Shown: piece after piece, positions 1 to 64,000 of the stretch | How positions within the stretch are numbered: position 1 is the stretch's first letter | Layout: every line of letters starts with the position of its first letter | Notes under the pieces: model-generated | Told to the model about the DNA's origin: nothing | Seen by the model: the letters and a program-made list of their open reading frames with translations, nothing else | The model's database searches: none | NCBI GenBank assembly: GCA_019745975.1 | Contig: JAIESQ010000074.1 | Span: forward strand, 1-64,000 | DNA length: 64,000 nucleotides | Direction of reading: 5' to 3' | DNA from: Pirellulales bacterium | GTDB taxonomy: Bacteria; Planctomycetota; Planctomycetia; Pirellulales; JAEUIK01 | Made by a program: the position numbers and the translations under genes

Positions 1-75
1 GGATGCGGTAGCTCCGCACGTCCGGTTTGAGGAGGGGAGAGGCGGCAGCAACGTGCTGCCCCTCTCCTACTCGAC
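1..75 (+). mobile_element. 3' end of a group II intron (domains V and VI)
   Basis: The first bases fold like a group II intron domain V hairpin: a GGA/TCC basal stem, a two-nucleotide CG bulge, and a TGCGG/CCGCA upper stem closed by TAGCT. A domain VI hairpin follows (GGGGAGAGG paired with CCTCTCC) and ends in CTCCTACTCGAC, where the unpaired A is the expected branch point. The intron 3' end is therefore placed near base 75. The intron body and any reverse transcriptase lie left of the window. This is structural pattern recognition without an alignment; the exact splice boundary could be off by a base or two. Confidence 0.8.
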
Positions 76-104
76 TGAACTTGCTGGCGACAAGTTGGCC
101 AGCG

Positions 105-674
105 TTAGTAGGGACTGGTCTCCGTATCGTCGACTGCTCCGACCATGTGCAAGTGGTTGTGGTCGATGTAGACAACTTCCGCGGCGTCTTCGTCGACCAC
201 GGTGTGTGGGATCGGCCAGCCCATCGTTTGCGTTTCGGTGAAGTAGATCGTGCACTTGTAGTGCGCGTGATGCTGTTGAACCGGGCCGACCAAAGGCAAG
301 AACCGCACGTCGTCGACGTAGTCGGCGATGGGCTCCATGACGATGCGAATGTTGTCGCGGCGAATCTCATGGAACATCGGAATTCCGCCCTGTACCGAGC
401 GGGCACGCTCCAACGCCCGCATTACTTCGTCGGGCGACGGAGGATCGAGGGCCACGGGAGGGCCACCCGACGTGATTGGACCCAGGACCGGTACGCGGTC
501 ATAGCGTTCCTTCTCCCAAGCCTTGTCTTCGAGGCGCTTCTGGTAGAACGGCGAGACCGGAACCGGGTACATCAACAGACCGATGTTGAGACCCTGAACC
601 ACGTGACAGCCGGTCGCGGAACACAGCACCGCCAACAAGAGTGCGAAGCTGGCGAGCGAGCGGGCGCTAAGCAT
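105..674 (-). CDS. Small exported lipoprotein of unknown function
   Basis: A 189-aa protein. The start is the ATG at 674, preceded by GGAAGGA at good spacing; a longer frame to 761 would bury the signal sequence. The N-terminus is a hydrophobic signal ending in a lipobox-like ATGC, so it is probably a lipid-anchored envelope protein. The mature part has no recognised domain; it includes a Pro-rich stretch (VALDPPSPDE) and a C-terminal region rich in acidic residues and histidines (IDHNHLHM). It starts only 30 bases after the intron end but on the opposite strand. Function unknown. Confidence 0.7.
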   Translation of the reverse strand: MLSARSLASFALLLAVLCSATGCHVVQGLNIGLLMYPVPVSPFYQKRLEDKAWEKERYDRVPVLGPITSGGPPVALDPPSPDEVMRALERARSVQGGIPMFHEIRRDNIRIVMEPIADYVDDVRFLPLVGPVQQHHAHYKCTIYFTETQTMGWPIPHTVVDEDAAEVVYIDHNHLHMVGAVDDTETSPY

Positions 675-1180
675 GGGACGTCCTTCCGTGGCGACCTCGA
701 ATAGCCGCTGCCAGGCAGAGGGCGCGCGCCCTCGCGCCGGCGGTTCGGCCAACAGCACCATTTATCGTGTCAAGCTATGCCGAACTTGCGGGTTTTTCCG
801 AGTATTCGGGCGTCCGAGACTAGCGTGGCGAAGTGCATTTCCAGGCAGAAACTGCCTAGACCGCCAGGGTCGTGCAATCAACCAGCCGATTTGCTAGCAG
901 CTCGCACTGACGGCGCGCTATAGCCATCGCGGTACCGAATCAACGGCGCCAACCACCTCGCCCCACAGCCAGGCGGTAGATCAATTCGACGCGCGGCGCT
1001 TACCAGCCCGATCGTGCCACTTGTGGCGGCTATAGCGCTTGCAGCGGACTGCAACCGCCGGGCGGAATCCAGGCAGGTGCGGCGTCGATACATGACCGTA
1101 GCCCCAAGGCCGATCCCCTCTTGGACGCGCCTGACGTTCACGGAGCGGGCTGACTCTTCGCGCGACAAGGATGCGAACCG
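675..1180. other. Intergenic stretch between divergent genes
   Basis: About 500 bases separate the divergent genes at 674 (-) and 1181 (+). Open frames here have no signal peptide, ribosome site or recognisable motif and look like chance ORFs. No convincing promoter, repeat or RNA was seen, although both neighbours must be transcribed from it. Confidence 0.5.
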
Positions 1181-1750
1181 ATGCGGCGCACGAGCTGGAC
1201 GTTGCTGGCTTTGCTCGTTTCTCTTGCCTGGGTCCCCAGTGCTCCAGGATTCGAGTGGCTCGACCGCGTCTGCTGCGCGATCAAGAGCGAATACCTCAGG
1301 ATCAAGCTCTGGCCCGAGCCGTGGATCGAACCCGACCGCACTTCCACCCGCGCGCCCTTCGTGATGCAAATCGCTAACGGCTGGCGGGCCCACAACACGC
1401 TTGGGCCGCAGCACTTTGATCCCGAAACAGGCGATTTAACGCATGCCGGCCAATTGAAGGTGGCCGACATCATGCAAATCTCGCCGGCACCGCATCGCAA
1501 GATCTACATCGAACGGGCCGACACGCCAGAACGCACCGCGGAGCGTGTCGCCAGCACGCAGGAGTACTCGGCCTCGATCGCGTATGACACGCCTGCCCCG
1601 CCCGTGTTCGTCACCGACACGAAGCAGGACACGATGCCGGCCGACTATGTCGACACGATTCAGCGCCGCTTCCAGGAATCGACGCCGGAGCCGCGCTTGC
1701 CCGAGGGGGAAGTCGGCGAAGACTCGTCAACGACTTCGTCAGGCACCTAG
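1181..1750 (+). CDS. Secreted hypothetical protein
   Basis: A 189-aa protein with an N-terminal signal peptide (MRRTSW then a hydrophobic run to about residue 23, cleavage near APG-F) and no other membrane segment. It contains a polar central part (ANGWRAHNTLGPQHFDPE) and an acidic, Ser/Thr-rich C-terminus. The ATG at 1181 has AAGGA upstream. No family recognised; it looks like a lineage-restricted planctomycete exported protein. It converges on the NRPS gene, whose stop codon is 60 bases away. Confidence 0.65.
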   Translation: MRRTSWTLLALLVSLAWVPSAPGFEWLDRVCCAIKSEYLRIKLWPEPWIEPDRTSTRAPFVMQIANGWRAHNTLGPQHFDPETGDLTHAGQLKVADIMQISPAPHRKIYIERADTPERTAERVASTQEYSASIAYDTPAPPVFVTDTKQDTMPADYVDTIQRRFQESTPEPRLPEGEVGEDSSTTSSGT

Positions 1751-1777
1751 TTCCGGCACGACGCTGGCTGCGTAGCA

Positions 1778-1810
1778 CGAGCTTTGCTTGATTGCGAAGC
1801 GCCGCCCCGC

Positions 1811-1825
<15 letters not shown>
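1778..1825. terminator. Inverted repeat between convergent genes, possible terminator
   Basis: CGAGCTTTG at 1778-1786 and CAAAGCTCG at 1817-1825 are perfect inverted 9-mers with a 30-base spacer that itself contains a GCTT/AAGC pair. It lies between the convergent 1181-1750 gene and the NRPS and overlaps the NRPS stop. No T-run follows, so a terminator role is only suggested. Confidence 0.3.
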
Positions 1826-12583
<10,758 letters not shown>

Positions 12584-13310
12584 TCGTGGTCTGCATCCTC
12601 AGCATCCGTGTTCCGCGCGCTAGCTCAGACCAACCTAAGTACGCGTAATCAGGGCACACCCTGACGAAGGTGGCAGGAAAACTCCCAACTTCTGGTTGCG
12701 GTTGGCCTTGGGGGGCCTCGGCGCAGTCAACCTTCACATGGGATTAGCGCGGGATGCTCGAGCGTTGCAACGGGCAGGCGGGTGTTGAATAAAGGCAACG
12801 CGGAAAACGCTTCTATTTGTTCAGATACCCCATTTGAAGCAAGTGTCAAGGACGCCGTAATTTGCATTGTGGCAATGCAAAACTATGGCAAAAGCGATGC
12901 CGAAAACTGCCTGTCTCGCGAATTACACATGGCATAACTTGAATCCGGTAATAGGTTTGAAGCCTCTCAACGGGTCAAAACTCGGTTTGTCTCCCCGTTC
13001 TTAGTGCGCCGCGACCTTGCGGCGCAACCGCTACAGGTGGACTGGCGACGAAGGATTTTAGGTCGAATGCAATAATTGGTAAACATGCGACGACTAGGAA
13101 GAATCCGAGAATCGGTCAGCCGCCGATGCCATTTTGCGACAACACCTTGCAGCCAAGTAGCCGTTCGAAGCAGTTCCTTAGAGGCCGTGGCCCAGCGGAA
13201 CGCCGAGGGTTGTCGGGCGCTCGATGAGACCTCTACACTGTCAGCGGCACACTCTTTCTGGCTGTCGACCGTTTGCCTGAATCGATGGACCCGGAGCTGG
13301 AGTTAGGCGG
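12584..13310. other. Intergenic region upstream of the NRPS gene
   Basis: A 727-base gap between the divergent NRPS (-) and the secreted protein at 13311 (+). Its middle (about 12780-13000) is clearly more AT-rich than the surroundings and holds the palindrome at 12861-12881. A 76-codon frame at 13076-13306 has no supporting motif or ribosome site and was not accepted as a gene. This is the likely control region of the NRPS. Confidence 0.55.
12861..12881. promoter_or_regulatory. Perfect palindrome, candidate operator
   Basis: TTTGCATTG and its exact reverse complement CAATGCAAA flank TGG, in the AT-rich part of the gap 278 bases upstream of the NRPS start. A symmetric 9-bp arm with a 3-bp centre fits a dimeric regulator site. 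No T-tract follows, which argues against a terminator. Confidence 0.45.
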
Positions 13311-14291
13311 ATGCATCTGAGCCAAATTGGCCGCGCCCCGATCGTCGTATTGATCTTTGCAATCTGGGGTGTCCGCGTATCAGCCGAGGAACCAAATCCT
13401 CTCTATGATGAGTTGATGAAAGGCGTCGACGTCGGCGCCAGCAAGGCGGCCTTGCTCCCGAAGCCGGTAATGCCGGACGGGCTCGACGCCTCGGCGCAAC
13501 GCGCCGCCTTGGAGAAGATCCCCGGACGCGCCGCCGCTCAACCGGTGCCACGGATGCTGCAAAAATCGATCGAGGCGCCGTTCGTCCTGAACATGAAGAC
13601 CCAAGGAGAAACGGCCGACGCCCGCATCCAGCAAGTCGATTTGTATTTCGTCGTCTACAGCGATTTGGATCACATCAGCGACGAGGAGTTTCTCAAAGAG
13701 AAGGCCGAGGAAGAGCGCCAGGAACGCGCCACAGAACGAAAAAAGAAGGGTGAGCCTGAGCCCGAGGGCGAACAGCAAGCGAAGAGCCTGACGGTCGAGG
13801 AACTGGCGGCCCGCGGTATCAAGCTGCTGACTGGAGACGCGGAGCGAGAAGGCTATTCGCACGGTAGCGCCGAGATCTTCGACCGCGTGCTATCGACCGG
13901 TACGTCGCATTCGCTTCGCACGCGCAACAGCGAAAGTCTGATTGTCGCCTCGCGGCTCGATCCTCGCTTTGCGGAAGATCCCGAGTATCCGAATTTCTGG
14001 CAATCGATCGAACGTGACGAGCTGGGACGCGCGAAATACGGCAAGAAGCAACCGTACTTCGGCAGCGGCACCTACACCAAGGCGACAACACTGCGCGAAC
14101 CCAAGGGAGCGATGTTCATCGAGATTCACACCATCTTCCGCGAGCCAAACGGTTGGTTCAACAAGACGAATCTGCTGAGCTCGAAACTGCCGATTGCCGC
14201 CCGCGACAACATCCGCAAGTTCCGCCGCAAATTGGAAGACCCGGCCAAGAAGAACCCGGTGGCTGCCGCGCGACCGGCGGCGTCATCATGA
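13311..14291 (+). CDS. Secreted hypothetical protein, coupled to ThuA-like gene
   Basis: A 326-aa protein with a signal peptide (cleavage near VSA-EE, residue ~25). A central segment (residues ~120-165) is strongly charged and Lys/Glu-rich (EKAEEERQERATERKKKG), probably helical. The C-terminal half contains TRNSESLIVASRLDPRF and a conserved-looking stretch GAMFIEIHTIFREPNGWFN. No domain recognised. Its TGA overlaps the ATG of the next gene (ATGA at 14288-14291), so the two are probably co-translated and functionally linked. Confidence 0.7.
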   Translation: MHLSQIGRAPIVVLIFAIWGVRVSAEEPNPLYDELMKGVDVGASKAALLPKPVMPDGLDASAQRAALEKIPGRAAAQPVPRMLQKSIEAPFVLNMKTQGETADARIQQVDLYFVVYSDLDHISDEEFLKEKAEEERQERATERKKKGEPEPEGEQQAKSLTVEELAARGIKLLTGDAEREGYSHGSAEIFDRVLSTGTSHSLRTRNSESLIVASRLDPRFAEDPEYPNFWQSIERDELGRAKYGKKQPYFGSGTYTKATTLREPKGAMFIEIHTIFREPNGWFNKTNLLSSKLPIAARDNIRKFRRKLEDPAKKNPVAAARPAASS

Positions 14292-15070
14292 AACTCGATC
14301 GGCGGCGGTTTCTCCGCGATACAACAGCCAGCTTGGCCATGGCGGGCGCCATGGCATCGGCAGGCAACGCAGCGCTGCAATCGGGTTGCCGAGCGAGCGC
14401 CGCCGAACCTGAAGCGGACGGCAAGAAGTCTCTTTCCGTCTGCCTTGTCTCCGGCTCGCTCGAATACAAGTCGGACGAATCCCTGGTTGCGCTCGAACCT
14501 TGGCTTGCCGATCGTTTCGGGATCCGTTGCACACGGGCGTTTCGCCGCGCCGACGACGATCTCCCCGGCCTGCAGAATCTCGACACTTGCGACGTGATGC
14601 TGTTGTTTACGCGGCGGCTGGCCATCGATGGCGATCAATTGGATCGCGTCAAGCGATACTGCAACGCGGGCCGTCCGATTGTCGGTGTGCGCACGGCCAG
14701 CCATGCCTTTCAGAACTGGCTGGCGCTGGACCGCGAGGTCTTCGGCGGCAACTACAAGGGGCACTATCCCGAAGGCCCCGAGACCGAAATTCGCTTGACC
14801 GGCGAGGGGAAAACCCACCCATTGCTCAAGGGCTTCGAGCCGTTCCGGTCAGCCGGCAGCTTGTATCGAAATACTGGTCTGGCCGACGACTGCCGCGTAC
14901 TGTTGACGGGCACCATTCCTGAACATGCCGAGCCCATCGCCTGGGTGCGCGAGCACCAGGGCGGACGCGTCTTCTACACGTCGCTCGGTCATCCGCAAGA
15001 TTTCGCAGTCGAGCCCTTCCGCCAACTCTTGGCCAAGGCCCTACTCTGGACTGCCCGGCAGCTTGGCTAG
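14288..15070 (+). CDS. Tat-exported ThuA-like protein
   Basis: A 260-aa protein starting with a twin-arginine signal (MKLDRRRFLRD) and an Ala-rich hydrophobic segment. The mature part matches the ThuA-like (trehalose utilisation/glutamine amidotransferase-like) fold: a CDVMLLFTRR strand, GRPIVGVRTASHAF, GGNYKGHYPEG, HPLLKGFEPF and GGRVFYTSLGHPQDF near the end. Planctomycetes carry many such exported proteins, usually tied to carbohydrate turnover; the substrate is not known. The start overlaps the upstream stop by ATGA. Confidence 0.85.
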   Translation: MKLDRRRFLRDTTASLAMAGAMASAGNAALQSGCRASAAEPEADGKKSLSVCLVSGSLEYKSDESLVALEPWLADRFGIRCTRAFRRADDDLPGLQNLDTCDVMLLFTRRLAIDGDQLDRVKRYCNAGRPIVGVRTASHAFQNWLALDREVFGGNYKGHYPEGPETEIRLTGEGKTHPLLKGFEPFRSAGSLYRNTGLADDCRVLLTGTIPEHAEPIAWVREHQGGRVFYTSLGHPQDFAVEPFRQLLAKALLWTARQLG

Positions 15071-15302
15071 CAGTTCGTTTGCTAGCAATGCCGCGGCCAC
15101 CCGCTGGTTGACTCTATCGATGACCCAAGCGAGGGCGGCGTTTGGAATTCGCGCGGGGCAATGCCGGCGCGGTAATTTGTAACGGCTGTGTCGGTGCTGC
15201 CGATAGTGGCTCGGCGAGTGTGTCGAAGATACGGGATATGACGACTAAGGCGGTTGTAGTTTGTATGCCGGTCGTCGCACTAGCACCCTGAGTCCACGCC
15301 CG

Positions 15303-16952
15303 ATGGCAATACGACGAACGATTAAGAGCAAATCGCGAAGCAAACAGCGCATTCGGCGCTACGTGTTGGGTGGGCAACTTACTTTGGCGGTGCTGGTTGG
15401 AGGACCGGTGGCGCTCGCCCAAGCGCCGGCTGCGATTGGTCCCGCAGCTCCGCCTTCAATTGGCGCCGTACCAGCGACGGCCGCTGTGCATTTGGTATCG
15501 CCGCAACCGGCGGCAACTCAGCCCGCCAACGTTTCGCCCGTTGGATTCATCGCAGCGGGGCTACCCGTCGGCAGCAACATTCCCACAACCAACACACGTC
15601 GCGGCGATCTCATGCCGGCGCTGGCCAGCAACGTTGCGCGGCTGCAGATCCAGGCGCCAAAGCCTGCCGAGGTACCAGTACCGCTGCCTCCTCCCGAGCA
15701 CATCGACGCCAGCGAGCCTGGAGCGCCAACTGGTCCGCGCCCCGCGGCGCCAGCTCCGCCGGTGGTCGGTGAGCCCGTTCCTGTGCGCGAAGTGCCGACC
15801 GCGACGCTCGACGAACTCGAACGGATGTCGATGTCGATCAGCCCGAACATCCGCGAGGCCGCAGCCCGCATCACCGCGGCGCGGGGCCGCGCCCTGCAGG
15901 TGGGTCTCTATCCCAATCCGACGGCTAGTATGGCTTCACCGCAATTGGCCGGCAGTTACTCGCAATACATGGGCTACTTCCAACAAGAACTCGTGACGAT
16001 GGGCAAACTGCAGTTGAATCGCGCCGCGGCCATGCGTGAAGTTCAACAGGCTGAACTGAACTTTACGCGAGTGCGGTACGACTTGCTGACCGCCGTCCGC
16101 GGCAGCTTTTACTCGACACTCGTCGGCCAGCAGCGCGTGCAAGTGCTGACCGAACTGGTCGACATCGCCAACACGTCGCTGGTCACGGCCGAGCGGTTGA
16201 AGCGCGGCGGCGAAGCCAGCGATCTGGACGTGCTTTTCTTTCGCATCGAACGCGACCGCGCGGCGATGGGGCTGGTGAACGCCCAGGCGTTGTTGGCGGC
16301 CGCCCGCCGCCGCCTCGCCGCCAGTATGGGCATCCCCGAGATGGACGTGCCGCGCGTCGTGGCGCAAGTCGACGCGCGGCTCCCTGACTTTCAGTACGTG
16401 GCGCTGCGGCAAGGCGTTGTTAGCGTTAACGCGCTGGCCCAGATCGCACAAGTCGAAGTCGCCAAGAACCGCATCCTGTTGCAGCGCGCGGTGGTCGAAC
16501 CATGGCCCAATATTTCGGCGATGGGAGGCTTTCAGTACCAGGTTGGCATCCCACCCTTGAGCCAGGGATTATTCAACGTCACCATGATTGTGCCGCTGTT
16601 CAATCGCAATCAAGGGAATATTCGCGCGGTGCGTGCCGACATCGGCGCCGCCTCGCAGCAGGTCGCCCGCGTGCAGAACGAGCTCTCGGCGCGGGTGGCG
16701 CTGGCGCTGGGGAACTTTCAAGTGGCGCAGCAGCAAGTCACCTACTACGAACGCGACATCTTGCCGCGAGCCGCCGAGATCCTGCGAATCTCGAAGCAGG
16801 CTTACGCTCTGGGGCACTTCGATTTCTTGCGGCTCTTGCAATCGCAGCGCACGTTACTGGAGTCACGCGTCAGTTACGTCAACGCGCAGGAGAATCGCTG
16901 GCTGTCGGCGGCTGAGTTGGCCGGCCTGTTGCAGATCGAGCAGTTTCCATGA
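15303..16952 (+). CDS. TolC/CzcC-type outer membrane efflux protein
   Basis: About 549 aa. The chosen ATG at 15303 begins a basic N-terminus (MAIRRTIKSKSRSKQ) and a signal peptide ending AVLVGGPVALAQA; a TTG 42 bases upstream is the alternative. A Pro/Ala-rich low-complexity region (to about residue 170) precedes two outer-membrane-efflux repeats typical of TolC-like trimers (e.g. ISPNIREAAARITAARGRALQ and the C-terminal LRISKQAYALGHFDFLRLLQ). The family forms the periplasm-spanning duct of RND or type I exporters. No RND pump or adaptor gene adjoins, so the partner must be encoded elsewhere. Confidence 0.85.
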   Translation: MAIRRTIKSKSRSKQRIRRYVLGGQLTLAVLVGGPVALAQAPAAIGPAAPPSIGAVPATAAVHLVSPQPAATQPANVSPVGFIAAGLPVGSNIPTTNTRRGDLMPALASNVARLQIQAPKPAEVPVPLPPPEHIDASEPGAPTGPRPAAPAPPVVGEPVPVREVPTATLDELERMSMSISPNIREAAARITAARGRALQVGLYPNPTASMASPQLAGSYSQYMGYFQQELVTMGKLQLNRAAAMREVQQAELNFTRVRYDLLTAVRGSFYSTLVGQQRVQVLTELVDIANTSLVTAERLKRGGEASDLDVLFFRIERDRAAMGLVNAQALLAAARRRLAASMGIPEMDVPRVVAQVDARLPDFQYVALRQGVVSVNALAQIAQVEVAKNRILLQRAVVEPWPNISAMGGFQYQVGIPPLSQGLFNVTMIVPLFNRNQGNIRAVRADIGAASQQVARVQNELSARVALALGNFQVAQQQVTYYERDILPRAAEILRISKQAYALGHFDFLRLLQSQRTLLESRVSYVNAQENRWLSAAELAGLLQIEQFP

Positions 16953-17202
16953 CCGGTGCCGTTGGGCATAGGCAAGTTGGGCGGGCTGGCCGAAGGGCGC
17001 TCGACCGAATGGCTTGCGCACAATGAACGACCCGCGTCGCTAGCAAATCACGCCGAGTCGCACGCAGTCCGAATAACAGTCACGGGCAGCAAGCTCGCGA
17101 GCGTGCCGCTCCCGCAGGCTCTTCGCGAAGTGATCGCAGGCGCCTGTCCGATCGCAGGTCGGTTGTGCGATCGAACGCCCGTCGCACATCGGAGACTCAC
17201 CC

Positions 17203-17796
17203 ATGAAGGCCAACGGCACTCGGCGATTGCTCGCCCTGACGATCGCCGGCGCGGCTTGCTTCGCAACGCTTAGCCCGGCAAGCGCTTTTGATTGCTGCGG
17301 GTGCCCGCCCTGCGGCAATCGCACAGGGTTGTACGGCTGCCATTGCTTCAGCAACTGCTGCGGCACCTGCGCCTACGACACCTGCTGCAGCGGCTGCGGC
17401 GACTGCAACCCCTGCGGCGGCCCCATGTGCGCTTCGTGGCGACCGAGCCCCACCACGGATTGTTGGCCCGGCTTGACCAATAGCTATGCCTGCAACACCA
17501 GCCGCGGCTTCATCGACGGTTGCGCTTGCGGTTCGTACGGCGACTATTCGTCCGACGACATCGCGCCGGTCGAGTACTCGTCGCCGGCGCCCTGCAATTG
17601 CCATTCGCACGCTGTGATGCCACGGTCGGCCGGTGGCTATCGCGTTGCGCGCCGGATGCCCGTGCAACGGCGAAGCGTCGTCCGACCAGAACCGATGGTT
17701 CAACACGCGGCGGCCGTGCAGCCAACCCCGCGTGGCGGCCGCATGGCCGGCCAACATCGAACGGTGTCGGGCTACACGCGACGCACCACGCGTTAG
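17203..17796 (+). CDS. Secreted cysteine-rich protein
   Basis: A 197-aa protein with a signal peptide (cleavage near PASA-FD, residue ~28). The next ~115 residues contain about 21 cysteines arranged as CC, CxC, CxxC and CGC-like clusters (DCCGCPPCG, NCCGTC, DTCCSGCGDC). The C-terminal 60 residues are basic and Arg-rich (RRMPVQRRSVVR, GYTRRTTR). Multiple disulfides or metal binding in the envelope are plausible, but no known metallothionein or other family is matched. The ATG follows a clear gap after the TolC-type gene and it is probably transcribed alone. Confidence 0.7.
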   Translation: MKANGTRRLLALTIAGAACFATLSPASAFDCCGCPPCGNRTGLYGCHCFSNCCGTCAYDTCCSGCGDCNPCGGPMCASWRPSPTTDCWPGLTNSYACNTSRGFIDGCACGSYGDYSSDDIAPVEYSSPAPCNCHSHAVMPRSAGGYRVARRMPVQRRSVVRPEPMVQHAAAVQPTPRGGRMAGQHRTVSGYTRRTTR

Positions 17797-18127
17797 CAAG
17801 CGACGCACCAGTGGTACGCTTGCTAGCCTCACGATCGCGCCGGACTGCTGTGTGCCGTGGGACCGGCTTCGGCGAGCCACCGCCGAGTCGACCGCGTGTC
17901 GGCGGAAACCCGCGGCCGCGGCTCGGCGACCTATCAGTGGCGATTCGCCGCACCCGCGTCGCTTCGACGCCAAACCGCCGCGACGAGGGCTGAGGCAGCG
18001 GGCAGCGATCCGTCGTCAACCGCCCGTCGTGCGATCCGCAGGATTCCGCGGGCAAATTCCAGCGCAAATATTATATTGACATGTCGTAACTTGTCGATAT
18101 ATTTACAAATAAGGGGAAGGACCACGC
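17797..18127. other. Intergenic, promoter region of sulfide operon at right end
   Basis: The left 250 bases are GC-rich with no gene seen. The last 70 bases turn abruptly AT-rich and hold the promoter, dyad and ribosome site of the ArsR-type gene. Confidence 0.5.
18073..18104 (+). promoter_or_regulatory. Promoter and overlapping operator-like dyad of the sulfide operon
   Basis: A near-consensus sigma-70 promoter is visible: TTGACA at 18076-18081, 16 bases, then TATATT at 18098-18103. Superimposed is an imperfect dyad, ATATTGACA (18073-18081) and TGTCGATAT (18092-18100), matching in 8 of 9 positions. This arrangement suits repression by the ArsR-family protein encoded just downstream. A strong ribosome site (AAGGGGAAGG, 18111-18120) precedes the GTG start. 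Confidence 0.65.
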
Positions 18128-18448
18128 GTGACCGCCACTAAGCTGCGACTGACCGATCTGACCGCTATGGGCGAAGCGGCTGAGTGCCTGCGGATACTGG
18201 CCCACCCGCACCGACTGCGGATGGTCCAAATGCTGTTGCAGGGTGAATTCACGGTCGGCGAGCTGGCCGAAGCGTGCGATCTGCCCAGTGCCATGGCCTC
18301 GGAGCATCTGCGGCTCATGCAGCGGTGCGGCTTTCTGACGAGTGAAAAAGAAGGACGCAAAGTGTTTTATCGCGTCGCCGAACCGCACTTGAAGAACATC
18401 CTCAAGTGCGTCGAGGAACGATTTGGCGCGGGGACGGCGAGGCGATAA
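18128..18448 (+). CDS. ArsR-family transcriptional regulator of the sulfide operon
   Basis: A 106-aa winged-helix protein starting at GTG. The ArsR helix-turn-helix is evident: AHPHRLRMVQMLL, then FTVGELAEACDLPSAMASEHLRLMQRCGFL and the wing KEGRKVFYRVAEPH. Cysteines at about positions 20, 49, 66 and 94 could sense persulfide, as in BigR/SqrR-type relatives, but the classical SqrR Cys41 position in the LL(C)LL segment is Met/Gln here, so a different pair would have to be used. It heads the operon of rhodanese, persulfide dioxygenase, exporter and SQR genes and is presumably their sulfide-responsive repressor. Confidence 0.88.
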   Translation: MTATKLRLTDLTAMGEAAECLRILAHPHRLRMVQMLLQGEFTVGELAEACDLPSAMASEHLRLMQRCGFLTSEKEGRKVFYRVAEPHLKNILKCVEERFGAGTARR

Positions 18449-18463
18449 TTCTTTTTTCGCCAA

Positions 18464-18487
18464 ATATCTCGAACTATTTCGACATAT
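18464..18487 (+). promoter_or_regulatory. Dyad between arsR-type gene and rhodanese gene
   Basis: ATATCTCGAA (18464-18473) and TTCGACATAT (18478-18487) form a 10-bp-arm dyad with a 4-bp centre and one mismatch, in an AT-rich stretch between the regulator stop and the next ribosome site. It resembles the ATAT/GAC dyad in front of the regulator and may be a second operator with its own promoter. Confidence 0.45.
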
Positions 18488-18524
18488 CGACGTATTGAAA
18501 GGCAACTCAATTCAGGAGGTCGCC

Positions 18525-19115
18525 ATGAGTATCCACACGGTCACGCCACGACAGTTGTACGACAAGGTGCAGGCGGGTGAAGCGATCGAACTTGTCGACG
18601 TGCGCACGCCGGTCGAGTTTCGCGAAGTACACGTCGACTTCGCCCGCAATGTACCGCTCGATCGTCTCGATGCGGCGCAGCTTGCGGCGGCTCGCAACGG
18701 CGCGTCGCAACCACTGTACGTGATCTGCCGCTCGGGCGGGCGCGGCAAACAGGCCTGCGAGAAGCTCGTGTCGGCCGGCGGCCGCCAGGTCGTCAATGTC
18801 GAGGGAGGGACGCAGGCCTGGGTCGACGCGGGGCTGCCCGTCGTCCGCGGTCAGCAGGCCATATCGCTCGAGCGCCAGGTGCGCATCGCCGCGGGTTCGT
18901 TGGTGCTAGTCGGCTCGCTGCTGGGCGCCTTTGTCAGTCCCTACTGGATCGGCCTGGCGGCGTTCGTCGGCGCGGGTCTGGTGTTCGCCGGGATCACCGA
19001 CACCTGCGGCATGGGAATGCTATTGGCGCGGATGCCTTGGAACCAGGTTCCGCATGCGACCAGCGACGCGGCAAGGGGTCAACAGGACTCCAATGCGGCA
19101 TCCTGCTGCAGCTAG
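18525..19115 (+). CDS. Membrane-anchored rhodanese (YgaP-like)
   Basis: A 196-aa protein starting at the ATG with AGGAGGT upstream. Residues ~1-110 are a rhodanese domain (VDVRTPVEFREVHVDFARNVPL) with the active-site loop CRSGGRGKQA, Cys68. Residues ~120-165 contain two hydrophobic helices of the DUF2892/YgaP type, followed by DTCGMGMLLARMPWN. It probably transfers sulfane sulfur at the inner face of the membrane, passing persulfide between SQR and the dioxygenase. A C-terminal CC pair (ASCCS) may be a further thiol site. Confidence 0.9.
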   Translation: MSIHTVTPRQLYDKVQAGEAIELVDVRTPVEFREVHVDFARNVPLDRLDAAQLAAARNGASQPLYVICRSGGRGKQACEKLVSAGGRQVVNVEGGTQAWVDAGLPVVRGQQAISLERQVRIAAGSLVLVGSLLGAFVSPYWIGLAAFVGAGLVFAGITDTCGMGMLLARMPWNQVPHATSDAARGQQDSNAASCCS

Positions 19116-19175
19116 TTGTTGACCGCGCGACGCTTGGTTAGACGTCCAGCGAACTTTCTGCTCGGAGTTAGGCAC

Positions 19176-20591
19176 ATGATCCTCAAACAGTACTATCTCG
19201 GCTGCCTGGCTCACGCCTCCTATCTGGTTGCCGACGAGCGCACTAAGTCCGCCGCCGTGGTCGATCCGCAGCGCGATATCGAGCAGTACCTGCGCGACGC
19301 CGCGGCGGGGGGCTACACGATTCGGTACGTGTTTCTCACGCATTTTCATGCTGACTTTCTGGCCGGCCATATCGAATTGCGCAACCGCGTCGGCGCGGAG
19401 ATCGTCATGGGAGCGCGGGCCCAGGCGGAGTTTGCGTTCCGGGCGATGAAGGAGGGCAACGTCGTCGATCTAGGCGACGTACGGATCCAGGTGCTGGAAA
19501 CGCCTGGCCACACGCCTGAGGGAATCTCGCTGCTGGTCTTCGACCGCACGCAGAGCGACACCATTCCACATGCCGTGCTGACGGGGGACACGCTTTTCAT
19601 CGGCGACGTGGGGCGCCCCGATCTGTTGGCGTCGATTGGCGTGACGGCCGACGAGCTGGCCGAAATGCTCTACGACTCGCTGCAGGAACTACGCAGCCTG
19701 CCCGATGGCACGCTCGTCTATCCCGCCCACGGGGCGGGTTCGATGTGCGGCAAGAGCTTGAGTCAGGAGACGGTCTCGACGATCGGCGAACAGAAGCGTT
19801 TCAACTACGCCTTGCAGCCGATGAGCCGAGAGGACTTCAAGCGGCTGGTTACCAGCGATCAGCCCGAAGCGCCGGATTACTTCGTCTACGACGCCATCAA
19901 GAACCGGCAGGAACGCACCGACCTCGAAGCGTCGCTGCGAACCTCGCTGCGCGCGCTGGGCGTCGACGACGTCTTGCGGCTCAAGAACCAGGGCGCTCAA
20001 CTCGTCGATGTGCGTGAAGCCACGGATTTCGCAGGAGCTCATCTGGCGGGAGCAATCAACATCGGCCTCCGCGGTAAGTACGCCACCTGGTGCGGATCGA
20101 TCCTTAGCCACGACCAGCCGATCGTCGTGATTGCCGAGCCCGGCAGCGAAGAGGAGGCAGTCATGCGGCTAGGTCGCATTGGCTTCGACAACGTTGCCGG
20201 ATATTTGCGCGACGGCATGGCCGCCTTGGAAGCACGACCCGAGCTAGTGCGCACGATCGCGCGGGTCACGGCTGGCGCCTTGGCCGAACAGCTAGCTGGA
20301 CCGGCCAAACCGTTTGTCCTGGATGTTCGCGCCGAGAAGGAATGGCAGGCCGGACACATCGCCGGCAGTCAGAACATCCCGCTCACCCACGTGCGCGAAC
20401 GCTTGGCCGATGTCCCGCTCGACCGGCCTGTCGTGGTGCACTGCGAGGGTGGGTATCGTTCGGCGATCGCAGTCAGCCTGCTGGCCGCGGCCGGGCGGAC
20501 GAACGTCACTGACCTCGTCGGTGGGATCAAGGCCTGGATCGCGTCGCAATTGCCTATGCAAGTCGAAGCGACCTCGGGTGCGGCGGTTTGA
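19176..20591 (+). CDS. CstB-like persulfide dioxygenase-rhodanese fusion
   Basis: A 471-aa protein. The N-terminal half is a metallo-beta-lactamase fold of the persulfide dioxygenase (ETHE1-like) group, with T-HFHADF (His56, His58, Asp60), ETPGHTPEG, TGDTLFIGDVGRPDL and YPAHGAGSMCG. Two rhodanese modules follow. The first (LVDVREATDFAGAHLAGAIN) lacks a catalytic Cys in its loop (IAEPGSEEEA) and looks degenerate; the second has HCEGGYRS with Cys423. This MBL, pseudo-rhodanese, rhodanese order is that of CstB, which converts persulfide to thiosulfate. Start chosen at 19176; the frame extends 60 bases further without signals. It follows the rhodanese gene by 60 bases and overlaps the next gene by TTGA. 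Confidence 0.9.
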   Translation: MILKQYYLGCLAHASYLVADERTKSAAVVDPQRDIEQYLRDAAAGGYTIRYVFLTHFHADFLAGHIELRNRVGAEIVMGARAQAEFAFRAMKEGNVVDLGDVRIQVLETPGHTPEGISLLVFDRTQSDTIPHAVLTGDTLFIGDVGRPDLLASIGVTADELAEMLYDSLQELRSLPDGTLVYPAHGAGSMCGKSLSQETVSTIGEQKRFNYALQPMSREDFKRLVTSDQPEAPDYFVYDAIKNRQERTDLEASLRTSLRALGVDDVLRLKNQGAQLVDVREATDFAGAHLAGAINIGLRGKYATWCGSILSHDQPIVVIAEPGSEEEAVMRLGRIGFDNVAGYLRDGMAALEARPELVRTIARVTAGALAEQLAGPAKPFVLDVRAEKEWQAGHIAGSQNIPLTHVRERLADVPLDRPVVVHCEGGYRSAIAVSLLAAAGRTNVTDLVGGIKAWIASQLPMQVEATSGAAV

Positions 20592-21463
20592 GCAGCTTCA
20601 CGCTTGAAGATTTACGATCAGAAGGATCGCCGGTGTTGTTGCTCCTCACGGTGATGTTCGGTGCGCTGGTGGGGTTCTCCCTCGGGCTGACGGGGGGTGG
20701 CGGAGCCATCTTCGCGGTCCCCCTCTTGGTGTATGGACTGGGCGTGGACGCGCGTGAAGCAGTCGGTGTCTCGCTGCTAACGGTGGGGGCTACCGCGCTG
20801 GTGGGTTTTGGCCAACGAGCGCGCGCCGGTTTGGTGGAGTTTCCCACCGGATTGTTGTTTGCCGTGGCCGGGATGATCGGAGCGCCCGTGGGAGCCCTGC
20901 TGGCCGATCGAATTCCCGACGCTGTGCTGCTGGGGGCGTTTGCCTTGCTGATGCTTGTCATCGCGGCGCGCATGTGGCTCAAGGCGGCCGACTCCACCGC
21001 AGCGCTGCCCATTCTCACGCGCGAAGCCACGCTCGAGGCCGATGCGGGGCCGACCTGTCGCCGCGATCCGGCGGGCAAGCTCCACTTGACCTCGCGGTGC
21101 GCGATGCTGCTCGGCGCCACGGGCCTAGGGGCGGGAGTGCTATCCGGAATGTTCGGCGTGGGAGGTGGTTTCATCATCGTGCCGGCGCTCGTCGTGTTTA
21201 GCGGCATGGGTATCCAACGAGCCATTGGAACTTCGCTGTTGGTGATCACCTTGATCAGCGCGTCGGGCAGCGCAAGTCACTTGCTGGCGGGCAAGGACTT
21301 GACCTTGTCGACTGCAGGCTTGTTCACTGTGGGGAGCCTGGCGGGGTTGTTCGCCGGAACGGGACTCGCGCAACGGCTGGCCGGGCCAACGCTGCAACAA
21401 GTCTTCGCCGTGGCCATTGTTGTGGTGGCGGTGTTCGTTCTGCTTCGCACGCTCTGGCAGTGA
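20588..21463 (+). CDS. TauE/SafE-family sulfite/anion exporter
   Basis: A 291-aa integral membrane protein with about eight hydrophobic helices in two repeats, each opening with a Gly-rich signature (GFSLGLTGGGGAIFAVPLL and GVLSGMFGVGGGFIIVPAL). TauE/SafE proteins move sulfite, thiosulfate or other small sulfur anions; in this operon it would remove the products of persulfide oxidation. The start is given as TTG at 20588, overlapping the upstream TGA; a GTG or ATG some 15-22 codons later is possible. The downstream gene begins at its stop codon. Confidence 0.9.
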   Translation: MSSFTLEDLRSEGSPVLLLLTVMFGALVGFSLGLTGGGGAIFAVPLLVYGLGVDAREAVGVSLLTVGATALVGFGQRARAGLVEFPTGLLFAVAGMIGAPVGALLADRIPDAVLLGAFALLMLVIAARMWLKAADSTAALPILTREATLEADAGPTCRRDPAGKLHLTSRCAMLLGATGLGAGVLSGMFGVGGGFIIVPALVVFSGMGIQRAIGTSLLVITLISASGSASHLLAGKDLTLSTAGLFTVGSLAGLFAGTGLAQRLAGPTLQQVFAVAIVVVAVFVLLRTLWQ

Positions 21464-21471
21464 GGAACCTC

Positions 21472-22014
21472 ATGCGCACGTGGATTTGGCTGACGACTGG
21501 ACTGTTGACTGCGCTCGTCGGCGGGATCGGCGGAGAAGAAGCCCGCTTCCATTTCCCGCAGGTCGCCGCTTACGGCCTCGTGGCTGAGGTTCCTGGCGCC
21601 GCGGAGCCACCGCGGCGCGGGGCCAAAATCGTGTTCGACGTTGTTTCGGACGGCAAGCCCGAGGAACTGAATAAAGGGCTCGAGAGCGTGGCCCGCTACT
21701 TGAATCTCAACGCCACGTCGGGCTTCGAGCCGACGGACGTGAAACTGGCTGTTGTCTTGCATGGCCCCGCCACGCGGGCGGCGCTTAATGATACCGCTTA
21801 CACGCGCGCGACGGGCGCCGCGAAGAACCCCAACTTGGCGTTAGTCTGGGCGCTCAAGGAGTGCGGTGTGGAGGTATTTGTCTGCGGTCAGTCGCTGGCC
21901 CGCAACAGGTTTGCTCGGTCCGAGGTGGCTAGTGACGTCGTGGTCGCGGTCTCAGCAATGACCGTCAATGTGAACAAACAACAGGATCGCTATGCCTACC
22001 TGGCAATCCACTGA
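21472..22014 (+). CDS. DsrE/DsrF-like exported sulfur-relay protein
   Basis: A 180-aa protein starting at ATG 21472 with GAGG upstream; a GTG at 21460 overlapping the previous stop is the alternative. The N-terminus MRTWIWLTTGLLTALVGG is a signal peptide or anchor. The rest fits the DsrE-like fold (AKIVFDVVSDG, LAVVLHGPATRAAL, ALKECGVEVFVCGQSLARN) with Cys131 and Cys138. The second lies in the usual VCGQSL position of the periplasmic DsrE-like group. A sulfur-carrier role between SQR and rhodaneses is likely from context. Confidence 0.85.
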   Translation: MRTWIWLTTGLLTALVGGIGGEEARFHFPQVAAYGLVAEVPGAAEPPRRGAKIVFDVVSDGKPEELNKGLESVARYLNLNATSGFEPTDVKLAVVLHGPATRAALNDTAYTRATGAAKNPNLALVWALKECGVEVFVCGQSLARNRFARSEVASDVVVAVSAMTVNVNKQQDRYAYLAIH

Positions 22015-22175
22015 CCGTAGCTGCCCGAGGTACAGGTCGTGCGCACGTGATCGCCGTGGTAGCGCTCGACGTTGATCGAGGTATTCGCCCAGTTTGCGTC
22101 GTCGGTTCCTGAAGCATGACCCGGCGTCGGCCGGTCGGAAGCACGACTTGCCCTTGCAATGTGAAAGACCGATTC

Positions 22176-23378
22176 ATGACGACGTCCACGCCCAAGGATC
22201 ACTATCAAATCTTGATTGTGGGGGGCGGCACGGCCGGCATCACGGTGGCCGCCCAGTTGCGGCGCCGACTCAAGACCTACGATCTGGCGATCGTGGAGCC
22301 CTCCACAAAGCACTACTACCAGCCGCTCTGGACGCTCGTGGGTGCAGGCGTCTTCCCCAAGGAGCTCAGTGAACGCGACGAGGCCGCGTTCATTCCCGAG
22401 GGCGCCGCCTGGATTCGCGAGCGGGTCGCCGAGTTTCATCCCGAGTCGAACTTCATCGTCACGCACCAGGGGCGACGTATCGGTTACGACTTTCTGGTGG
22501 TGGCGCTCGGCATTCAGATCGACTGGGGCAAGATTCCCGGTTTGCAGGAAGGGATCGGGCGCCAGCAAATCTGCAGCAACTACGCGTACCACCAGGTCGA
22601 CTACACCTGGGAATGCGTCCGCAAGTTCCGCGGCGGCACGGCACTGTTCACGATGCCCAACACGGCCGTCAAGTGCGGTGGTGCTCCACAAAAGATCATG
22701 TATCTGGCCGATGATGCGTTTCGCCGCCAGGGCGTGCGCGGGCAATCGCAGGTGATCTTCGCGTCGGCCCAAGGAACGCTCTTTGCTGTCGAACGCTATC
22801 GTAAGACCCTGGAGAAAGTTGCCCAGCGGAAGGGAATCGATGTACGGCTTAAACACAACCTCGTCGAACTGCGCCTCGAGCAGAAGGAGGCGGTGTTCGA
22901 GCACGTCGAATCGCGCGAGCGGACGACGATCCCCTTTGACATGATCCACGTGACGCCGCCGATGAGCGCGCCGGACGTCATCAAGGCCAGCCCTCTGGCC
23001 AACGAGGCGGGCTGGGTGGCCGTCGACAAGTACACGCTGCAACATCCCAAGTTTCCCAACGTGTTTCCGATCGGCGACTGCAGCGGCTTGCCAACTTCCA
23101 AGACCGGCGCGGCGATTCGCAAGCAAGCGCCGGTGCTGGTCGCGAACTTGTTGGCGGCGATCGACGGCCAGCCGCTGACCGCCAGATACGACGGCTACAC
23201 GTCTTGCCCGATCGTTACGGGGTACGGGAAACTCGTATTGGCCGAATTCGATTACGAGGGAACGCCACACGAGACGTTCCCCTTCAATCAGTCGAAGGAG
23301 CGCCTGTCGATGTACCTGCTCAAGGCCTACGCGCTGCCGCGCCTGTATTGGCACGGCATGCTAAGGGGCAGGGCTTGA
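22176..23378 (+). CDS. sqr: Sulfide:quinone oxidoreductase, type II-like
   Basis: A 400-aa flavoprotein. The FAD-binding motif ILIVGGGTAGITVAAQL is at residues ~12-28. The redox-active cysteines appear as KCGGAPQK (Cys167) and YTSCPIVTGY (Cys344); their spacing and the PNTAVKCGGAPQKIMYL context match the type II (mitochondrial SQOR-like) group. A further Cys133 is present. The C-terminus (LLKAYALPRLYWHGML) is amphipathic, consistent with monotopic membrane attachment. It oxidises sulfide, passes electrons to quinone and gives persulfide to the upstream rhodanese/dioxygenase. The ATG at 22176 was preferred over an earlier start at 22116, which adds an unconserved 20 residues. Confidence 0.95.
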   Translation: MTTSTPKDHYQILIVGGGTAGITVAAQLRRRLKTYDLAIVEPSTKHYYQPLWTLVGAGVFPKELSERDEAAFIPEGAAWIRERVAEFHPESNFIVTHQGRRIGYDFLVVALGIQIDWGKIPGLQEGIGRQQICSNYAYHQVDYTWECVRKFRGGTALFTMPNTAVKCGGAPQKIMYLADDAFRRQGVRGQSQVIFASAQGTLFAVERYRKTLEKVAQRKGIDVRLKHNLVELRLEQKEAVFEHVESRERTTIPFDMIHVTPPMSAPDVIKASPLANEAGWVAVDKYTLQHPKFPNVFPIGDCSGLPTSKTGAAIRKQAPVLVANLLAAIDGQPLTARYDGYTSCPIVTGYGKLVLAEFDYEGTPHETFPFNQSKERLSMYLLKAYALPRLYWHGMLRGRA

Positions 23379-23642
23379 ACGATCGGCCAGTGTCTCGGCG
23401 CGAAGTGATCGGATTGCAACCGCTCTCGCAATTCAACTTCCACTGCGCGCTGGCGACGCAGAATAGCCCGCATTTCTCACCAGCCATCTGCTACGCGGAG
23501 CCCAAGTCCTTGGATGGCGGCGTCGCCGGGTGCGTCTCGGTCCTCAACGTATGAGCCAATACGCTTCCGGTCGATCCACACCCTGCTTCTTGCCATCCAA
23601 GCACTTAACTCCGCTCGCGACGAAGTTGGTGAGAAATGCGCC

Positions 23643-25079
23643 CTAGCTAGCGGCGCTGGGTGGCGCGGGCACGGCCGAACGTGTCTCCACGTCGGCATCC
23701 GCTGGCTCGGCCACACGTTCGTTGTCCGGCGAGAATTGCCGGTTGAAGATGTCCGGATCGAACGCGTCGACCGGCGTGAAATCACCCGATTCTTCTACCG
23801 GACCAAGCAACTCGTCCGCATTGGACGGCGGGTCGATGAGATAGGGGTCGTTTTCGAGATCTGCTTCGATTTCCGCGACAAGGTCGTCCTCGACGCTCGT
23901 TTCGTCCTTCGCGCGACTGCCCTGGGCCGACTCCTGGTCGATCAGCTCCCGTACCCATGGCAGTGAAGGCGCCGCGCGAGTGCCGTGGGTGGGTCGTGAC
24001 GAATCGCTTGCCGAACGCGAAATCGAGTCGGGTGATCGGACGGGTTTTCGCCCCAATGGCAGATTAACCGATGTTGTCGTTACCTCGTCGGGCTTCGCAC
24101 TGTGTGTCGCGACGGTCGCAGGGCGCTGCTCCGGCGCGCCACTGGCGCGCCGCACCCAATGCGAAAGCTGACGAAAGGCTGTTTCGTTGCGGTCAAGGGG
24201 GGCCGCTTTGAGACCACCGTGCGGCTCCGTCGCCTTTTTTAATAACAGGCTCTCGCTTGACTTGGCGCGATCGACGTACGCCAGGGTCTCCTCTAAGTTG
24301 CGGAGCGTGATTCTTCGTGGCACTTGCCCATGACGATCGAGTCGAACCAGTCGCGGGCGATTGTCCGCCATGGCCCCATGGCAAGCAGCCGTGGCGCAGC
24401 GATTCACGAGCATCGGTTGAATGTACGTCTTGAAATCGAGCGTCACGCCAGCCGAGAGCCCGCGCACGAGTAACTCCAAATCGGTGTTGCTCGGCGATGG
24501 GCTGGTACGATTCGAAGTGGCAGGCGAGTGCTCGTGGGCCTTCACGGCAATTGGCGCGGTTACATCGGATTGCACTTGGGTGGGCGAGGAAGGGGTCGGA
24601 CGCTTCATGGCCCACTCAAGGCGGCGCCGTACGACCGGCAATTCTGGCAGTTGCGGTTCGAGCCGCGTGGCTGCGGCGAGTTCGAGTTCAGCCTGCTGGT
24701 ATAGTCGGTGCTGCAAGCACCACTTTGCCAGGTCGAGATGACTCGAGCCCTGGTTCGGCGGTAATCGCTTGCGCCGCAACCCGTACGCATCGTTGAGGTC
24801 GTTGCAAATGGCGTCGACATCGGCGGCCGGAATCCGCACATGTCCCCCCGTCACATGCACTCGATAGAATTCCTTGCCCGGCGTGACCTCGCCAGTGAAT
24901 ACTCGACCGTCGCGCAGCAACAGCGCGCGATCACGCTCGTCAGAATCGGCCGCGGCCGCCAGCGCCGGCCAGGCGTCAATAGCCGACGGTCGGTCTGGCG
25001 GCTCGGTAGCGTGCAACGTCGCTACGCAAAGCGCCAAGGCACTGCCGGCGGCCGTCACTATGGTAAAGCGAAGTAACAT
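23643..25079 (-). CDS. Secreted protein with C-x4-CH motif
   Basis: A 478-aa exported protein (signal peptide to about residue 25, ATLHA-TE). It has an N-terminal segment mentioning a solvent-exposed beta region (LLRDGRVFTGEVTPG), a TPR-like helical stretch (AKWCLQHRLYQQAELELAAATRLEPQ), then near residue 230 the segment FKTYIQPMLVNRCATAACHGAM. CATAACH resembles a haem c-binding motif but has four residues between the cysteines. The C-terminal 170 residues are low complexity and acidic. Planctomycetes carry many PSCyt-like exported proteins with such motifs; function unknown. Confidence 0.75.
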   Translation of the reverse strand: MLLRFTIVTAAGSALALCVATLHATEPPDRPSAIDAWPALAAAADSDERDRALLLRDGRVFTGEVTPGKEFYRVHVTGGHVRIPAADVDAICNDLNDAYGLRRKRLPPNQGSSHLDLAKWCLQHRLYQQAELELAAATRLEPQLPELPVVRRRLEWAMKRPTPSSPTQVQSDVTAPIAVKAHEHSPATSNRTSPSPSNTDLELLVRGLSAGVTLDFKTYIQPMLVNRCATAACHGAMADNRPRLVRLDRHGQVPRRITLRNLEETLAYVDRAKSSESLLLKKATEPHGGLKAAPLDRNETAFRQLSHWVRRASGAPEQRPATVATHSAKPDEVTTTSVNLPLGRKPVRSPDSISRSASDSSRPTHGTRAAPSLPWVRELIDQESAQGSRAKDETSVEDDLVAEIEADLENDPYLIDPPSNADELLGPVEESGDFTPVDAFDPDIFNRQFSPDNERVAEPADADVETRSAVPAPPSAAS

Positions 25080-25258
25080 TCGGGCGGGAGAGTATCGACG
25101 AGTAGCCTAGGGGGTCAAGTACAGCTCGCGATGCGGCAAGCCAGGTAAACTGCGCGGGAAGGACATTGATTTCCAATGGCTTAGCTTGCCGATCGGCTCC
25201 ATTCGCGGGAGACGGTGGCAGGTTGCGGCACAGCCTAACGGCTCCTACCATCCAGCCC

Positions 25259-27337
25259 ATGCATGCGAGGCTCAATCCGGCCCAGCTTGAGGCCGTCACG
25301 ACGATTTCTGGCCCCCTCCTGGTGCTGGCGGGGGCAGGCACCGGCAAGACTAGCGTCGTCACGCATCGCATTGCCGAGTTGGCACGACGCGGCGTTCGGC
25401 CCGATCATATCCTCGCGGTCACGTTCACCAACAAAGCGGCGGCCGAGATGCAGCAGCGCGCGGCGACCCTCTTAGGCCGCCAATTGCCCGAGCGCCCACA
25501 CATTTCGACGTTTCACTCGCTCTGTGTCCGCGTGCTGCGGCGGAATGCTCGCGTGCTGGGGCTGCCGGTTCAATTCGCCATCTACGATCGTGCCGATCAG
25601 GAGACGATCGCTCGGCGGGTGCTCCGCGAACTGCGCGTGCCAGGCGAGCACTTGCGGCCCAGCGACCTTCTCAGTCAGATCGGCCGTTGGAAGACGCTCG
25701 GTTTGCTGCCTGATCGCGCCGCCGAAGTCGCCGGGACCGACAAAGACCACCTCGCGGCGAGCGGGTATCGTCGCTACCAGGGTGCGCTGCGAGCCGCCGG
25801 GGCCGTCGATTTTGACGACTTGCTTTTGCTTACCCAGGGTCTTTTGACGCAGCAGGCCGACGTTCGCCGCCGCGAAGCAGCTCTCTACACCCACGTATTG
25901 ATCGACGAGTATCAGGACACGAACCAGCCGCAATATCAAATCGTCAAAGCGCTCGTCGCCGGACATCGCAACCTCTGTGTCGTCGGAGACGACGACCAGT
26001 CGATCTACGGCTGGCGCGGCGCGGAAGTGAGCCACATCCTTGGATTTCGCCGTGACTGGCCCGACGCGAAGGTCGTGCGGCTCGAACAGAACTACCGCTC
26101 CACCGCCCCGATCCTCGAGCTGGCGAACCGCCTGATCCGCTTCAATCGCCAGCGGCACGACAAGGTGCTGCGTAGCGATCAGCCGGGCGAGCCGCCGCGG
26201 ATCGTCAAGGCCCCGGACGAAGTCGCCGAGGCGGAGAGCGTGGTGGCCGAGATTCGCGAGCGCTTGCAGGCTCCTGGTTCCGAGCCGCGCGACTTCGCCA
26301 TCTTGTTTCGCACGAACGAGCAGCCGCGGCCCTTCGAAACCGAGCTGCGCCGACAACAAGTCCCGTACATTGTTGTTGGCGGCATGAGCTTCTTTGATCG
26401 CAAGGAAGTGCGCGATGTGTTCGCGTATCTGCGGTTGCTCGTCGAGCCACGCGACGATCAAGCGCTACTGCGGATCGTCAACACGCCGCCGCGCGGCCTG
26501 GGGCCGACGCTGACCGCCAAGTTGATGAGCCGCGCCGTCGAGGCCGGCAAGCCACTCTGGGAGATTCTGCGCGATCCAAGTCAACGCGGGCCCGTCCCTG
26601 CCGCGGCCGCGGCTGGCATCCGGGACTTCGTCGCCAACGTCACGACGGCGACGCAGCAGCTCAAGACGGACCGGCTCCACGACGTCGCTCGTAATCTGAT
26701 CCAGCACATTCGTTACCGCGACGAGCTTGTGCGAGTTTATCCCGACCCGAACGAGCTCCTGGCGCGCAGCAATGCGGTCGACGAAGTGCTCAATGCGCTG
26801 GCCAACTACGAGCGCCGAGCGAAGCGCCCCACACTCACGGGCTTTCTCGATGACATGCTCCTTTCCGAGCGCGACGAAGACCCCGCCGAGGCGGCGCGTC
26901 GCCGCAACGCGGTGACTCTCCTCACCCTGCATAGCGCCAAGGGCCTCGAGTTTCGCGAAGTGTATCTGGTAGGCCTTGAAGACGGATTGTTGCCGCATCA
27001 CCGCGCGATCGAAGCTGACGGCTCCGCGATCGACGAAGAGCGGCGCCTCTGTTATGTAGGAGTTACCAGGGCTCGTGAGCGGCTCACCGTTTCGTTCGCC
27101 GCTGCTCGCATGAAATGGGGTAAAAGCCGCCCCACGAAACCCAGCCGCTTTCTGCACGAGCTGAGCGGCCAGGCCGTCAATCCGCGCGCGACAAAGTCGC
27201 TCGCTAGCGAGCCAAGGCCGGTTCGCCAGGGTATTCGCGCGGCACGTCCTGCAAGCGCGATCGGCCGCCCGCGCACGGTTGGCCCGACGGGGACGCATCC
27301 CAGGCCGAAAGGGCGTCGCCGCCCCAACGCACGGTAG
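25259..27337 (+). CDS. UvrD/Rep-family ATP-dependent DNA helicase
   Basis: A 692-aa superfamily 1 helicase. All core motifs can be read: GAGTGKTS (I), AVTFTNKAAAEM (Ia), LIDEYQDTNQPQY (II), VVGDDDQSIYGWRG (III), LEQNYRST (IV), TLHSAKGLEFREVYLVGLEDG (V) and RRLCYVGVTRARERL (VI). The length and motif style are those of Rep/PcrA. The C-terminal 60 residues are basic and low complexity. The ATG at 25259 (MHARLNPAQLEAV) places the Q-motif at its normal distance from the start; a longer frame adds 31 unrelated residues. It acts in repair or replication restart and is followed by the SbcD/SbcC-like pair. Confidence 0.95.
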   Translation: MHARLNPAQLEAVTTISGPLLVLAGAGTGKTSVVTHRIAELARRGVRPDHILAVTFTNKAAAEMQQRAATLLGRQLPERPHISTFHSLCVRVLRRNARVLGLPVQFAIYDRADQETIARRVLRELRVPGEHLRPSDLLSQIGRWKTLGLLPDRAAEVAGTDKDHLAASGYRRYQGALRAAGAVDFDDLLLLTQGLLTQQADVRRREAALYTHVLIDEYQDTNQPQYQIVKALVAGHRNLCVVGDDDQSIYGWRGAEVSHILGFRRDWPDAKVVRLEQNYRSTAPILELANRLIRFNRQRHDKVLRSDQPGEPPRIVKAPDEVAEAESVVAEIRERLQAPGSEPRDFAILFRTNEQPRPFETELRRQQVPYIVVGGMSFFDRKEVRDVFAYLRLLVEPRDDQALLRIVNTPPRGLGPTLTAKLMSRAVEAGKPLWEILRDPSQRGPVPAAAAAGIRDFVANVTTATQQLKTDRLHDVARNLIQHIRYRDELVRVYPDPNELLARSNAVDEVLNALANYERRAKRPTLTGFLDDMLLSERDEDPAEAARRRNAVTLLTLHSAKGLEFREVYLVGLEDGLLPHHRAIEADGSAIDEERRLCYVGVTRARERLTVSFAAARMKWGKSRPTKPSRFLHELSGQAVNPRATKSLASEPRPVRQGIRAARPASAIGRPRTVGPTGTHPRPKGRRRPNAR

Positions 27338-27582
27338 CACGGTCGCCGTTGCTTCGAGCAGCCGGAGCTTGCGGCTGTCGGCATACGCGGTGTCGAGCCC
27401 AAGAGAACCTCAAACCTCCGTGGCCAAAATCGGCCAAAGCCAGTAAACTTCGGCCACATCGGTAGTTGCTGGCCCGACCGAGCAAGGGTCGCCTCTTCGA
27501 GCGCGGTTCGCGCCCGGCAGGTTGCCGAACTTGCCGACGCTTGATCAGGTTTCATACGCCTGCCTAAATCAGGAAGCTGACC

Positions 27583-28887
27583 GTGTCGGATCGAGCCTTT
27601 CGCTTCCTCGTCGCCAGCGATTTGCACCTCGAACAGCCTGTCGTCGGCCTGGCCGATCCGCCCAGTCATTTACGCGAATTGATGATCGAGGCTCCCTATC
27701 TGGCTGCCGAACGCGTCTTCGAAACGGCCTTGAGCGAAGACGTCGACTTTCTGCTATTGGCTGGCGACGTCGTCAACCCCTGGGCGTCGGGGCCACGTGG
27801 CCCGGCCTTTCTTGTCGAGCAGTTTCGTCGCCTGGCAGCCCGCGACGTGCAGGTGTTTTGGGCTGCGAGCGCCTTGGATCGTACTCAAGAGTGGCCGGTG
27901 AGAATCGAACTACCGGGCAATGTAACCTTGTTCCCTCCTGAGGCGCCGCTCACTCGCTGGGCACAACGCGGCGAAGCTCGGTTGGCTCGCGTCGTTGGAG
28001 TTTGCACCAATGGGTCGTCGCGGCCGCGAGCTGACGACTTCGCAGTTGACGAAAATGTCTTTTCGATCGCCGTCGTGCACGGGCACTTCGAGGCCCACCA
28101 ATTAGCTCAAAGCTCGATCAATTTCTGGGCGCTGGGCGGGTCGCATCTGCGAAAGGTCCTGCTGGAAGGCATTCCGGTGGTGCTCTATCCCGGTTCGGTT
28201 CAGGGCCGTATTCCCTGCGAAGTCGGCGCGCACGGTTGCACCCTGGTCGAGGTCGCGCCACGACCTGTCGCCGATGATGAGCGCCGCCCACCACGCTACG
28301 ACATCCGCCTGCGCACAATCCAAACCGATGTCTTGCAGTGGCGAGACATCGAGCTGCGGGCAGAGCACTTGACGTCGCACGCTCAATTACAAGACGCCTT
28401 GGTGACACAGCTCGCCGCACTGCACGATACGGCGCGAGACACCGATCTCATTGTGCACGTGAACGTGCTTGCCGACTTGCAGCTTATCGCTGAATGGCGA
28501 CCATTTGCACCGACTCTTTTGGAACACGCTCGGCACGTGCTCGGGCATCGCTCGCCCACATGTTGGACGGCTTCGATCAGCTTTCGTGCGGCGCCGGACG
28601 ACTTCCGATGGGACGAAGACACGCTGCTCGGCGACGTGCTGCGCGAACTGCAACAGTACAAGGACGATGCGTCGTTGGCGGTTGAGTTGTCGGCGTACGC
28701 CACCCAGCGGCAGTTGGCCGGAACTCTCGGCGCACAGCTCGCGTTTCTTGATAACGACGCCCGCTCAGCCGTGCTGGCAGATGCCGCGGCTTTGGCCATC
28801 GACTTGCTCGGGCCGGGTGAGGCCGATCGCCAGACCGCCGCTACGGCGCCGGCGTCCATGCAAGCGAGTGGAAGGGGGACGTCGTGA
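27583..28887 (+). CDS. SbcD/YhaO-like metallophosphoesterase
   Basis: A 434-aa protein starting at GTG, AGGAAG upstream. The first metal motifs are clear: FLVASDLHLE and LLLAGDVVNP. The usual GNHD motif is not present: the corresponding place reads VFWAASALDRTQEW. A later histidine pair, VVHGHFE, is present. The C-terminal ~200 residues resemble the capping/partner-binding region of SbcD/YhaO-type exonucleases. Its stop overlaps the GTG of the large ATPase (GTGA), so the two form a DNA end-processing complex in all likelihood. Loss of the GNHD histidine could mean an altered activity. Confidence 0.85.
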   Translation: MSDRAFRFLVASDLHLEQPVVGLADPPSHLRELMIEAPYLAAERVFETALSEDVDFLLLAGDVVNPWASGPRGPAFLVEQFRRLAARDVQVFWAASALDRTQEWPVRIELPGNVTLFPPEAPLTRWAQRGEARLARVVGVCTNGSSRPRADDFAVDENVFSIAVVHGHFEAHQLAQSSINFWALGGSHLRKVLLEGIPVVLYPGSVQGRIPCEVGAHGCTLVEVAPRPVADDERRPPRYDIRLRTIQTDVLQWRDIELRAEHLTSHAQLQDALVTQLAALHDTARDTDLIVHVNVLADLQLIAEWRPFAPTLLEHARHVLGHRSPTCWTASISFRAAPDDFRWDEDTLLGDVLRELQQYKDDASLAVELSAYATQRQLAGTLGAQLAFLDNDARSAVLADAAALAIDLLGPGEADRQTAATAPASMQASGRGTS

Positions 28888-31800
28888 GATTTCGCCGCAT
28901 TACGGTCGATCGCTTCGGCGTCTGGAAAGCGCTCGAACTGGGGCCGCTCGACGACGGGTTGAACGCTTTCTACGGTGCCAATGAAACGGGCAAAAGCACG
29001 CTGCTGGAGTTCATTCGTGGCCTGCTGTTTGGCTTTGGCGCTTCGAAGCGACGCCGCTTTGCTCCGATTGATACCGACGCAAGCTGGGGCGGATCGGCAC
29101 AGCTCGCAACCGTTGGCGGCATGACGTTGCTGCGAAGATCCGTTGTCGATGGCGTCGAGCGCGACCTCGAGTTGCGTAATGCTGAAGGGCAACCCATTCC
29201 TGCGGACTATCTCAGTCGCGTGTTGGGCAGCGTTGACGAGGTAGTATTCGAGCGCATTTTCGCCATTGGGCTGCGTGAACTGCAGGAACTGGCGACACTC
29301 GACCAAACTGAGGCCGCGGCGGCTCTGTACCGGCTAACAACCGGCGTCGATCGGGTCTCGCTCGCCGAAGTCGCGCAAGAGCTGGCCGCCTCGCGCGAAC
29401 GACTGCTGCCGTCGGATGATCGTCTGGGGATCATTAGCGACCTGCTTGCACAGCGCGAACGGTTACACGTGGAATTACGAGCGCTTGGGCAATTGACCGA
29501 CCAATATGCCCAAGGGCTTGCCGAGCAAGCGCAACTCGATCGTGAACTGGCTGGCGCGGATGCCGAGCTTGCCACACGTGCCGCCCAACGGCACCTCGTC
29601 GAAACGGCGCTGCGGCTGAGCTCGGCATGGCAAGAACGACATAGCATGCAGCAGGAATTGAATGCCATCGGCCCGCAGTCGGCTATCCCTGACGAACTGC
29701 TGCGCGGCCTGGACGTTGCGCGGCGAAGGGCCGAAATCTGCCGCCGCAACCTTCGTAAGCTTCGCGCGCGGCGTGGCCGGCTGCTGATCGCTGCGCGGAA
29801 GTTACCCGCGCGTAGCGTGCTCGCGCGGGAACTGGCCGAAATTGAGGCGCTCTGCGACCAGCTTCCCTGGGTCGCACAAGTTGAAGAGCAAGTTGCAGTC
29901 CTGGAGCGGGCCCTGGCCACCGATGAAGCGCAATTGGGAGACGCGTCGGGCCAGACGCCGAAATCGTTGTCGATTGCCGGGCCCATCGCGGGTCAATTCG
30001 CGCGCCGCCAAATAGCGCCGCTCGCGGTCGCCGGATCGATCGGCCCCTCCGCGGCGCTAGTCCGTATAGCAGAAGTCGATGTCGCGGCGGTAAAGCGCTT
30101 GCGCCAAGCCGCCAGGCAACGCCGCGCGGCCCGAGTCTCATGGAGCGAGGCGCGCAAGTCGCTCGACGCCCTCGGTCCCGAGAGTTTGCCGGACGCTCGC
30201 ACGAAATCGTCGTCTGGCGGCTTGGGAAACGCTGTTCCGACACACGAAGAGCTCACGCCGGCGCTCGAGCAGGCCGGACAACTCGTGGCCAAGCTGCGCC
30301 GCCGCGTGCAGATCGATGAGCGAATGCACCAGTTATCCGACCGCCGACACGTGCTCGACGAACAACATCGGCATTTTCTCGATCGGCAGGTGCTGCCGAC
30401 CTGGGTGCTCAGCAGTCTCGGTGTGTTCTTCGCGTTTGGCATCGCGCTGTTTGTCGGCGGAGTGATTCTACCCGAGGCAGTTACTGCCCCTTTCAGCGAG
30501 ACGCTGATCGGCCTAGGGGTCATCGGCAGCATCGCGGCCGTGGGGCTCAAGGTCTGGATCGAACGACGCAACAAGCGCGGCCTGGAGATCTGCCGGCAGC
30601 AACTGGCTACGCTGCGCTTGCAACAGCACGAAGCCGAGCAGCAACGCGACGAGCTCGACCGCGAGCTGCCAACAGGCGGCGGGCCGCTGCATGCGCGATT
30701 GCAGGCTGCGCAGAAGCAACTTGCGGACTTAGAGGGCCAGGTTCCGGCTGCGGCCAAACGACAATCCAATCTGGCGGCACGCGAGCGCGCGGACGAGGCC
30801 GTGCAACGAGCACGCGATGAGCTGCGCGCGGCGCACAAGCGCTGGAATGCCGAGTTGCGGGCGTGCGATTTGCCGACGGCCATTTCGCCCAGCCACGCCT
30901 GGCGGCTGTTGCGCGAGCGAAAGCGTCACGGGACTCTAGCAAGTGAACTTGCCGCACGGCGCGACGAGATTGGCCAGCGGCGCCGCGCGATCGACTCGCT
31001 AGCCACCAGAGTCGCAACGGCGGCCAGCCGCGCACACGCCCCCTTAGTCGCCGGCACCTTGAGCGAACAGCTCGAGCAGTTGCGCGAATTCGCAGGCGGC
31101 GAGCGCCGCAAAGCCGACGAGCGATTCGAAATCACCGAGCGTATCCGACAAGTCACACGGCGTGCCCGCCCCTGGCGACGCCGCCTGCGGCAGTGCCGCA
31201 TCCGCCGCCGCAGGCTATTGGATCGAGCCGACGCGTCGTCCGAAAAAGTGCTGCGCGAGCGCCACGCCATGGGGCTCCGGGCGAGATCGCTCGCTGAAAA
31301 GTTGGCGAACCTCGATGCACAATTTGCCGCCGCCGTGGCACCACCCCAACAAGAGCCGCTGCAGCAATTGCTCGCGCAAAGCGATGCTTCGATGCTGGCC
31401 GCGCAACAAGCCGATCTCACACAGCATGTTGCCGAACTTGAACAATCGCGACGTGCCCGTGCCGAGCGACGTGGCGCCGTCGCGGCCGAAGTCGCCCGCC
31501 TGGCGGGCGAGCAGCGCACCGGGCAAGCCCGCTTCGAGCTGGGAATCGTTGAGGCCAAGTTGCGCGACTCCCTAAAGCGCTGGCAAACGCTCGCGGTGTT
31601 GCAACAGCTCGTCGAAACGGTCGGGCGCGCTTACGAGCGCGACCATCAGCCAGCCACGCTTCGCGAAGCATCGTTGTATCTCGATCGACTGACGCAGGGC
31701 CGCTACGTCCGCGTCTGGACTCCTTGGGGCGAGCACCAGTTGCTGCTCGAAGAGCGTAGCGGCGCCACGACATCAATCGAACAGCTCAGCGACGGCGCGC

Positions 31801-32399
31801 GCGAGCAGTTATTCCTGGCACTGCGTCTGGCGCTGGTCGCCGAATTCGCGCGGCGCGGGGTCTCTTTGCCCGTCGTGCTCGACGACGTGTTAGTGAACTT
31901 CGACGCACAGCGTGCCCAGGCCGCCGCCGCCTTGCTGCGCGATTTCGCGGCCGCCGGGCACCAGGTGCTGGTCTTCACCTGCCATGAACACTTGGCCGAG
32001 CTGTTTCATGCTCAGGGCACTCCCGTGCGCGATCTCGGACAGCGCGGACAACTGCTTACTCGGCCGCAAGTCGTGCCCGAGGCCACAGTCCCCGACAACC
32101 CGGTCGCCGAACTGCGCGTCGATCCGGCCGAGTCACCGCCACCGCGCCGGCGTTCGCGGCGGGCGAAGTCCTTTGCGCCGAGCGAGGATGGTCAACCCGT
32201 GATCGAGGTTGTGGACGACCGCCCTGCCCGCGAGGCCGTATCGTTCGTGATGCTCGCTGGCGACGGCGCCGAGGAATTCGCTGGCGAATTTGCCGAGCGT
32301 CACGCGAAAGCAGCCGCGGCAGCGACCGATTCAGCGACCAGCGAACGATCACGCCCAGCCGAGCCGAATCCCGCAGTGCCTTCGAGTGCCGATCAGTAA
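28884..32399 (+). CDS. SbcC/YhaN-like AAA ATPase with long coiled coil
   Basis: A 1171-aa ATPase. The N-terminus carries a Walker A (GANETGKSTLLEF near residue 33), and the C-terminal lobe has the ABC-type signature (EQLSDGAREQLFLALRLAL) and Walker B (LPVVLDDVLVNFD). Between them lie two long Arg/Glu/Gln-rich coiled-coil arms. Around residues 505-560 two hydrophobic helices occur (TWVLSSLGVFFAFGIALF and LIGLGVIGSIAAVGLKVWI), as in YhaN-type proteins, implying membrane contact. The last ~140 residues are acidic and low complexity. Encoded with the upstream phosphoesterase as a two-gene unit. Confidence 0.9.
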   Translation: MRFRRITVDRFGVWKALELGPLDDGLNAFYGANETGKSTLLEFIRGLLFGFGASKRRRFAPIDTDASWGGSAQLATVGGMTLLRRSVVDGVERDLELRNAEGQPIPADYLSRVLGSVDEVVFERIFAIGLRELQELATLDQTEAAAALYRLTTGVDRVSLAEVAQELAASRERLLPSDDRLGIISDLLAQRERLHVELRALGQLTDQYAQGLAEQAQLDRELAGADAELATRAAQRHLVETALRLSSAWQERHSMQQELNAIGPQSAIPDELLRGLDVARRRAEICRRNLRKLRARRGRLLIAARKLPARSVLARELAEIEALCDQLPWVAQVEEQVAVLERALATDEAQLGDASGQTPKSLSIAGPIAGQFARRQIAPLAVAGSIGPSAALVRIAEVDVAAVKRLRQAARQRRAARVSWSEARKSLDALGPESLPDARTKSSSGGLGNAVPTHEELTPALEQAGQLVAKLRRRVQIDERMHQLSDRRHVLDEQHRHFLDRQVLPTWVLSSLGVFFAFGIALFVGGVILPEAVTAPFSETLIGLGVIGSIAAVGLKVWIERRNKRGLEICRQQLATLRLQQHEAEQQRDELDRELPTGGGPLHARLQAAQKQLADLEGQVPAAAKRQSNLAARERADEAVQRARDELRAAHKRWNAELRACDLPTAISPSHAWRLLRERKRHGTLASELAARRDEIGQRRRAIDSLATRVATAASRAHAPLVAGTLSEQLEQLREFAGGERRKADERFEITERIRQVTRRARPWRRRLRQCRIRRRRLLDRADASSEKVLRERHAMGLRARSLAEKLANLDAQFAAAVAPPQQEPLQQLLAQSDASMLAAQQADLTQHVAELEQSRRARAERRGAVAAEVARLAGEQRTGQARFELGIVEAKLRDSLKRWQTLAVLQQLVETVGRAYERDHQPATLREASLYLDRLTQGRYVRVWTPWGEHQLLLEERSGATTSIEQLSDGAREQLFLALRLALVAEFARRGVSLPVVLDDVLVNFDAQRAQAAAALLRDFAAAGHQVLVFTCHEHLAELFHAQGTPVRDLGQRGQLLTRPQVVPEATVPDNPVAELRVDPAESPPPRRRSRRAKSFAPSEDGQPVIEVVDDRPAREAVSFVMLAGDGAEEFAGEFAERHAKAAAAATDSATSERSRPAEPNPAVPSSADQ

Positions 32400-32424
32400 G
32401 TCGATCGTTGCCTCCAGGCACTTG

Positions 32425-33351
32425 CTAGGTTGGCTGCAGCGCTGAATTGCGCAGTCCATGCTCGTGCAGTGCCAGGCGATACCGGCGCCTGGCGTCGACG
32501 AATCCCCACAGGAAGAACACGTTGGCGGCCAGCGAAGCGCCCAGGGCCGCCATCGTCGCCAGCCAGTTAAGCAATCCTGGTGACGGAGCGGCCGGTCCAT
32601 CCGTTGCCGCTGTGTCTTTTGCCGCGTTTTCATCGGCTCCTGTCGCCGGCGCCGTGGCGGGTGGTGTTTCCGGACGCGCGCGATGCTGTTCTTCGGCAGG
32701 CGTTGCCGTCGATGCCGTAGTTACGGTCCCCTTGTCGAGCGCTGGCTTGGTGGCTGCCGCCGCATCGACCAACGCGGTAGTATCCGTCGGGCCGTTGTGC
32801 ACCGCTTCAGCCGGCGTCGACGCGACTTCAATTCCATCCGACAGGTCGACGTTGGTTTCGCTGGGGTCGACCGGTCCCACGTTGGCAAGCGATGCGTCCA
32901 CGGATCCGTCTGGCGCCGGCTCGGTCTCGCTCGTCGTAGCCGGCTCCTTCGCGTCCGCTGTTGTCGCGGTGTGCCAACCATCACTTGTCGATGCCGCCGC
33001 AGTGGGCACGTCGGCCGGCTTGGCCGTTCGACCGTCGGTTAACGCCAAATCGCTGGTTGCCGCGCCGTCGATGGGGCGATTCGCGGTCATAGCAGTTGCC
33101 GACGAATCACCCGGTGTCGTTGCTGGCCGCGTCGTTTGCGGAAGTTGATCCGTGCCGACCATCCAATGCACGCGAACGACGCGCTCCGCGAAGGCGGGTA
33201 GATCGCTCGTCAATGGCTCGCCCGCGCGCAGCAACTCCAACTGCTCGGGCTCGATCTGCAAGAACAACTCGTAGCCACCTTCGTCGACCGGCTGCCAGCC
33301 CACGTCGATTCCCAAGCTGGCAACCGCGACCAACCAGACGGCAGGACTCAT
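32425..33351 (-). CDS. Membrane-anchored low-complexity protein
   Basis: A 308-aa protein starting at ATG 33351, with GGAAGG upstream. The first ~75 residues include a hydrophobic leader (MSPAVWLVAVASLGIDVGW) and a short conserved-looking segment (GGYELFLQIEPEQLELLRAG). About 170 residues of Ala/Thr/Pro/Asp low complexity follow, then a transmembrane helix (LLNWLATMAALGASLAANVFFLWGF) and a short basic tail. It may be a stalk-like envelope protein. No recognised family beyond planctomycete relatives expected from this layout. Confidence 0.6.
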   Translation of the reverse strand: MSPAVWLVAVASLGIDVGWQPVDEGGYELFLQIEPEQLELLRAGEPLTSDLPAFAERVVRVHWMVGTDQLPQTTRPATTPGDSSATAMTANRPIDGAATSDLALTDGRTAKPADVPTAAASTSDGWHTATTADAKEPATTSETEPAPDGSVDASLANVGPVDPSETNVDLSDGIEVASTPAEAVHNGPTDTTALVDAAAATKPALDKGTVTTASTATPAEEQHRARPETPPATAPATGADENAAKDTAATDGPAAPSPGLLNWLATMAALGASLAANVFFLWGFVDARRRYRLALHEHGLRNSALQPT

Positions 33352-33577
33352 GGCCGACACCTTCCCCGAAGACTGATAACCGGGATTGTTCGCGCACGCG
33401 ACCGCGTCCCTGCATCGTATCCCCTTGGCTGGCGAAGTGCCAAGCACGCGGACCGGGCCCGCCGGGCGTGCGGCGAAGTGGCGTTGCCACTACGCATGAG
33501 CGCACCGGGACACTTAGCGGTTCATCAAGTCATGCCGCGCTGTTTCAGCGCCGGCAAAGTCGACGGAACTTACCGCG

Positions 33578-35005
33578 TCAAACGGCGCGGCGCAGTTCGG
33601 CGATCGGTCGGCCCCCTTCGGTCACAACAGGCGTCGGCCGCCCCTGCGGGCTGAGCCATTGCGACTCGAGATCGACGCCCAAATAATCATATACCGTGGC
33701 AGCCAGATCCGACGGCGTGATCGGTCTTTCCTTGATGGCGTGCCCGGTGCGATCGGTGCTGCCGATCACCTGGCCGTGGGCGAAGCCGCCGCCGGCCACG
33801 AGCATCGACATCACGTTGGTCCAATGGCCCCGGCCGGCGGTGCGCGTCATGACCGGGTCGCGCCCGAACTCACCGAGCATCAACACCAACGTGTCGTCTA
33901 GCAAGCCGCGCTGCTCCAGGTCGGTAATCAAGGTGTGCGTCGTCTGGTCAAGGACCGGCAAGATCGGCTTGAGCCCCTTCTCGATCCCACCCCAGCGCAC
34001 CTCGTCGCCATGGTGATCGAAGTAGCCCCAGTGCGCGCTGACAACGATGAACGTCACGCCAGCTTCCACCAACCTCCGCGCTAAGAGCGCCTTCTCCCCC
34101 AGGCTGTGGCGGCCATAGGCCTCGCGCAGCTCGGCTGGCTCGTCGTCGACCCGGAAGGCCCGCTCGACCTTGCCCGACGACACCATTTCGAACGCCTGTT
34201 GGTGGTAGCGATCGGTGCGGGCGAGCGTGACGGTCTGGTCGAAGCCGCGTCGCAGCGTTTCGAACTCGCGCCGCAAGCGATCGCGATCCGCCAGCCGCGG
34301 CACGGCGACTCCCTTGGGCATCGCGAACCGGCCGGCCAGTTCGGCGCCATTGACGGGCGCGTACTGACTGCCGAGATGTCCCGCTTCCCAAACGTCGGCC
34401 CGCCAGCTTTCAGCCAGGCCGACAAAGGCCGGCATGGCCGGATCGTTCGGGCCGCGGAACCGCGCCACGATCGAACCCATCGAGGGATAGCCACCACCAT
34501 CGCGGCCGTCGTCGGTGCGCCGGGCGAGCGGGTTGCCCGCTTGCATCGTGATCGGGGTGTGGTTGCTGGCGCTACAATCGACCGAGCGCAGGACGGTGAG
34601 CTTGTCCATGATCGAGGCGGTCTTGGGCAGATGCTCGCAAACCTCGATCCCAGGGACGCGAGTGCTGATCGCGCCGAACGGACCGCGGATCTCGCTGGGG
34701 GCCGTCGGCTTGGGGTCCCACATATCGAGATGGCTCGGTCCGCCAGAAAGCCAGAACAGCAGCACCGCTCGCTTGGAAGCCCCAGTTGCCGCCGTCGTGG
34801 CTTGCGCTTGCGCCTGCAAGAGGCTCGCGGTCGACAGACCGGCCACGCCAGCCAGGCCAGTTTGCAGGAACCAGCGTCGCGAGCCGACGCGCAACAAGTC
34901 GGCTGCCGGCGGACGGAACGGCGAACGGCCGACGCTGGCATCGTGCTGGGCGCCGTGCTGGGGGTCGTGCAATCCCGGGTTGTGCAGGTCACCGGCAGAT
35001 GGCAT
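33578..35005 (-). CDS. Tat-exported DUF1501 protein (first)
   Basis: A 475-aa protein with a twin-arginine signal (SRRWFLQTGLAGVAGLS). The rest follows the DUF1501 pattern, related to alkaline-phosphatase/sulfatase folds: AVLLFWLSGGPSHLDMWDPKP, CEHLPKTASIMDKLTVLRS, a histidine-rich HWGYFDHHGD and VLMLGEFGRDPVMTRTAGRGHWTN. In planctomycetes such genes usually sit beside a DUF1549/DUF1553 cytochrome-like partner; none is present here. Function of the family is not established. The ATG at 35005 has AAGGGACGG upstream. Confidence 0.9.
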   Translation of the reverse strand: MPSAGDLHNPGLHDPQHGAQHDASVGRSPFRPPAADLLRVGSRRWFLQTGLAGVAGLSTASLLQAQAQATTAATGASKRAVLLFWLSGGPSHLDMWDPKPTAPSEIRGPFGAISTRVPGIEVCEHLPKTASIMDKLTVLRSVDCSASNHTPITMQAGNPLARRTDDGRDGGGYPSMGSIVARFRGPNDPAMPAFVGLAESWRADVWEAGHLGSQYAPVNGAELAGRFAMPKGVAVPRLADRDRLRREFETLRRGFDQTVTLARTDRYHQQAFEMVSSGKVERAFRVDDEPAELREAYGRHSLGEKALLARRLVEAGVTFIVVSAHWGYFDHHGDEVRWGGIEKGLKPILPVLDQTTHTLITDLEQRGLLDDTLVLMLGEFGRDPVMTRTAGRGHWTNVMSMLVAGGGFAHGQVIGSTDRTGHAIKERPITPSDLAATVYDYLGVDLESQWLSPQGRPTPVVTEGGRPIAELRRAV

Positions 35006-35223
35006 TGCGACCGTCCCTTCGCGAGGGGTAGTAACCGCGGATACGCCCTCGGCTTGCGCGTTCGCTGTCCGATAGCGTAGGCATCCTGGTCATCCGGTCA
35101 AGGTTTTTAGTGGTTTGCACGATGTGCCGAATGCCGCGCTCGGCGGCCTCGACCTACGTGCTGCGAAAGGTTTTGTCACGACGGGGTGCGGCCGTGGGGG
35201 GCCAGAATAAGATTGTCCGGTAA

Positions 35224-35354
35224 TTTGCGTCCTAACCGTCCTAAGCGGCTGTCAAAAGTAGTTAAGCCTTTTGTTAGCAACGAGTTATTTTAGGACGCAA
35301 AACTCAAAACCGTTGCGTCCTAGATCGTCCTAAGCGTGGTTTTGCGTCCTAAGC
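35224..35354. repeat. Cluster of TTGCGTCCTAA repeats
   Basis: Four copies of TTGCGTCCTA(A) occur in 130 bases: forward near 35225, 35314 and 35342, and reversed at 35288-35302 (TTTTAGGACGCAA). Shorter CGTCCTAAGC copies add to the set. It could be a regulator-binding cluster or a decayed palindromic element. Confidence 0.6.
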
Positions 35355-35665
35355 AGGCTCCAGGCCTCAGGCTTTAGGGAACGCGATCGACGCGCGCACG
35401 GCGGACGCAGCTCTCGGCTCCGACTTTGACAAACGATTCGTTGAATCGCGAAGTCCCCGGGCGAGAGGCGTGTGCTGGTTGTTGTCTCATGCGCGCACGC
35501 TGGCGCGCCAGGTTTTCTCCTGTAAGGGGTTAGTTTTCCGTGTTCAGTTTTCAGGGGACCGATCGCAAGCATGCCCACGACGAGCGTGGGCATGGCACCC
35601 CCGCGTATGCGTTCTCAAGTCTCGCCCCTATTAATGTACACATTTTGGTACAGTTATCAAGGGGT

Positions 35666-35694
35666 CAAAAATAGCCACCGGCAAAAATGGTCAC
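35666..35694. repeat. Direct repeat pair CAAAAATnGnCAC
   Basis: CAAAAATAGCCAC (35666-35678) and CAAAAATGGTCAC (35682-35694) are 13-mers with two mismatches, 16 bases apart start to start. Multiple short terminal repeats of this kind are seen at ends of some insertion sequences such as the IS21 group, so this may be a relic end. No transposase is present. Confidence 0.4.
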
Positions 35695-35842
35695 TCCGCG
35701 GCGTGGCTGTCTTGGCCGTGATTGAGATGGGTATCATGAAGCAAGAAGCGGCGATTCGGTTCCGGGCGTCCGGACACCTTTTCTGATCCGCTTATCTGAG
35801 CCTCGCGTCAACGCGATCCGAACTGCAGGACGCCAACCCACT

Positions 35843-36214
35843 ATGGCCTTTCGACTCGAGCCGCCTCCCGGGAACTACCACGACCCGTTTGTCGTGGTTG
35901 AGCGATTGCGAGACGAGTTCGCCGGGTGTGAAGCCGACGCGGCGGCGGGCGCGGACGCCGTGGGCGACATGATCGCCAAATTCATCGAGCTCAAGGCGCC
36001 GCAGGCGATCATCGAGGAAGCCGCCAACGGGCGGGAACGCGCATATCTGGTTACCGTTGCGGATGACATGGCGTCGGACAACTGTCTAACGTTTCTTGTC
36101 CGCCCCGGCGCTTTCATCCTGATTGGATTTCATTCCGCACAGCACGAGGCGGCCACGAAGCCGCTGGCCGAGCGCTGCGCCAGGGCATTGGGATACCAAA
36201 TCCGTATCGTTTAG
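35843..36214 (+). CDS. Small hypothetical protein
   Basis: A 123-aa soluble protein with no signal peptide. Composition and codon use look coding; it has an amphipathic helix-rich N-terminal half (VVERLRDEFAGCEADAAAGADAV) and a beta-like C-terminal half (NCLTFLVRPGAFILIGFHSAQHEA). No family recognised. It is convergent with the DoxX gene. Confidence 0.5.
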   Translation: MAFRLEPPPGNYHDPFVVVERLRDEFAGCEADAAAGADAVGDMIAKFIELKAPQAIIEEAANGRERAYLVTVADDMASDNCLTFLVRPGAFILIGFHSAQHEAATKPLAERCARALGYQIRIV

Positions 36215-36273
36215 CTTGCGATGTAATCGCCCATCGACAGAGCTGCCCAGCGAACAACGTCATCACTGGCGGC

Positions 36274-36714
36274 TCAAGCCGTGACGTCGTCGTGGGACCC
36301 GTCGAACAGCACGGCATCGAGTGACAAGCGTCCCGGTCCGGCCAGCAGGAATAACAGCGCCGCCGCCAGGTAGACGAGCGCCAGCTCGTACGATGGCCCA
36401 CCCTGGGCAACAAACGGATGCCCTGCCGCGTAGTGCACCTTGTAAAAGGCGACTGCCATCGTGCAGACGAGTCCCAAGGAGAAGAGCCGCGTGAACAATC
36501 CCAGGGCGAGCGCGATGCCACCGCCGAATTCGGAGATGGCCGCCAGCAATTGGAGCCAGCCGGGCATCGTCGCTTCGGGCCCCATCCAGGTCAGCGGCGC
36601 GTGAATCTTCGGCCAGCCGTGCAGCACGAAGGCCGCTCCCACCGCCAGGCGCAGCGCCAAGAGGCCGATCGAGGCCAGCCAATCGGACGATACGTGGTAG
36701 AGGATTCGCTTCAT
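36274..36714 (-). CDS. DoxX-family membrane protein
   Basis: A 146-aa protein with four hydrophobic helices and the DoxX pattern: LRLAVGAAFVLHGWPKI, the LQLLAAISEFGGGIALALGLFTRL segment, and VHYAAGHPF before the last helices. DoxX-like proteins are quinone- or thiol-linked small membrane proteins of varied role. It is the only gene between two repeat-bearing gaps, with the second DUF1501 gene next upstream. Confidence 0.88.
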   Translation of the reverse strand: MKRILYHVSSDWLASIGLLALRLAVGAAFVLHGWPKIHAPLTWMGPEATMPGWLQLLAAISEFGGGIALALGLFTRLFSLGLVCTMAVAFYKVHYAAGHPFVAQGGPSYELALVYLAAALLFLLAGPGRLSLDAVLFDGSHDDVTA

Positions 36715-36747
36715 ACGAGGTGCTCGACGTGTGTCACGAACTTCGAG

Positions 36748-36872
36748 GCAGTTTCAAAACTGGCGATGAACCAGCGTCGGATGCCACGGCAAGAACCATC
36801 AAGCTGAGCTGTGTCAAATGTTGCACTGCTGGGCAAGCCAGCAGTGGCACCCAAACCAAGTTTTGAAACTGC
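36748..36872. repeat. 125-bp palindromic mini-element, copy 1
   Basis: The ends are perfect 14-bp inverted repeats: GCAGTTTCAAAACT (36748-36761) and AGTTTTGAAACTGC (36859-36872). Inside is a stable hairpin, CACTGCTGG (36824-36832), loop GCAAG, CCAGCAGTG (36838-36846). A related copy lies at 38806-38915. It sits immediately 3' of the second DUF1501 gene and may act as its terminator. It looks like a miniature inverted-repeat element without coding capacity. Confidence 0.75.
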
Positions 36873-36887
36873 TTCTAGCAAGATAAC

Positions 36888-38246
36888 TCAGATCAACTCT
36901 CGAATCGGTTCGCCGTGCGGCAAAATGGGAATCGGCCGACCGCTGAAATCGGTGAACTCGCTGCGCCAGTCGATCCCCAAGTGGCGGTAGATCGTGGCCA
37001 AGAGGTCTTGCGGCGTCAGGGGCCGCTCCTGCGGAAACTCGCCCTTGGAGTTCGTGGCGCCGACGACTTGCCCCATACGCAAGTCACCCCCCGCGACCAA
37101 CGCCGACATGGCTGCTGGCCAGTGGTCGCGACCGATCAACCCCGCCGAGTTGACGAGCCGCGGCGTGCGGCCGAACTCGCCCATCGCCACGACCATGATC
37201 CGTTGGTCGAGCCCGCGCTGGTGGATGTCGTCGATCAGCGCGGAGAGTCCCTGATCCATGAAGGGTGCGCGATAGCGCATGGCGTCGGCCAGGTCCCAGC
37301 GCGTCTGGGGATTGATGTGGTCGTCCCAACTGAAGTAGCGATCGGAGAGGGTTGGCGCCAGGGCGTCGATCGTCACGACGGCGGTGCCCGCTTCGGCCAG
37401 TCGCCGCGCCAAGAGCATGCTCTGGCCCCATAAATGCCGGCCATAGCGGTCGCGTAGCCGCGGCTCTTCCTGGCCAAGGTCGAAGGCCGTGGCGACTTGC
37501 CGGCTAGTGAGCACGCGGAGCGCTCCCGCGCGAAAGTCGTCGGTCCCTTCGAGCGAACCGTGCAGATCGAGACCGCGCCGCAAGTGATCAAACTGCGCCA
37601 CGAGCCCCGATCGGTCGTCGAGGCGCGTGGCGTCGAGGCCGGCCGCGAGCTCGAGGTTGGGGGCACGGAACTTTTCGGCGGCGGGGTCCCCCGTGGCGAA
37701 AGCCGCCTGGCTGACCCCCAGATAGTTCGGCTGGGTCATGAAGGGTTGCCGGGGGATGCCGACGTAGTTGGGCAATCCGTCGGCCCGGGCGCCGCGGCAG
37801 CGGGCGGCGATCATGCCGAAATCGGGGTGCTCGCTGCGGGCTTGCGAAGTGGGGTCGGGCTGGCGCGGCGTCTTGCCAGTGAGCACCTCGATCGAGCCGT
37901 CGTTATGGGCCGACATCTCGTGGTGCAGCGACCGCACCAGCGAGAACTTGTCGGCCAGCCGGGCCTGCCGCGGGAACAGCTCGCAAACCTCCAGCCCTGG
38001 CACCGTGGTCGGGATCGGCCGAAATGGACCGCGGTACTCGCTGGGGGCCTCGGGCTTGAGGTCGTAGGTTTCCAACTGGCTGGGACCACCCCACATCCAG
38101 AAGAGGATAACCGAGGTGTCGCGATGCTCAGCCGTGCCGGACGCCTGCGCTTGCATCAAGTCGGCCAGGCCGAGCCCGCCCAGGCCGAGCACGCCGGCGC
38201 GGAGGAACTCGCGGCGTCGCACCGGTCCCAAGCAGGGGGTTCGCAT
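36888..38246 (-). CDS. Tat-exported DUF1501 protein (second)
   Basis: A 452-aa protein from ATG 38246 (GAGG ribosome site 6 bases upstream); the frame extends 9 codons further. It has a twin-arginine signal (VRRREFLRAGVLGLGGLGLADL), then the DUF1501 pattern: VILFWMWGGPSQLETYDLKP, CELFPRQARLADKFSLVRSLHHEMSAHNDGS, VVTIDALAPTLSDRYFSWDDH and GEFGRTPRLVNSAGLIGRDHWPAAM. It is a homologue of the first DUF1501 protein, but the two are well diverged. As with that gene, no cytochrome-like partner adjoins. Confidence 0.9.
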   Translation of the reverse strand: MRTPCLGPVRRREFLRAGVLGLGGLGLADLMQAQASGTAEHRDTSVILFWMWGGPSQLETYDLKPEAPSEYRGPFRPIPTTVPGLEVCELFPRQARLADKFSLVRSLHHEMSAHNDGSIEVLTGKTPRQPDPTSQARSEHPDFGMIAARCRGARADGLPNYVGIPRQPFMTQPNYLGVSQAAFATGDPAAEKFRAPNLELAAGLDATRLDDRSGLVAQFDHLRRGLDLHGSLEGTDDFRAGALRVLTSRQVATAFDLGQEEPRLRDRYGRHLWGQSMLLARRLAEAGTAVVTIDALAPTLSDRYFSWDDHINPQTRWDLADAMRYRAPFMDQGLSALIDDIHQRGLDQRIMVVAMGEFGRTPRLVNSAGLIGRDHWPAAMSALVAGGDLRMGQVVGATNSKGEFPQERPLTPQDLLATIYRHLGIDWRSEFTDFSGRPIPILPHGEPIRELI

Positions 38247-38568
38247 AATCGACCTCGTCGGGATCGTGGGCACGAGCAGGTCGACGGAAGTTGAACGGCA
38301 GCCAAGTGTTCCAAGATGGTACCCCTTGGTTGGCGGTTACTGCAAGCATTGGCGGTCGGCCGCGGCGCCGAGCGGCGCATTTCACCAGCTTTGCGCCGCG
38401 ACTTCATCGCTCGTTCATGCAGGTTCCCTAGGATGCTGGCACTGCTAGCAATTACTGGGGTGGCAACCCGCAGTCGAGGGGCCGTCGACCTGTCCGCGAA
38501 CCTGATGCCCGGCGGCGGCCTCCCTGGCAGGTGAACCGACCCGAGTTTCTTCGCGAGGAACCCCGCTC
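38247..38568. other. Intergenic between divergent DUF1501 gene and csrA
   Basis: A 320-base gap containing the promoters of two divergent genes. A 72-codon frame at 38316-38534 lacks supporting motifs. No repeat or RNA was noticed. Confidence 0.5.
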
Positions 38569-38787
38569 ATGCTCGTGCTATCGAGAAAACAAGGCGAGAC
38601 GATTGTCGTCGGCACGGCGATCCGAGTGACCGTGCTGGAGATGCGCGGCGGCCGCGTGCGCTTGGGAATCGAAGCGCCATCGCGCGTGAATGTGCGCCGG
38701 CAGGAGCTCGACGAGAGCGACGCCAAGTACCCGCCACTGCGGGTGGGGCCGGTCAAGGCGCTGGGCGGCGCACCGGCGGCGACATGA
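38569..38787 (+). CDS. csrA: Carbon storage regulator CsrA
   Basis: A 72-aa RNA-binding translational regulator. The family pattern is complete: MLVLSRKQGETIVVG, IRVTVLEMRGGRVRLGIEAP and VNVRRQEL, with Leu4 and the Arg44-type residue of the RNA-binding surface. The C-terminal 20 residues are a short variable tail. CsrA binds GGA-bearing leaders as a dimer. In this window it stands alone between a DUF1501 gene and the pst operon; flagellar genes that often adjoin it (fliW) are not present. Confidence 0.95.
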   Translation: MLVLSRKQGETIVVGTAIRVTVLEMRGGRVRLGIEAPSRVNVRRQELDESDAKYPPLRVGPVKALGGAPAAT

Positions 38788-38805
38788 CGGCGATAATCGC
38801 TAAAA

Positions 38806-38915
38806 GCAGTTTCACAATTCGCGATGAACCGGCGTTGAGTGCCACGTTTAGGAATTGCGTGTTGAACTCTGCACTGCTGGGCTAGCCAGCAGTGGCACCC
38901 AAACGAGGTTCTACC
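38806..38915. repeat. Palindromic mini-element, copy 2 (partial)
   Basis: This copy shares the left end (GCAGTTTCACAATT), the motif GCGATGAACCGGCGT and the hairpin CACTGCTGG/CCAGCAGTG (38872-38894, loop GCTAG) plus GTGGCACCCAAAC with the element at 36748-36872. The right inverted repeat is decayed (AGGTTCTAC). It lies immediately 3' of pstB and could terminate the pst operon. Confidence 0.7.
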
Positions 38916-39870
38916 CGAAGCGCCCCGTCACGTAGTCCTCGGTCTCTTTGCAGTGCGGGTTGGTAAAGACGGTCGGCGTCAGGCCGTACTCGATCACGCG
39001 GCCCAGGTACATGAAGGCGGTGTAGTCGCTCACCCGCGCGGCTTGCTGCATGTTGTGCGTGACGATCAGCACGCTGTAGCTGCCGCGCAGTTCGCTGATC
39101 AAGTCTTCGACCTTGCTAGTGGCGATCGGGTCGAGTGCCGAACAGGGTTCGTCGAGCAATAGCACCTCGGGTTCGGCCGCAATGGCGCGGGCGATGCACA
39201 AACGTTGCTGTTGGCCGCCGGAAAGACTCAGGGCCGATTCGTGCAGGCGATCGCGGACTTCGTCCCAGAGGGCGGCGCCGCGCAGGCTGTTTTCCATCAC
39301 ATCGTCGAGCGTGGCGCGGTCGCGAACGCCGTCGATGCGGAGCGGATAGACGACGTTCTCATAGATGCTCATCGGGAACGGATTCGGCTTCTGGAAAACC
39401 ATGCCCATCCGTTTGCGCAGCTCGATGACGTCGACTCCTTTGTGGTAGATGGAGTCGCCGTTGAGCCGCATCGTCCCGTCGATGCGGACGGTGTCGATCA
39501 GGTCGTTCATGCGATTGACGCTGCGCAAGAGCGTGCTCTTGCCGCAGCCGGACGGACCGATCAGCGAGGTGACCTTGCCGCGGGGGATCTTCAAGGTGAC
39601 ATCGAACAAAGCCTGCTTGCTGCCATACCACAAGCGGAAGTGCTCGATCTCGAGCACGGTCTCGTCTAGGGCGACGCCGGCGTGGTCTTCGGTAGTGACG
39701 GTTTCGCCACGCGCAATGGCCTCGAGCCGGCCTCCACTGGTGCGTAGCGTGCCAAGGCGCGGCAGGTTGCGCGTTTCGGCGGCCGAGTCGGGCGACGCGG
39801 CGGTATCGCCGTCGGCTGGGCGGGGTGCCTGCGGCTCGGGTTCGGCGCTCAAGACGCTGGTTGAATTCAT
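38911..39870 (-). CDS. pstB: Phosphate ABC transporter ATP-binding protein PstB
   Basis: A 319-aa ATPase of the high-affinity phosphate importer. It has Walker [10 protein letters not shown], the PstB-typical [23 protein letters not shown], the signature [16 protein letters not shown], Walker [15 protein letters not shown] and [16 protein letters not shown]. The N-terminus carries about 70 extra residues of low complexity (PAPRPADG-type) before the [18 protein letters not shown] start of the domain. The ATG at 39870 was chosen; a frame open further upstream runs into pstA. It is last in the pst operon, with no phoU following. Confidence 0.95.
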
Positions 39871-39929
39871 GGGAAACGTCACGGGTTTGTTTCTCCAGTC
39901 GAGCTGGTTGCTCGAGCTAGCTGGTGATT

Positions 39930-41462
39930 TCAGAATTTGCTCAGGGCATAGCGCTTCCGCAGGCGCGAACGCAGCCAGACGGCCGACAGGTTCAACACGC
40001 CCACGAGTGCGATCAGCAGAAAGGTTGTCGTGTAAACCAGCGACCGGGTCGCCTCGCTGTTGGGGCTTTGATAGCCGAGCCCATAAATGTGAAAGCCCAG
40101 GTGCATGAACTTGCGATCGAGATGCACCAGCGGCCAGGTGCCATCGATCGGCAGTTCGAAGGCCAGATTCGTCACGCCCACCAGCATGAGCGGGGCCACC
40201 TCGCCGGCGCCGCGCGCCAGCGCCAGGATCAAACCGGTCATCACACCAGGCAAAGCGCGGGGCAGCACGATGCGACGGATGGTTTGCCACTTGCTCGCGC
40301 CGCAGGCATACGAACCTTCGCGCATCGAGCCGGGTACCGCCGCGAGCGCTTCTTCGGTGGCCACGATCACGACCGGCAGCGTAAGCAGCGCCAAGGTGAG
40401 CGCCGACCAGAGCAGCCCCCCTTTGCCGAACGTGGGCTGGCTGGGGAGTCGATCGGCGAAGAACAACTGATCGAGGGACGCTCCCATGGCGTAGCAAAAG
40501 AATCCCAGGCCAAACACTCCGAACACAATGCTGGGCACGCCCGCCAGGTTGTTCACGGCAATTCGCACCAGGCTGACCAGCAGGCCGGGCTTGGCATATT
40601 CGCGCAAATAGAGCGCCGCCAGGACGCCCAGCGGCACGACCGCCAGCGACATGAAGAACGTCATGACGACGGTGCCGACGATCGCGGGAAAAACTCCCCC
40701 CTCGGTGTTGGCGTCGCGCGGCGCAGTCGAGAGGAATTCCCACCACCGCGAAGCGTACACGCCGAGCTGGCCAGCGAGGTTCAGTTGATTGGCCGGGTAG
40801 GCGCGGACGACGTTGGCAAGAGGAACTTCGAGGGTGTTGTCGTCTGGCGTCTTAAGGACCAGGCCGCGGTAAGCGATGTCGGTCGTTCCCCGTCGCCAGG
40901 CCGTGAACGTGCGCCAAACTGCCCCCGGTTCTGAGCTACTGGGCTTCGTGGAATCGTCGGCCGGCAGGAGCGTGGCGGGCACACCGTAGCAACGGCCCCC
41001 TTCGCGACGTTCGACGACGAGCCCCCACTCGGGCTTTTCGACTTTCGTGACGGTTCGATCATCGATCCACACGAAGCCATCGGCGGTACGCATCTGCGTG
41101 CGTCGTGTCGAACCTCCGGCGGCGACCAGCCGGGCGTGCAGCGCGGGCCGCTGACGCAGACTCTCCAGTTCGTCGGCACTGAGTTGAAAGACCTCGGCCC
41201 TGGTCAGTTCGCCAAGGCGCACTTCACCGTCGAGGGTATGAATCGCATACAGCGGTTGCGGCCAGAACGTGCTGATCCCTTGCCCGAAAATCAGCGACAA
41301 CATGCCGACAATCATCGCCAGCGCCAGGGCCAGCGCGCCGCCATTGAGCCAGACCAGCGGTTCGCCGTGCGCCAGTAGCGAGGTCCGCGCGCGTGCGCGG
41401 CGGGAACGGCCTGGTTTGGGCCGCGGCGGCGCTGTCGATTCCACCAGAAAGGTAACGCTCAT
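39930..41462 (-). CDS. pstA: Phosphate ABC transporter permease PstA with extra domain
   Basis: A 510-aa inner-membrane permease. TM1 ([20 protein letters not shown]) is followed by a ~190-residue extracytoplasmic insertion (~70-255) not found in the short E. coli PstA. The conventional six-helix permease core then begins at [18 protein letters not shown]. The coupling-loop motif [25 protein letters not shown] and the [18 protein letters not shown] segment identify it as PstA. Its ATG overlaps the pstC stop (ATGA, 41459-41462). Confidence 0.93.
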
Positions 41463-44053
41463 AGCTGCAAGGTCCGGCGGCGAAACCGCTGCCGCACCGC
41501 TTCGGCCAGGGTGTTGATCAAAAATGTCAAAGCGAACAACACGAGCGCCGTCAGAAAGAGCACGCGAAAGTGCGTGCTCCCCTGATGCGCCTCGGGCAGT
41601 TCCTCGGCCAAGTTCGCCGACAGCGTGCGAAAACCCTCGAACGCGTTCCACGACATCAAGGGGGTGTTGCCGGCCGCCATGAGCACGATCATTGTTTCGC
41701 CGACGGCGCGACCTAGTCCGACCATGACCGCCGAGAACAAGCCGCTCATCGCACTGGGAATGACAATCCGCGTCGTGGTCTGCCAAGGCGTGGCGCCGGC
41801 CCCTAGCGAGGCGCTGCGCAAATGGTCGGGGACGGAGCTCAAGGCATCTTCGGCCAAGGTGTAGATCAGCGGGACGATCGCAAATCCCATGACGAATCCG
41901 ACGACCATGGCATTGCGCTGCACGAACGAGCCGACATACAACCCGCGGGCATCGAGGCCCGCCATTTCGAGCGCCCCGGCGGCCAGCCAGGCAAGCGTCA
42001 CGACGGCCGCGGCGCCGAGCAAGAAGCGGACGAGCTCGAGCATCGCACAAGCGCTGTAGTCCCAATCAGCCGTTAGTCGGCGTAGCCAGGGTCGCACGTT
42101 GCGCCGCATGACCAGGGCCACGGCCAGCGCCGCGAGCGGGATGGTCAATAGCATCCAGCCGCCTGCCGCACCGCCGGTTCCCCCGTCGAGCCAGCGCATC
42201 AAATCGCCGGCGAACAGCCAGCGCTCGAGCGCCGGCGCGGCCGCCCAGGCCAACCCCAGGCCGAGCGGCAAGGTGGCAACGACCAGCCAGAATCGCAGGT
42301 GCTGCCAACGCACCGACACGCGCTGCGGCAACAATTGCCAGAAGTAAGCGCCCAGCAGGCACGTGAAGGGCAACGCGAAAAAGGAAGTCAAGATCTCTGG
42401 CAGCCAGCGCGCCGCCACCGGCGCGAGCACGAACGCCGCCAGGTACCCCAGCACCACGCTCGGCAAGCTGGCCATGAGTTCGATCGTCGGTTTGATGCGA
42501 TTGCGCGTCTGGCGCGAGAGAAACTCGCTCGAGTACACCGCGGCCAATAGCGCGACCGGCACACCGAACAGCAGCGAGTAAAACGTTGCCTTGAGCGTGC
42601 CGAACACAAGCGGCATCAATCCCAGTTTCGGCTCATTGGCCTCGCTGCCGCCCGAAGACTGCCAGACATGTTCGGGGCCGTTGTAGTCTTGATACCACAC
42701 GGGAAAGAACAGACTCGCCAAGGTCGCCTCGGGATACCCCAGGTCGAGCGTGCTGGTGGCTAGGCTGCCGTCGGTGGCAGCCAGCAGAGCATCTTCCTTG
42801 GGGGCGATGGCGACTGCCCGAACTGCTGCCGCCTCGCCCGGCGGAATGGTGACGAGCAACTTATCGGTCGTGGCGTGATACAGCTCGACATAGCCGTCGG
42901 CGCGACCGACCGCCACGATGCGCGTACGGTCCGACGCGGCCAGCGCCGTCACCGCGGCGCCGCCGTGGGAAAGCTCGTGCGTCGCCCGCAGCGCGAACTG
43001 GTCGACATTGTCGAGCCCGTCGGGCCGGACGAGAAACCAGCCCCGGGCGCGTCCTAAACTGTCACCGACCACCAGCGTGCCGCGTCCGGCAAGCGGAATG
43101 ACTTGCGTCAACCTGGCAGCCGGGTCATCGATCAGTCTGACCTGTTCCGCTAGTTTGGGCCGGCCGGCGCGGCGGATATCGAACCGCACGGCCTGGCCGT
43201 CGCTCGATGCGACCAACACGCTCGACGCGAACAACACGATGTGCTCGGGCCTACCCGCCACATCCGTGCCAAGGGGCAAGTCGGCCGTGAGGAGTTCAGG
43301 CTTGGCGTCGCCTCCCGGGGTCGCCGATTTGAGCCAGTGCACGCCGGCTCGACCGTCGTCGGCAACCGTGGCCAGGGTGATGCCGCCTTGCGCGGGATAG
43401 CAATCGAGTCGTCGAATGGCGGACGTCGTGCCAGTCGCTAGCGGTGACCCAAGCTCGAGTCGCACGCGATGTCGGCGAAAGATTCGCTGGGGCGAACGGA
43501 CCAGTACACCATCCGGTAGCGAGACTCGTGCCGGCGATTCGTCGCTCACGACGGCAGGTTCGAGTTTCGCGGCCTCGTTCTGGGAAAGCGTCGTGGTTTC
43601 AAAGGCGAGCGTGCCCACGCGAACCGTGCCGTTGACGTAGCCAACCGCGAAGGCGTCGCTTCCAGGAGTCTTCAGTGACCAGGCCGTGGCCGCAACGTCG
43701 TCGAGGGCCAGGCTGATCTGCTGGACGAGATGACCATCGTCGAGCCGAAAGACCCCCAGCTCGCCGAGCGCACCAAAGGCGATGCCGAGCACGCGGTGCT
43801 CGTCGACATCGAGCCGTTGCGGTGCACCGGTCTGCCACGTGGCTTGGGCCGATTGCGTGTTATCAATTCGCGCCGATCGCACCAGCGGCGCGGCGACCCA
43901 CACCAGATAAACGCACACTCCCAATACCGCGGCAATCGTGCTAATGCCGCCGACCGTAATGATCGAACGCGCCAACGAATCGGCCAACTTGACGCAGGGG
44001 CGCGTGTTTCGTGCCCGAGTCTGGCCGGTTGGAGGAGTGGGTTTGAGCGGCAT
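41459..44053 (-). CDS. pstC: PstC permease with beta-propeller-like insertion
   Basis: An 864-aa protein, nearly three times a typical PstC. After TM1 (~30-57) comes a ~400-residue periplasmic region with repeated WD40-like strands (e.g. ATAWSLKTPGSDAFAVGYVNG, VLVASSDGQAVRFDIR, RIVAVGRADGYVELYHATTDKLL, ALLAATDGSLATSTLDLG). The permease core then starts (LVFGTLKATFYSLLFGVPVALLAAVY) and has the EAA-type loop EDALSSVPDHLRSASLGAGATPWQT and GRAVGETMIVLMAAGNTP. Long PstC variants with such insertions occur in some gammaproteobacteria and planctomycetes. It is translated in overlap with pstA. Confidence 0.93.
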   Translation of the reverse strand: MPLKPTPPTGQTRARNTRPCVKLADSLARSIITVGGISTIAAVLGVCVYLVWVAAPLVRSARIDNTQSAQATWQTGAPQRLDVDEHRVLGIAFGALGELGVFRLDDGHLVQQISLALDDVAATAWSLKTPGSDAFAVGYVNGTVRVGTLAFETTTLSQNEAAKLEPAVVSDESPARVSLPDGVLVRSPQRIFRRHRVRLELGSPLATGTTSAIRRLDCYPAQGGITLATVADDGRAGVHWLKSATPGGDAKPELLTADLPLGTDVAGRPEHIVLFASSVLVASSDGQAVRFDIRRAGRPKLAEQVRLIDDPAARLTQVIPLAGRGTLVVGDSLGRARGWFLVRPDGLDNVDQFALRATHELSHGGAAVTALAASDRTRIVAVGRADGYVELYHATTDKLLVTIPPGEAAAVRAVAIAPKEDALLAATDGSLATSTLDLGYPEATLASLFFPVWYQDYNGPEHVWQSSGGSEANEPKLGLMPLVFGTLKATFYSLLFGVPVALLAAVYSSEFLSRQTRNRIKPTIELMASLPSVVLGYLAAFVLAPVAARWLPEILTSFFALPFTCLLGAYFWQLLPQRVSVRWQHLRFWLVVATLPLGLGLAWAAAPALERWLFAGDLMRWLDGGTGGAAGGWMLLTIPLAALAVALVMRRNVRPWLRRLTADWDYSACAMLELVRFLLGAAAVVTLAWLAAGALEMAGLDARGLYVGSFVQRNAMVVGFVMGFAIVPLIYTLAEDALSSVPDHLRSASLGAGATPWQTTTRIVIPSAMSGLFSAVMVGLGRAVGETMIVLMAAGNTPLMSWNAFEGFRTLSANLAEELPEAHQGSTHFRVLFLTALVLFALTFLINTLAEAVRQRFRRRTLQL

Positions 44054-44084
44054 GTCGCACGCACGGCTGGCGAACTATCGGTAA

Positions 44085-45149
44085 CTAGTTGGCGTCGAGG
44101 CGGACAAGCGATTGAACCTGGGCCGCGGCCTGGGCGCCGAGCGGGAGGTACCCGTCGCGAACGACCTCCGCCTGACCTTCGCGGCTCAGTACGTACCGAA
44201 CGAACTCGGCCGACAGCGGCGGCAGTTGACTGCCCGGGGCGTGGTTCACCGTCAGCCACAGGTATCGCCAGAGTGGGTATTCGCCTGAATAGGCGAACTT
44301 CGGCTCCGCCGGGATCGCGGGATCTCCGGCATTAGCCGATAGCGCCACGGTCCGTACGTCGGCGGTGCGATAGCCGATCCCGCTGTAGCCGATCGCTGTC
44401 GGATCGCTGCCGACCCCCTGCACCACGGAAGAGCTGCCTGGTTGGGCTTTGACAGAGTCTTTGAAATCGCCGCCGCCGAGGACTTTATCCTTGAAGAAGC
44501 CGTAGGTGCCGCTCGACGCGTTGCGGCCATAAAGGCTGATGCTTCGTGCGCGCCACGGTCCGCCGCCAATGACTTGTCCCCACTGCGAGATGTCCTGGGG
44601 TTCTCCCAGCTTGCGCGTTTTCGAAAACATGGCGTCGAGCTCGCCCAGCGACAACTCGCGCAAGGGATTGTCGCGATGAACGTACACGGCGACCATGTCG
44701 ATGGCGGTTGCCAACTGCATCGGCTTGTACCCGAAGCGCGCTTCGAACTCGTCGATCTCTTTCGGCTTCAAGTCGCGGCTCATCGGACCAAACGTGGCGG
44801 CGCCGGCGACCAGCGCCGGAATCGCCGTCGATGAGCCCTTGGCTTCGACTTCGATCTCCACGCGCGGGTGAAACCGTTTGAAGCCTTCGGCCCAGAGCGC
44901 CAACAGGTTGTTCATCGAGTCGGAGCCGACAAACGTCAGCCGACCGGTAAGCTCGGTCGTGGCTTGATAGGTCGGCAGGGCGGCATCAATCTGCACCGCG
45001 GGAGCCGATTGCCCCGCGCGGGATTCCGCGGCGCTGGCCCCGAGGTCGGTCGCGGCAAGTGGAATGGGCGGACTGACACCACAACTTGCGGTCGACACCA
45101 AGAGCAACAGCGAACCAAGCAGCAGCCGCACTCGCGTATCGACGGCCAT
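44085..45149 (-). CDS. pstS: Phosphate-binding lipoprotein PstS
   Basis: A 354-aa periplasmic phosphate receptor, from ATG 45149 with AGGTG upstream. Signal and lipobox: VRLLLGSLLLLVSTASCG. The PstS pattern is clear: LTFVGSDSMNNLLALWAEGF, EAKGSSTAIPALVAGAATFGPMSRDLK, the SGTYGFFKDKVLGG loop and IGYSGIGYRTADVRTVAL. It opens the pst operon directly behind the PHO-box array, with pstC 31 bases downstream. Confidence 0.95.
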   Translation of the reverse strand: MAVDTRVRLLLGSLLLLVSTASCGVSPPIPLAATDLGASAAESRAGQSAPAVQIDAALPTYQATTELTGRLTFVGSDSMNNLLALWAEGFKRFHPRVEIEVEAKGSSTAIPALVAGAATFGPMSRDLKPKEIDEFEARFGYKPMQLATAIDMVAVYVHRDNPLRELSLGELDAMFSKTRKLGEPQDISQWGQVIGGGPWRARSISLYGRNASSGTYGFFKDKVLGGGDFKDSVKAQPGSSSVVQGVGSDPTAIGYSGIGYRTADVRTVALSANAGDPAIPAEPKFAYSGEYPLWRYLWLTVNHAPGSQLPPLSAEFVRYVLSREGQAEVVRDGYLPLGAQAAAQVQSLVRLDAN

Positions 45150-45237
45150 CTTGGCACCTGGTGTTCGCGATCGTCGCGGCCGGTCAGAAGACCGCGACCG
45201 GATTCCCACGCCGGAAGTTTAGAGATCGCGGCGGGTC

Positions 45238-45292
45238 ATTCTGTGAAGCATCCGTAAAGAATCAGCCAGCATTCGGTTAAGATTCGATGAAG
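45238..45292 (-). promoter_or_regulatory. PHO box: five tandem 11-bp repeats before pstS
   Basis: On the minus strand five consecutive 11-bp units can be read: the 7-mers CTTCATC, CTTAACC, GCTGGCT, CTTTACG and CTTCACA, separated by the 4-base spacers GAAT, GAAT, GATT, GATG and GAAT. The 7+4 arrangement is that of PhoB-type boxes. The middle unit is degenerate. The last repeat contains TTCACA, which with TCTAAA (45218-45223, 18-base spacer) makes a plausible promoter. The array ends about 90 bases before the pstS ATG. Confidence 0.85.
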
Positions 45293-45363
45293 CGAGATTC
45301 TGGCGCAGTTTTAGCGCAATCGAAAACCTGCGCCGCTTCACGACTTAGCGGCGATCCCCCAAC

Positions 45364-47061
45364 CTATTCGGACTGCAACACCGAATCGAGGGGGCCAACT
45401 GATGCTGCCGCGGGTGGATCGACTGCCAGCACGCGCGCGAGCGTCGTACCCAGGCAGCCGGGACTAGCAAGTTCCAGGTAGCGGCCAGGCTTGATGCCGG
45501 CTCCCCAGAACAGCAAGGGAACGTGGCGATCGTACTCCCAGGGGGTGCCATGCGAAGCCGTGTTTTTCGAGCCCTGCAAGACGTAGGGCACCATCGCGAA
45601 CAATACGTCGCCGCTCCGCTTGGGGTGCATCGTGCGACGAAACAACTCGGGCAAGCCTTCGCCGCCGACAGGCATGGCGATCAACTCGTCCTGCGTGTAC
45701 GCAATCGCGACGCTAGGCTCTTCCAGAAGTGCTTGTCGCACGATCTTCCGTGCCGCGAACAGCTTCTCTCCAATCAACTCCGGCTGCGTGTGATCGAGAA
45801 AGATCTCCACCCCTTCGGCCCGCGCGACGAGGGGCTTGCCGCTGGCTGCAATTCCCAAGTCGTTGCGCAGGCGCTTCTCGAGCCTGGCGGCCAATTGCGT
45901 GGCGTCGCCCAGCGGATTGCGCGCGCCGCGCAGTCGCAGGGCCATCGCTAATTCGGGCACGGGCCCGACCCCGTGATCGGAGCTCAAACCGAACGTCCAA
46001 TTCCCGGCGCCGATCCGCTCGTCGAGCCAGCGCATGAACTCGCCGAGATCACGGTCCATTCGAAAGGTAACGTCCTGAACTTCCAAGCTATGCGGCCCAA
46101 AGGCGTGCCCCACGTAGTCGTTCGACGAAAGGCCGATGCAAAGCAGGTCGGGCACGTTGTCGCCGCCGAGTTGTTCGTGCTCGACCAGCAACCGCGCGAC
46201 AGCCAGCGTCAGCTCGTTGCCGAAGGGCGTTGCCTCCAGCAGTTTGAAGTAGTTGGCGTCCGCCTGCGCCGGCATGCGATGCGGAAAGGCGCGCCCTAGC
46301 GGCGGGAAGTTCGTCTCGTACGGATTATCGTCGGGCAGGTCGCGGCGATAGCATTCGGTCGGCGCGATCAGCTCCCACGATTGACCGGCATACGCTTCGG
46401 CCGCGCTGGATTCGTTCAGGTTACGCAGGTAGCCCGGCAAGTCGTCGCGATAGTACTTGCTCGTGACCCAATTGCCGGAGTTTTCGTCGAACCAGTAGGC
46501 CGCATCGGCCGCGTGGCCGGCGGGCAAGACCGCCGAGCGGTCCTTTTGAGCGACTCCAAACACCTTGGCCTTGCCATAGGTGGCTAGCTTGAGCGCATCG
46601 CCAAGCGTGGGTACGAGCAAGTTGCGCGGAGAAACGCCTTTGTCGAGGCTGGGCGCACCGACGAGCGGCGCTAGGGCGTCCTCGACGCAGCCCATCGTTC
46701 CTCCAGGGCCGCGGTGATACCAGCCGTTGCTGACAATTCCATGCACTGCCGGATCGGTGCCGGTCAGCAAGCTCGCGTGCCCCGGACCAGTGATGGTGAA
46801 GGCGTGCCGATGATAGCAGTTCGTAAACCACGCTCCACTGGCAAACACTTGCTCGAACAGCCCGTCCTTCGCGAAACCTGAGCGGAACTGCTCGAGGTAC
46901 CGCTGCGGCAATTGGTCGACACTGACGACGACGATCAATCGCGGCCGCTCGGCGGATTCGGCCGCAGAGCCACAGACGGCGAGCGACGCCGCGAACAAAA
47001 ACAGGGCGGGCACGGCGCGCTTTGCCGGCGCGCCGCGCAACAAGCGACGGTGAATTCTCAT
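45364..47061 (-). CDS. PafA-like alkaline phosphatase/phosphodiesterase
   Basis: A 565-aa exported protein (signal to about residue 36, AAES-AE). It belongs to the alkaline phosphatase superfamily with a Thr nucleophile: VSVDQLPQRY (Asp49) and TITGPGHASLLTGTDPAVHG (Thr91), then LCIGLSSNDYVGHAFGPHS and SSDHGV with metal-binding Asp/His. This is the pattern of PafA-type monoesterases. Placement just upstream of the PHO box and pst genes on the same strand supports phosphate release under starvation. A weak two-unit box (ATTTACA and CTTCATT, 11 bases apart, 47098-47115) lies upstream of it. Confidence 0.9.
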   Translation of the reverse strand: MRIHRRLLRGAPAKRAVPALFLFAASLAVCGSAAESAERPRLIVVVSVDQLPQRYLEQFRSGFAKDGLFEQVFASGAWFTNCYHRHAFTITGPGHASLLTGTDPAVHGIVSNGWYHRGPGGTMGCVEDALAPLVGAPSLDKGVSPRNLLVPTLGDALKLATYGKAKVFGVAQKDRSAVLPAGHAADAAYWFDENSGNWVTSKYYRDDLPGYLRNLNESSAAEAYAGQSWELIAPTECYRRDLPDDNPYETNFPPLGRAFPHRMPAQADANYFKLLEATPFGNELTLAVARLLVEHEQLGGDNVPDLLCIGLSSNDYVGHAFGPHSLEVQDVTFRMDRDLGEFMRWLDERIGAGNWTFGLSSDHGVGPVPELAMALRLRGARNPLGDATQLAARLEKRLRNDLGIAASGKPLVARAEGVEIFLDHTQPELIGEKLFAARKIVRQALLEEPSVAIAYTQDELIAMPVGGEGLPELFRRTMHPKRSGDVLFAMVPYVLQGSKNTASHGTPWEYDRHVPLLFWGAGIKPGRYLELASPGCLGTTLARVLAVDPPAAASVGPLDSVLQSE

Positions 47062-47141
47062 AGCGGGCCACTATAGGCCGCCGGCCAGCGAGGCTCAAAT
47101 GAAGGACCTGTAAATCCGTCCGCAGATCCCGAGCCGAACGA

Positions 47142-48992
47142 CTAGATGATCCCATGCAAGGGTCCGCCGGGCGCGCCGAGCTTGTCGACGCGGCGACTGA
47201 CTTGCGGATCCTCGACTAGCGGCGGGGCATGATGCGGCTTGGCGCGCGCGTCGATCACCAGCGGTCCACGACAGCCCCAGTGTTTTTGCTCGACAAACGA
47301 CTCGATTCCATCGATATCCGCGGCTGGATCGCTGCGCGTGAACGCCGTCCAGAGGAAGTTCCCAAGCGTCTCGGCCACGAAGCGACTGTCATCGACAACG
47401 ACCACCAATGGGAACGCGGCGATTTCATGGCGCGAGTCGAGCTGCTGGCAAAAGCGCGCGACCGCCTGGTCGCCGCGACCAAGGACCGACCAGCGCGGGC
47501 CGCGAATCGCCAGCACGCCCGGCAAGCACACCCGCGGATCGTCGAATCCCTCCGGCAGCGCCGCGGTCGCTGTCAGCTCCTGGGGTAACTCCGTCGGCAA
47601 TTCGCGCACGGGTGGTCCAGCGGCGGCGATCACCACTTTCGAGCCCTCGTTCAGGCCGGTCCCTGAGTAGTCGAGGGTGTCGATCGTCGTGCGCGTCTGA
47701 AAGTGCAAATCGCGGCGCCAATCAACGCGCGCCAACAAATGCCGGATGAAGGCGGCGATATCGTGTGCGTCGAGGGCCGGATCATCGTCGCGGGCCACGA
47801 TCAGCAAATACTTCGCCAGTGACATCTGGCCTTGCCCGAGGATCGCATTTGCGATCGTCAGCAATTCTTGCGGCTGGCGCCGCTCGGCAAAGGGCACATA
47901 CCGCTCGCTGCCGATGGCCAACAACAGCGGATGCACTCCCGCCGCGTCGACGGCGTGCACGGCGTGCAAGCCAGGCACGACCATCGGGATCGCCGGCCCC
48001 GTCAGTTCGTGGATCAACTGACCGAATGTCGTGTCTTCTTGCGGCGGACGCCCGACGACGGTGAACGGCCAAATGGCGCCTTCGCGGTGGTAGACGTGTT
48101 CGACGCGCAGCACCGGAAACTCGTGCGCCAGGCTGTAGTAGCCGAGATGATCTCCAAAGGGCCCTTCCGGCAGCAAGCGATCGGGATCGACCGTGCCGGT
48201 AATGCAGAAGTCTGCCTCGGCGACGATCGGCAGTTGCTTGTCAGAGTAGTTCAGTGCAAGTCGGCGCCCTCCTAGCGCGCCGGCAAAGCTCAACTCCGGC
48301 ATTCCCTCGGGGAGCGGCATCACCGCCGACAAGATCAACGCCGGCGGTCCGCCGACAAAGATGTTCACGCGCAGTGGTACACCGCGGCGCACGGCAGCCG
48401 CGTGATGGACACCGATGCCGCGGTGAATTTGATAGTGCAGGCCGATCTCGTGGTTGCGAGCGTATTGCCCACCGTCGAGCTGCACGCGATACATGCCCAG
48501 GTTCGATCGCTGCCAGCCGGGGCGCTCGACATCTTCGGTATAGACCGCGGGTAGTGTGATGAAGGCGCCGCCATCATTGGGCCACGATTTGACGGCCGGC
48601 AAACGATCGACGGAAATTTCATTGGCCAGCACGGCGGCGCGTCGCACGCGCTTGGGAAGCGCATGCAGGGTAGCCAGCGCGACGCGGCGGTAGCGCCAGG
48701 GGCGGCGCAGGGCGGCCGCCGGATCGCCCTTTAGCTCGATGAGCTGTCGGACCGCGGCCAGGGTGTCGCGAAACAAGAATCGCGCCCGCTCGATCGTTCC
48801 GAACAGATTGCTCGCCAGCGGAAACTGGCAGCCGCGCACCCGTTCGTAGAGTAACGCCGGACCGCCCGCCGCATAGACGCGGCGCTGGATGGCGGCCGCT
48901 TCGAGGTGAGGATCTATTTCCTCTTTGATGCGTACCAACTGCCCTGTGCGATCCAGATCGTCGATGCACTCACGCAGCGATCGGTAGCCCAT
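47142..48992 (-). CDS. ubiD: UbiD-family decarboxylase
   Basis: A 616-aa protein of the prenylated-FMN-dependent UbiD (de)carboxylase family. Family features: residues 1-60 (YRSLRECIDDLDRTGQLVRI), ALLYERV, NLGMYRVQ, HYQIHRGIGVHHAA, LPEGPFGDHLGYYSLAHEFPVLRVEHVYHR and EDTTFGQLIHELTGPAIP. It starts at ATG 48992, overlapping by one base the stop of the porin gene (TGATG), so translational coupling is likely. The substrate is unknown; a UbiX flavin prenyltransferase is not in the window. Confidence 0.9.
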   Translation of the reverse strand: MGYRSLRECIDDLDRTGQLVRIKEEIDPHLEAAAIQRRVYAAGGPALLYERVRGCQFPLASNLFGTIERARFLFRDTLAAVRQLIELKGDPAAALRRPWRYRRVALATLHALPKRVRRAAVLANEISVDRLPAVKSWPNDGGAFITLPAVYTEDVERPGWQRSNLGMYRVQLDGGQYARNHEIGLHYQIHRGIGVHHAAAVRRGVPLRVNIFVGGPPALILSAVMPLPEGMPELSFAGALGGRRLALNYSDKQLPIVAEADFCITGTVDPDRLLPEGPFGDHLGYYSLAHEFPVLRVEHVYHREGAIWPFTVVGRPPQEDTTFGQLIHELTGPAIPMVVPGLHAVHAVDAAGVHPLLLAIGSERYVPFAERRQPQELLTIANAILGQGQMSLAKYLLIVARDDDPALDAHDIAAFIRHLLARVDWRRDLHFQTRTTIDTLDYSGTGLNEGSKVVIAAAGPPVRELPTELPQELTATAALPEGFDDPRVCLPGVLAIRGPRWSVLGRGDQAVARFCQQLDSRHEIAAFPLVVVVDDSRFVAETLGNFLWTAFTRSDPAADIDGIESFVEQKHWGCRGPLVIDARAKPHHAPPLVEDPQVSRRVDKLGAPGGPLHGII

Positions 48993-50932
48993 CAAAACTC
49001 AACTTGAAATCGCGCGGCAAAGATATCAAACGGTGCGTAACCGAAGCCGCGGTAGGTCGGCATGCTGTGAATCCAGTTGAATTGTACGCGGGTGAACTTG
49101 TTCCACCACCAGTTCAAGGCCAAGGTGGTTTGGTTGACCACGCCCGGGTTTGGTGCGGGGGGTGGACCAGCGGCATTCGAGATTTGATTGGCTGGATTGA
49201 GGTTGACGCCTGAAAGGTCTTGCCACGACCAACGGAAGGCTGCCTCCCAGGCGCCCCAGCCGCCGAAACCGCGTTTGCGGCCCAGGCCAAAGAAGTCGCT
49301 GTAGGGCACGACGTTGTAGTCGAGCACGCCCGCTTGCTTGAGATACAAGCAGCTTTCGCCAGTCAGGAAGTAGCCGCACTGGAAGTAGGCTCCGGGATAG
49401 AAGATCGCGGGCCCGCCCAGTTGATTGAGCGAGGTCGCGAGGAATTCTGTCTGGAAGTGTGCCGAGCCGAAGTTGCCGGCGAGCTCCGTGTGCCAGAAGT
49501 TGAAGCTATTGGCCGCGATCCGACCGGTGTCGACAACCGCCGGCGTGCCATTGGCGGTCAGGAATCCGCCCGATGGATCGCCCACGAAGAACTCGGGGAC
49601 GGGGCGGGAGTTGAACGCCTTGGCGTCGGCTCCCGCTCGGCCTTTGCCCCCGAGTTCGCTGAAGTTGTAACCGCCGCCGACATGCAACAGATAACGGCCG
49701 TCGGAGGGTTCATCGTAGTAGACAAGCCGCGAAGCCCGCAACGAGAAGGAAACACCGCCTGAGTCGCCGATCTGCGTGCCGTAGCGATTGTCGCCGATCG
49801 TCGTATAAGTGGTGTCGACGCCATTGAAGAATGTTAACCCGGTTCCGTAGATGCTGTAGGCCCACTGCATCATCTCGTCTTCGCTCATGGCATAGGCCAT
49901 GATGCCGACGCGGCGGAACGGGTCTTGAGACTGGAAGGGAAGCGAGCGCTCCAGGAATTCCAAGTGGCGAATACTGGTCCAGTTGTCCATCGTCTCCGGC
50001 ACGCGGAATTGCCCGATACGGACCGTGCCGAGGAATGGGATCTCCGACTGTTCACCCCACACGTCGGCGAAGCTGGGGTGCCCGGCGATGGCGAAGTCCA
50101 TTTCGATCGACAAGCCCGTGTGCTCGGTCAATTTGCCGATGGCTTGCAGACGGGTGCGTCGAAAGCCCACGCCATTCTGGATGTCGCCCAGCCGAGCAAA
50201 CGACGCCTGGCTTTGGGTGAACATGCCGTCGTCGAGTTGCGCGAAGCCACTAAGCCGGATGAGCGGCAGTGTTGGCTTGCCGGCAGCTTCGAGCTTCTGC
50301 TCCACCGCCCCGAGTCGCGAGCCCAGATTGCCGATCTGATTGGGATCGAGCACGGGGGAGCCGCCGCTGTCACCCGACACGCTGGAGGAGTTGGGATCGA
50401 TCCGATTGCGGAGGTTGCCGATCTGGTTCGGGTCGAGCACGGGGCTGCCCGGCTGCATCGCCGTGACGAATGAGCCACCCTCTTGATACGCGACTGGCGC
50501 AACCTCAGATTCCACGGGCGGCAAGGGCTCGCAACCGCCAGTGGTTGGTGGTGGCTCCATGAACGCGGGTGCAGATGCATGCGCAACCAGGCTTGGCGCG
50601 CCGGTGCGAGGCGCCGCTGCGTACGCGACCAAATTGGGGGTCGCAGAAGCGGCCTGATAATGTGATACGAGTTGCACCGCGCCCGATGATTCTCGCGGCG
50701 GATATGCAGGGGGCACCGGCACGAACTGCGACTGCGCAAGCAAATGTTCTGGGTAGCGCCGCGCGGCTGGCGACATGCTCGCCGCGGTATTCGCCGGCGT
50801 TGGTGCCGTCAGTGATTTCTGCGGCGCTGCTCTCGCGACGAGGTAGGGAGCCTGTGCGTAAGTCGGCGCGCCGACGATCGCCGACACGATCGCCGTCAGG
50901 ACGAGTAGTTTTCGTATCTGCGTCGCGCGCAT
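48992..50932 (-). CDS. Phosphate-selective porin O/P-like outer membrane protein
   Basis: A 646-aa exported beta-barrel. ATG 50932 gives signal MRATQIRKLLVLTAIVSAIVGAPTYAQA. A low-complexity linker to about residue 170 contains two repeats of GSPVLDPNQIGNL, followed by an Leu/Glu heptad-like stretch (LGAVEQKLEAAGK). The barrel region matches porin O/P: FAQLDDGMFTQ, GFRRTRLQAIGKLTEHTGLSIEMDFA, GTVRIGQFRVPETMDNWTS and the C-terminal FAARFQVEF. In planctomycetes such porins are common. Its position ahead of the phosphatase and pst genes suggests phosphate uptake across the outer membrane. Confidence 0.82.
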   Translation of the reverse strand: MRATQIRKLLVLTAIVSAIVGAPTYAQAPYLVARAAPQKSLTAPTPANTAASMSPAARRYPEHLLAQSQFVPVPPAYPPRESSGAVQLVSHYQAASATPNLVAYAAAPRTGAPSLVAHASAPAFMEPPPTTGGCEPLPPVESEVAPVAYQEGGSFVTAMQPGSPVLDPNQIGNLRNRIDPNSSSVSGDSGGSPVLDPNQIGNLGSRLGAVEQKLEAAGKPTLPLIRLSGFAQLDDGMFTQSQASFARLGDIQNGVGFRRTRLQAIGKLTEHTGLSIEMDFAIAGHPSFADVWGEQSEIPFLGTVRIGQFRVPETMDNWTSIRHLEFLERSLPFQSQDPFRRVGIMAYAMSEDEMMQWAYSIYGTGLTFFNGVDTTYTTIGDNRYGTQIGDSGGVSFSLRASRLVYYDEPSDGRYLLHVGGGYNFSELGGKGRAGADAKAFNSRPVPEFFVGDPSGGFLTANGTPAVVDTGRIAANSFNFWHTELAGNFGSAHFQTEFLATSLNQLGGPAIFYPGAYFQCGYFLTGESCLYLKQAGVLDYNVVPYSDFFGLGRKRGFGGWGAWEAAFRWSWQDLSGVNLNPANQISNAAGPPPAPNPGVVNQTTLALNWWWNKFTRVQFNWIHSMPTYRGFGYAPFDIFAARFQVEF

Positions 50933-51548
50933 CGAACCGACTCGGAACACGAAACCCGTTGCGGACCAATGTGACAAGCGAGGCAGCGAAATCGCCGCCT
51001 GCGGGTATGAGTAAATCGTCCCTACAATCGAGAATCTTGCTACAATCGCCTTAGATTAACGCGAAGTTACGTTACGAGGCTCGCTTTGGGCCCCTTTTGG
51101 TGAAGCGCGGTTGAGTAGTACGTATTTGGCAATCCCAGCAAGCAAGCGCCAGCATGCTCCGGGCGGCGGCTCTCAGATCGGCGCGTCGAGCAGCGACGAC
51201 TCCTGGCAGCGTCCTTGCTGGCCGGGCGCTCGCGAGCGCGTTGCTCCCGACTGGAGCTAGACGGCAGACTTTTCCAATCGTTCCGGTTTCGCAGTCGCTT
51301 GCCGAGATCGCATGACGACTACGCGGCGCGCCCGTGCGAATCAGCCGTCAAGAAGCTGGCGCGCAACTCTTGAACGGCTGGCGATTGTTGTTAGAGTCGA
51401 AGTCTGGGGATCGATGCTCGGGAGAAAGCCCGCGCGGCTCCGACATCGCGCGACGTACCGTCGTTCGTTCGATCGTTGCTGTGTTCCCTTCACACGATCG
51501 AAGGCCGCACGTCGCAGGCCTGGTCGTCCTTGGTGGAAAGCTGTTGTC
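50933..51548. other. Intergenic region with repeated CTACAATCG
   Basis: A 616-base gap between the divergent porin and 51549 genes. Two copies of CTACAATCG (51022-51030 and 51040-51048, 18 bases apart) lie in the AT-rich part about 90 bases upstream of the porin start. No coding frame with support was seen. Confidence 0.5.
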
Positions 51549-52118
51549 ATGCCGCAGTCCCGCGGGTATCCGTCGGACGATGTCGAGCAGTTGTTGCTCA
51601 ACGCGCGCTTGCGCGATGAGTTGGAGCCATTTCTCGACGACTCGATCGCGTACTTCAACGAAGCGGGCATGCCCACGGCCATCGAGAACGAGTTTCTGGC
51701 GAGCATGCTGGCGTGGGAGCGCGCTCCGGCGCTGCCGATTTCGAGATGGTTCGAGCCCGAGCTGCGGTTGCCGGCCCCCGAGGCGCTCCACGACGACGTG
51801 CTGCACGACAAGCTTTGGGCTGTGGTGCAGCAGTTGTTCGACAAGCGGATCGTGCTCGACTTCACCGATCATCTTTCCGATCGCCAGCTCTACACGGTGA
51901 TCTACCGGGACATTCTCCCCTGCTACGAGAAGTATCTGCCCACCGGCGATCACTACCTGCATTGGGATTGCGCCGACCAGGGTGGCGACCCGGAAATCTG
52001 GCTCCGCTATTACGCCGACGAAGAGGAGCGAGCAGATTGGTTTAGCCAATTCGGCGACGAGCTGCCGCCGCGCGAGAATCTGCCGTTTCCGCGCAACTTG
52101 CCGCGGCGACCACTGTAG
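51549..52118 (+). CDS. Conserved-looking acidic cytoplasmic protein
   Basis: A 189-aa soluble protein starting at ATG 51549 (GGAAAG upstream); the frame extends upstream without signals. It is strongly acidic and aromatic (LLNARLRDELEPFLDDSIAYF, DFTDHLSDRQLYTVIYRDILPCYEKYLP, DHYLHWDCADQGGDPEIWLRYYADEEER). No domain was recognised. The next gene starts 2 bases after its stop, so both are one transcript. Confidence 0.7.
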   Translation: MPQSRGYPSDDVEQLLLNARLRDELEPFLDDSIAYFNEAGMPTAIENEFLASMLAWERAPALPISRWFEPELRLPAPEALHDDVLHDKLWAVVQQLFDKRIVLDFTDHLSDRQLYTVIYRDILPCYEKYLPTGDHYLHWDCADQGGDPEIWLRYYADEEERADWFSQFGDELPPRENLPFPRNLPRRPL

Positions 52119-52120
52119 CG

Positions 52121-52798
52121 ATGGCCGACCTCGACGCCACGATCCGCCAGCGCCGCAGTGTCCGCGGCTTTCTTCCCGATCAAATGGTGCCGCGCGCGGT
52201 CCTCGTCGAGGCACTTGAGCTTGCCCAGCGCGCGCCCTCGAACTGCAATATTCAGCCGTGGCGCACCTTTGTTGCGTCGGGGGATCGCTGCCGAGCGTTG
52301 CGCGAGGCGCTTGTCGCGGCGGCCACGTCAGGGCGCGCCCCACAACCCGAGGACCCGGTCGACGAGTTCCCCGGCGAGTATCGACGCCTGCAGGTCGATT
52401 GCGCCGTGGCCTTGTACCGCGAAATGGGGATCGACCGCGGCGATCATGCCGGACGCCTGCGCGCCCTGTTGCGCAATTTCGAGCTCTTCGACGCTCCGCA
52501 CGTGGCCATCATTTGCATGGAGAAGCACTTCGGCGTTGGCGTGGCGCTCGACGTCGGTATGTACGTGCAGACGCTCCTGTTAGCGCTCTGGGCGCGTGGG
52601 ATCGCCTCTTGCGCGCAGGCGAGCCTGCGCATGTACCCCGACATCATTCGCCGCGAACTGGGTATCGCGGATAACCTGCGCATCCTGTGCGGAATCTCGT
52701 TTGGCTACGAGGATCCGCAAGTGCCGGCCAACCGCACGCGGCAGACGCGCGAGGAGCTGGCCACGAACGTTACGTTCCTCGGAGACGACGCACGATGA
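52121..52798 (+). CDS. Nitroreductase-family protein
   Basis: A 225-aa flavin enzyme. The FMN-binding pattern is present: ATIRQRRSVRGFLPDQ, ALELAQRAPSNCNIQPWRTFVA, ALDVGMYVQTLLLALWARGIASCAQASL and LRILCGISFGYEDP. It probably reduces quinones or nitro compounds with NAD(P)H. The ATG is 2 bases after the previous stop, and its own stop overlaps the start of the formyltransferase (ATGA), so it belongs to the polysaccharide operon transcript. Confidence 0.92.
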   Translation: MADLDATIRQRRSVRGFLPDQMVPRAVLVEALELAQRAPSNCNIQPWRTFVASGDRCRALREALVAAATSGRAPQPEDPVDEFPGEYRRLQVDCAVALYREMGIDRGDHAGRLRALLRNFELFDAPHVAIICMEKHFGVGVALDVGMYVQTLLLALWARGIASCAQASLRMYPDIIRRELGIADNLRILCGISFGYEDPQVPANRTRQTREELATNVTFLGDDAR

Positions 52799-53673
52799 CG
52801 CCGCCGTCGGCCGATCCTGTGACCACCGCGTCCAACGAACTAGGCTCAACGCAGCCAGCGATTTCGCTGGTGTTCATCGGCCAAAAAAACTTCTACACCG
52901 AATTCTTGATCGATTGGCTCTCGACGATCGTCGATGTACGCGGCGTGATTTGGACTTCCAGCGATCGCCACACCTGGCAGTTCCGTTGGCGGCGCTGGCG
53001 GCAGCGACTGAAGCGCGGCGGCCTGCGACGCGCCGCCAGCGAAGTGCTGTTTCACCTCTACTCGCGCTTGCGCTACTCGCACGACACTCGCGAAATCCGC
53101 CACCTCGTTCAGCAAGGCCGCGACAAGTGGCAGGTGCCGCAACGCGAGGTGCCAGCGCTGGAGGTCGTCAATCTCAAAGATCGGCGGGTGGCGGCGTATC
53201 TGGCCGAGCATCGGCCGGACATGCTGTTCACGCAATGCATCAACGAGCTGATTCCGCCCGCGGTGTTCGAGTTCCCGCCGTTGGGTTGCTATGTGTTCCA
53301 CGAAGGGGTCGTACCGAAGTATCGGGGCAAGTTCTGCACACATTGGGCGATTCACAACGGCGACTTCGATTGCATCGGCGCGACCGTGCTCCGAGTCGAT
53401 CGAGGATTCGATTCCGGATCAGTCGCTTTTGTCGAGCCCGTCTTTGTGCACGCGAGCGGCCGCGGGCACGGCTGGCTCGAACATGAAACGCTGTTTCTGG
53501 CCTTGCCGCGATTGAAAAGCTGGCTGGAAGACGTGGGGAGTGGCAAGCTGCAGCTCAGCGACCAGGGAGGACAGTTCCCGATTTATAGTTACCCCACGGT
53601 CGATCACGTTTTTGGCGCCGAGGCGCACAAAGCAGCGTATGATCGCTGGCGCCAAGAACGCCAGAAGTCGTGA
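52795..53673 (+). CDS. Formyltransferase-like enzyme
   Basis: A 292-aa protein of the 10-formyl-tetrahydrofolate-dependent formyltransferase fold. The core motif NELIPPAVFEFPPLGCYVFHEGVVPKYRG corresponds to the N-HPSLLP-YRG region of methionyl-tRNA formyltransferase, and LRVDRGFDSGSVAF follows. The N-terminal region (FYTEFLIDWLSTIVDVRGVIWTS) is Rossmann-like. ATG 52795 overlaps the preceding stop. In company with the DegT aminotransferase and a phosphoglycosyl transferase it is likely an amino-sugar N-formyltransferase; an unrelated formyl acceptor cannot be excluded. Confidence 0.82.
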   Translation: MTPPSADPVTTASNELGSTQPAISLVFIGQKNFYTEFLIDWLSTIVDVRGVIWTSSDRHTWQFRWRRWRQRLKRGGLRRAASEVLFHLYSRLRYSHDTREIRHLVQQGRDKWQVPQREVPALEVVNLKDRRVAAYLAEHRPDMLFTQCINELIPPAVFEFPPLGCYVFHEGVVPKYRGKFCTHWAIHNGDFDCIGATVLRVDRGFDSGSVAFVEPVFVHASGRGHGWLEHETLFLALPRLKSWLEDVGSGKLQLSDQGGQFPIYSYPTVDHVFGAEAHKAAYDRWRQERQKS

Positions 53674-53784
53674 CCTCGTCGATCGCGCCGCAATGATGCT
53701 GACGACGGCGCGGTTCGCGGGCGCCTTCCTAAGGGCGTCGCGGATTGAGTGCGGTTCCGATTACGACTAGGTGAACCCTCGCCA

Positions 53785-55443
53785 GTGAATGCACTGCGGT
53801 ACTACTACACGCTGCGCGACTTGAAACCGGTCCAGATCTACGGCCGCGTTTGGCAGCGCCTGATTCAACCGCGCCCCGACGATCGTCCCGCCCCACCGCT
53901 CCGTCCGCGAACCGGCCGCTGGTTGCCACCGGCACGGCACGCACCGGCCATGACCGGCCCGCGGCGCTTTCGCTTCCTCGGCGAAGAGCGCGAGCTCGAC
54001 TGGCCAAGCAGTTGGAACGATCCGGCTATCCACAAGCTTTGGCTCTTCAACCTGCAGTACTTTGCCGACCTGGCCAGCGACGACGCGCACCATCGAGCTG
54101 ATTGGCATCGCGCTCTGATCGCTCGCTGGATCGCCGACACGCGGCCGTTCGTCGGCCACGCCTGGGTTCCCTATTGCACGTCACAACGGATTATCAATTG
54201 GATCAAGTGGCTGCTCGCAGGCAACGAGCCTGTTCCTGGGATGCTCGACTCGCTGGCGCTACAGATTCGCTATCTCGAGCAGCGTTTAGAGCATCATGTG
54301 CAGGGCAATCATCTGCTGGCGAATGCGGTCGCCTTGGCATTTGCCGGAGTGTTTTTCAACGCCCGCGAAGGCGATCGCTGGCTGGCGACCGCGCTAACCC
54401 TGCTGCGTGCTCAAGTCGTCGAGCAGGTGCTCGCCGACGGCGGGCACTATGAGCTCAGTCCGATGTACCACGCGCTGGTGCTCGAGCACCTGCTCGATGT
54501 CGCCAATCTTGCCCAGGCGTACTCCGCTGCGATTCCTGAGGCCACGACACCTGTCGCTGGTTGGAGCGAGCGGATTGCCGCCATGGTGCGCTGGCTGCAA
54601 ACCATGACATTTCCCGATGGGCAGATTGCGCTATTGAGCGACAGCGCCTGGGAAATCGCCGCGACGACGGCGGAGCTTGGCGACTATGCCAGTCGACTTG
54701 GATTTCGCTTGCCGCCACTCGCCGAAGGGCCAGTAACGCCCTTGGCCGACAGTGGCTACGTGCGCTTGCAACAAGGGCCGGCAGTGTTGATCGCCGATGT
54801 CGGCCCGCTGGGTGCCCGCTATCAAGCAGGGCACGGACATGCCGATGTGCTCTCATTCGAACTGGCGCTGGCCGGGCAGCGCGTGATCGTCGACACCGGC
54901 ACGTCGGTCTATTATGGCAACTCGCTGGCGCGTCTCCAAGAGCGCGGCACCGCGGCGCACAACACCGTGACGGTCGACGGCGCCAATTCGTCGGAAGTGT
55001 GGGACAACTTTCGTGTCGCCAGGCGTGCCCGGCCCCGAGATCTCTTCATCGGGCAGCCGCGCACGCAAGGGGAGGACGACGCGCTAGTCGTCAGTTGCGC
55101 GCACGACGGTTACCTGCGACTTCCCGGACGTGTGCTGCATCGGCGTACCTGGCGCCTCACGAGCGAAGCCTTGGAAATCGAAGACCGGCTCGACGGCCGC
55201 TTCGAGACCGCGGTCGCGCGATTTCACTTTGATCCGGCGATTCAATTGGTGTCGCAAGCAGCCGATGGTTGCAAATTTCGGGTGCCCGGGTGGTCGATCG
55301 AGCTCGTGACGCGCGGCTGTCGACTGAAGCTCGAGCGCTCGGCGTATCATCCGCGCTTCGGCACGTCGCACGACAATCTTTGCATCGCGGCGGAGTTGCT
55401 TGGCCCGCTGGCGAGATTTCGCTACTCGTGGACGGCTGGTTAG
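53785..55443 (+). CDS. Heparinase II/III-like polysaccharide lyase
   Basis: About 552 aa, taking GTG 53785 (VNALRYYYTLRDLKPVQIYGRVW); a start 12 codons upstream is possible. The N-terminal half is an alpha/alpha toroid (RIINWIKWLLAG, HHVQGNHLLANAVALAFAG, HYELSPMYHALVLEHLLD), and the C-terminal half is the beta-sandwich with GHGHADVLSFELALAGQRVIVDTGTSVYYG. His and Tyr residues (NHLLAN, YELSPMYH) fit the lyase active site. No signal peptide is seen. Such genes are common inside envelope glycan loci, where they trim or release polymer. Confidence 0.88.
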   Translation: MNALRYYYTLRDLKPVQIYGRVWQRLIQPRPDDRPAPPLRPRTGRWLPPARHAPAMTGPRRFRFLGEERELDWPSSWNDPAIHKLWLFNLQYFADLASDDAHHRADWHRALIARWIADTRPFVGHAWVPYCTSQRIINWIKWLLAGNEPVPGMLDSLALQIRYLEQRLEHHVQGNHLLANAVALAFAGVFFNAREGDRWLATALTLLRAQVVEQVLADGGHYELSPMYHALVLEHLLDVANLAQAYSAAIPEATTPVAGWSERIAAMVRWLQTMTFPDGQIALLSDSAWEIAATTAELGDYASRLGFRLPPLAEGPVTPLADSGYVRLQQGPAVLIADVGPLGARYQAGHGHADVLSFELALAGQRVIVDTGTSVYYGNSLARLQERGTAAHNTVTVDGANSSEVWDNFRVARRARPRDLFIGQPRTQGEDDALVVSCAHDGYLRLPGRVLHRRTWRLTSEALEIEDRLDGRFETAVARFHFDPAIQLVSQAADGCKFRVPGWSIELVTRGCRLKLERSAYHPRFGTSHDNLCIAAELLGPLARFRYSWTAG

Positions 55444-55477
55444 GAAATCCGAAGAACTGCAGAGTCAAAAATGCGAG

Positions 55478-55554
55478 GGGGACAGGTACATGTTTTCGGC
55501 CGACGCGAGTTGGTGAGGAATGACCTTGGCGTGCCGAAAAATGTACCAGTCCCC
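55478..55554. repeat. Palindromic REP-like element with GGGGAC ends
   Basis: The arms GGGGACAGGTACATG (55478-55492, continuing TTTTCGGC) and GCCGAAAAATGTACC (55533-55547, continuing AGTCCCC) are near-perfect inverted repeats of about 22 bases with a 32-base centre. Partial matching extends outward (GCAGAGTC against GACTTTGC). Elements with GGGGAC/GTCCCC ends are typical of REP-type repeats mobilised by TnpA_REP transposases. No transposase is nearby. It occupies the gap inside the polysaccharide cluster. Confidence 0.75.
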
Positions 55555-55714
55555 GACTTTGCAGGTCGCTTGGTTAGGCAACGGAAGCGAGTGGTCGGTG
55601 TGGCGCCAGGTTGATAGAGTGTAAGCTGCGAATCGGCGATCGCGACGAAGTGAGCAAAAGTACCGTGGCTGAGCGCAGTGCCAGCGGTATCGCCGAACGC
55701 CTTGAGGATTCGCG

Positions 55715-56881
55715 ATGACGAGCGAGGAACCGTTCCTGCCTTTCTTCGTTCCCGATATCGGCGAGGCCGAAATTGCCGCCGTTGTCGACGTGTTGCGTTC
55801 GGGTTGGCTGACGACCGGCGCCAAGACAAAGGAATTTGAGCGGCTGTTCGCCGAGCGGATCGGGGTCAAGCACGCCGTAGCCGTGAATTCGGCGACCGCG
55901 GCGCTGCATCTAGCGCTGGAAGCAATCGATATCCGACCGGGTGACGAAGTCATTGTTCCCACGATGACTTTTGCGTCGACGGCTGAGGTCGTGGCTTATC
56001 TTGGCGCCAAGCCAGTGCTTGTCGACTGCGTCGCGGACACACTGTGCGTCGATCCCGCGGCCGTTGTCGCGGCCATCACGCCGCGCACCAAAGCGATTAT
56101 GCCGGTGCACTATGCCGGCCAAGCCTGCGATATGGAGCCGCTACTGGCGACCGTTCGCAAGCACGGCATCAGAGTCGTCGAAGACGCCGCGCATGCACTG
56201 CCGGCGGCCTATCGCGGCCAGACGATCGGCACGCTGGGCGACGTGACGTGCTTTTCGTTCTACGCCAATAAGACGATCACCACGGGCGAAGGGGGAATGC
56301 TCGTCACGGCCGACGACGCTCTGGCCGACCGCGCTCGCATCATGAGCCTGCACGGCATCAGCCGCGATGCCTGGAAGCGTTTTACCGCCGAAGGCTCCTG
56401 GTACTACGAGATCCTGCGTCCCGGCTTCAAGTACAACCTGACCGATATTGCCGCCGCGCTGGGGGTCGTGCAGTTGAGCCGCTGCGACGAATTCTGGAAG
56501 CAGCGTTCCGCGTTGGCGTTGCGCTACAACGAGCTGTTAGCCGACGTGCCGGAATTGACGCGACCGACGACGCGCGACGACGTCACGCATGCCTGGCACT
56601 TGTACGTCGTCAAGTTGAACCTCGATCGGCTGCGAATCAACCGCAATCAGTTCATCGACGAACTGAAAAAACGCCGCATCGGCCATAGCGTGCATTACAC
56701 GCCGCTGCACATGCATCCGTACTATCGCGAGGCATACGGGTATCAGCCTGGCGATCTGCCCGTGGCGCGCGCGGTGTACGAGCGGATCGTGTCGTTGCCG
56801 CTCTTCTCGAAAATGACGCATGCCGAGCAGGACCGCGTGGTGCGCGCCATCAAGGACATCGCCGCGGAGCACCGCCGGTGA
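55715..56881 (+). CDS. DegT/DnrJ/EryC1/StrS sugar aminotransferase
   Basis: A 388-aa PLP-dependent nucleotide-sugar aminotransferase. PLP-binding Lys186 is in FSFYANKTITTGEGGM; also seen are GWLTTGAKTKEFERLF, AVNSATAALHLALEA, DEVIVPTMTFASTAEVV and EDAAHALPA. It puts an amino group on a UDP- or dTDP-keto-sugar, as PglE or PseC do. GAGG lies 7 bases before the ATG. The downstream gene starts within its stop codon (GTGA). Confidence 0.95.
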   Translation: MTSEEPFLPFFVPDIGEAEIAAVVDVLRSGWLTTGAKTKEFERLFAERIGVKHAVAVNSATAALHLALEAIDIRPGDEVIVPTMTFASTAEVVAYLGAKPVLVDCVADTLCVDPAAVVAAITPRTKAIMPVHYAGQACDMEPLLATVRKHGIRVVEDAAHALPAAYRGQTIGTLGDVTCFSFYANKTITTGEGGMLVTADDALADRARIMSLHGISRDAWKRFTAEGSWYYEILRPGFKYNLTDIAAALGVVQLSRCDEFWKQRSALALRYNELLADVPELTRPTTRDDVTHAWHLYVVKLNLDRLRINRNQFIDELKKRRIGHSVHYTPLHMHPYYREAYGYQPGDLPVARAVYERIVSLPLFSKMTHAEQDRVVRAIKDIAAEHRR

Positions 56882-57468
56882 GCAAGCGGTTGTTCGATGT
56901 CGTCATCTCGGCCCTCGGGCTCGTAGCACTCGCGCCACTATTCGCCCTGCTTGCCTTGGCAATTAAGGCGACCTCGCGCGGGCCAGTGTTCTTTCGGCAA
57001 GAGCGCGTGGGACGCGACTTTCGGCCGTTTCGCATCTATAAATTTCGCACGATGGTCGTCGACGCCCCCCAGCTCGGCCGCCAGATCACGGCCGGCCGCG
57101 ATCCGCGCATCACCTCGATCGGGCACGTGCTCCGCAAAACGAAGCTCGACGAGCTGCCGCAATTGATCAACGTGCTCACGGGCGACATGAGCCTGGTCGG
57201 CCCGCGCCCCGAGGTGCCCAAGTACGTCGAGATGTTCCGCCCACAGTTTGCCGAGGTGCTCCGCGTGCGGCCTGGCATCACCGATCTGGCGAGCGTCAAG
57301 TATCGCGACGAAAGCGAGATCCTTGGCGCGGCGTCCGACCCCGAAGCGGTGTACGTCGAGCGCGTGTTGCCCGACAAGTTGGCGCTGGCGAGCCAATACG
57401 TACGCGAAGCGTCATTCTGGTTCGACGTGCGGCTATTGTTCGCCACACTGTGGAAGATCGTGCGCTAG
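56878..57468 (+). CDS. Polyprenyl-phosphate phosphoglycosyl transferase (PglC-type)
   Basis: A 196-aa monotopic phosphoglycosyl transferase. A single N-terminal reentrant/membrane helix (LFDVVISALGLVALAPLFALLALAIK) precedes the catalytic part with FRQERVGRDFRPFRIYKFRTM, LRKTKLDELPQLINVLTGDMSLVGPRPE and RPGITDLASVKYRDE. The Asp-Glu pair (KTKLDELP) is the nucleophile dyad. It transfers a sugar phosphate from a nucleotide sugar to undecaprenyl phosphate, starting glycan assembly. The short length is like PglC rather than WbaP. The GTG start overlaps the aminotransferase stop. Confidence 0.95.
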   Translation: MSKRLFDVVISALGLVALAPLFALLALAIKATSRGPVFFRQERVGRDFRPFRIYKFRTMVVDAPQLGRQITAGRDPRITSIGHVLRKTKLDELPQLINVLTGDMSLVGPRPEVPKYVEMFRPQFAEVLRVRPGITDLASVKYRDESEILGAASDPEAVYVERVLPDKLALASQYVREASFWFDVRLLFATLWKIVR

Positions 57469-57488
57469 CTTGTGCACGTCCGCGCTGG

Positions 57489-58520
57489 TCACACGCTGAA
57501 TTTGACGTGCAGCACGTCGGCCTCTTGCACGACGTAGTCTTTCGGCTCCTGTCGTACCAGGTTCTTGGCCTTTACTTCGCGCTCGCTCCCCAAACGGATC
57601 AGGTCGTCGGCTTTCATGGTCTCGGCGCGGATGAAGCCCCGGGCGAGATCGCTGTGAATATTGTCCGCGGCCTCGAGCGCTGTACCCCCTTTGTGCAGCA
57701 TCCAGGTGCGGACTTCCTTCTCGCCGGCCGTGAAGTAGAGGAACTGTCCCGATACGTCGAGCAGGGTCCGCAGCAGGTCGTCCTTGCGCGATCCGGCGAG
57801 CCCCATCTCCGCTTCGAACTCGGCGCGCTCGGCCGGTTCCATCCGCGACAGCTCGTACTCGAGCCCGACACGCGCCGGCACGACCATCTCGGTTGCTCCA
57901 AGCTGGGCGCGATACGTCGCGGGATCGAGATCGCCATCGTCGGCCAAATTCACGACGATCAACCGCGGCTTTTGCGTGAGCAACCGAAACGAGCTGATGG
58001 CCTTGCGCTGCTCGTCGTTCAAGGGCAAGTCGCGGAGCGCCTTGGCTGATTCGAGCGACGTCAACAGCGGTTCAAGCAGGGCCAGCTCGGCCTGGTCCTG
58101 CTCGCGCGTGGGCCGCGGTTTCTTGACAAGCTCGCGCAGCTTTTCCACGCGGCCGGTGACGATTTCCAGGTCAGCCAGCAGCAAGTCTTCTTCAAACGTC
58201 CTCAGGTCGACGAGGGGATCGGAGCCGGCAAACGCCGCGACGACCAACACCAGGCAGCCCGCTTCACGAATCAGTGCCAAGCGCGCAGCGTTACCTTCGT
58301 GTGATCGGGTCAATCCCGGCGTGTCCATCAATTCAAGTGAGGCCAGCGTTACCTTCTTGGGATGATAAATCTGGCAGAGCGGTTCCACGCGCGGTTCGGG
58401 AACCGCGGCCATCGCGGTTTGGCCGAGATGCGCCAGTGCGGGATCGGCTGCGACATCCGTGAGCCAGCTAAACAGCGTGCTCTTGCCCGAACCTTGATAC
58501 CCAACCAGGCCAATCTTCAT
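57489..58520 (-). CDS. YchF-related GTPase/ATPase
   Basis: A 343-aa P-loop protein related to YchF/Obg: MKIGLVGYQGSGKST (G1), LELMDTPGLTRSHEGNA (G3) and a C-terminal TGS-like domain (FLYFTAGEKEVRTWMLHKGGTALEAADNIHSDLARGFIRAETM). The usual NKxD recognition motif appears as VVNLADDG, and G1 differs from the YchF consensus, so nucleotide preference is uncertain. It is convergent with the polysaccharide genes and probably monocistronic. A role in translation is expected from the family. Confidence 0.87.
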   Translation of the reverse strand: MKIGLVGYQGSGKSTLFSWLTDVAADPALAHLGQTAMAAVPEPRVEPLCQIYHPKKVTLASLELMDTPGLTRSHEGNAARLALIREAGCLVLVVAAFAGSDPLVDLRTFEEDLLLADLEIVTGRVEKLRELVKKPRPTREQDQAELALLEPLLTSLESAKALRDLPLNDEQRKAISSFRLLTQKPRLIVVNLADDGDLDPATYRAQLGATEMVVPARVGLEYELSRMEPAERAEFEAEMGLAGSRKDDLLRTLLDVSGQFLYFTAGEKEVRTWMLHKGGTALEAADNIHSDLARGFIRAETMKADDLIRLGSEREVKAKNLVRQEPKDYVVQEADVLHVKFSV

Positions 58521-58632
58521 GAACCACTCGATGCAAGTCCCACCATCGGAAGCGCGTTGCGGCGGCAGAACGCTATCAGCGCCGCAGAAGAACCACCGAG
58601 CCGAGCCGCGCGACTCAAGGCGGCGCGAATGG

Positions 58633-60951
58633 CTAGCGCTGCGCCGCCAGCGCCGTGCGCAGCGTGGCGAGCGACTGTTCTACTTGGTTACGCTCGACGC
58701 TGTCCAGGGGGGCGTTGCCATAGCGCACGCGGTAGAATGCCTGGGCGATATCGACTGGCAAACAGGCCACGGCAGACGGCTGGCCTTGTGACGCCAGCCA
58801 ATCGCGCGCGGCCACGGCAAACTCAAGCTGCGTCGCGCTCGCTGGGCGGAATTGTTGATGGCCTGCCAAGAGCTCTTCGAATTGCCGGTAGAAATCGACC
58901 AGGATGCGCTGGTGCCGCGCTTGGCGTAGGCGGCGCCAAAAGGTGATCGATGGTCGACGGAGTCGGCGGCGCCAGCTCCACAAGGCCCAACTGCCGGCCA
59001 GCGTGGCGAGGATCAGCAACGTTCCCAATCGCCAGCCGACGCGGCGCGTGCGCTGCCACTGCCGCAGCCCGATCCACTCGCTGACACCAGTAGCGATCTG
59101 CGACCAGGATTCCGGGGAGGCGATCGCGCGCCCCGCATTGCGGGCCAGATCGTATAGCGGTTCGTAAATCGATCGCAGTTGCTTGTCGGCGTTCATCCCC
59201 ATCACGTAGCTCGACCACAAATACCGCGCGAACTCGATCGTCTGTTTCAAGCTGGGCCGGCCAGCAGGAGTGCCCAGGCGGGCCGACGAGCCCTCGGCCC
59301 CGGGGGTGGGATCAAGGGTAACCCAACCGCCGTATTGCCATTGCGCGGGGTCGCCCTGGCGCACGGCGGCCGGTAGCTTGTCCGGTGGCAGGTAGGCCTC
59401 GACCCAGGCGTGCGCGTGGAGTTCGCGAACCAGGTAGAACTTGCCCCACGGGTTCCATTCACCGCCGTTGAAGCCAATCACGACGCGCGACGGTATCCCC
59501 ACGCTGCGCAGCATCAGCGCCAGCGCGCTGGCGAAGTACTCGCAGTGTCCGCGCGGTTGCTCGAACAAGAAGTCTTCAATCGCGTCGACATCTGGCGGCC
59601 GCGGCGGGGGCGAGAGCGTGTACGAATACTGACCCGAGTTGTGCAAGTGGCTCGTCAGCTCGCGAGCCCGCGCCAACGGATCTGCCGGATCGATCTGCTC
59701 GACAAGCTGTGCCGCTAGCGCCGAGAGCCGCTTGAGCCCTTCATACTCGTAATCGACGCGCGGGGCCTCGCGCACTTCATGAGGGAGGAACAACGACTGC
59801 CGCCGGTCCACGAAGCCCGAGGTGTCAAGCTGAAAGGTGTCGAGCTGGGGGTCGAAGCGTTCGATGCGCCAAGAATCGGAGTCGCGTTCAATGGCCAATC
59901 CGCGACTGGCGGCCAGCACGGGTCCGACGCAGTAAACGATGCTGTTCTCCGACGGCGCCATGTGAATCGACTGACGCACCAGTCCGCGTACCGTGCTGCG
60001 GCGAGGCAGCGAGCTCGGGTCGGTGTCGCGCGCGCCGCCCTGGTGCCAGGCGTTGTGTTCGTAACGCGTCAGGCAGACACCGCGAAACAGCGGCGCCTCG
60101 CCCAATAGGTAGGGCCGACCACTGTCGACGTCCAGGAACTCGACCTTCATCACTTCGAGCGGGCTCTCCGAGATGGTGCCTAGCTCGCCCAGTACGATCC
60201 GCTCGCTCGCGCCCAGCATCGGCTGCGCGACTACCAGCGACTGTCGCCAATTGCGTTGACCCAAGCGGGGTACGACGAGGAAGAACACCATGGCGAACGC
60301 CAAGGCAGCCACGGAGACCGTCCCCATTTGCCTGACAAACGACCACGACAGCGGATCGCTGGCGAATCGTCCGCGGACGCCCGCGTTGGCCTCGCGAGGC
60401 CGTGGCGCGCGAGCCGGTTCCCAGGGATTCGACGCGAGCGACGCTTCGGCGTCGTACCGCGCGGTTTCGCGATAGATGAAGAACAGCCCCAGCGTCAGCA
60501 AGCCGCAAACGAAGTACACCAGCAGCAGGAAACCGAACACGAGCTCGAAATTGAGCACGGTCGCGACAGCCGTTTGCAGAAAGCTCAACAGCGCCAGCAG
60601 CCAGTAAATCGTGATCGTCTTGTGCCGGTACAGCAGGATGAACTGGAGATAAATCAGCAGGTTCGCCACGGCCAGCAGTTGCGTATCGCCGGAGAAACGC
60701 TGCAGCAGGTCCCATAAGAACACCACGACCGCCGTGCTGCCGGCGATATTGGCCACCGCGGCATTGAGCCGCAAATAGCCATACACGTCGGTGACCAGCA
60801 CGCTCGACGCCGAGACGATGATCGCCAATACGGGCAGCGTCATGTCGCGCTCGCCCATGCCCAGCATGATCGTTCCTAGGGCCGTCAGCGTGGCCATGGC
60901 GATCTGCAGCACGAGTTCGAGTTGTTCGCGAGGCGATCGTTTGGCGATCAT
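58633..60951 (-). CDS. TgpA-like transmembrane transglutaminase
   Basis: A 772-aa membrane protein. It starts at ATG 60951, overlapping the DUF58 stop (ATGA). The N-terminus has about seven hydrophobic segments (DUF3488/TgpA-N type: LVLQIAMATLTALGTIMLGMG and following). A periplasmic transglutaminase core centres on residue ~468 (PRGHCEYFASALALMLRSVGIPSRVV, then RELHAHAWVEAYLP and WVTLDPTPG), giving the Cys-His-Asp triad. A further TM helix and a C-terminal DUF4129-type segment (FYRQFEELLAGHQQFRPASATQLEFA) follow. It works with the MoxR and DUF58 proteins encoded just upstream. Confidence 0.92.
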   Translation of the reverse strand: MIAKRSPREQLELVLQIAMATLTALGTIMLGMGERDMTLPVLAIIVSASSVLVTDVYGYLRLNAAVANIAGSTAVVVFLWDLLQRFSGDTQLLAVANLLIYLQFILLYRHKTITIYWLLALLSFLQTAVATVLNFELVFGFLLLVYFVCGLLTLGLFFIYRETARYDAEASLASNPWEPARAPRPREANAGVRGRFASDPLSWSFVRQMGTVSVAALAFAMVFFLVVPRLGQRNWRQSLVVAQPMLGASERIVLGELGTISESPLEVMKVEFLDVDSGRPYLLGEAPLFRGVCLTRYEHNAWHQGGARDTDPSSLPRRSTVRGLVRQSIHMAPSENSIVYCVGPVLAASRGLAIERDSDSWRIERFDPQLDTFQLDTSGFVDRRQSLFLPHEVREAPRVDYEYEGLKRLSALAAQLVEQIDPADPLARARELTSHLHNSGQYSYTLSPPPRPPDVDAIEDFLFEQPRGHCEYFASALALMLRSVGIPSRVVIGFNGGEWNPWGKFYLVRELHAHAWVEAYLPPDKLPAAVRQGDPAQWQYGGWVTLDPTPGAEGSSARLGTPAGRPSLKQTIEFARYLWSSYVMGMNADKQLRSIYEPLYDLARNAGRAIASPESWSQIATGVSEWIGLRQWQRTRRVGWRLGTLLILATLAGSWALWSWRRRLRRPSITFWRRLRQARHQRILVDFYRQFEELLAGHQQFRPASATQLEFAVAARDWLASQGQPSAVACLPVDIAQAFYRVRYGNAPLDSVERNQVEQSLATLRTALAAQR

Positions 60952-62357
60952 GGCAGGGCGCGCTCGGGAGAATCCGAAAACAGCGAAGTGCCCCCCAGTG
61001 GGTTGCTCGCCAAGTCGTGCGCGATGGACGACGTCCGCGATGGCGGGCTGCCCGCGAGGTCCGCTCCAGCGTCCAAGCCAGACACGCTGAAATACTCGGG
61101 GCATAGTGGCGAGCGTACCGAGACGATTTCGACGCGACGGAGCCAGGCTGTGAGGCGGCCCTGCACGGACGGTGATCGATCGGTTCGCGCCCGGGTGTTC
61201 TCCGGATCGCGCGTGGAAATGAACAACGTCGGAATGTCCGGCCGCAAGGCGGCGCTACCAGCCAACAAGACTTCGTCGAGGGGATCGGTTTGCGGAGCGG
61301 CCAGCGCCAACGCATCGAGCAAAGGGCCTAAGATCGTGGGCGTGGCCACGCGATGCAGGCACAAGGGAGGGGCGGGGGGGAGCAATACGCTGATCCGCGC
61401 GCCGCGCCGGCGGCATAGTTCAGCCAGCAACGTGGCCGCAAAGCTCACCGCGGATTCGACCGCGGCGTCATCCTCGCCCTTGGATTCGCGCGGCTTCCAC
61501 AAATCGAGCAGCACGGCTAACTCCGGGTCGCGGTGCTGCTCGAACTGCCGCACCATGAGCTCACCGACCCGCGCCGTCGTTCTCCAGTGTACCCAGCGCG
61601 GGGTATCGCCTGGTCGCCAATCGCGCAGGCTATGGAATTCTCCCGTGCGCCCCGCGCGCGCGGCGTTCGACTGAGCAATACTGCGGTCGACCTGTCCCAA
61701 CCAGCGACGCGACCGGGCGTGCAGTCGGCCCAAGGCTGGCCAGACCAAGGCCTCCTGGGCGCCGGCGAGTACCCGGCTGCCGCGCACGAGCCCGAACGGA
61801 AAGCGGGTCACTGCCGTCAGCGGGCCAAATCGATACTTCCCCCGCGACGGCGGGCGAAACTGATACGCCAGCCGTTGCGAATGCCGTGGCGGCAGTCGCC
61901 AGAACAGCAACCCCGCGCTAGCTTCGACGTCCTTGGCTGGCGTACTCGCGGGAGCAATGCGATCTTCGATTGCCACGCTCCAGAGCGTCAGCCAACGCCG
62001 CGGATTGATAGACGTCACCTGCACATCGCAGGGAACTCCACAGACGAGTTGTTCGGGCAACCGGCGCTCGGCCCTGACGCGACCAAGCGCCCAGCGCACA
62101 TACAACAAGCTATAGGCGAGCACTCCCGCCAGCAGCCCAAACAACACCATCAACAGATTGATGTCGCGAATCAGCGCGCCCAAGAACACGAATCCGAGCA
62201 CCAGCACATAGCACCAGCCTTCGACGGTCAGCGCGACCCAACGCCAACCGAGGCGGCTACCGCTGCCCCTGGTGCCACGGTCGGCCGCCGCGCTACGAGC
62301 GCGATGGCGCTTGAAGCGGCGCCGCTCTAACGTGCCCGGTCGCTTTAGAAGTCTCAT
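60948..62357 (-). CDS. DUF58 membrane protein
   Basis: A 469-aa protein starting at ATG 62357; an extra 27 residues upstream look non-coding. It has two transmembrane helices (VEGWCYVLVLGFVFLGALI and INLLMVLFGLLAGVLAYSLLYV), then the DUF58 pattern with EFHSLRDWRPGDTPRWVHWRTTARVGELMVRQFEQ. The C-terminal part is VWA-like (LAVLLDLWKPRES). DUF58 proteins pair with MoxR ATPases in complex assembly or maturation. The stop overlaps the TgpA start. Confidence 0.92.
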   Translation of the reverse strand: MRLLKRPGTLERRRFKRHRARSAAADRGTRGSGSRLGWRWVALTVEGWCYVLVLGFVFLGALIRDINLLMVLFGLLAGVLAYSLLYVRWALGRVRAERRLPEQLVCGVPCDVQVTSINPRRWLTLWSVAIEDRIAPASTPAKDVEASAGLLFWRLPPRHSQRLAYQFRPPSRGKYRFGPLTAVTRFPFGLVRGSRVLAGAQEALVWPALGRLHARSRRWLGQVDRSIAQSNAARAGRTGEFHSLRDWRPGDTPRWVHWRTTARVGELMVRQFEQHRDPELAVLLDLWKPRESKGEDDAAVESAVSFAATLLAELCRRRGARISVLLPPAPPLCLHRVATPTILGPLLDALALAAPQTDPLDEVLLAGSAALRPDIPTLFISTRDPENTRARTDRSPSVQGRLTAWLRRVEIVSVRSPLCPEYFSVSGLDAGADLAGSPPSRTSSIAHDLASNPLGGTSLFSDSPERALP

Positions 62358-62478
62358 GACGAGCGAGAACCAACAGAAATCGAGGGGTGTTCGGCGCCCA
62401 GTGTTTGCGGTTATCAGCCGATGTTGTGTTAGCCCCACTACGTGGCGTCGACATCAGCGTCGCGGCCAGGCCGCGGCG

Positions 62479-63435
62479 TCACGATGGTGCAGGGACGATC
62501 GCAATCAGCCGTTCGATGATCGCTTCGACCACATCGCGCTGGGTGCCGTAGAGCCCTCCTTTGGCGATCACGCGATGGGCCAGCACCGGCACGGTGAGCC
62601 GCTTGACATCGTCGGGCACGACGTATTCGCGCCCCTCGACCAGGGCGAGCGCCTGACTCGCGCGGTACAGCCCTAGCGCCGCGCGCGTGCTGGCGCCAAC
62701 CTGAATGTCGGCCGAATCGCGCGTGGCTGCGACGATATCCAGGATGTAGTCGTCGATCGCGCGATCGACGGCCACCTGACGCACGGCCGCCGCCACCGCT
62801 TGCACCTGGTCGCTCCCCAGCACGGGCGCGAGCTGATCGACCGGCTCTCCTTGGCGATGGCTGTCGAGCACGCGACGTTCGTCGTCGCGGCCCGGATAAC
62901 CGATGCGCGTTCGCAGCAGGAAGCGGTCCATCTGGCTTTCGGGGAGGGCGTACGTCCCTTCGTATTCGTATGGGTTTTGCGTAGCGATCACCAGGAACGG
63001 TCGCGGCAGCGAGTACGTTTGCCCGTCGACCGAGACCTGCCGGTCGCTCATGGCCTCCAGCAGCGCACTTTGCGTGCGGGGCGGCGTGCGGTTGATTTCG
63101 TCGGCCAACACGACGTTCGCGAAGATCGGTCCGGGGCGAAATACGAACTCGCCCGTCTTGGCCTGATAGAGATTGCTCCCGACAATGTCGCTGGGAAGCA
63201 GATCGGGCGTGAACTGGATGCGGCAGAAGACGCCGTCAACGCTGCGCGCCAGCGCCTTTCCCAGCAGCGTCTTGCCTACCCCAGGCACGTCTTCCAGAAG
63301 CACGTGCTCGCCAGCCAGCAAAGCGACGACGCACAACCTTACGACATCGGGTTTGCCCAGGACTACCTGGTTAACGTTTCGCTCGAGGGCTTCGACGACC
63401 TCGCGCAACTCCAATGTCAAAAGACCGGTAGCCAC
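62479..63435 (-). CDS. MoxR-family AAA ATPase
   Basis: About 318 aa, counted from GTG 63435 (VATGLLTLELREVVEALE); a TTG at 63489 or an internal TTG is possible, so the start is uncertain. Core motifs: LLEDVPGVGKTLLGKALA (Walker A), VVLADEINRTPPRTQSALLEAM (Walker B), QNPYEYEGTYALPESQMDRFLLR and the C-terminal MoxR lid (VGASTRAALGLYRASQALALVEGREYV). It is a chaperone-like ATPase acting with the DUF58 and TgpA proteins encoded downstream (DUF58 starts about 120 bases on). Confidence 0.93.
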   Translation of the reverse strand: MATGLLTLELREVVEALERNVNQVVLGKPDVVRLCVVALLAGEHVLLEDVPGVGKTLLGKALARSVDGVFCRIQFTPDLLPSDIVGSNLYQAKTGEFVFRPGPIFANVVLADEINRTPPRTQSALLEAMSDRQVSVDGQTYSLPRPFLVIATQNPYEYEGTYALPESQMDRFLLRTRIGYPGRDDERRVLDSHRQGEPVDQLAPVLGSDQVQAVAAAVRQVAVDRAIDDYILDIVAATRDSADIQVGASTRAALGLYRASQALALVEGREYVVPDDVKRLTVPVLAHRVIAKGGLYGTQRDVVEAIIERLIAIVPAPS

Positions 63436-63693
63436 GTAGGATGAAACCCCAGGGGGGTGAGATCTGTTCCGTACGACCACCCGACGCAACCCGGCGATCG
63501 CCGAGTCGCTGGCCTCTGACGCGTGACGGGTCGAGGCACTGGGCGAGGACCGGCGGCAGGAGGGGTGCGGGCGGCGAGTTGATTCAGCGGTCTTATGGTA
63601 CGCTCGACCCCCGGCCGAGGTCCAGCAAATGGCCGACTTTTTACGGGAGCGCCCGCTCCCGGCTTGGTGAACACTCCGTACGTCGGCAGCAGT

Positions 63694-64000
63694 CTACGGT
63701 AGCTCTTTGATCTCGATGTCCTTGAACATCACCTGCATCGGATCGCCGACATGCAACTGCAGGGCGATCACACCCTCCTTGGCTCCCTGGTCGCTGGTTT
63801 CGGTGTAGTCGACCGTCTTGAAACCGTTCAACTGCTGCGTGATGTGCGGGCCATCGGCCGTAATGACATATTCGTTCCAGTCGCCGGCTTTGACATGTGG
63901 GCGGACTTCATCGGCGTTCACGTTCTTCAAGAATCCGCGCCCACCTTCTTCGTACAGGATTCCCATGAACTGATTCTCGGCGATGTCGGCCTGATAGCCT
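63694..64000 (-). CDS. DUF1080 (3-keto-disaccharide hydrolase-like) protein, C-terminal part
   Basis: The frame is open to the window edge, so the N-terminus lies beyond base 64000. The last ~100 residues read GYQADIAENQFMGILYEEGG, then VKAGDWNEYVITADGPHITQQLNGFKTVDYTE and VIALQLHVGDPMQVMFKDIEIKEL. This is the concanavalin-like beta-sandwich end of DUF1080 proteins (3-keto-disaccharide hydrolase family), abundant exported proteins in planctomycetes. The catalytic part and signal peptide are not visible. Confidence 0.93.
   Translation of the reverse strand, partial: GYQADIAENQFMGILYEEGGRGFLKNVNADEVRPHVKAGDWNEYVITADGPHITQQLNGFKTVDYTETSDQGAKEGVIALQLHVGDPMQVMFKDIEIKELP

Follow-up and report, generated by a model that had tools for sequence, protein, structure and literature searches.

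A predicted PhoB operator of phased 11-bp repeats upstream of pstSCAB in a Pirellulales bacterium, and PHO-box dialects among its relatives

Results

A phased repeat array precedes the pst operon

Within a 64,000-nucleotide stretch of a Pirellulales genome (hereafter the window), we found an array of five repeat units immediately ahead of pstS that, judged from sequence, is very probably the PhoB operator and promoter of pstSCAB. Its minus-strand sequence, from 45292 to 45238, is CTTCATC-gaat CTTAACC-gaat GCTGGCT-gatt CTTTACG-gatg CTTCACA-gaat, matching letter for letter the five-unit 7+4 repeat of the original prediction, and the array ends at 45238. Four of the units are good and one is degenerate; all are 11 bp long (7+4) and keep a strict register, with starts at 45292, 45281, 45270, 45259 and 45248 and a constant step of 11 bp. 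Units 1, 2, 4 and 5 fit CTTHAY at 6/6 positions and unit 3 (GCTGGCT) at 2/6. Base 3 of the heptamer is T in all four good units, and the G of the E. coli type (CTGTCAT, in the narrow sense) is absent. The array sits in a 214-bp intergenic gap that extends from the end of a gene for a PafA-like phosphatase to pstS (Table 1).

The placement before pstS was likewise borne out: the downstream gene scores over the TIGR02136 cut-off and is followed on the same strand by pstC, pstA and pstB. The open frame of pstS extends to a GTG at 45209, and ATG 45149 is the likely start on the basis of the predicted signal peptide and lipobox and a Shine-Dalgarno-like sequence. The size of PstC is uncommon among Pst permeases, and its extended N-terminal region gives weak matches to beta-propeller (WDR) models. 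No convincing array was found for the PafA-like phosphatase gene itself, where a pair at 47115 scores at background, nor was a PHO array found before the start of the Porin_O_P gene.

Table 1. Positions of the predicted operator, candidate promoter elements and neighboring genes in the window
Feature	Position	Strand	Basis or remark
PHO-box array, five 11-bp units (7+4)	45238..45292	-	out-of-sample matrix matches at 45293 and 45260; shuffles
Unit 1 CTTCATC, spacer GAAT	45286..45292	-	sequence and matrix
Unit 2 CTTAACC, spacer GAAT	45275..45281	-	sequence and matrix
Unit 3 GCTGGCT, degenerate, spacer GATT	45264..45270	-	matrix pairs including unit 3 score 3.6 and -1.2
Unit 4 CTTTACG, spacer GATG	45253..45259	-	sequence and matrix
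Unit 5 CTTCACA, spacer GAAT	45242..45248	-	sequence and matrix
Second in-register -10 candidate CAGAAT	45243-45238	-	score 5.5 with relatives' -10 matrix
Candidate -10 TAAACT	45216..45221	-	top relatives'-matrix score in 120-bp tail, 6.1; predicted
pstS	44085..45149	-	likely ATG 45149, AGGTG upstream; PBP_like_2; TIGR02136 210 bits (cut-off 206.6)
pstC, 864 aa	41459..44053	-	TIGR02138 203 bits, over cut-off
Open frame with pstA in 3' part	39930..42065	-	TIGR00974 240.6 bits, over cut-off
Open frame with pstB in last ~250 codons	38911..40746	-	TIGR00972 395.6 bits, over cut-off
PafA-like alkaline phosphatase	45364-47061	-	NF042991 434 bits, below cut-off 650; directly upstream of pstS
Porin_O_P gene (phosphate-selective porin type)	48992-50977	-	upstream of UbiD-type gene

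A motif learned from other genomes recovers the array

Since the motif of the original prediction had been picked after the site was seen, we built an independent matrix. Of 246 genomes in the order to which this bacterium belongs, 130 have a pstS homologue, and further homologues came from other genomes. An unsupervised EM motif search, seeded with random 22-mers, was run on 73 pstS upstream regions from other genomes, with the Pirellulales genome under study excluded. It returned an 11+11 direct repeat, roughly nSYTMAC-nAAA-tBYTMAC-AAT, with an 11-bp period and present in about 93% of the 73 regions. The array contains two matches to this blind matrix, one at 45293 (p 9.3e-6) and one at 45260 (p 2.6e-5), which lie 33 bp apart and thus in phase. 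When the 214-bp intergenic region was shuffled, a pair as good as the first together with an in-phase second one arose in 8/200,000 trials, and at least three in-phase CTTHAY units in 1/200,000. The array is the best five-unit one on either strand of the 64 kb, scoring 26/30 and followed by independent ones at 22 and 21, with the consensus behind this scoring chosen after the site was seen. Arrays also precede pstS in most of the relatives that have a pstS homologue.

Two further sites in the window were noted. The match at 38798(+), CGCTAAAAGCAGTTTCACAATT, slightly outscores the pst pair and was rejected, having no evident downstream gene on that strand. At 35258-35290 on the minus strand, AAATAACTCGT-TGCTAACAAAA-GGCTTAACTAC forms a weak in-phase triple resembling the C dialect described below, some 250 bp ahead of a DUF1501 gene; the window contains two DUF1501 genes, in keeping with a planctomycete genome.

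Promoter geometry

Besides the repeats, the only conserved element in 58 relatives is a -10 hexamer (T60% A84% n A59% n T64%) that begins at a fixed offset of 28 from the pair start, in register. E. coli Pho boxes are described as standing some 10 bp ahead of a -10 of the form TAN3T/A (PMC1906773, in its background section). The best candidate here, TAAACT, outscores the relatives' upper quartile of 5.2 with the same matrix and keeps the 11-bp register, but its distance from the last good unit exceeds that of the relatives' -10 by one turn, and the classical -10 position after that unit reads GCCGCG, which is not a -10. No sigma-70 -35/-10 pair, no terminator and no Rfam RNA (riboswitch) was found in the pstS leader. 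A riboswitch or terminator was accordingly rejected, and the missing elements are as expected for an activator-dependent promoter.

A second array precedes phoU-phoB

The single-copy phoU gene (C130:1265-1966) encodes a protein over the TIGR02135 cut-off and is directly followed by the best PhoB gene (C130:582-1283). Upstream on the same contig lies a gene for a PhoR/PnpS-like kinase, which falls below its NCBIfam cut-off. A gene for an unrelated PEP-CTERM-like protein (L054 2219-2932, minus strand) separates the kinase gene from phoU-phoB. About 145 bp upstream of phoU we found GTTCACG-cggc-GTTTACC-tgat-CTTCATC-aatt. Similar arrays before other phosphate genes, the lack of which the original prediction had named as evidence against itself, are thus represented by this site; jointly with the arrays before pstS in most relatives with the homologue, it lends good support to the claim of a PhoB-type operator. 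Arrays before phoU were seen in twelve relatives. Several relatives in which phoU heads an operon have arrays, and where phoU lies directly behind pstB there is none.

The original prediction also proposed its consensus as a tool for finding the regulon. Across the whole genome the strict motif CTTMAYN5CTTMAY gave 4 matches against 4 in a reversed control, which is control level, and the other three matches fall in or beside non-phosphate genes. The looser 19-base TTHAYNNNWNNTTHAYNNW did better, with 18 matches versus 6 for its reversed control. The only matches that were intergenic with a same-strand phosphate gene directly downstream were two pairs at pstS and one at phoU; as TTHAYNNNWNNTTHAYNNW had been loosened to fit the phoU site, recovery of phoU is not independent, and the informative result is how few other promoters match. 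Two other matches (on contigs C112 and C165) sit 28-40 bp before open frames. Searching for three BTTHAY units with one mismatch gave its sole exact match before phoU and was discarded as independent evidence, B and H having been chosen post hoc. A simple motif is therefore a weak regulon finder: among the matches of the looser form, plausible phosphate promoters are confined to pst and phoU.

Box dialects and the PhoB recognition helix

The DNA-binding domain of the encoded PhoB aligns with the E. coli PhoB effector structures 1gxp/3t72 (E ~2e-21). Against TIGR02154 the protein scores 239 bits, with a cut-off of 296 that 0/80 related genomes exceed. As this cut-off is missed, PhoB orthology rests on the best hit, the synteny with phoU and the recognition helix. 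The latter reads RTIDVHIRSLR, with Ser where E. coli PhoB has Arg201. In many relatives the helix is approximately RSVDVQVAGLR (read at five loci, each in a different genome), without the E. coli residues His198, Arg200 and Arg201.

To read dialects, we took the best pstS box of each genome, scored with the matrix masked at columns 1, 2, 12 and 13, and the helix from the genome's own phoB; in 53 genomes the box was clear and the helix could be read. Dialects exist, and the variable base largely matches the kind of PhoB. With Gly at E. coli position 201 the base is C (CCTMAC) in 26/27 genomes; with Ala or Ser it is T (CTTMAC) in 21/22, the genome under study being in the T group. Arg at this position goes with G (the E. 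coli-like TGTMAC) in 3/3 genomes, all of them outside genomes and the only ones with G, and the one genome with Asn has T. Two genomes, G498 and G016, break the residue-201 rule. The planctomycete consensus put forward originally thus holds for part of the group: CTTMAC accompanies lineages whose PhoB helix is RTIDVHIR[S/A]LR, but in many families of this order the box is CCTMAC.

On a receiver-domain tree the box letter needs about 4 changes (the minimum possible being 2), of which well-supported branches force only 1, and with so few independent changes a sign test cannot reach significance. In the crystal of E. coli PhoB with DNA, Arg201 hydrogen-bonds a guanine while Thr194 and Val197 touch thymines (PMC3973317), which makes a pairing of base and residue plausible. 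A universal residue-201 code is ruled out: RegX3 aligns an Arg with residue 201, and yet T is found in the Streptomyces box (PMC4415409); in SphR the contact residues of PhoB are reportedly conserved, with a box of CTTAACCT (PMC1906773); and G498 and G016 deviate as well. Overall, co-evolution of box letter and helix is suggested. More specifically, and with a little less than even confidence, we propose that the dialects CTTMAC, CCTMAC (within one order and its neighbors) and TGTMAC (outside) co-evolved with the PhoB helix (Ser/Ala, Gly and Arg at 201, plus His/Gln198), and that the operator letter may have switched with the regulator more than once.

Comparison with known systems

A PHO-box switch before pstS is of the expected kind and already known elsewhere. 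Like the E. coli PHO box, the array consists of several consecutive 11-bp head-to-tail units (PMC4415409) before pst and pho regulator genes, and the relatives' -10 stands at a fixed distance past the last unit. Unlike the E. coli box CTGTCAT, it has T in place of G (C in many relatives), and PhoB has Ser in place of Arg201. The T at the variable base and the spacing are shared with the cyanobacterial SphR box CTTAACCT and the Streptomyces PhoP box GTTCACC (PMC1906773, PMC4415409), and the SphR consensus opens with the same seven bases as unit 2, CTTAACC (PMC1906773). Those boxes belong to another phylum and another regulator and are experimentally supported, whereas the array described here is predicted. 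Closest at hand are the CCTMAC boxes that other families of this order carry ahead of pstS; these boxes share spacing, -10 geometry and gene, but have C rather than T at the variable base and the helix RSVDVQVAGLR rather than RTIDVHIRSLR. Our literature search, with most subscription journals outside its reach, found no paper on a planctomycete PHO box.

Discussion

We interpret the array as a predicted PhoB operator on the strength of its phasing before pstS, the blind motif, the -10 of the relatives, the array before phoU-phoB and the presence of a PhoB, PhoU and kinase set; in addition, the G to T difference in the box accompanies the Arg201 to Ser difference in PhoB. At low phosphate, the sensor kinase encoded near phoU-phoB would phosphorylate PhoB, and PhoB~P dimers would bind in head-to-tail order, each covering two 11-bp units. 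Units 1 and 2 would take one dimer and units 4 and 5 another, while degenerate unit 3 and the turn that follows unit 5 may be filled cooperatively. PhoB~P would then replace the missing -35 and bring RNA polymerase to a -10 in the 11-bp register, with TAAACT at 45221 as the most likely one and CAGAAT at 45243 as the alternative, switching on pstSCAB. The second array, before phoU-phoB, would make PhoB autoregulated.

Three other explanations bear on this interpretation. It is extremely improbable that AT-rich heptamers have fallen into this period by chance within a GC-rich genome. A single matrix pair of such strength is expected about once per 64 kb (E ~1.2 across the window) and is not significant by itself; the evidence against chance is place, phase and number of units combined, as reflected in the rarity of two in-phase pairs among shuffles of the 214-bp gap and in the conservation of the array before most pstS homologues. 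It is also very unlikely that the array serves another regulator of the OmpR/PhoB family. Members of this family generally bind direct repeats of such spacing, which would fit a regulator other than PhoB, and the genome encodes two more full-length members (on contigs C143 and C122). Both best fit CzcR/CopR metal-response models, however, and no comparable array was seen in the 6 kb around either gene. A similar array stands before phoU-phoB, and the variable base of the box follows the PhoB helix across genomes.

The remaining alternative keeps PhoB as the bound protein and competes solely with the promoter details of the operator proposed above. In it, a dimer on units 1 and 2 would activate CAGAAT at 45243, inside the array, and units 4 and 5 would tune transcription down or restart it further on, giving a dual or partly repressed promoter. 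The register and -10 score of CAGAAT are compatible with such an arrangement, as is the degeneracy of unit 3. The units tend to end in a CAnAAT-like sequence, however, so that the match is partly built in, and TAAACT outscores it; we consider a dual promoter unlikely, though a good deal less so than the other two alternatives.

For the PhoB operator favored here, one consensus for all planctomycetes should give way to two or more, selected according to the type of PhoB. Together with the matrix and the -10 geometry, the two dialects would permit prediction of the Pho regulon in a large and little-studied group of bacteria, for which a regulon scanner must use the dialect matching the PhoB that each genome encodes.
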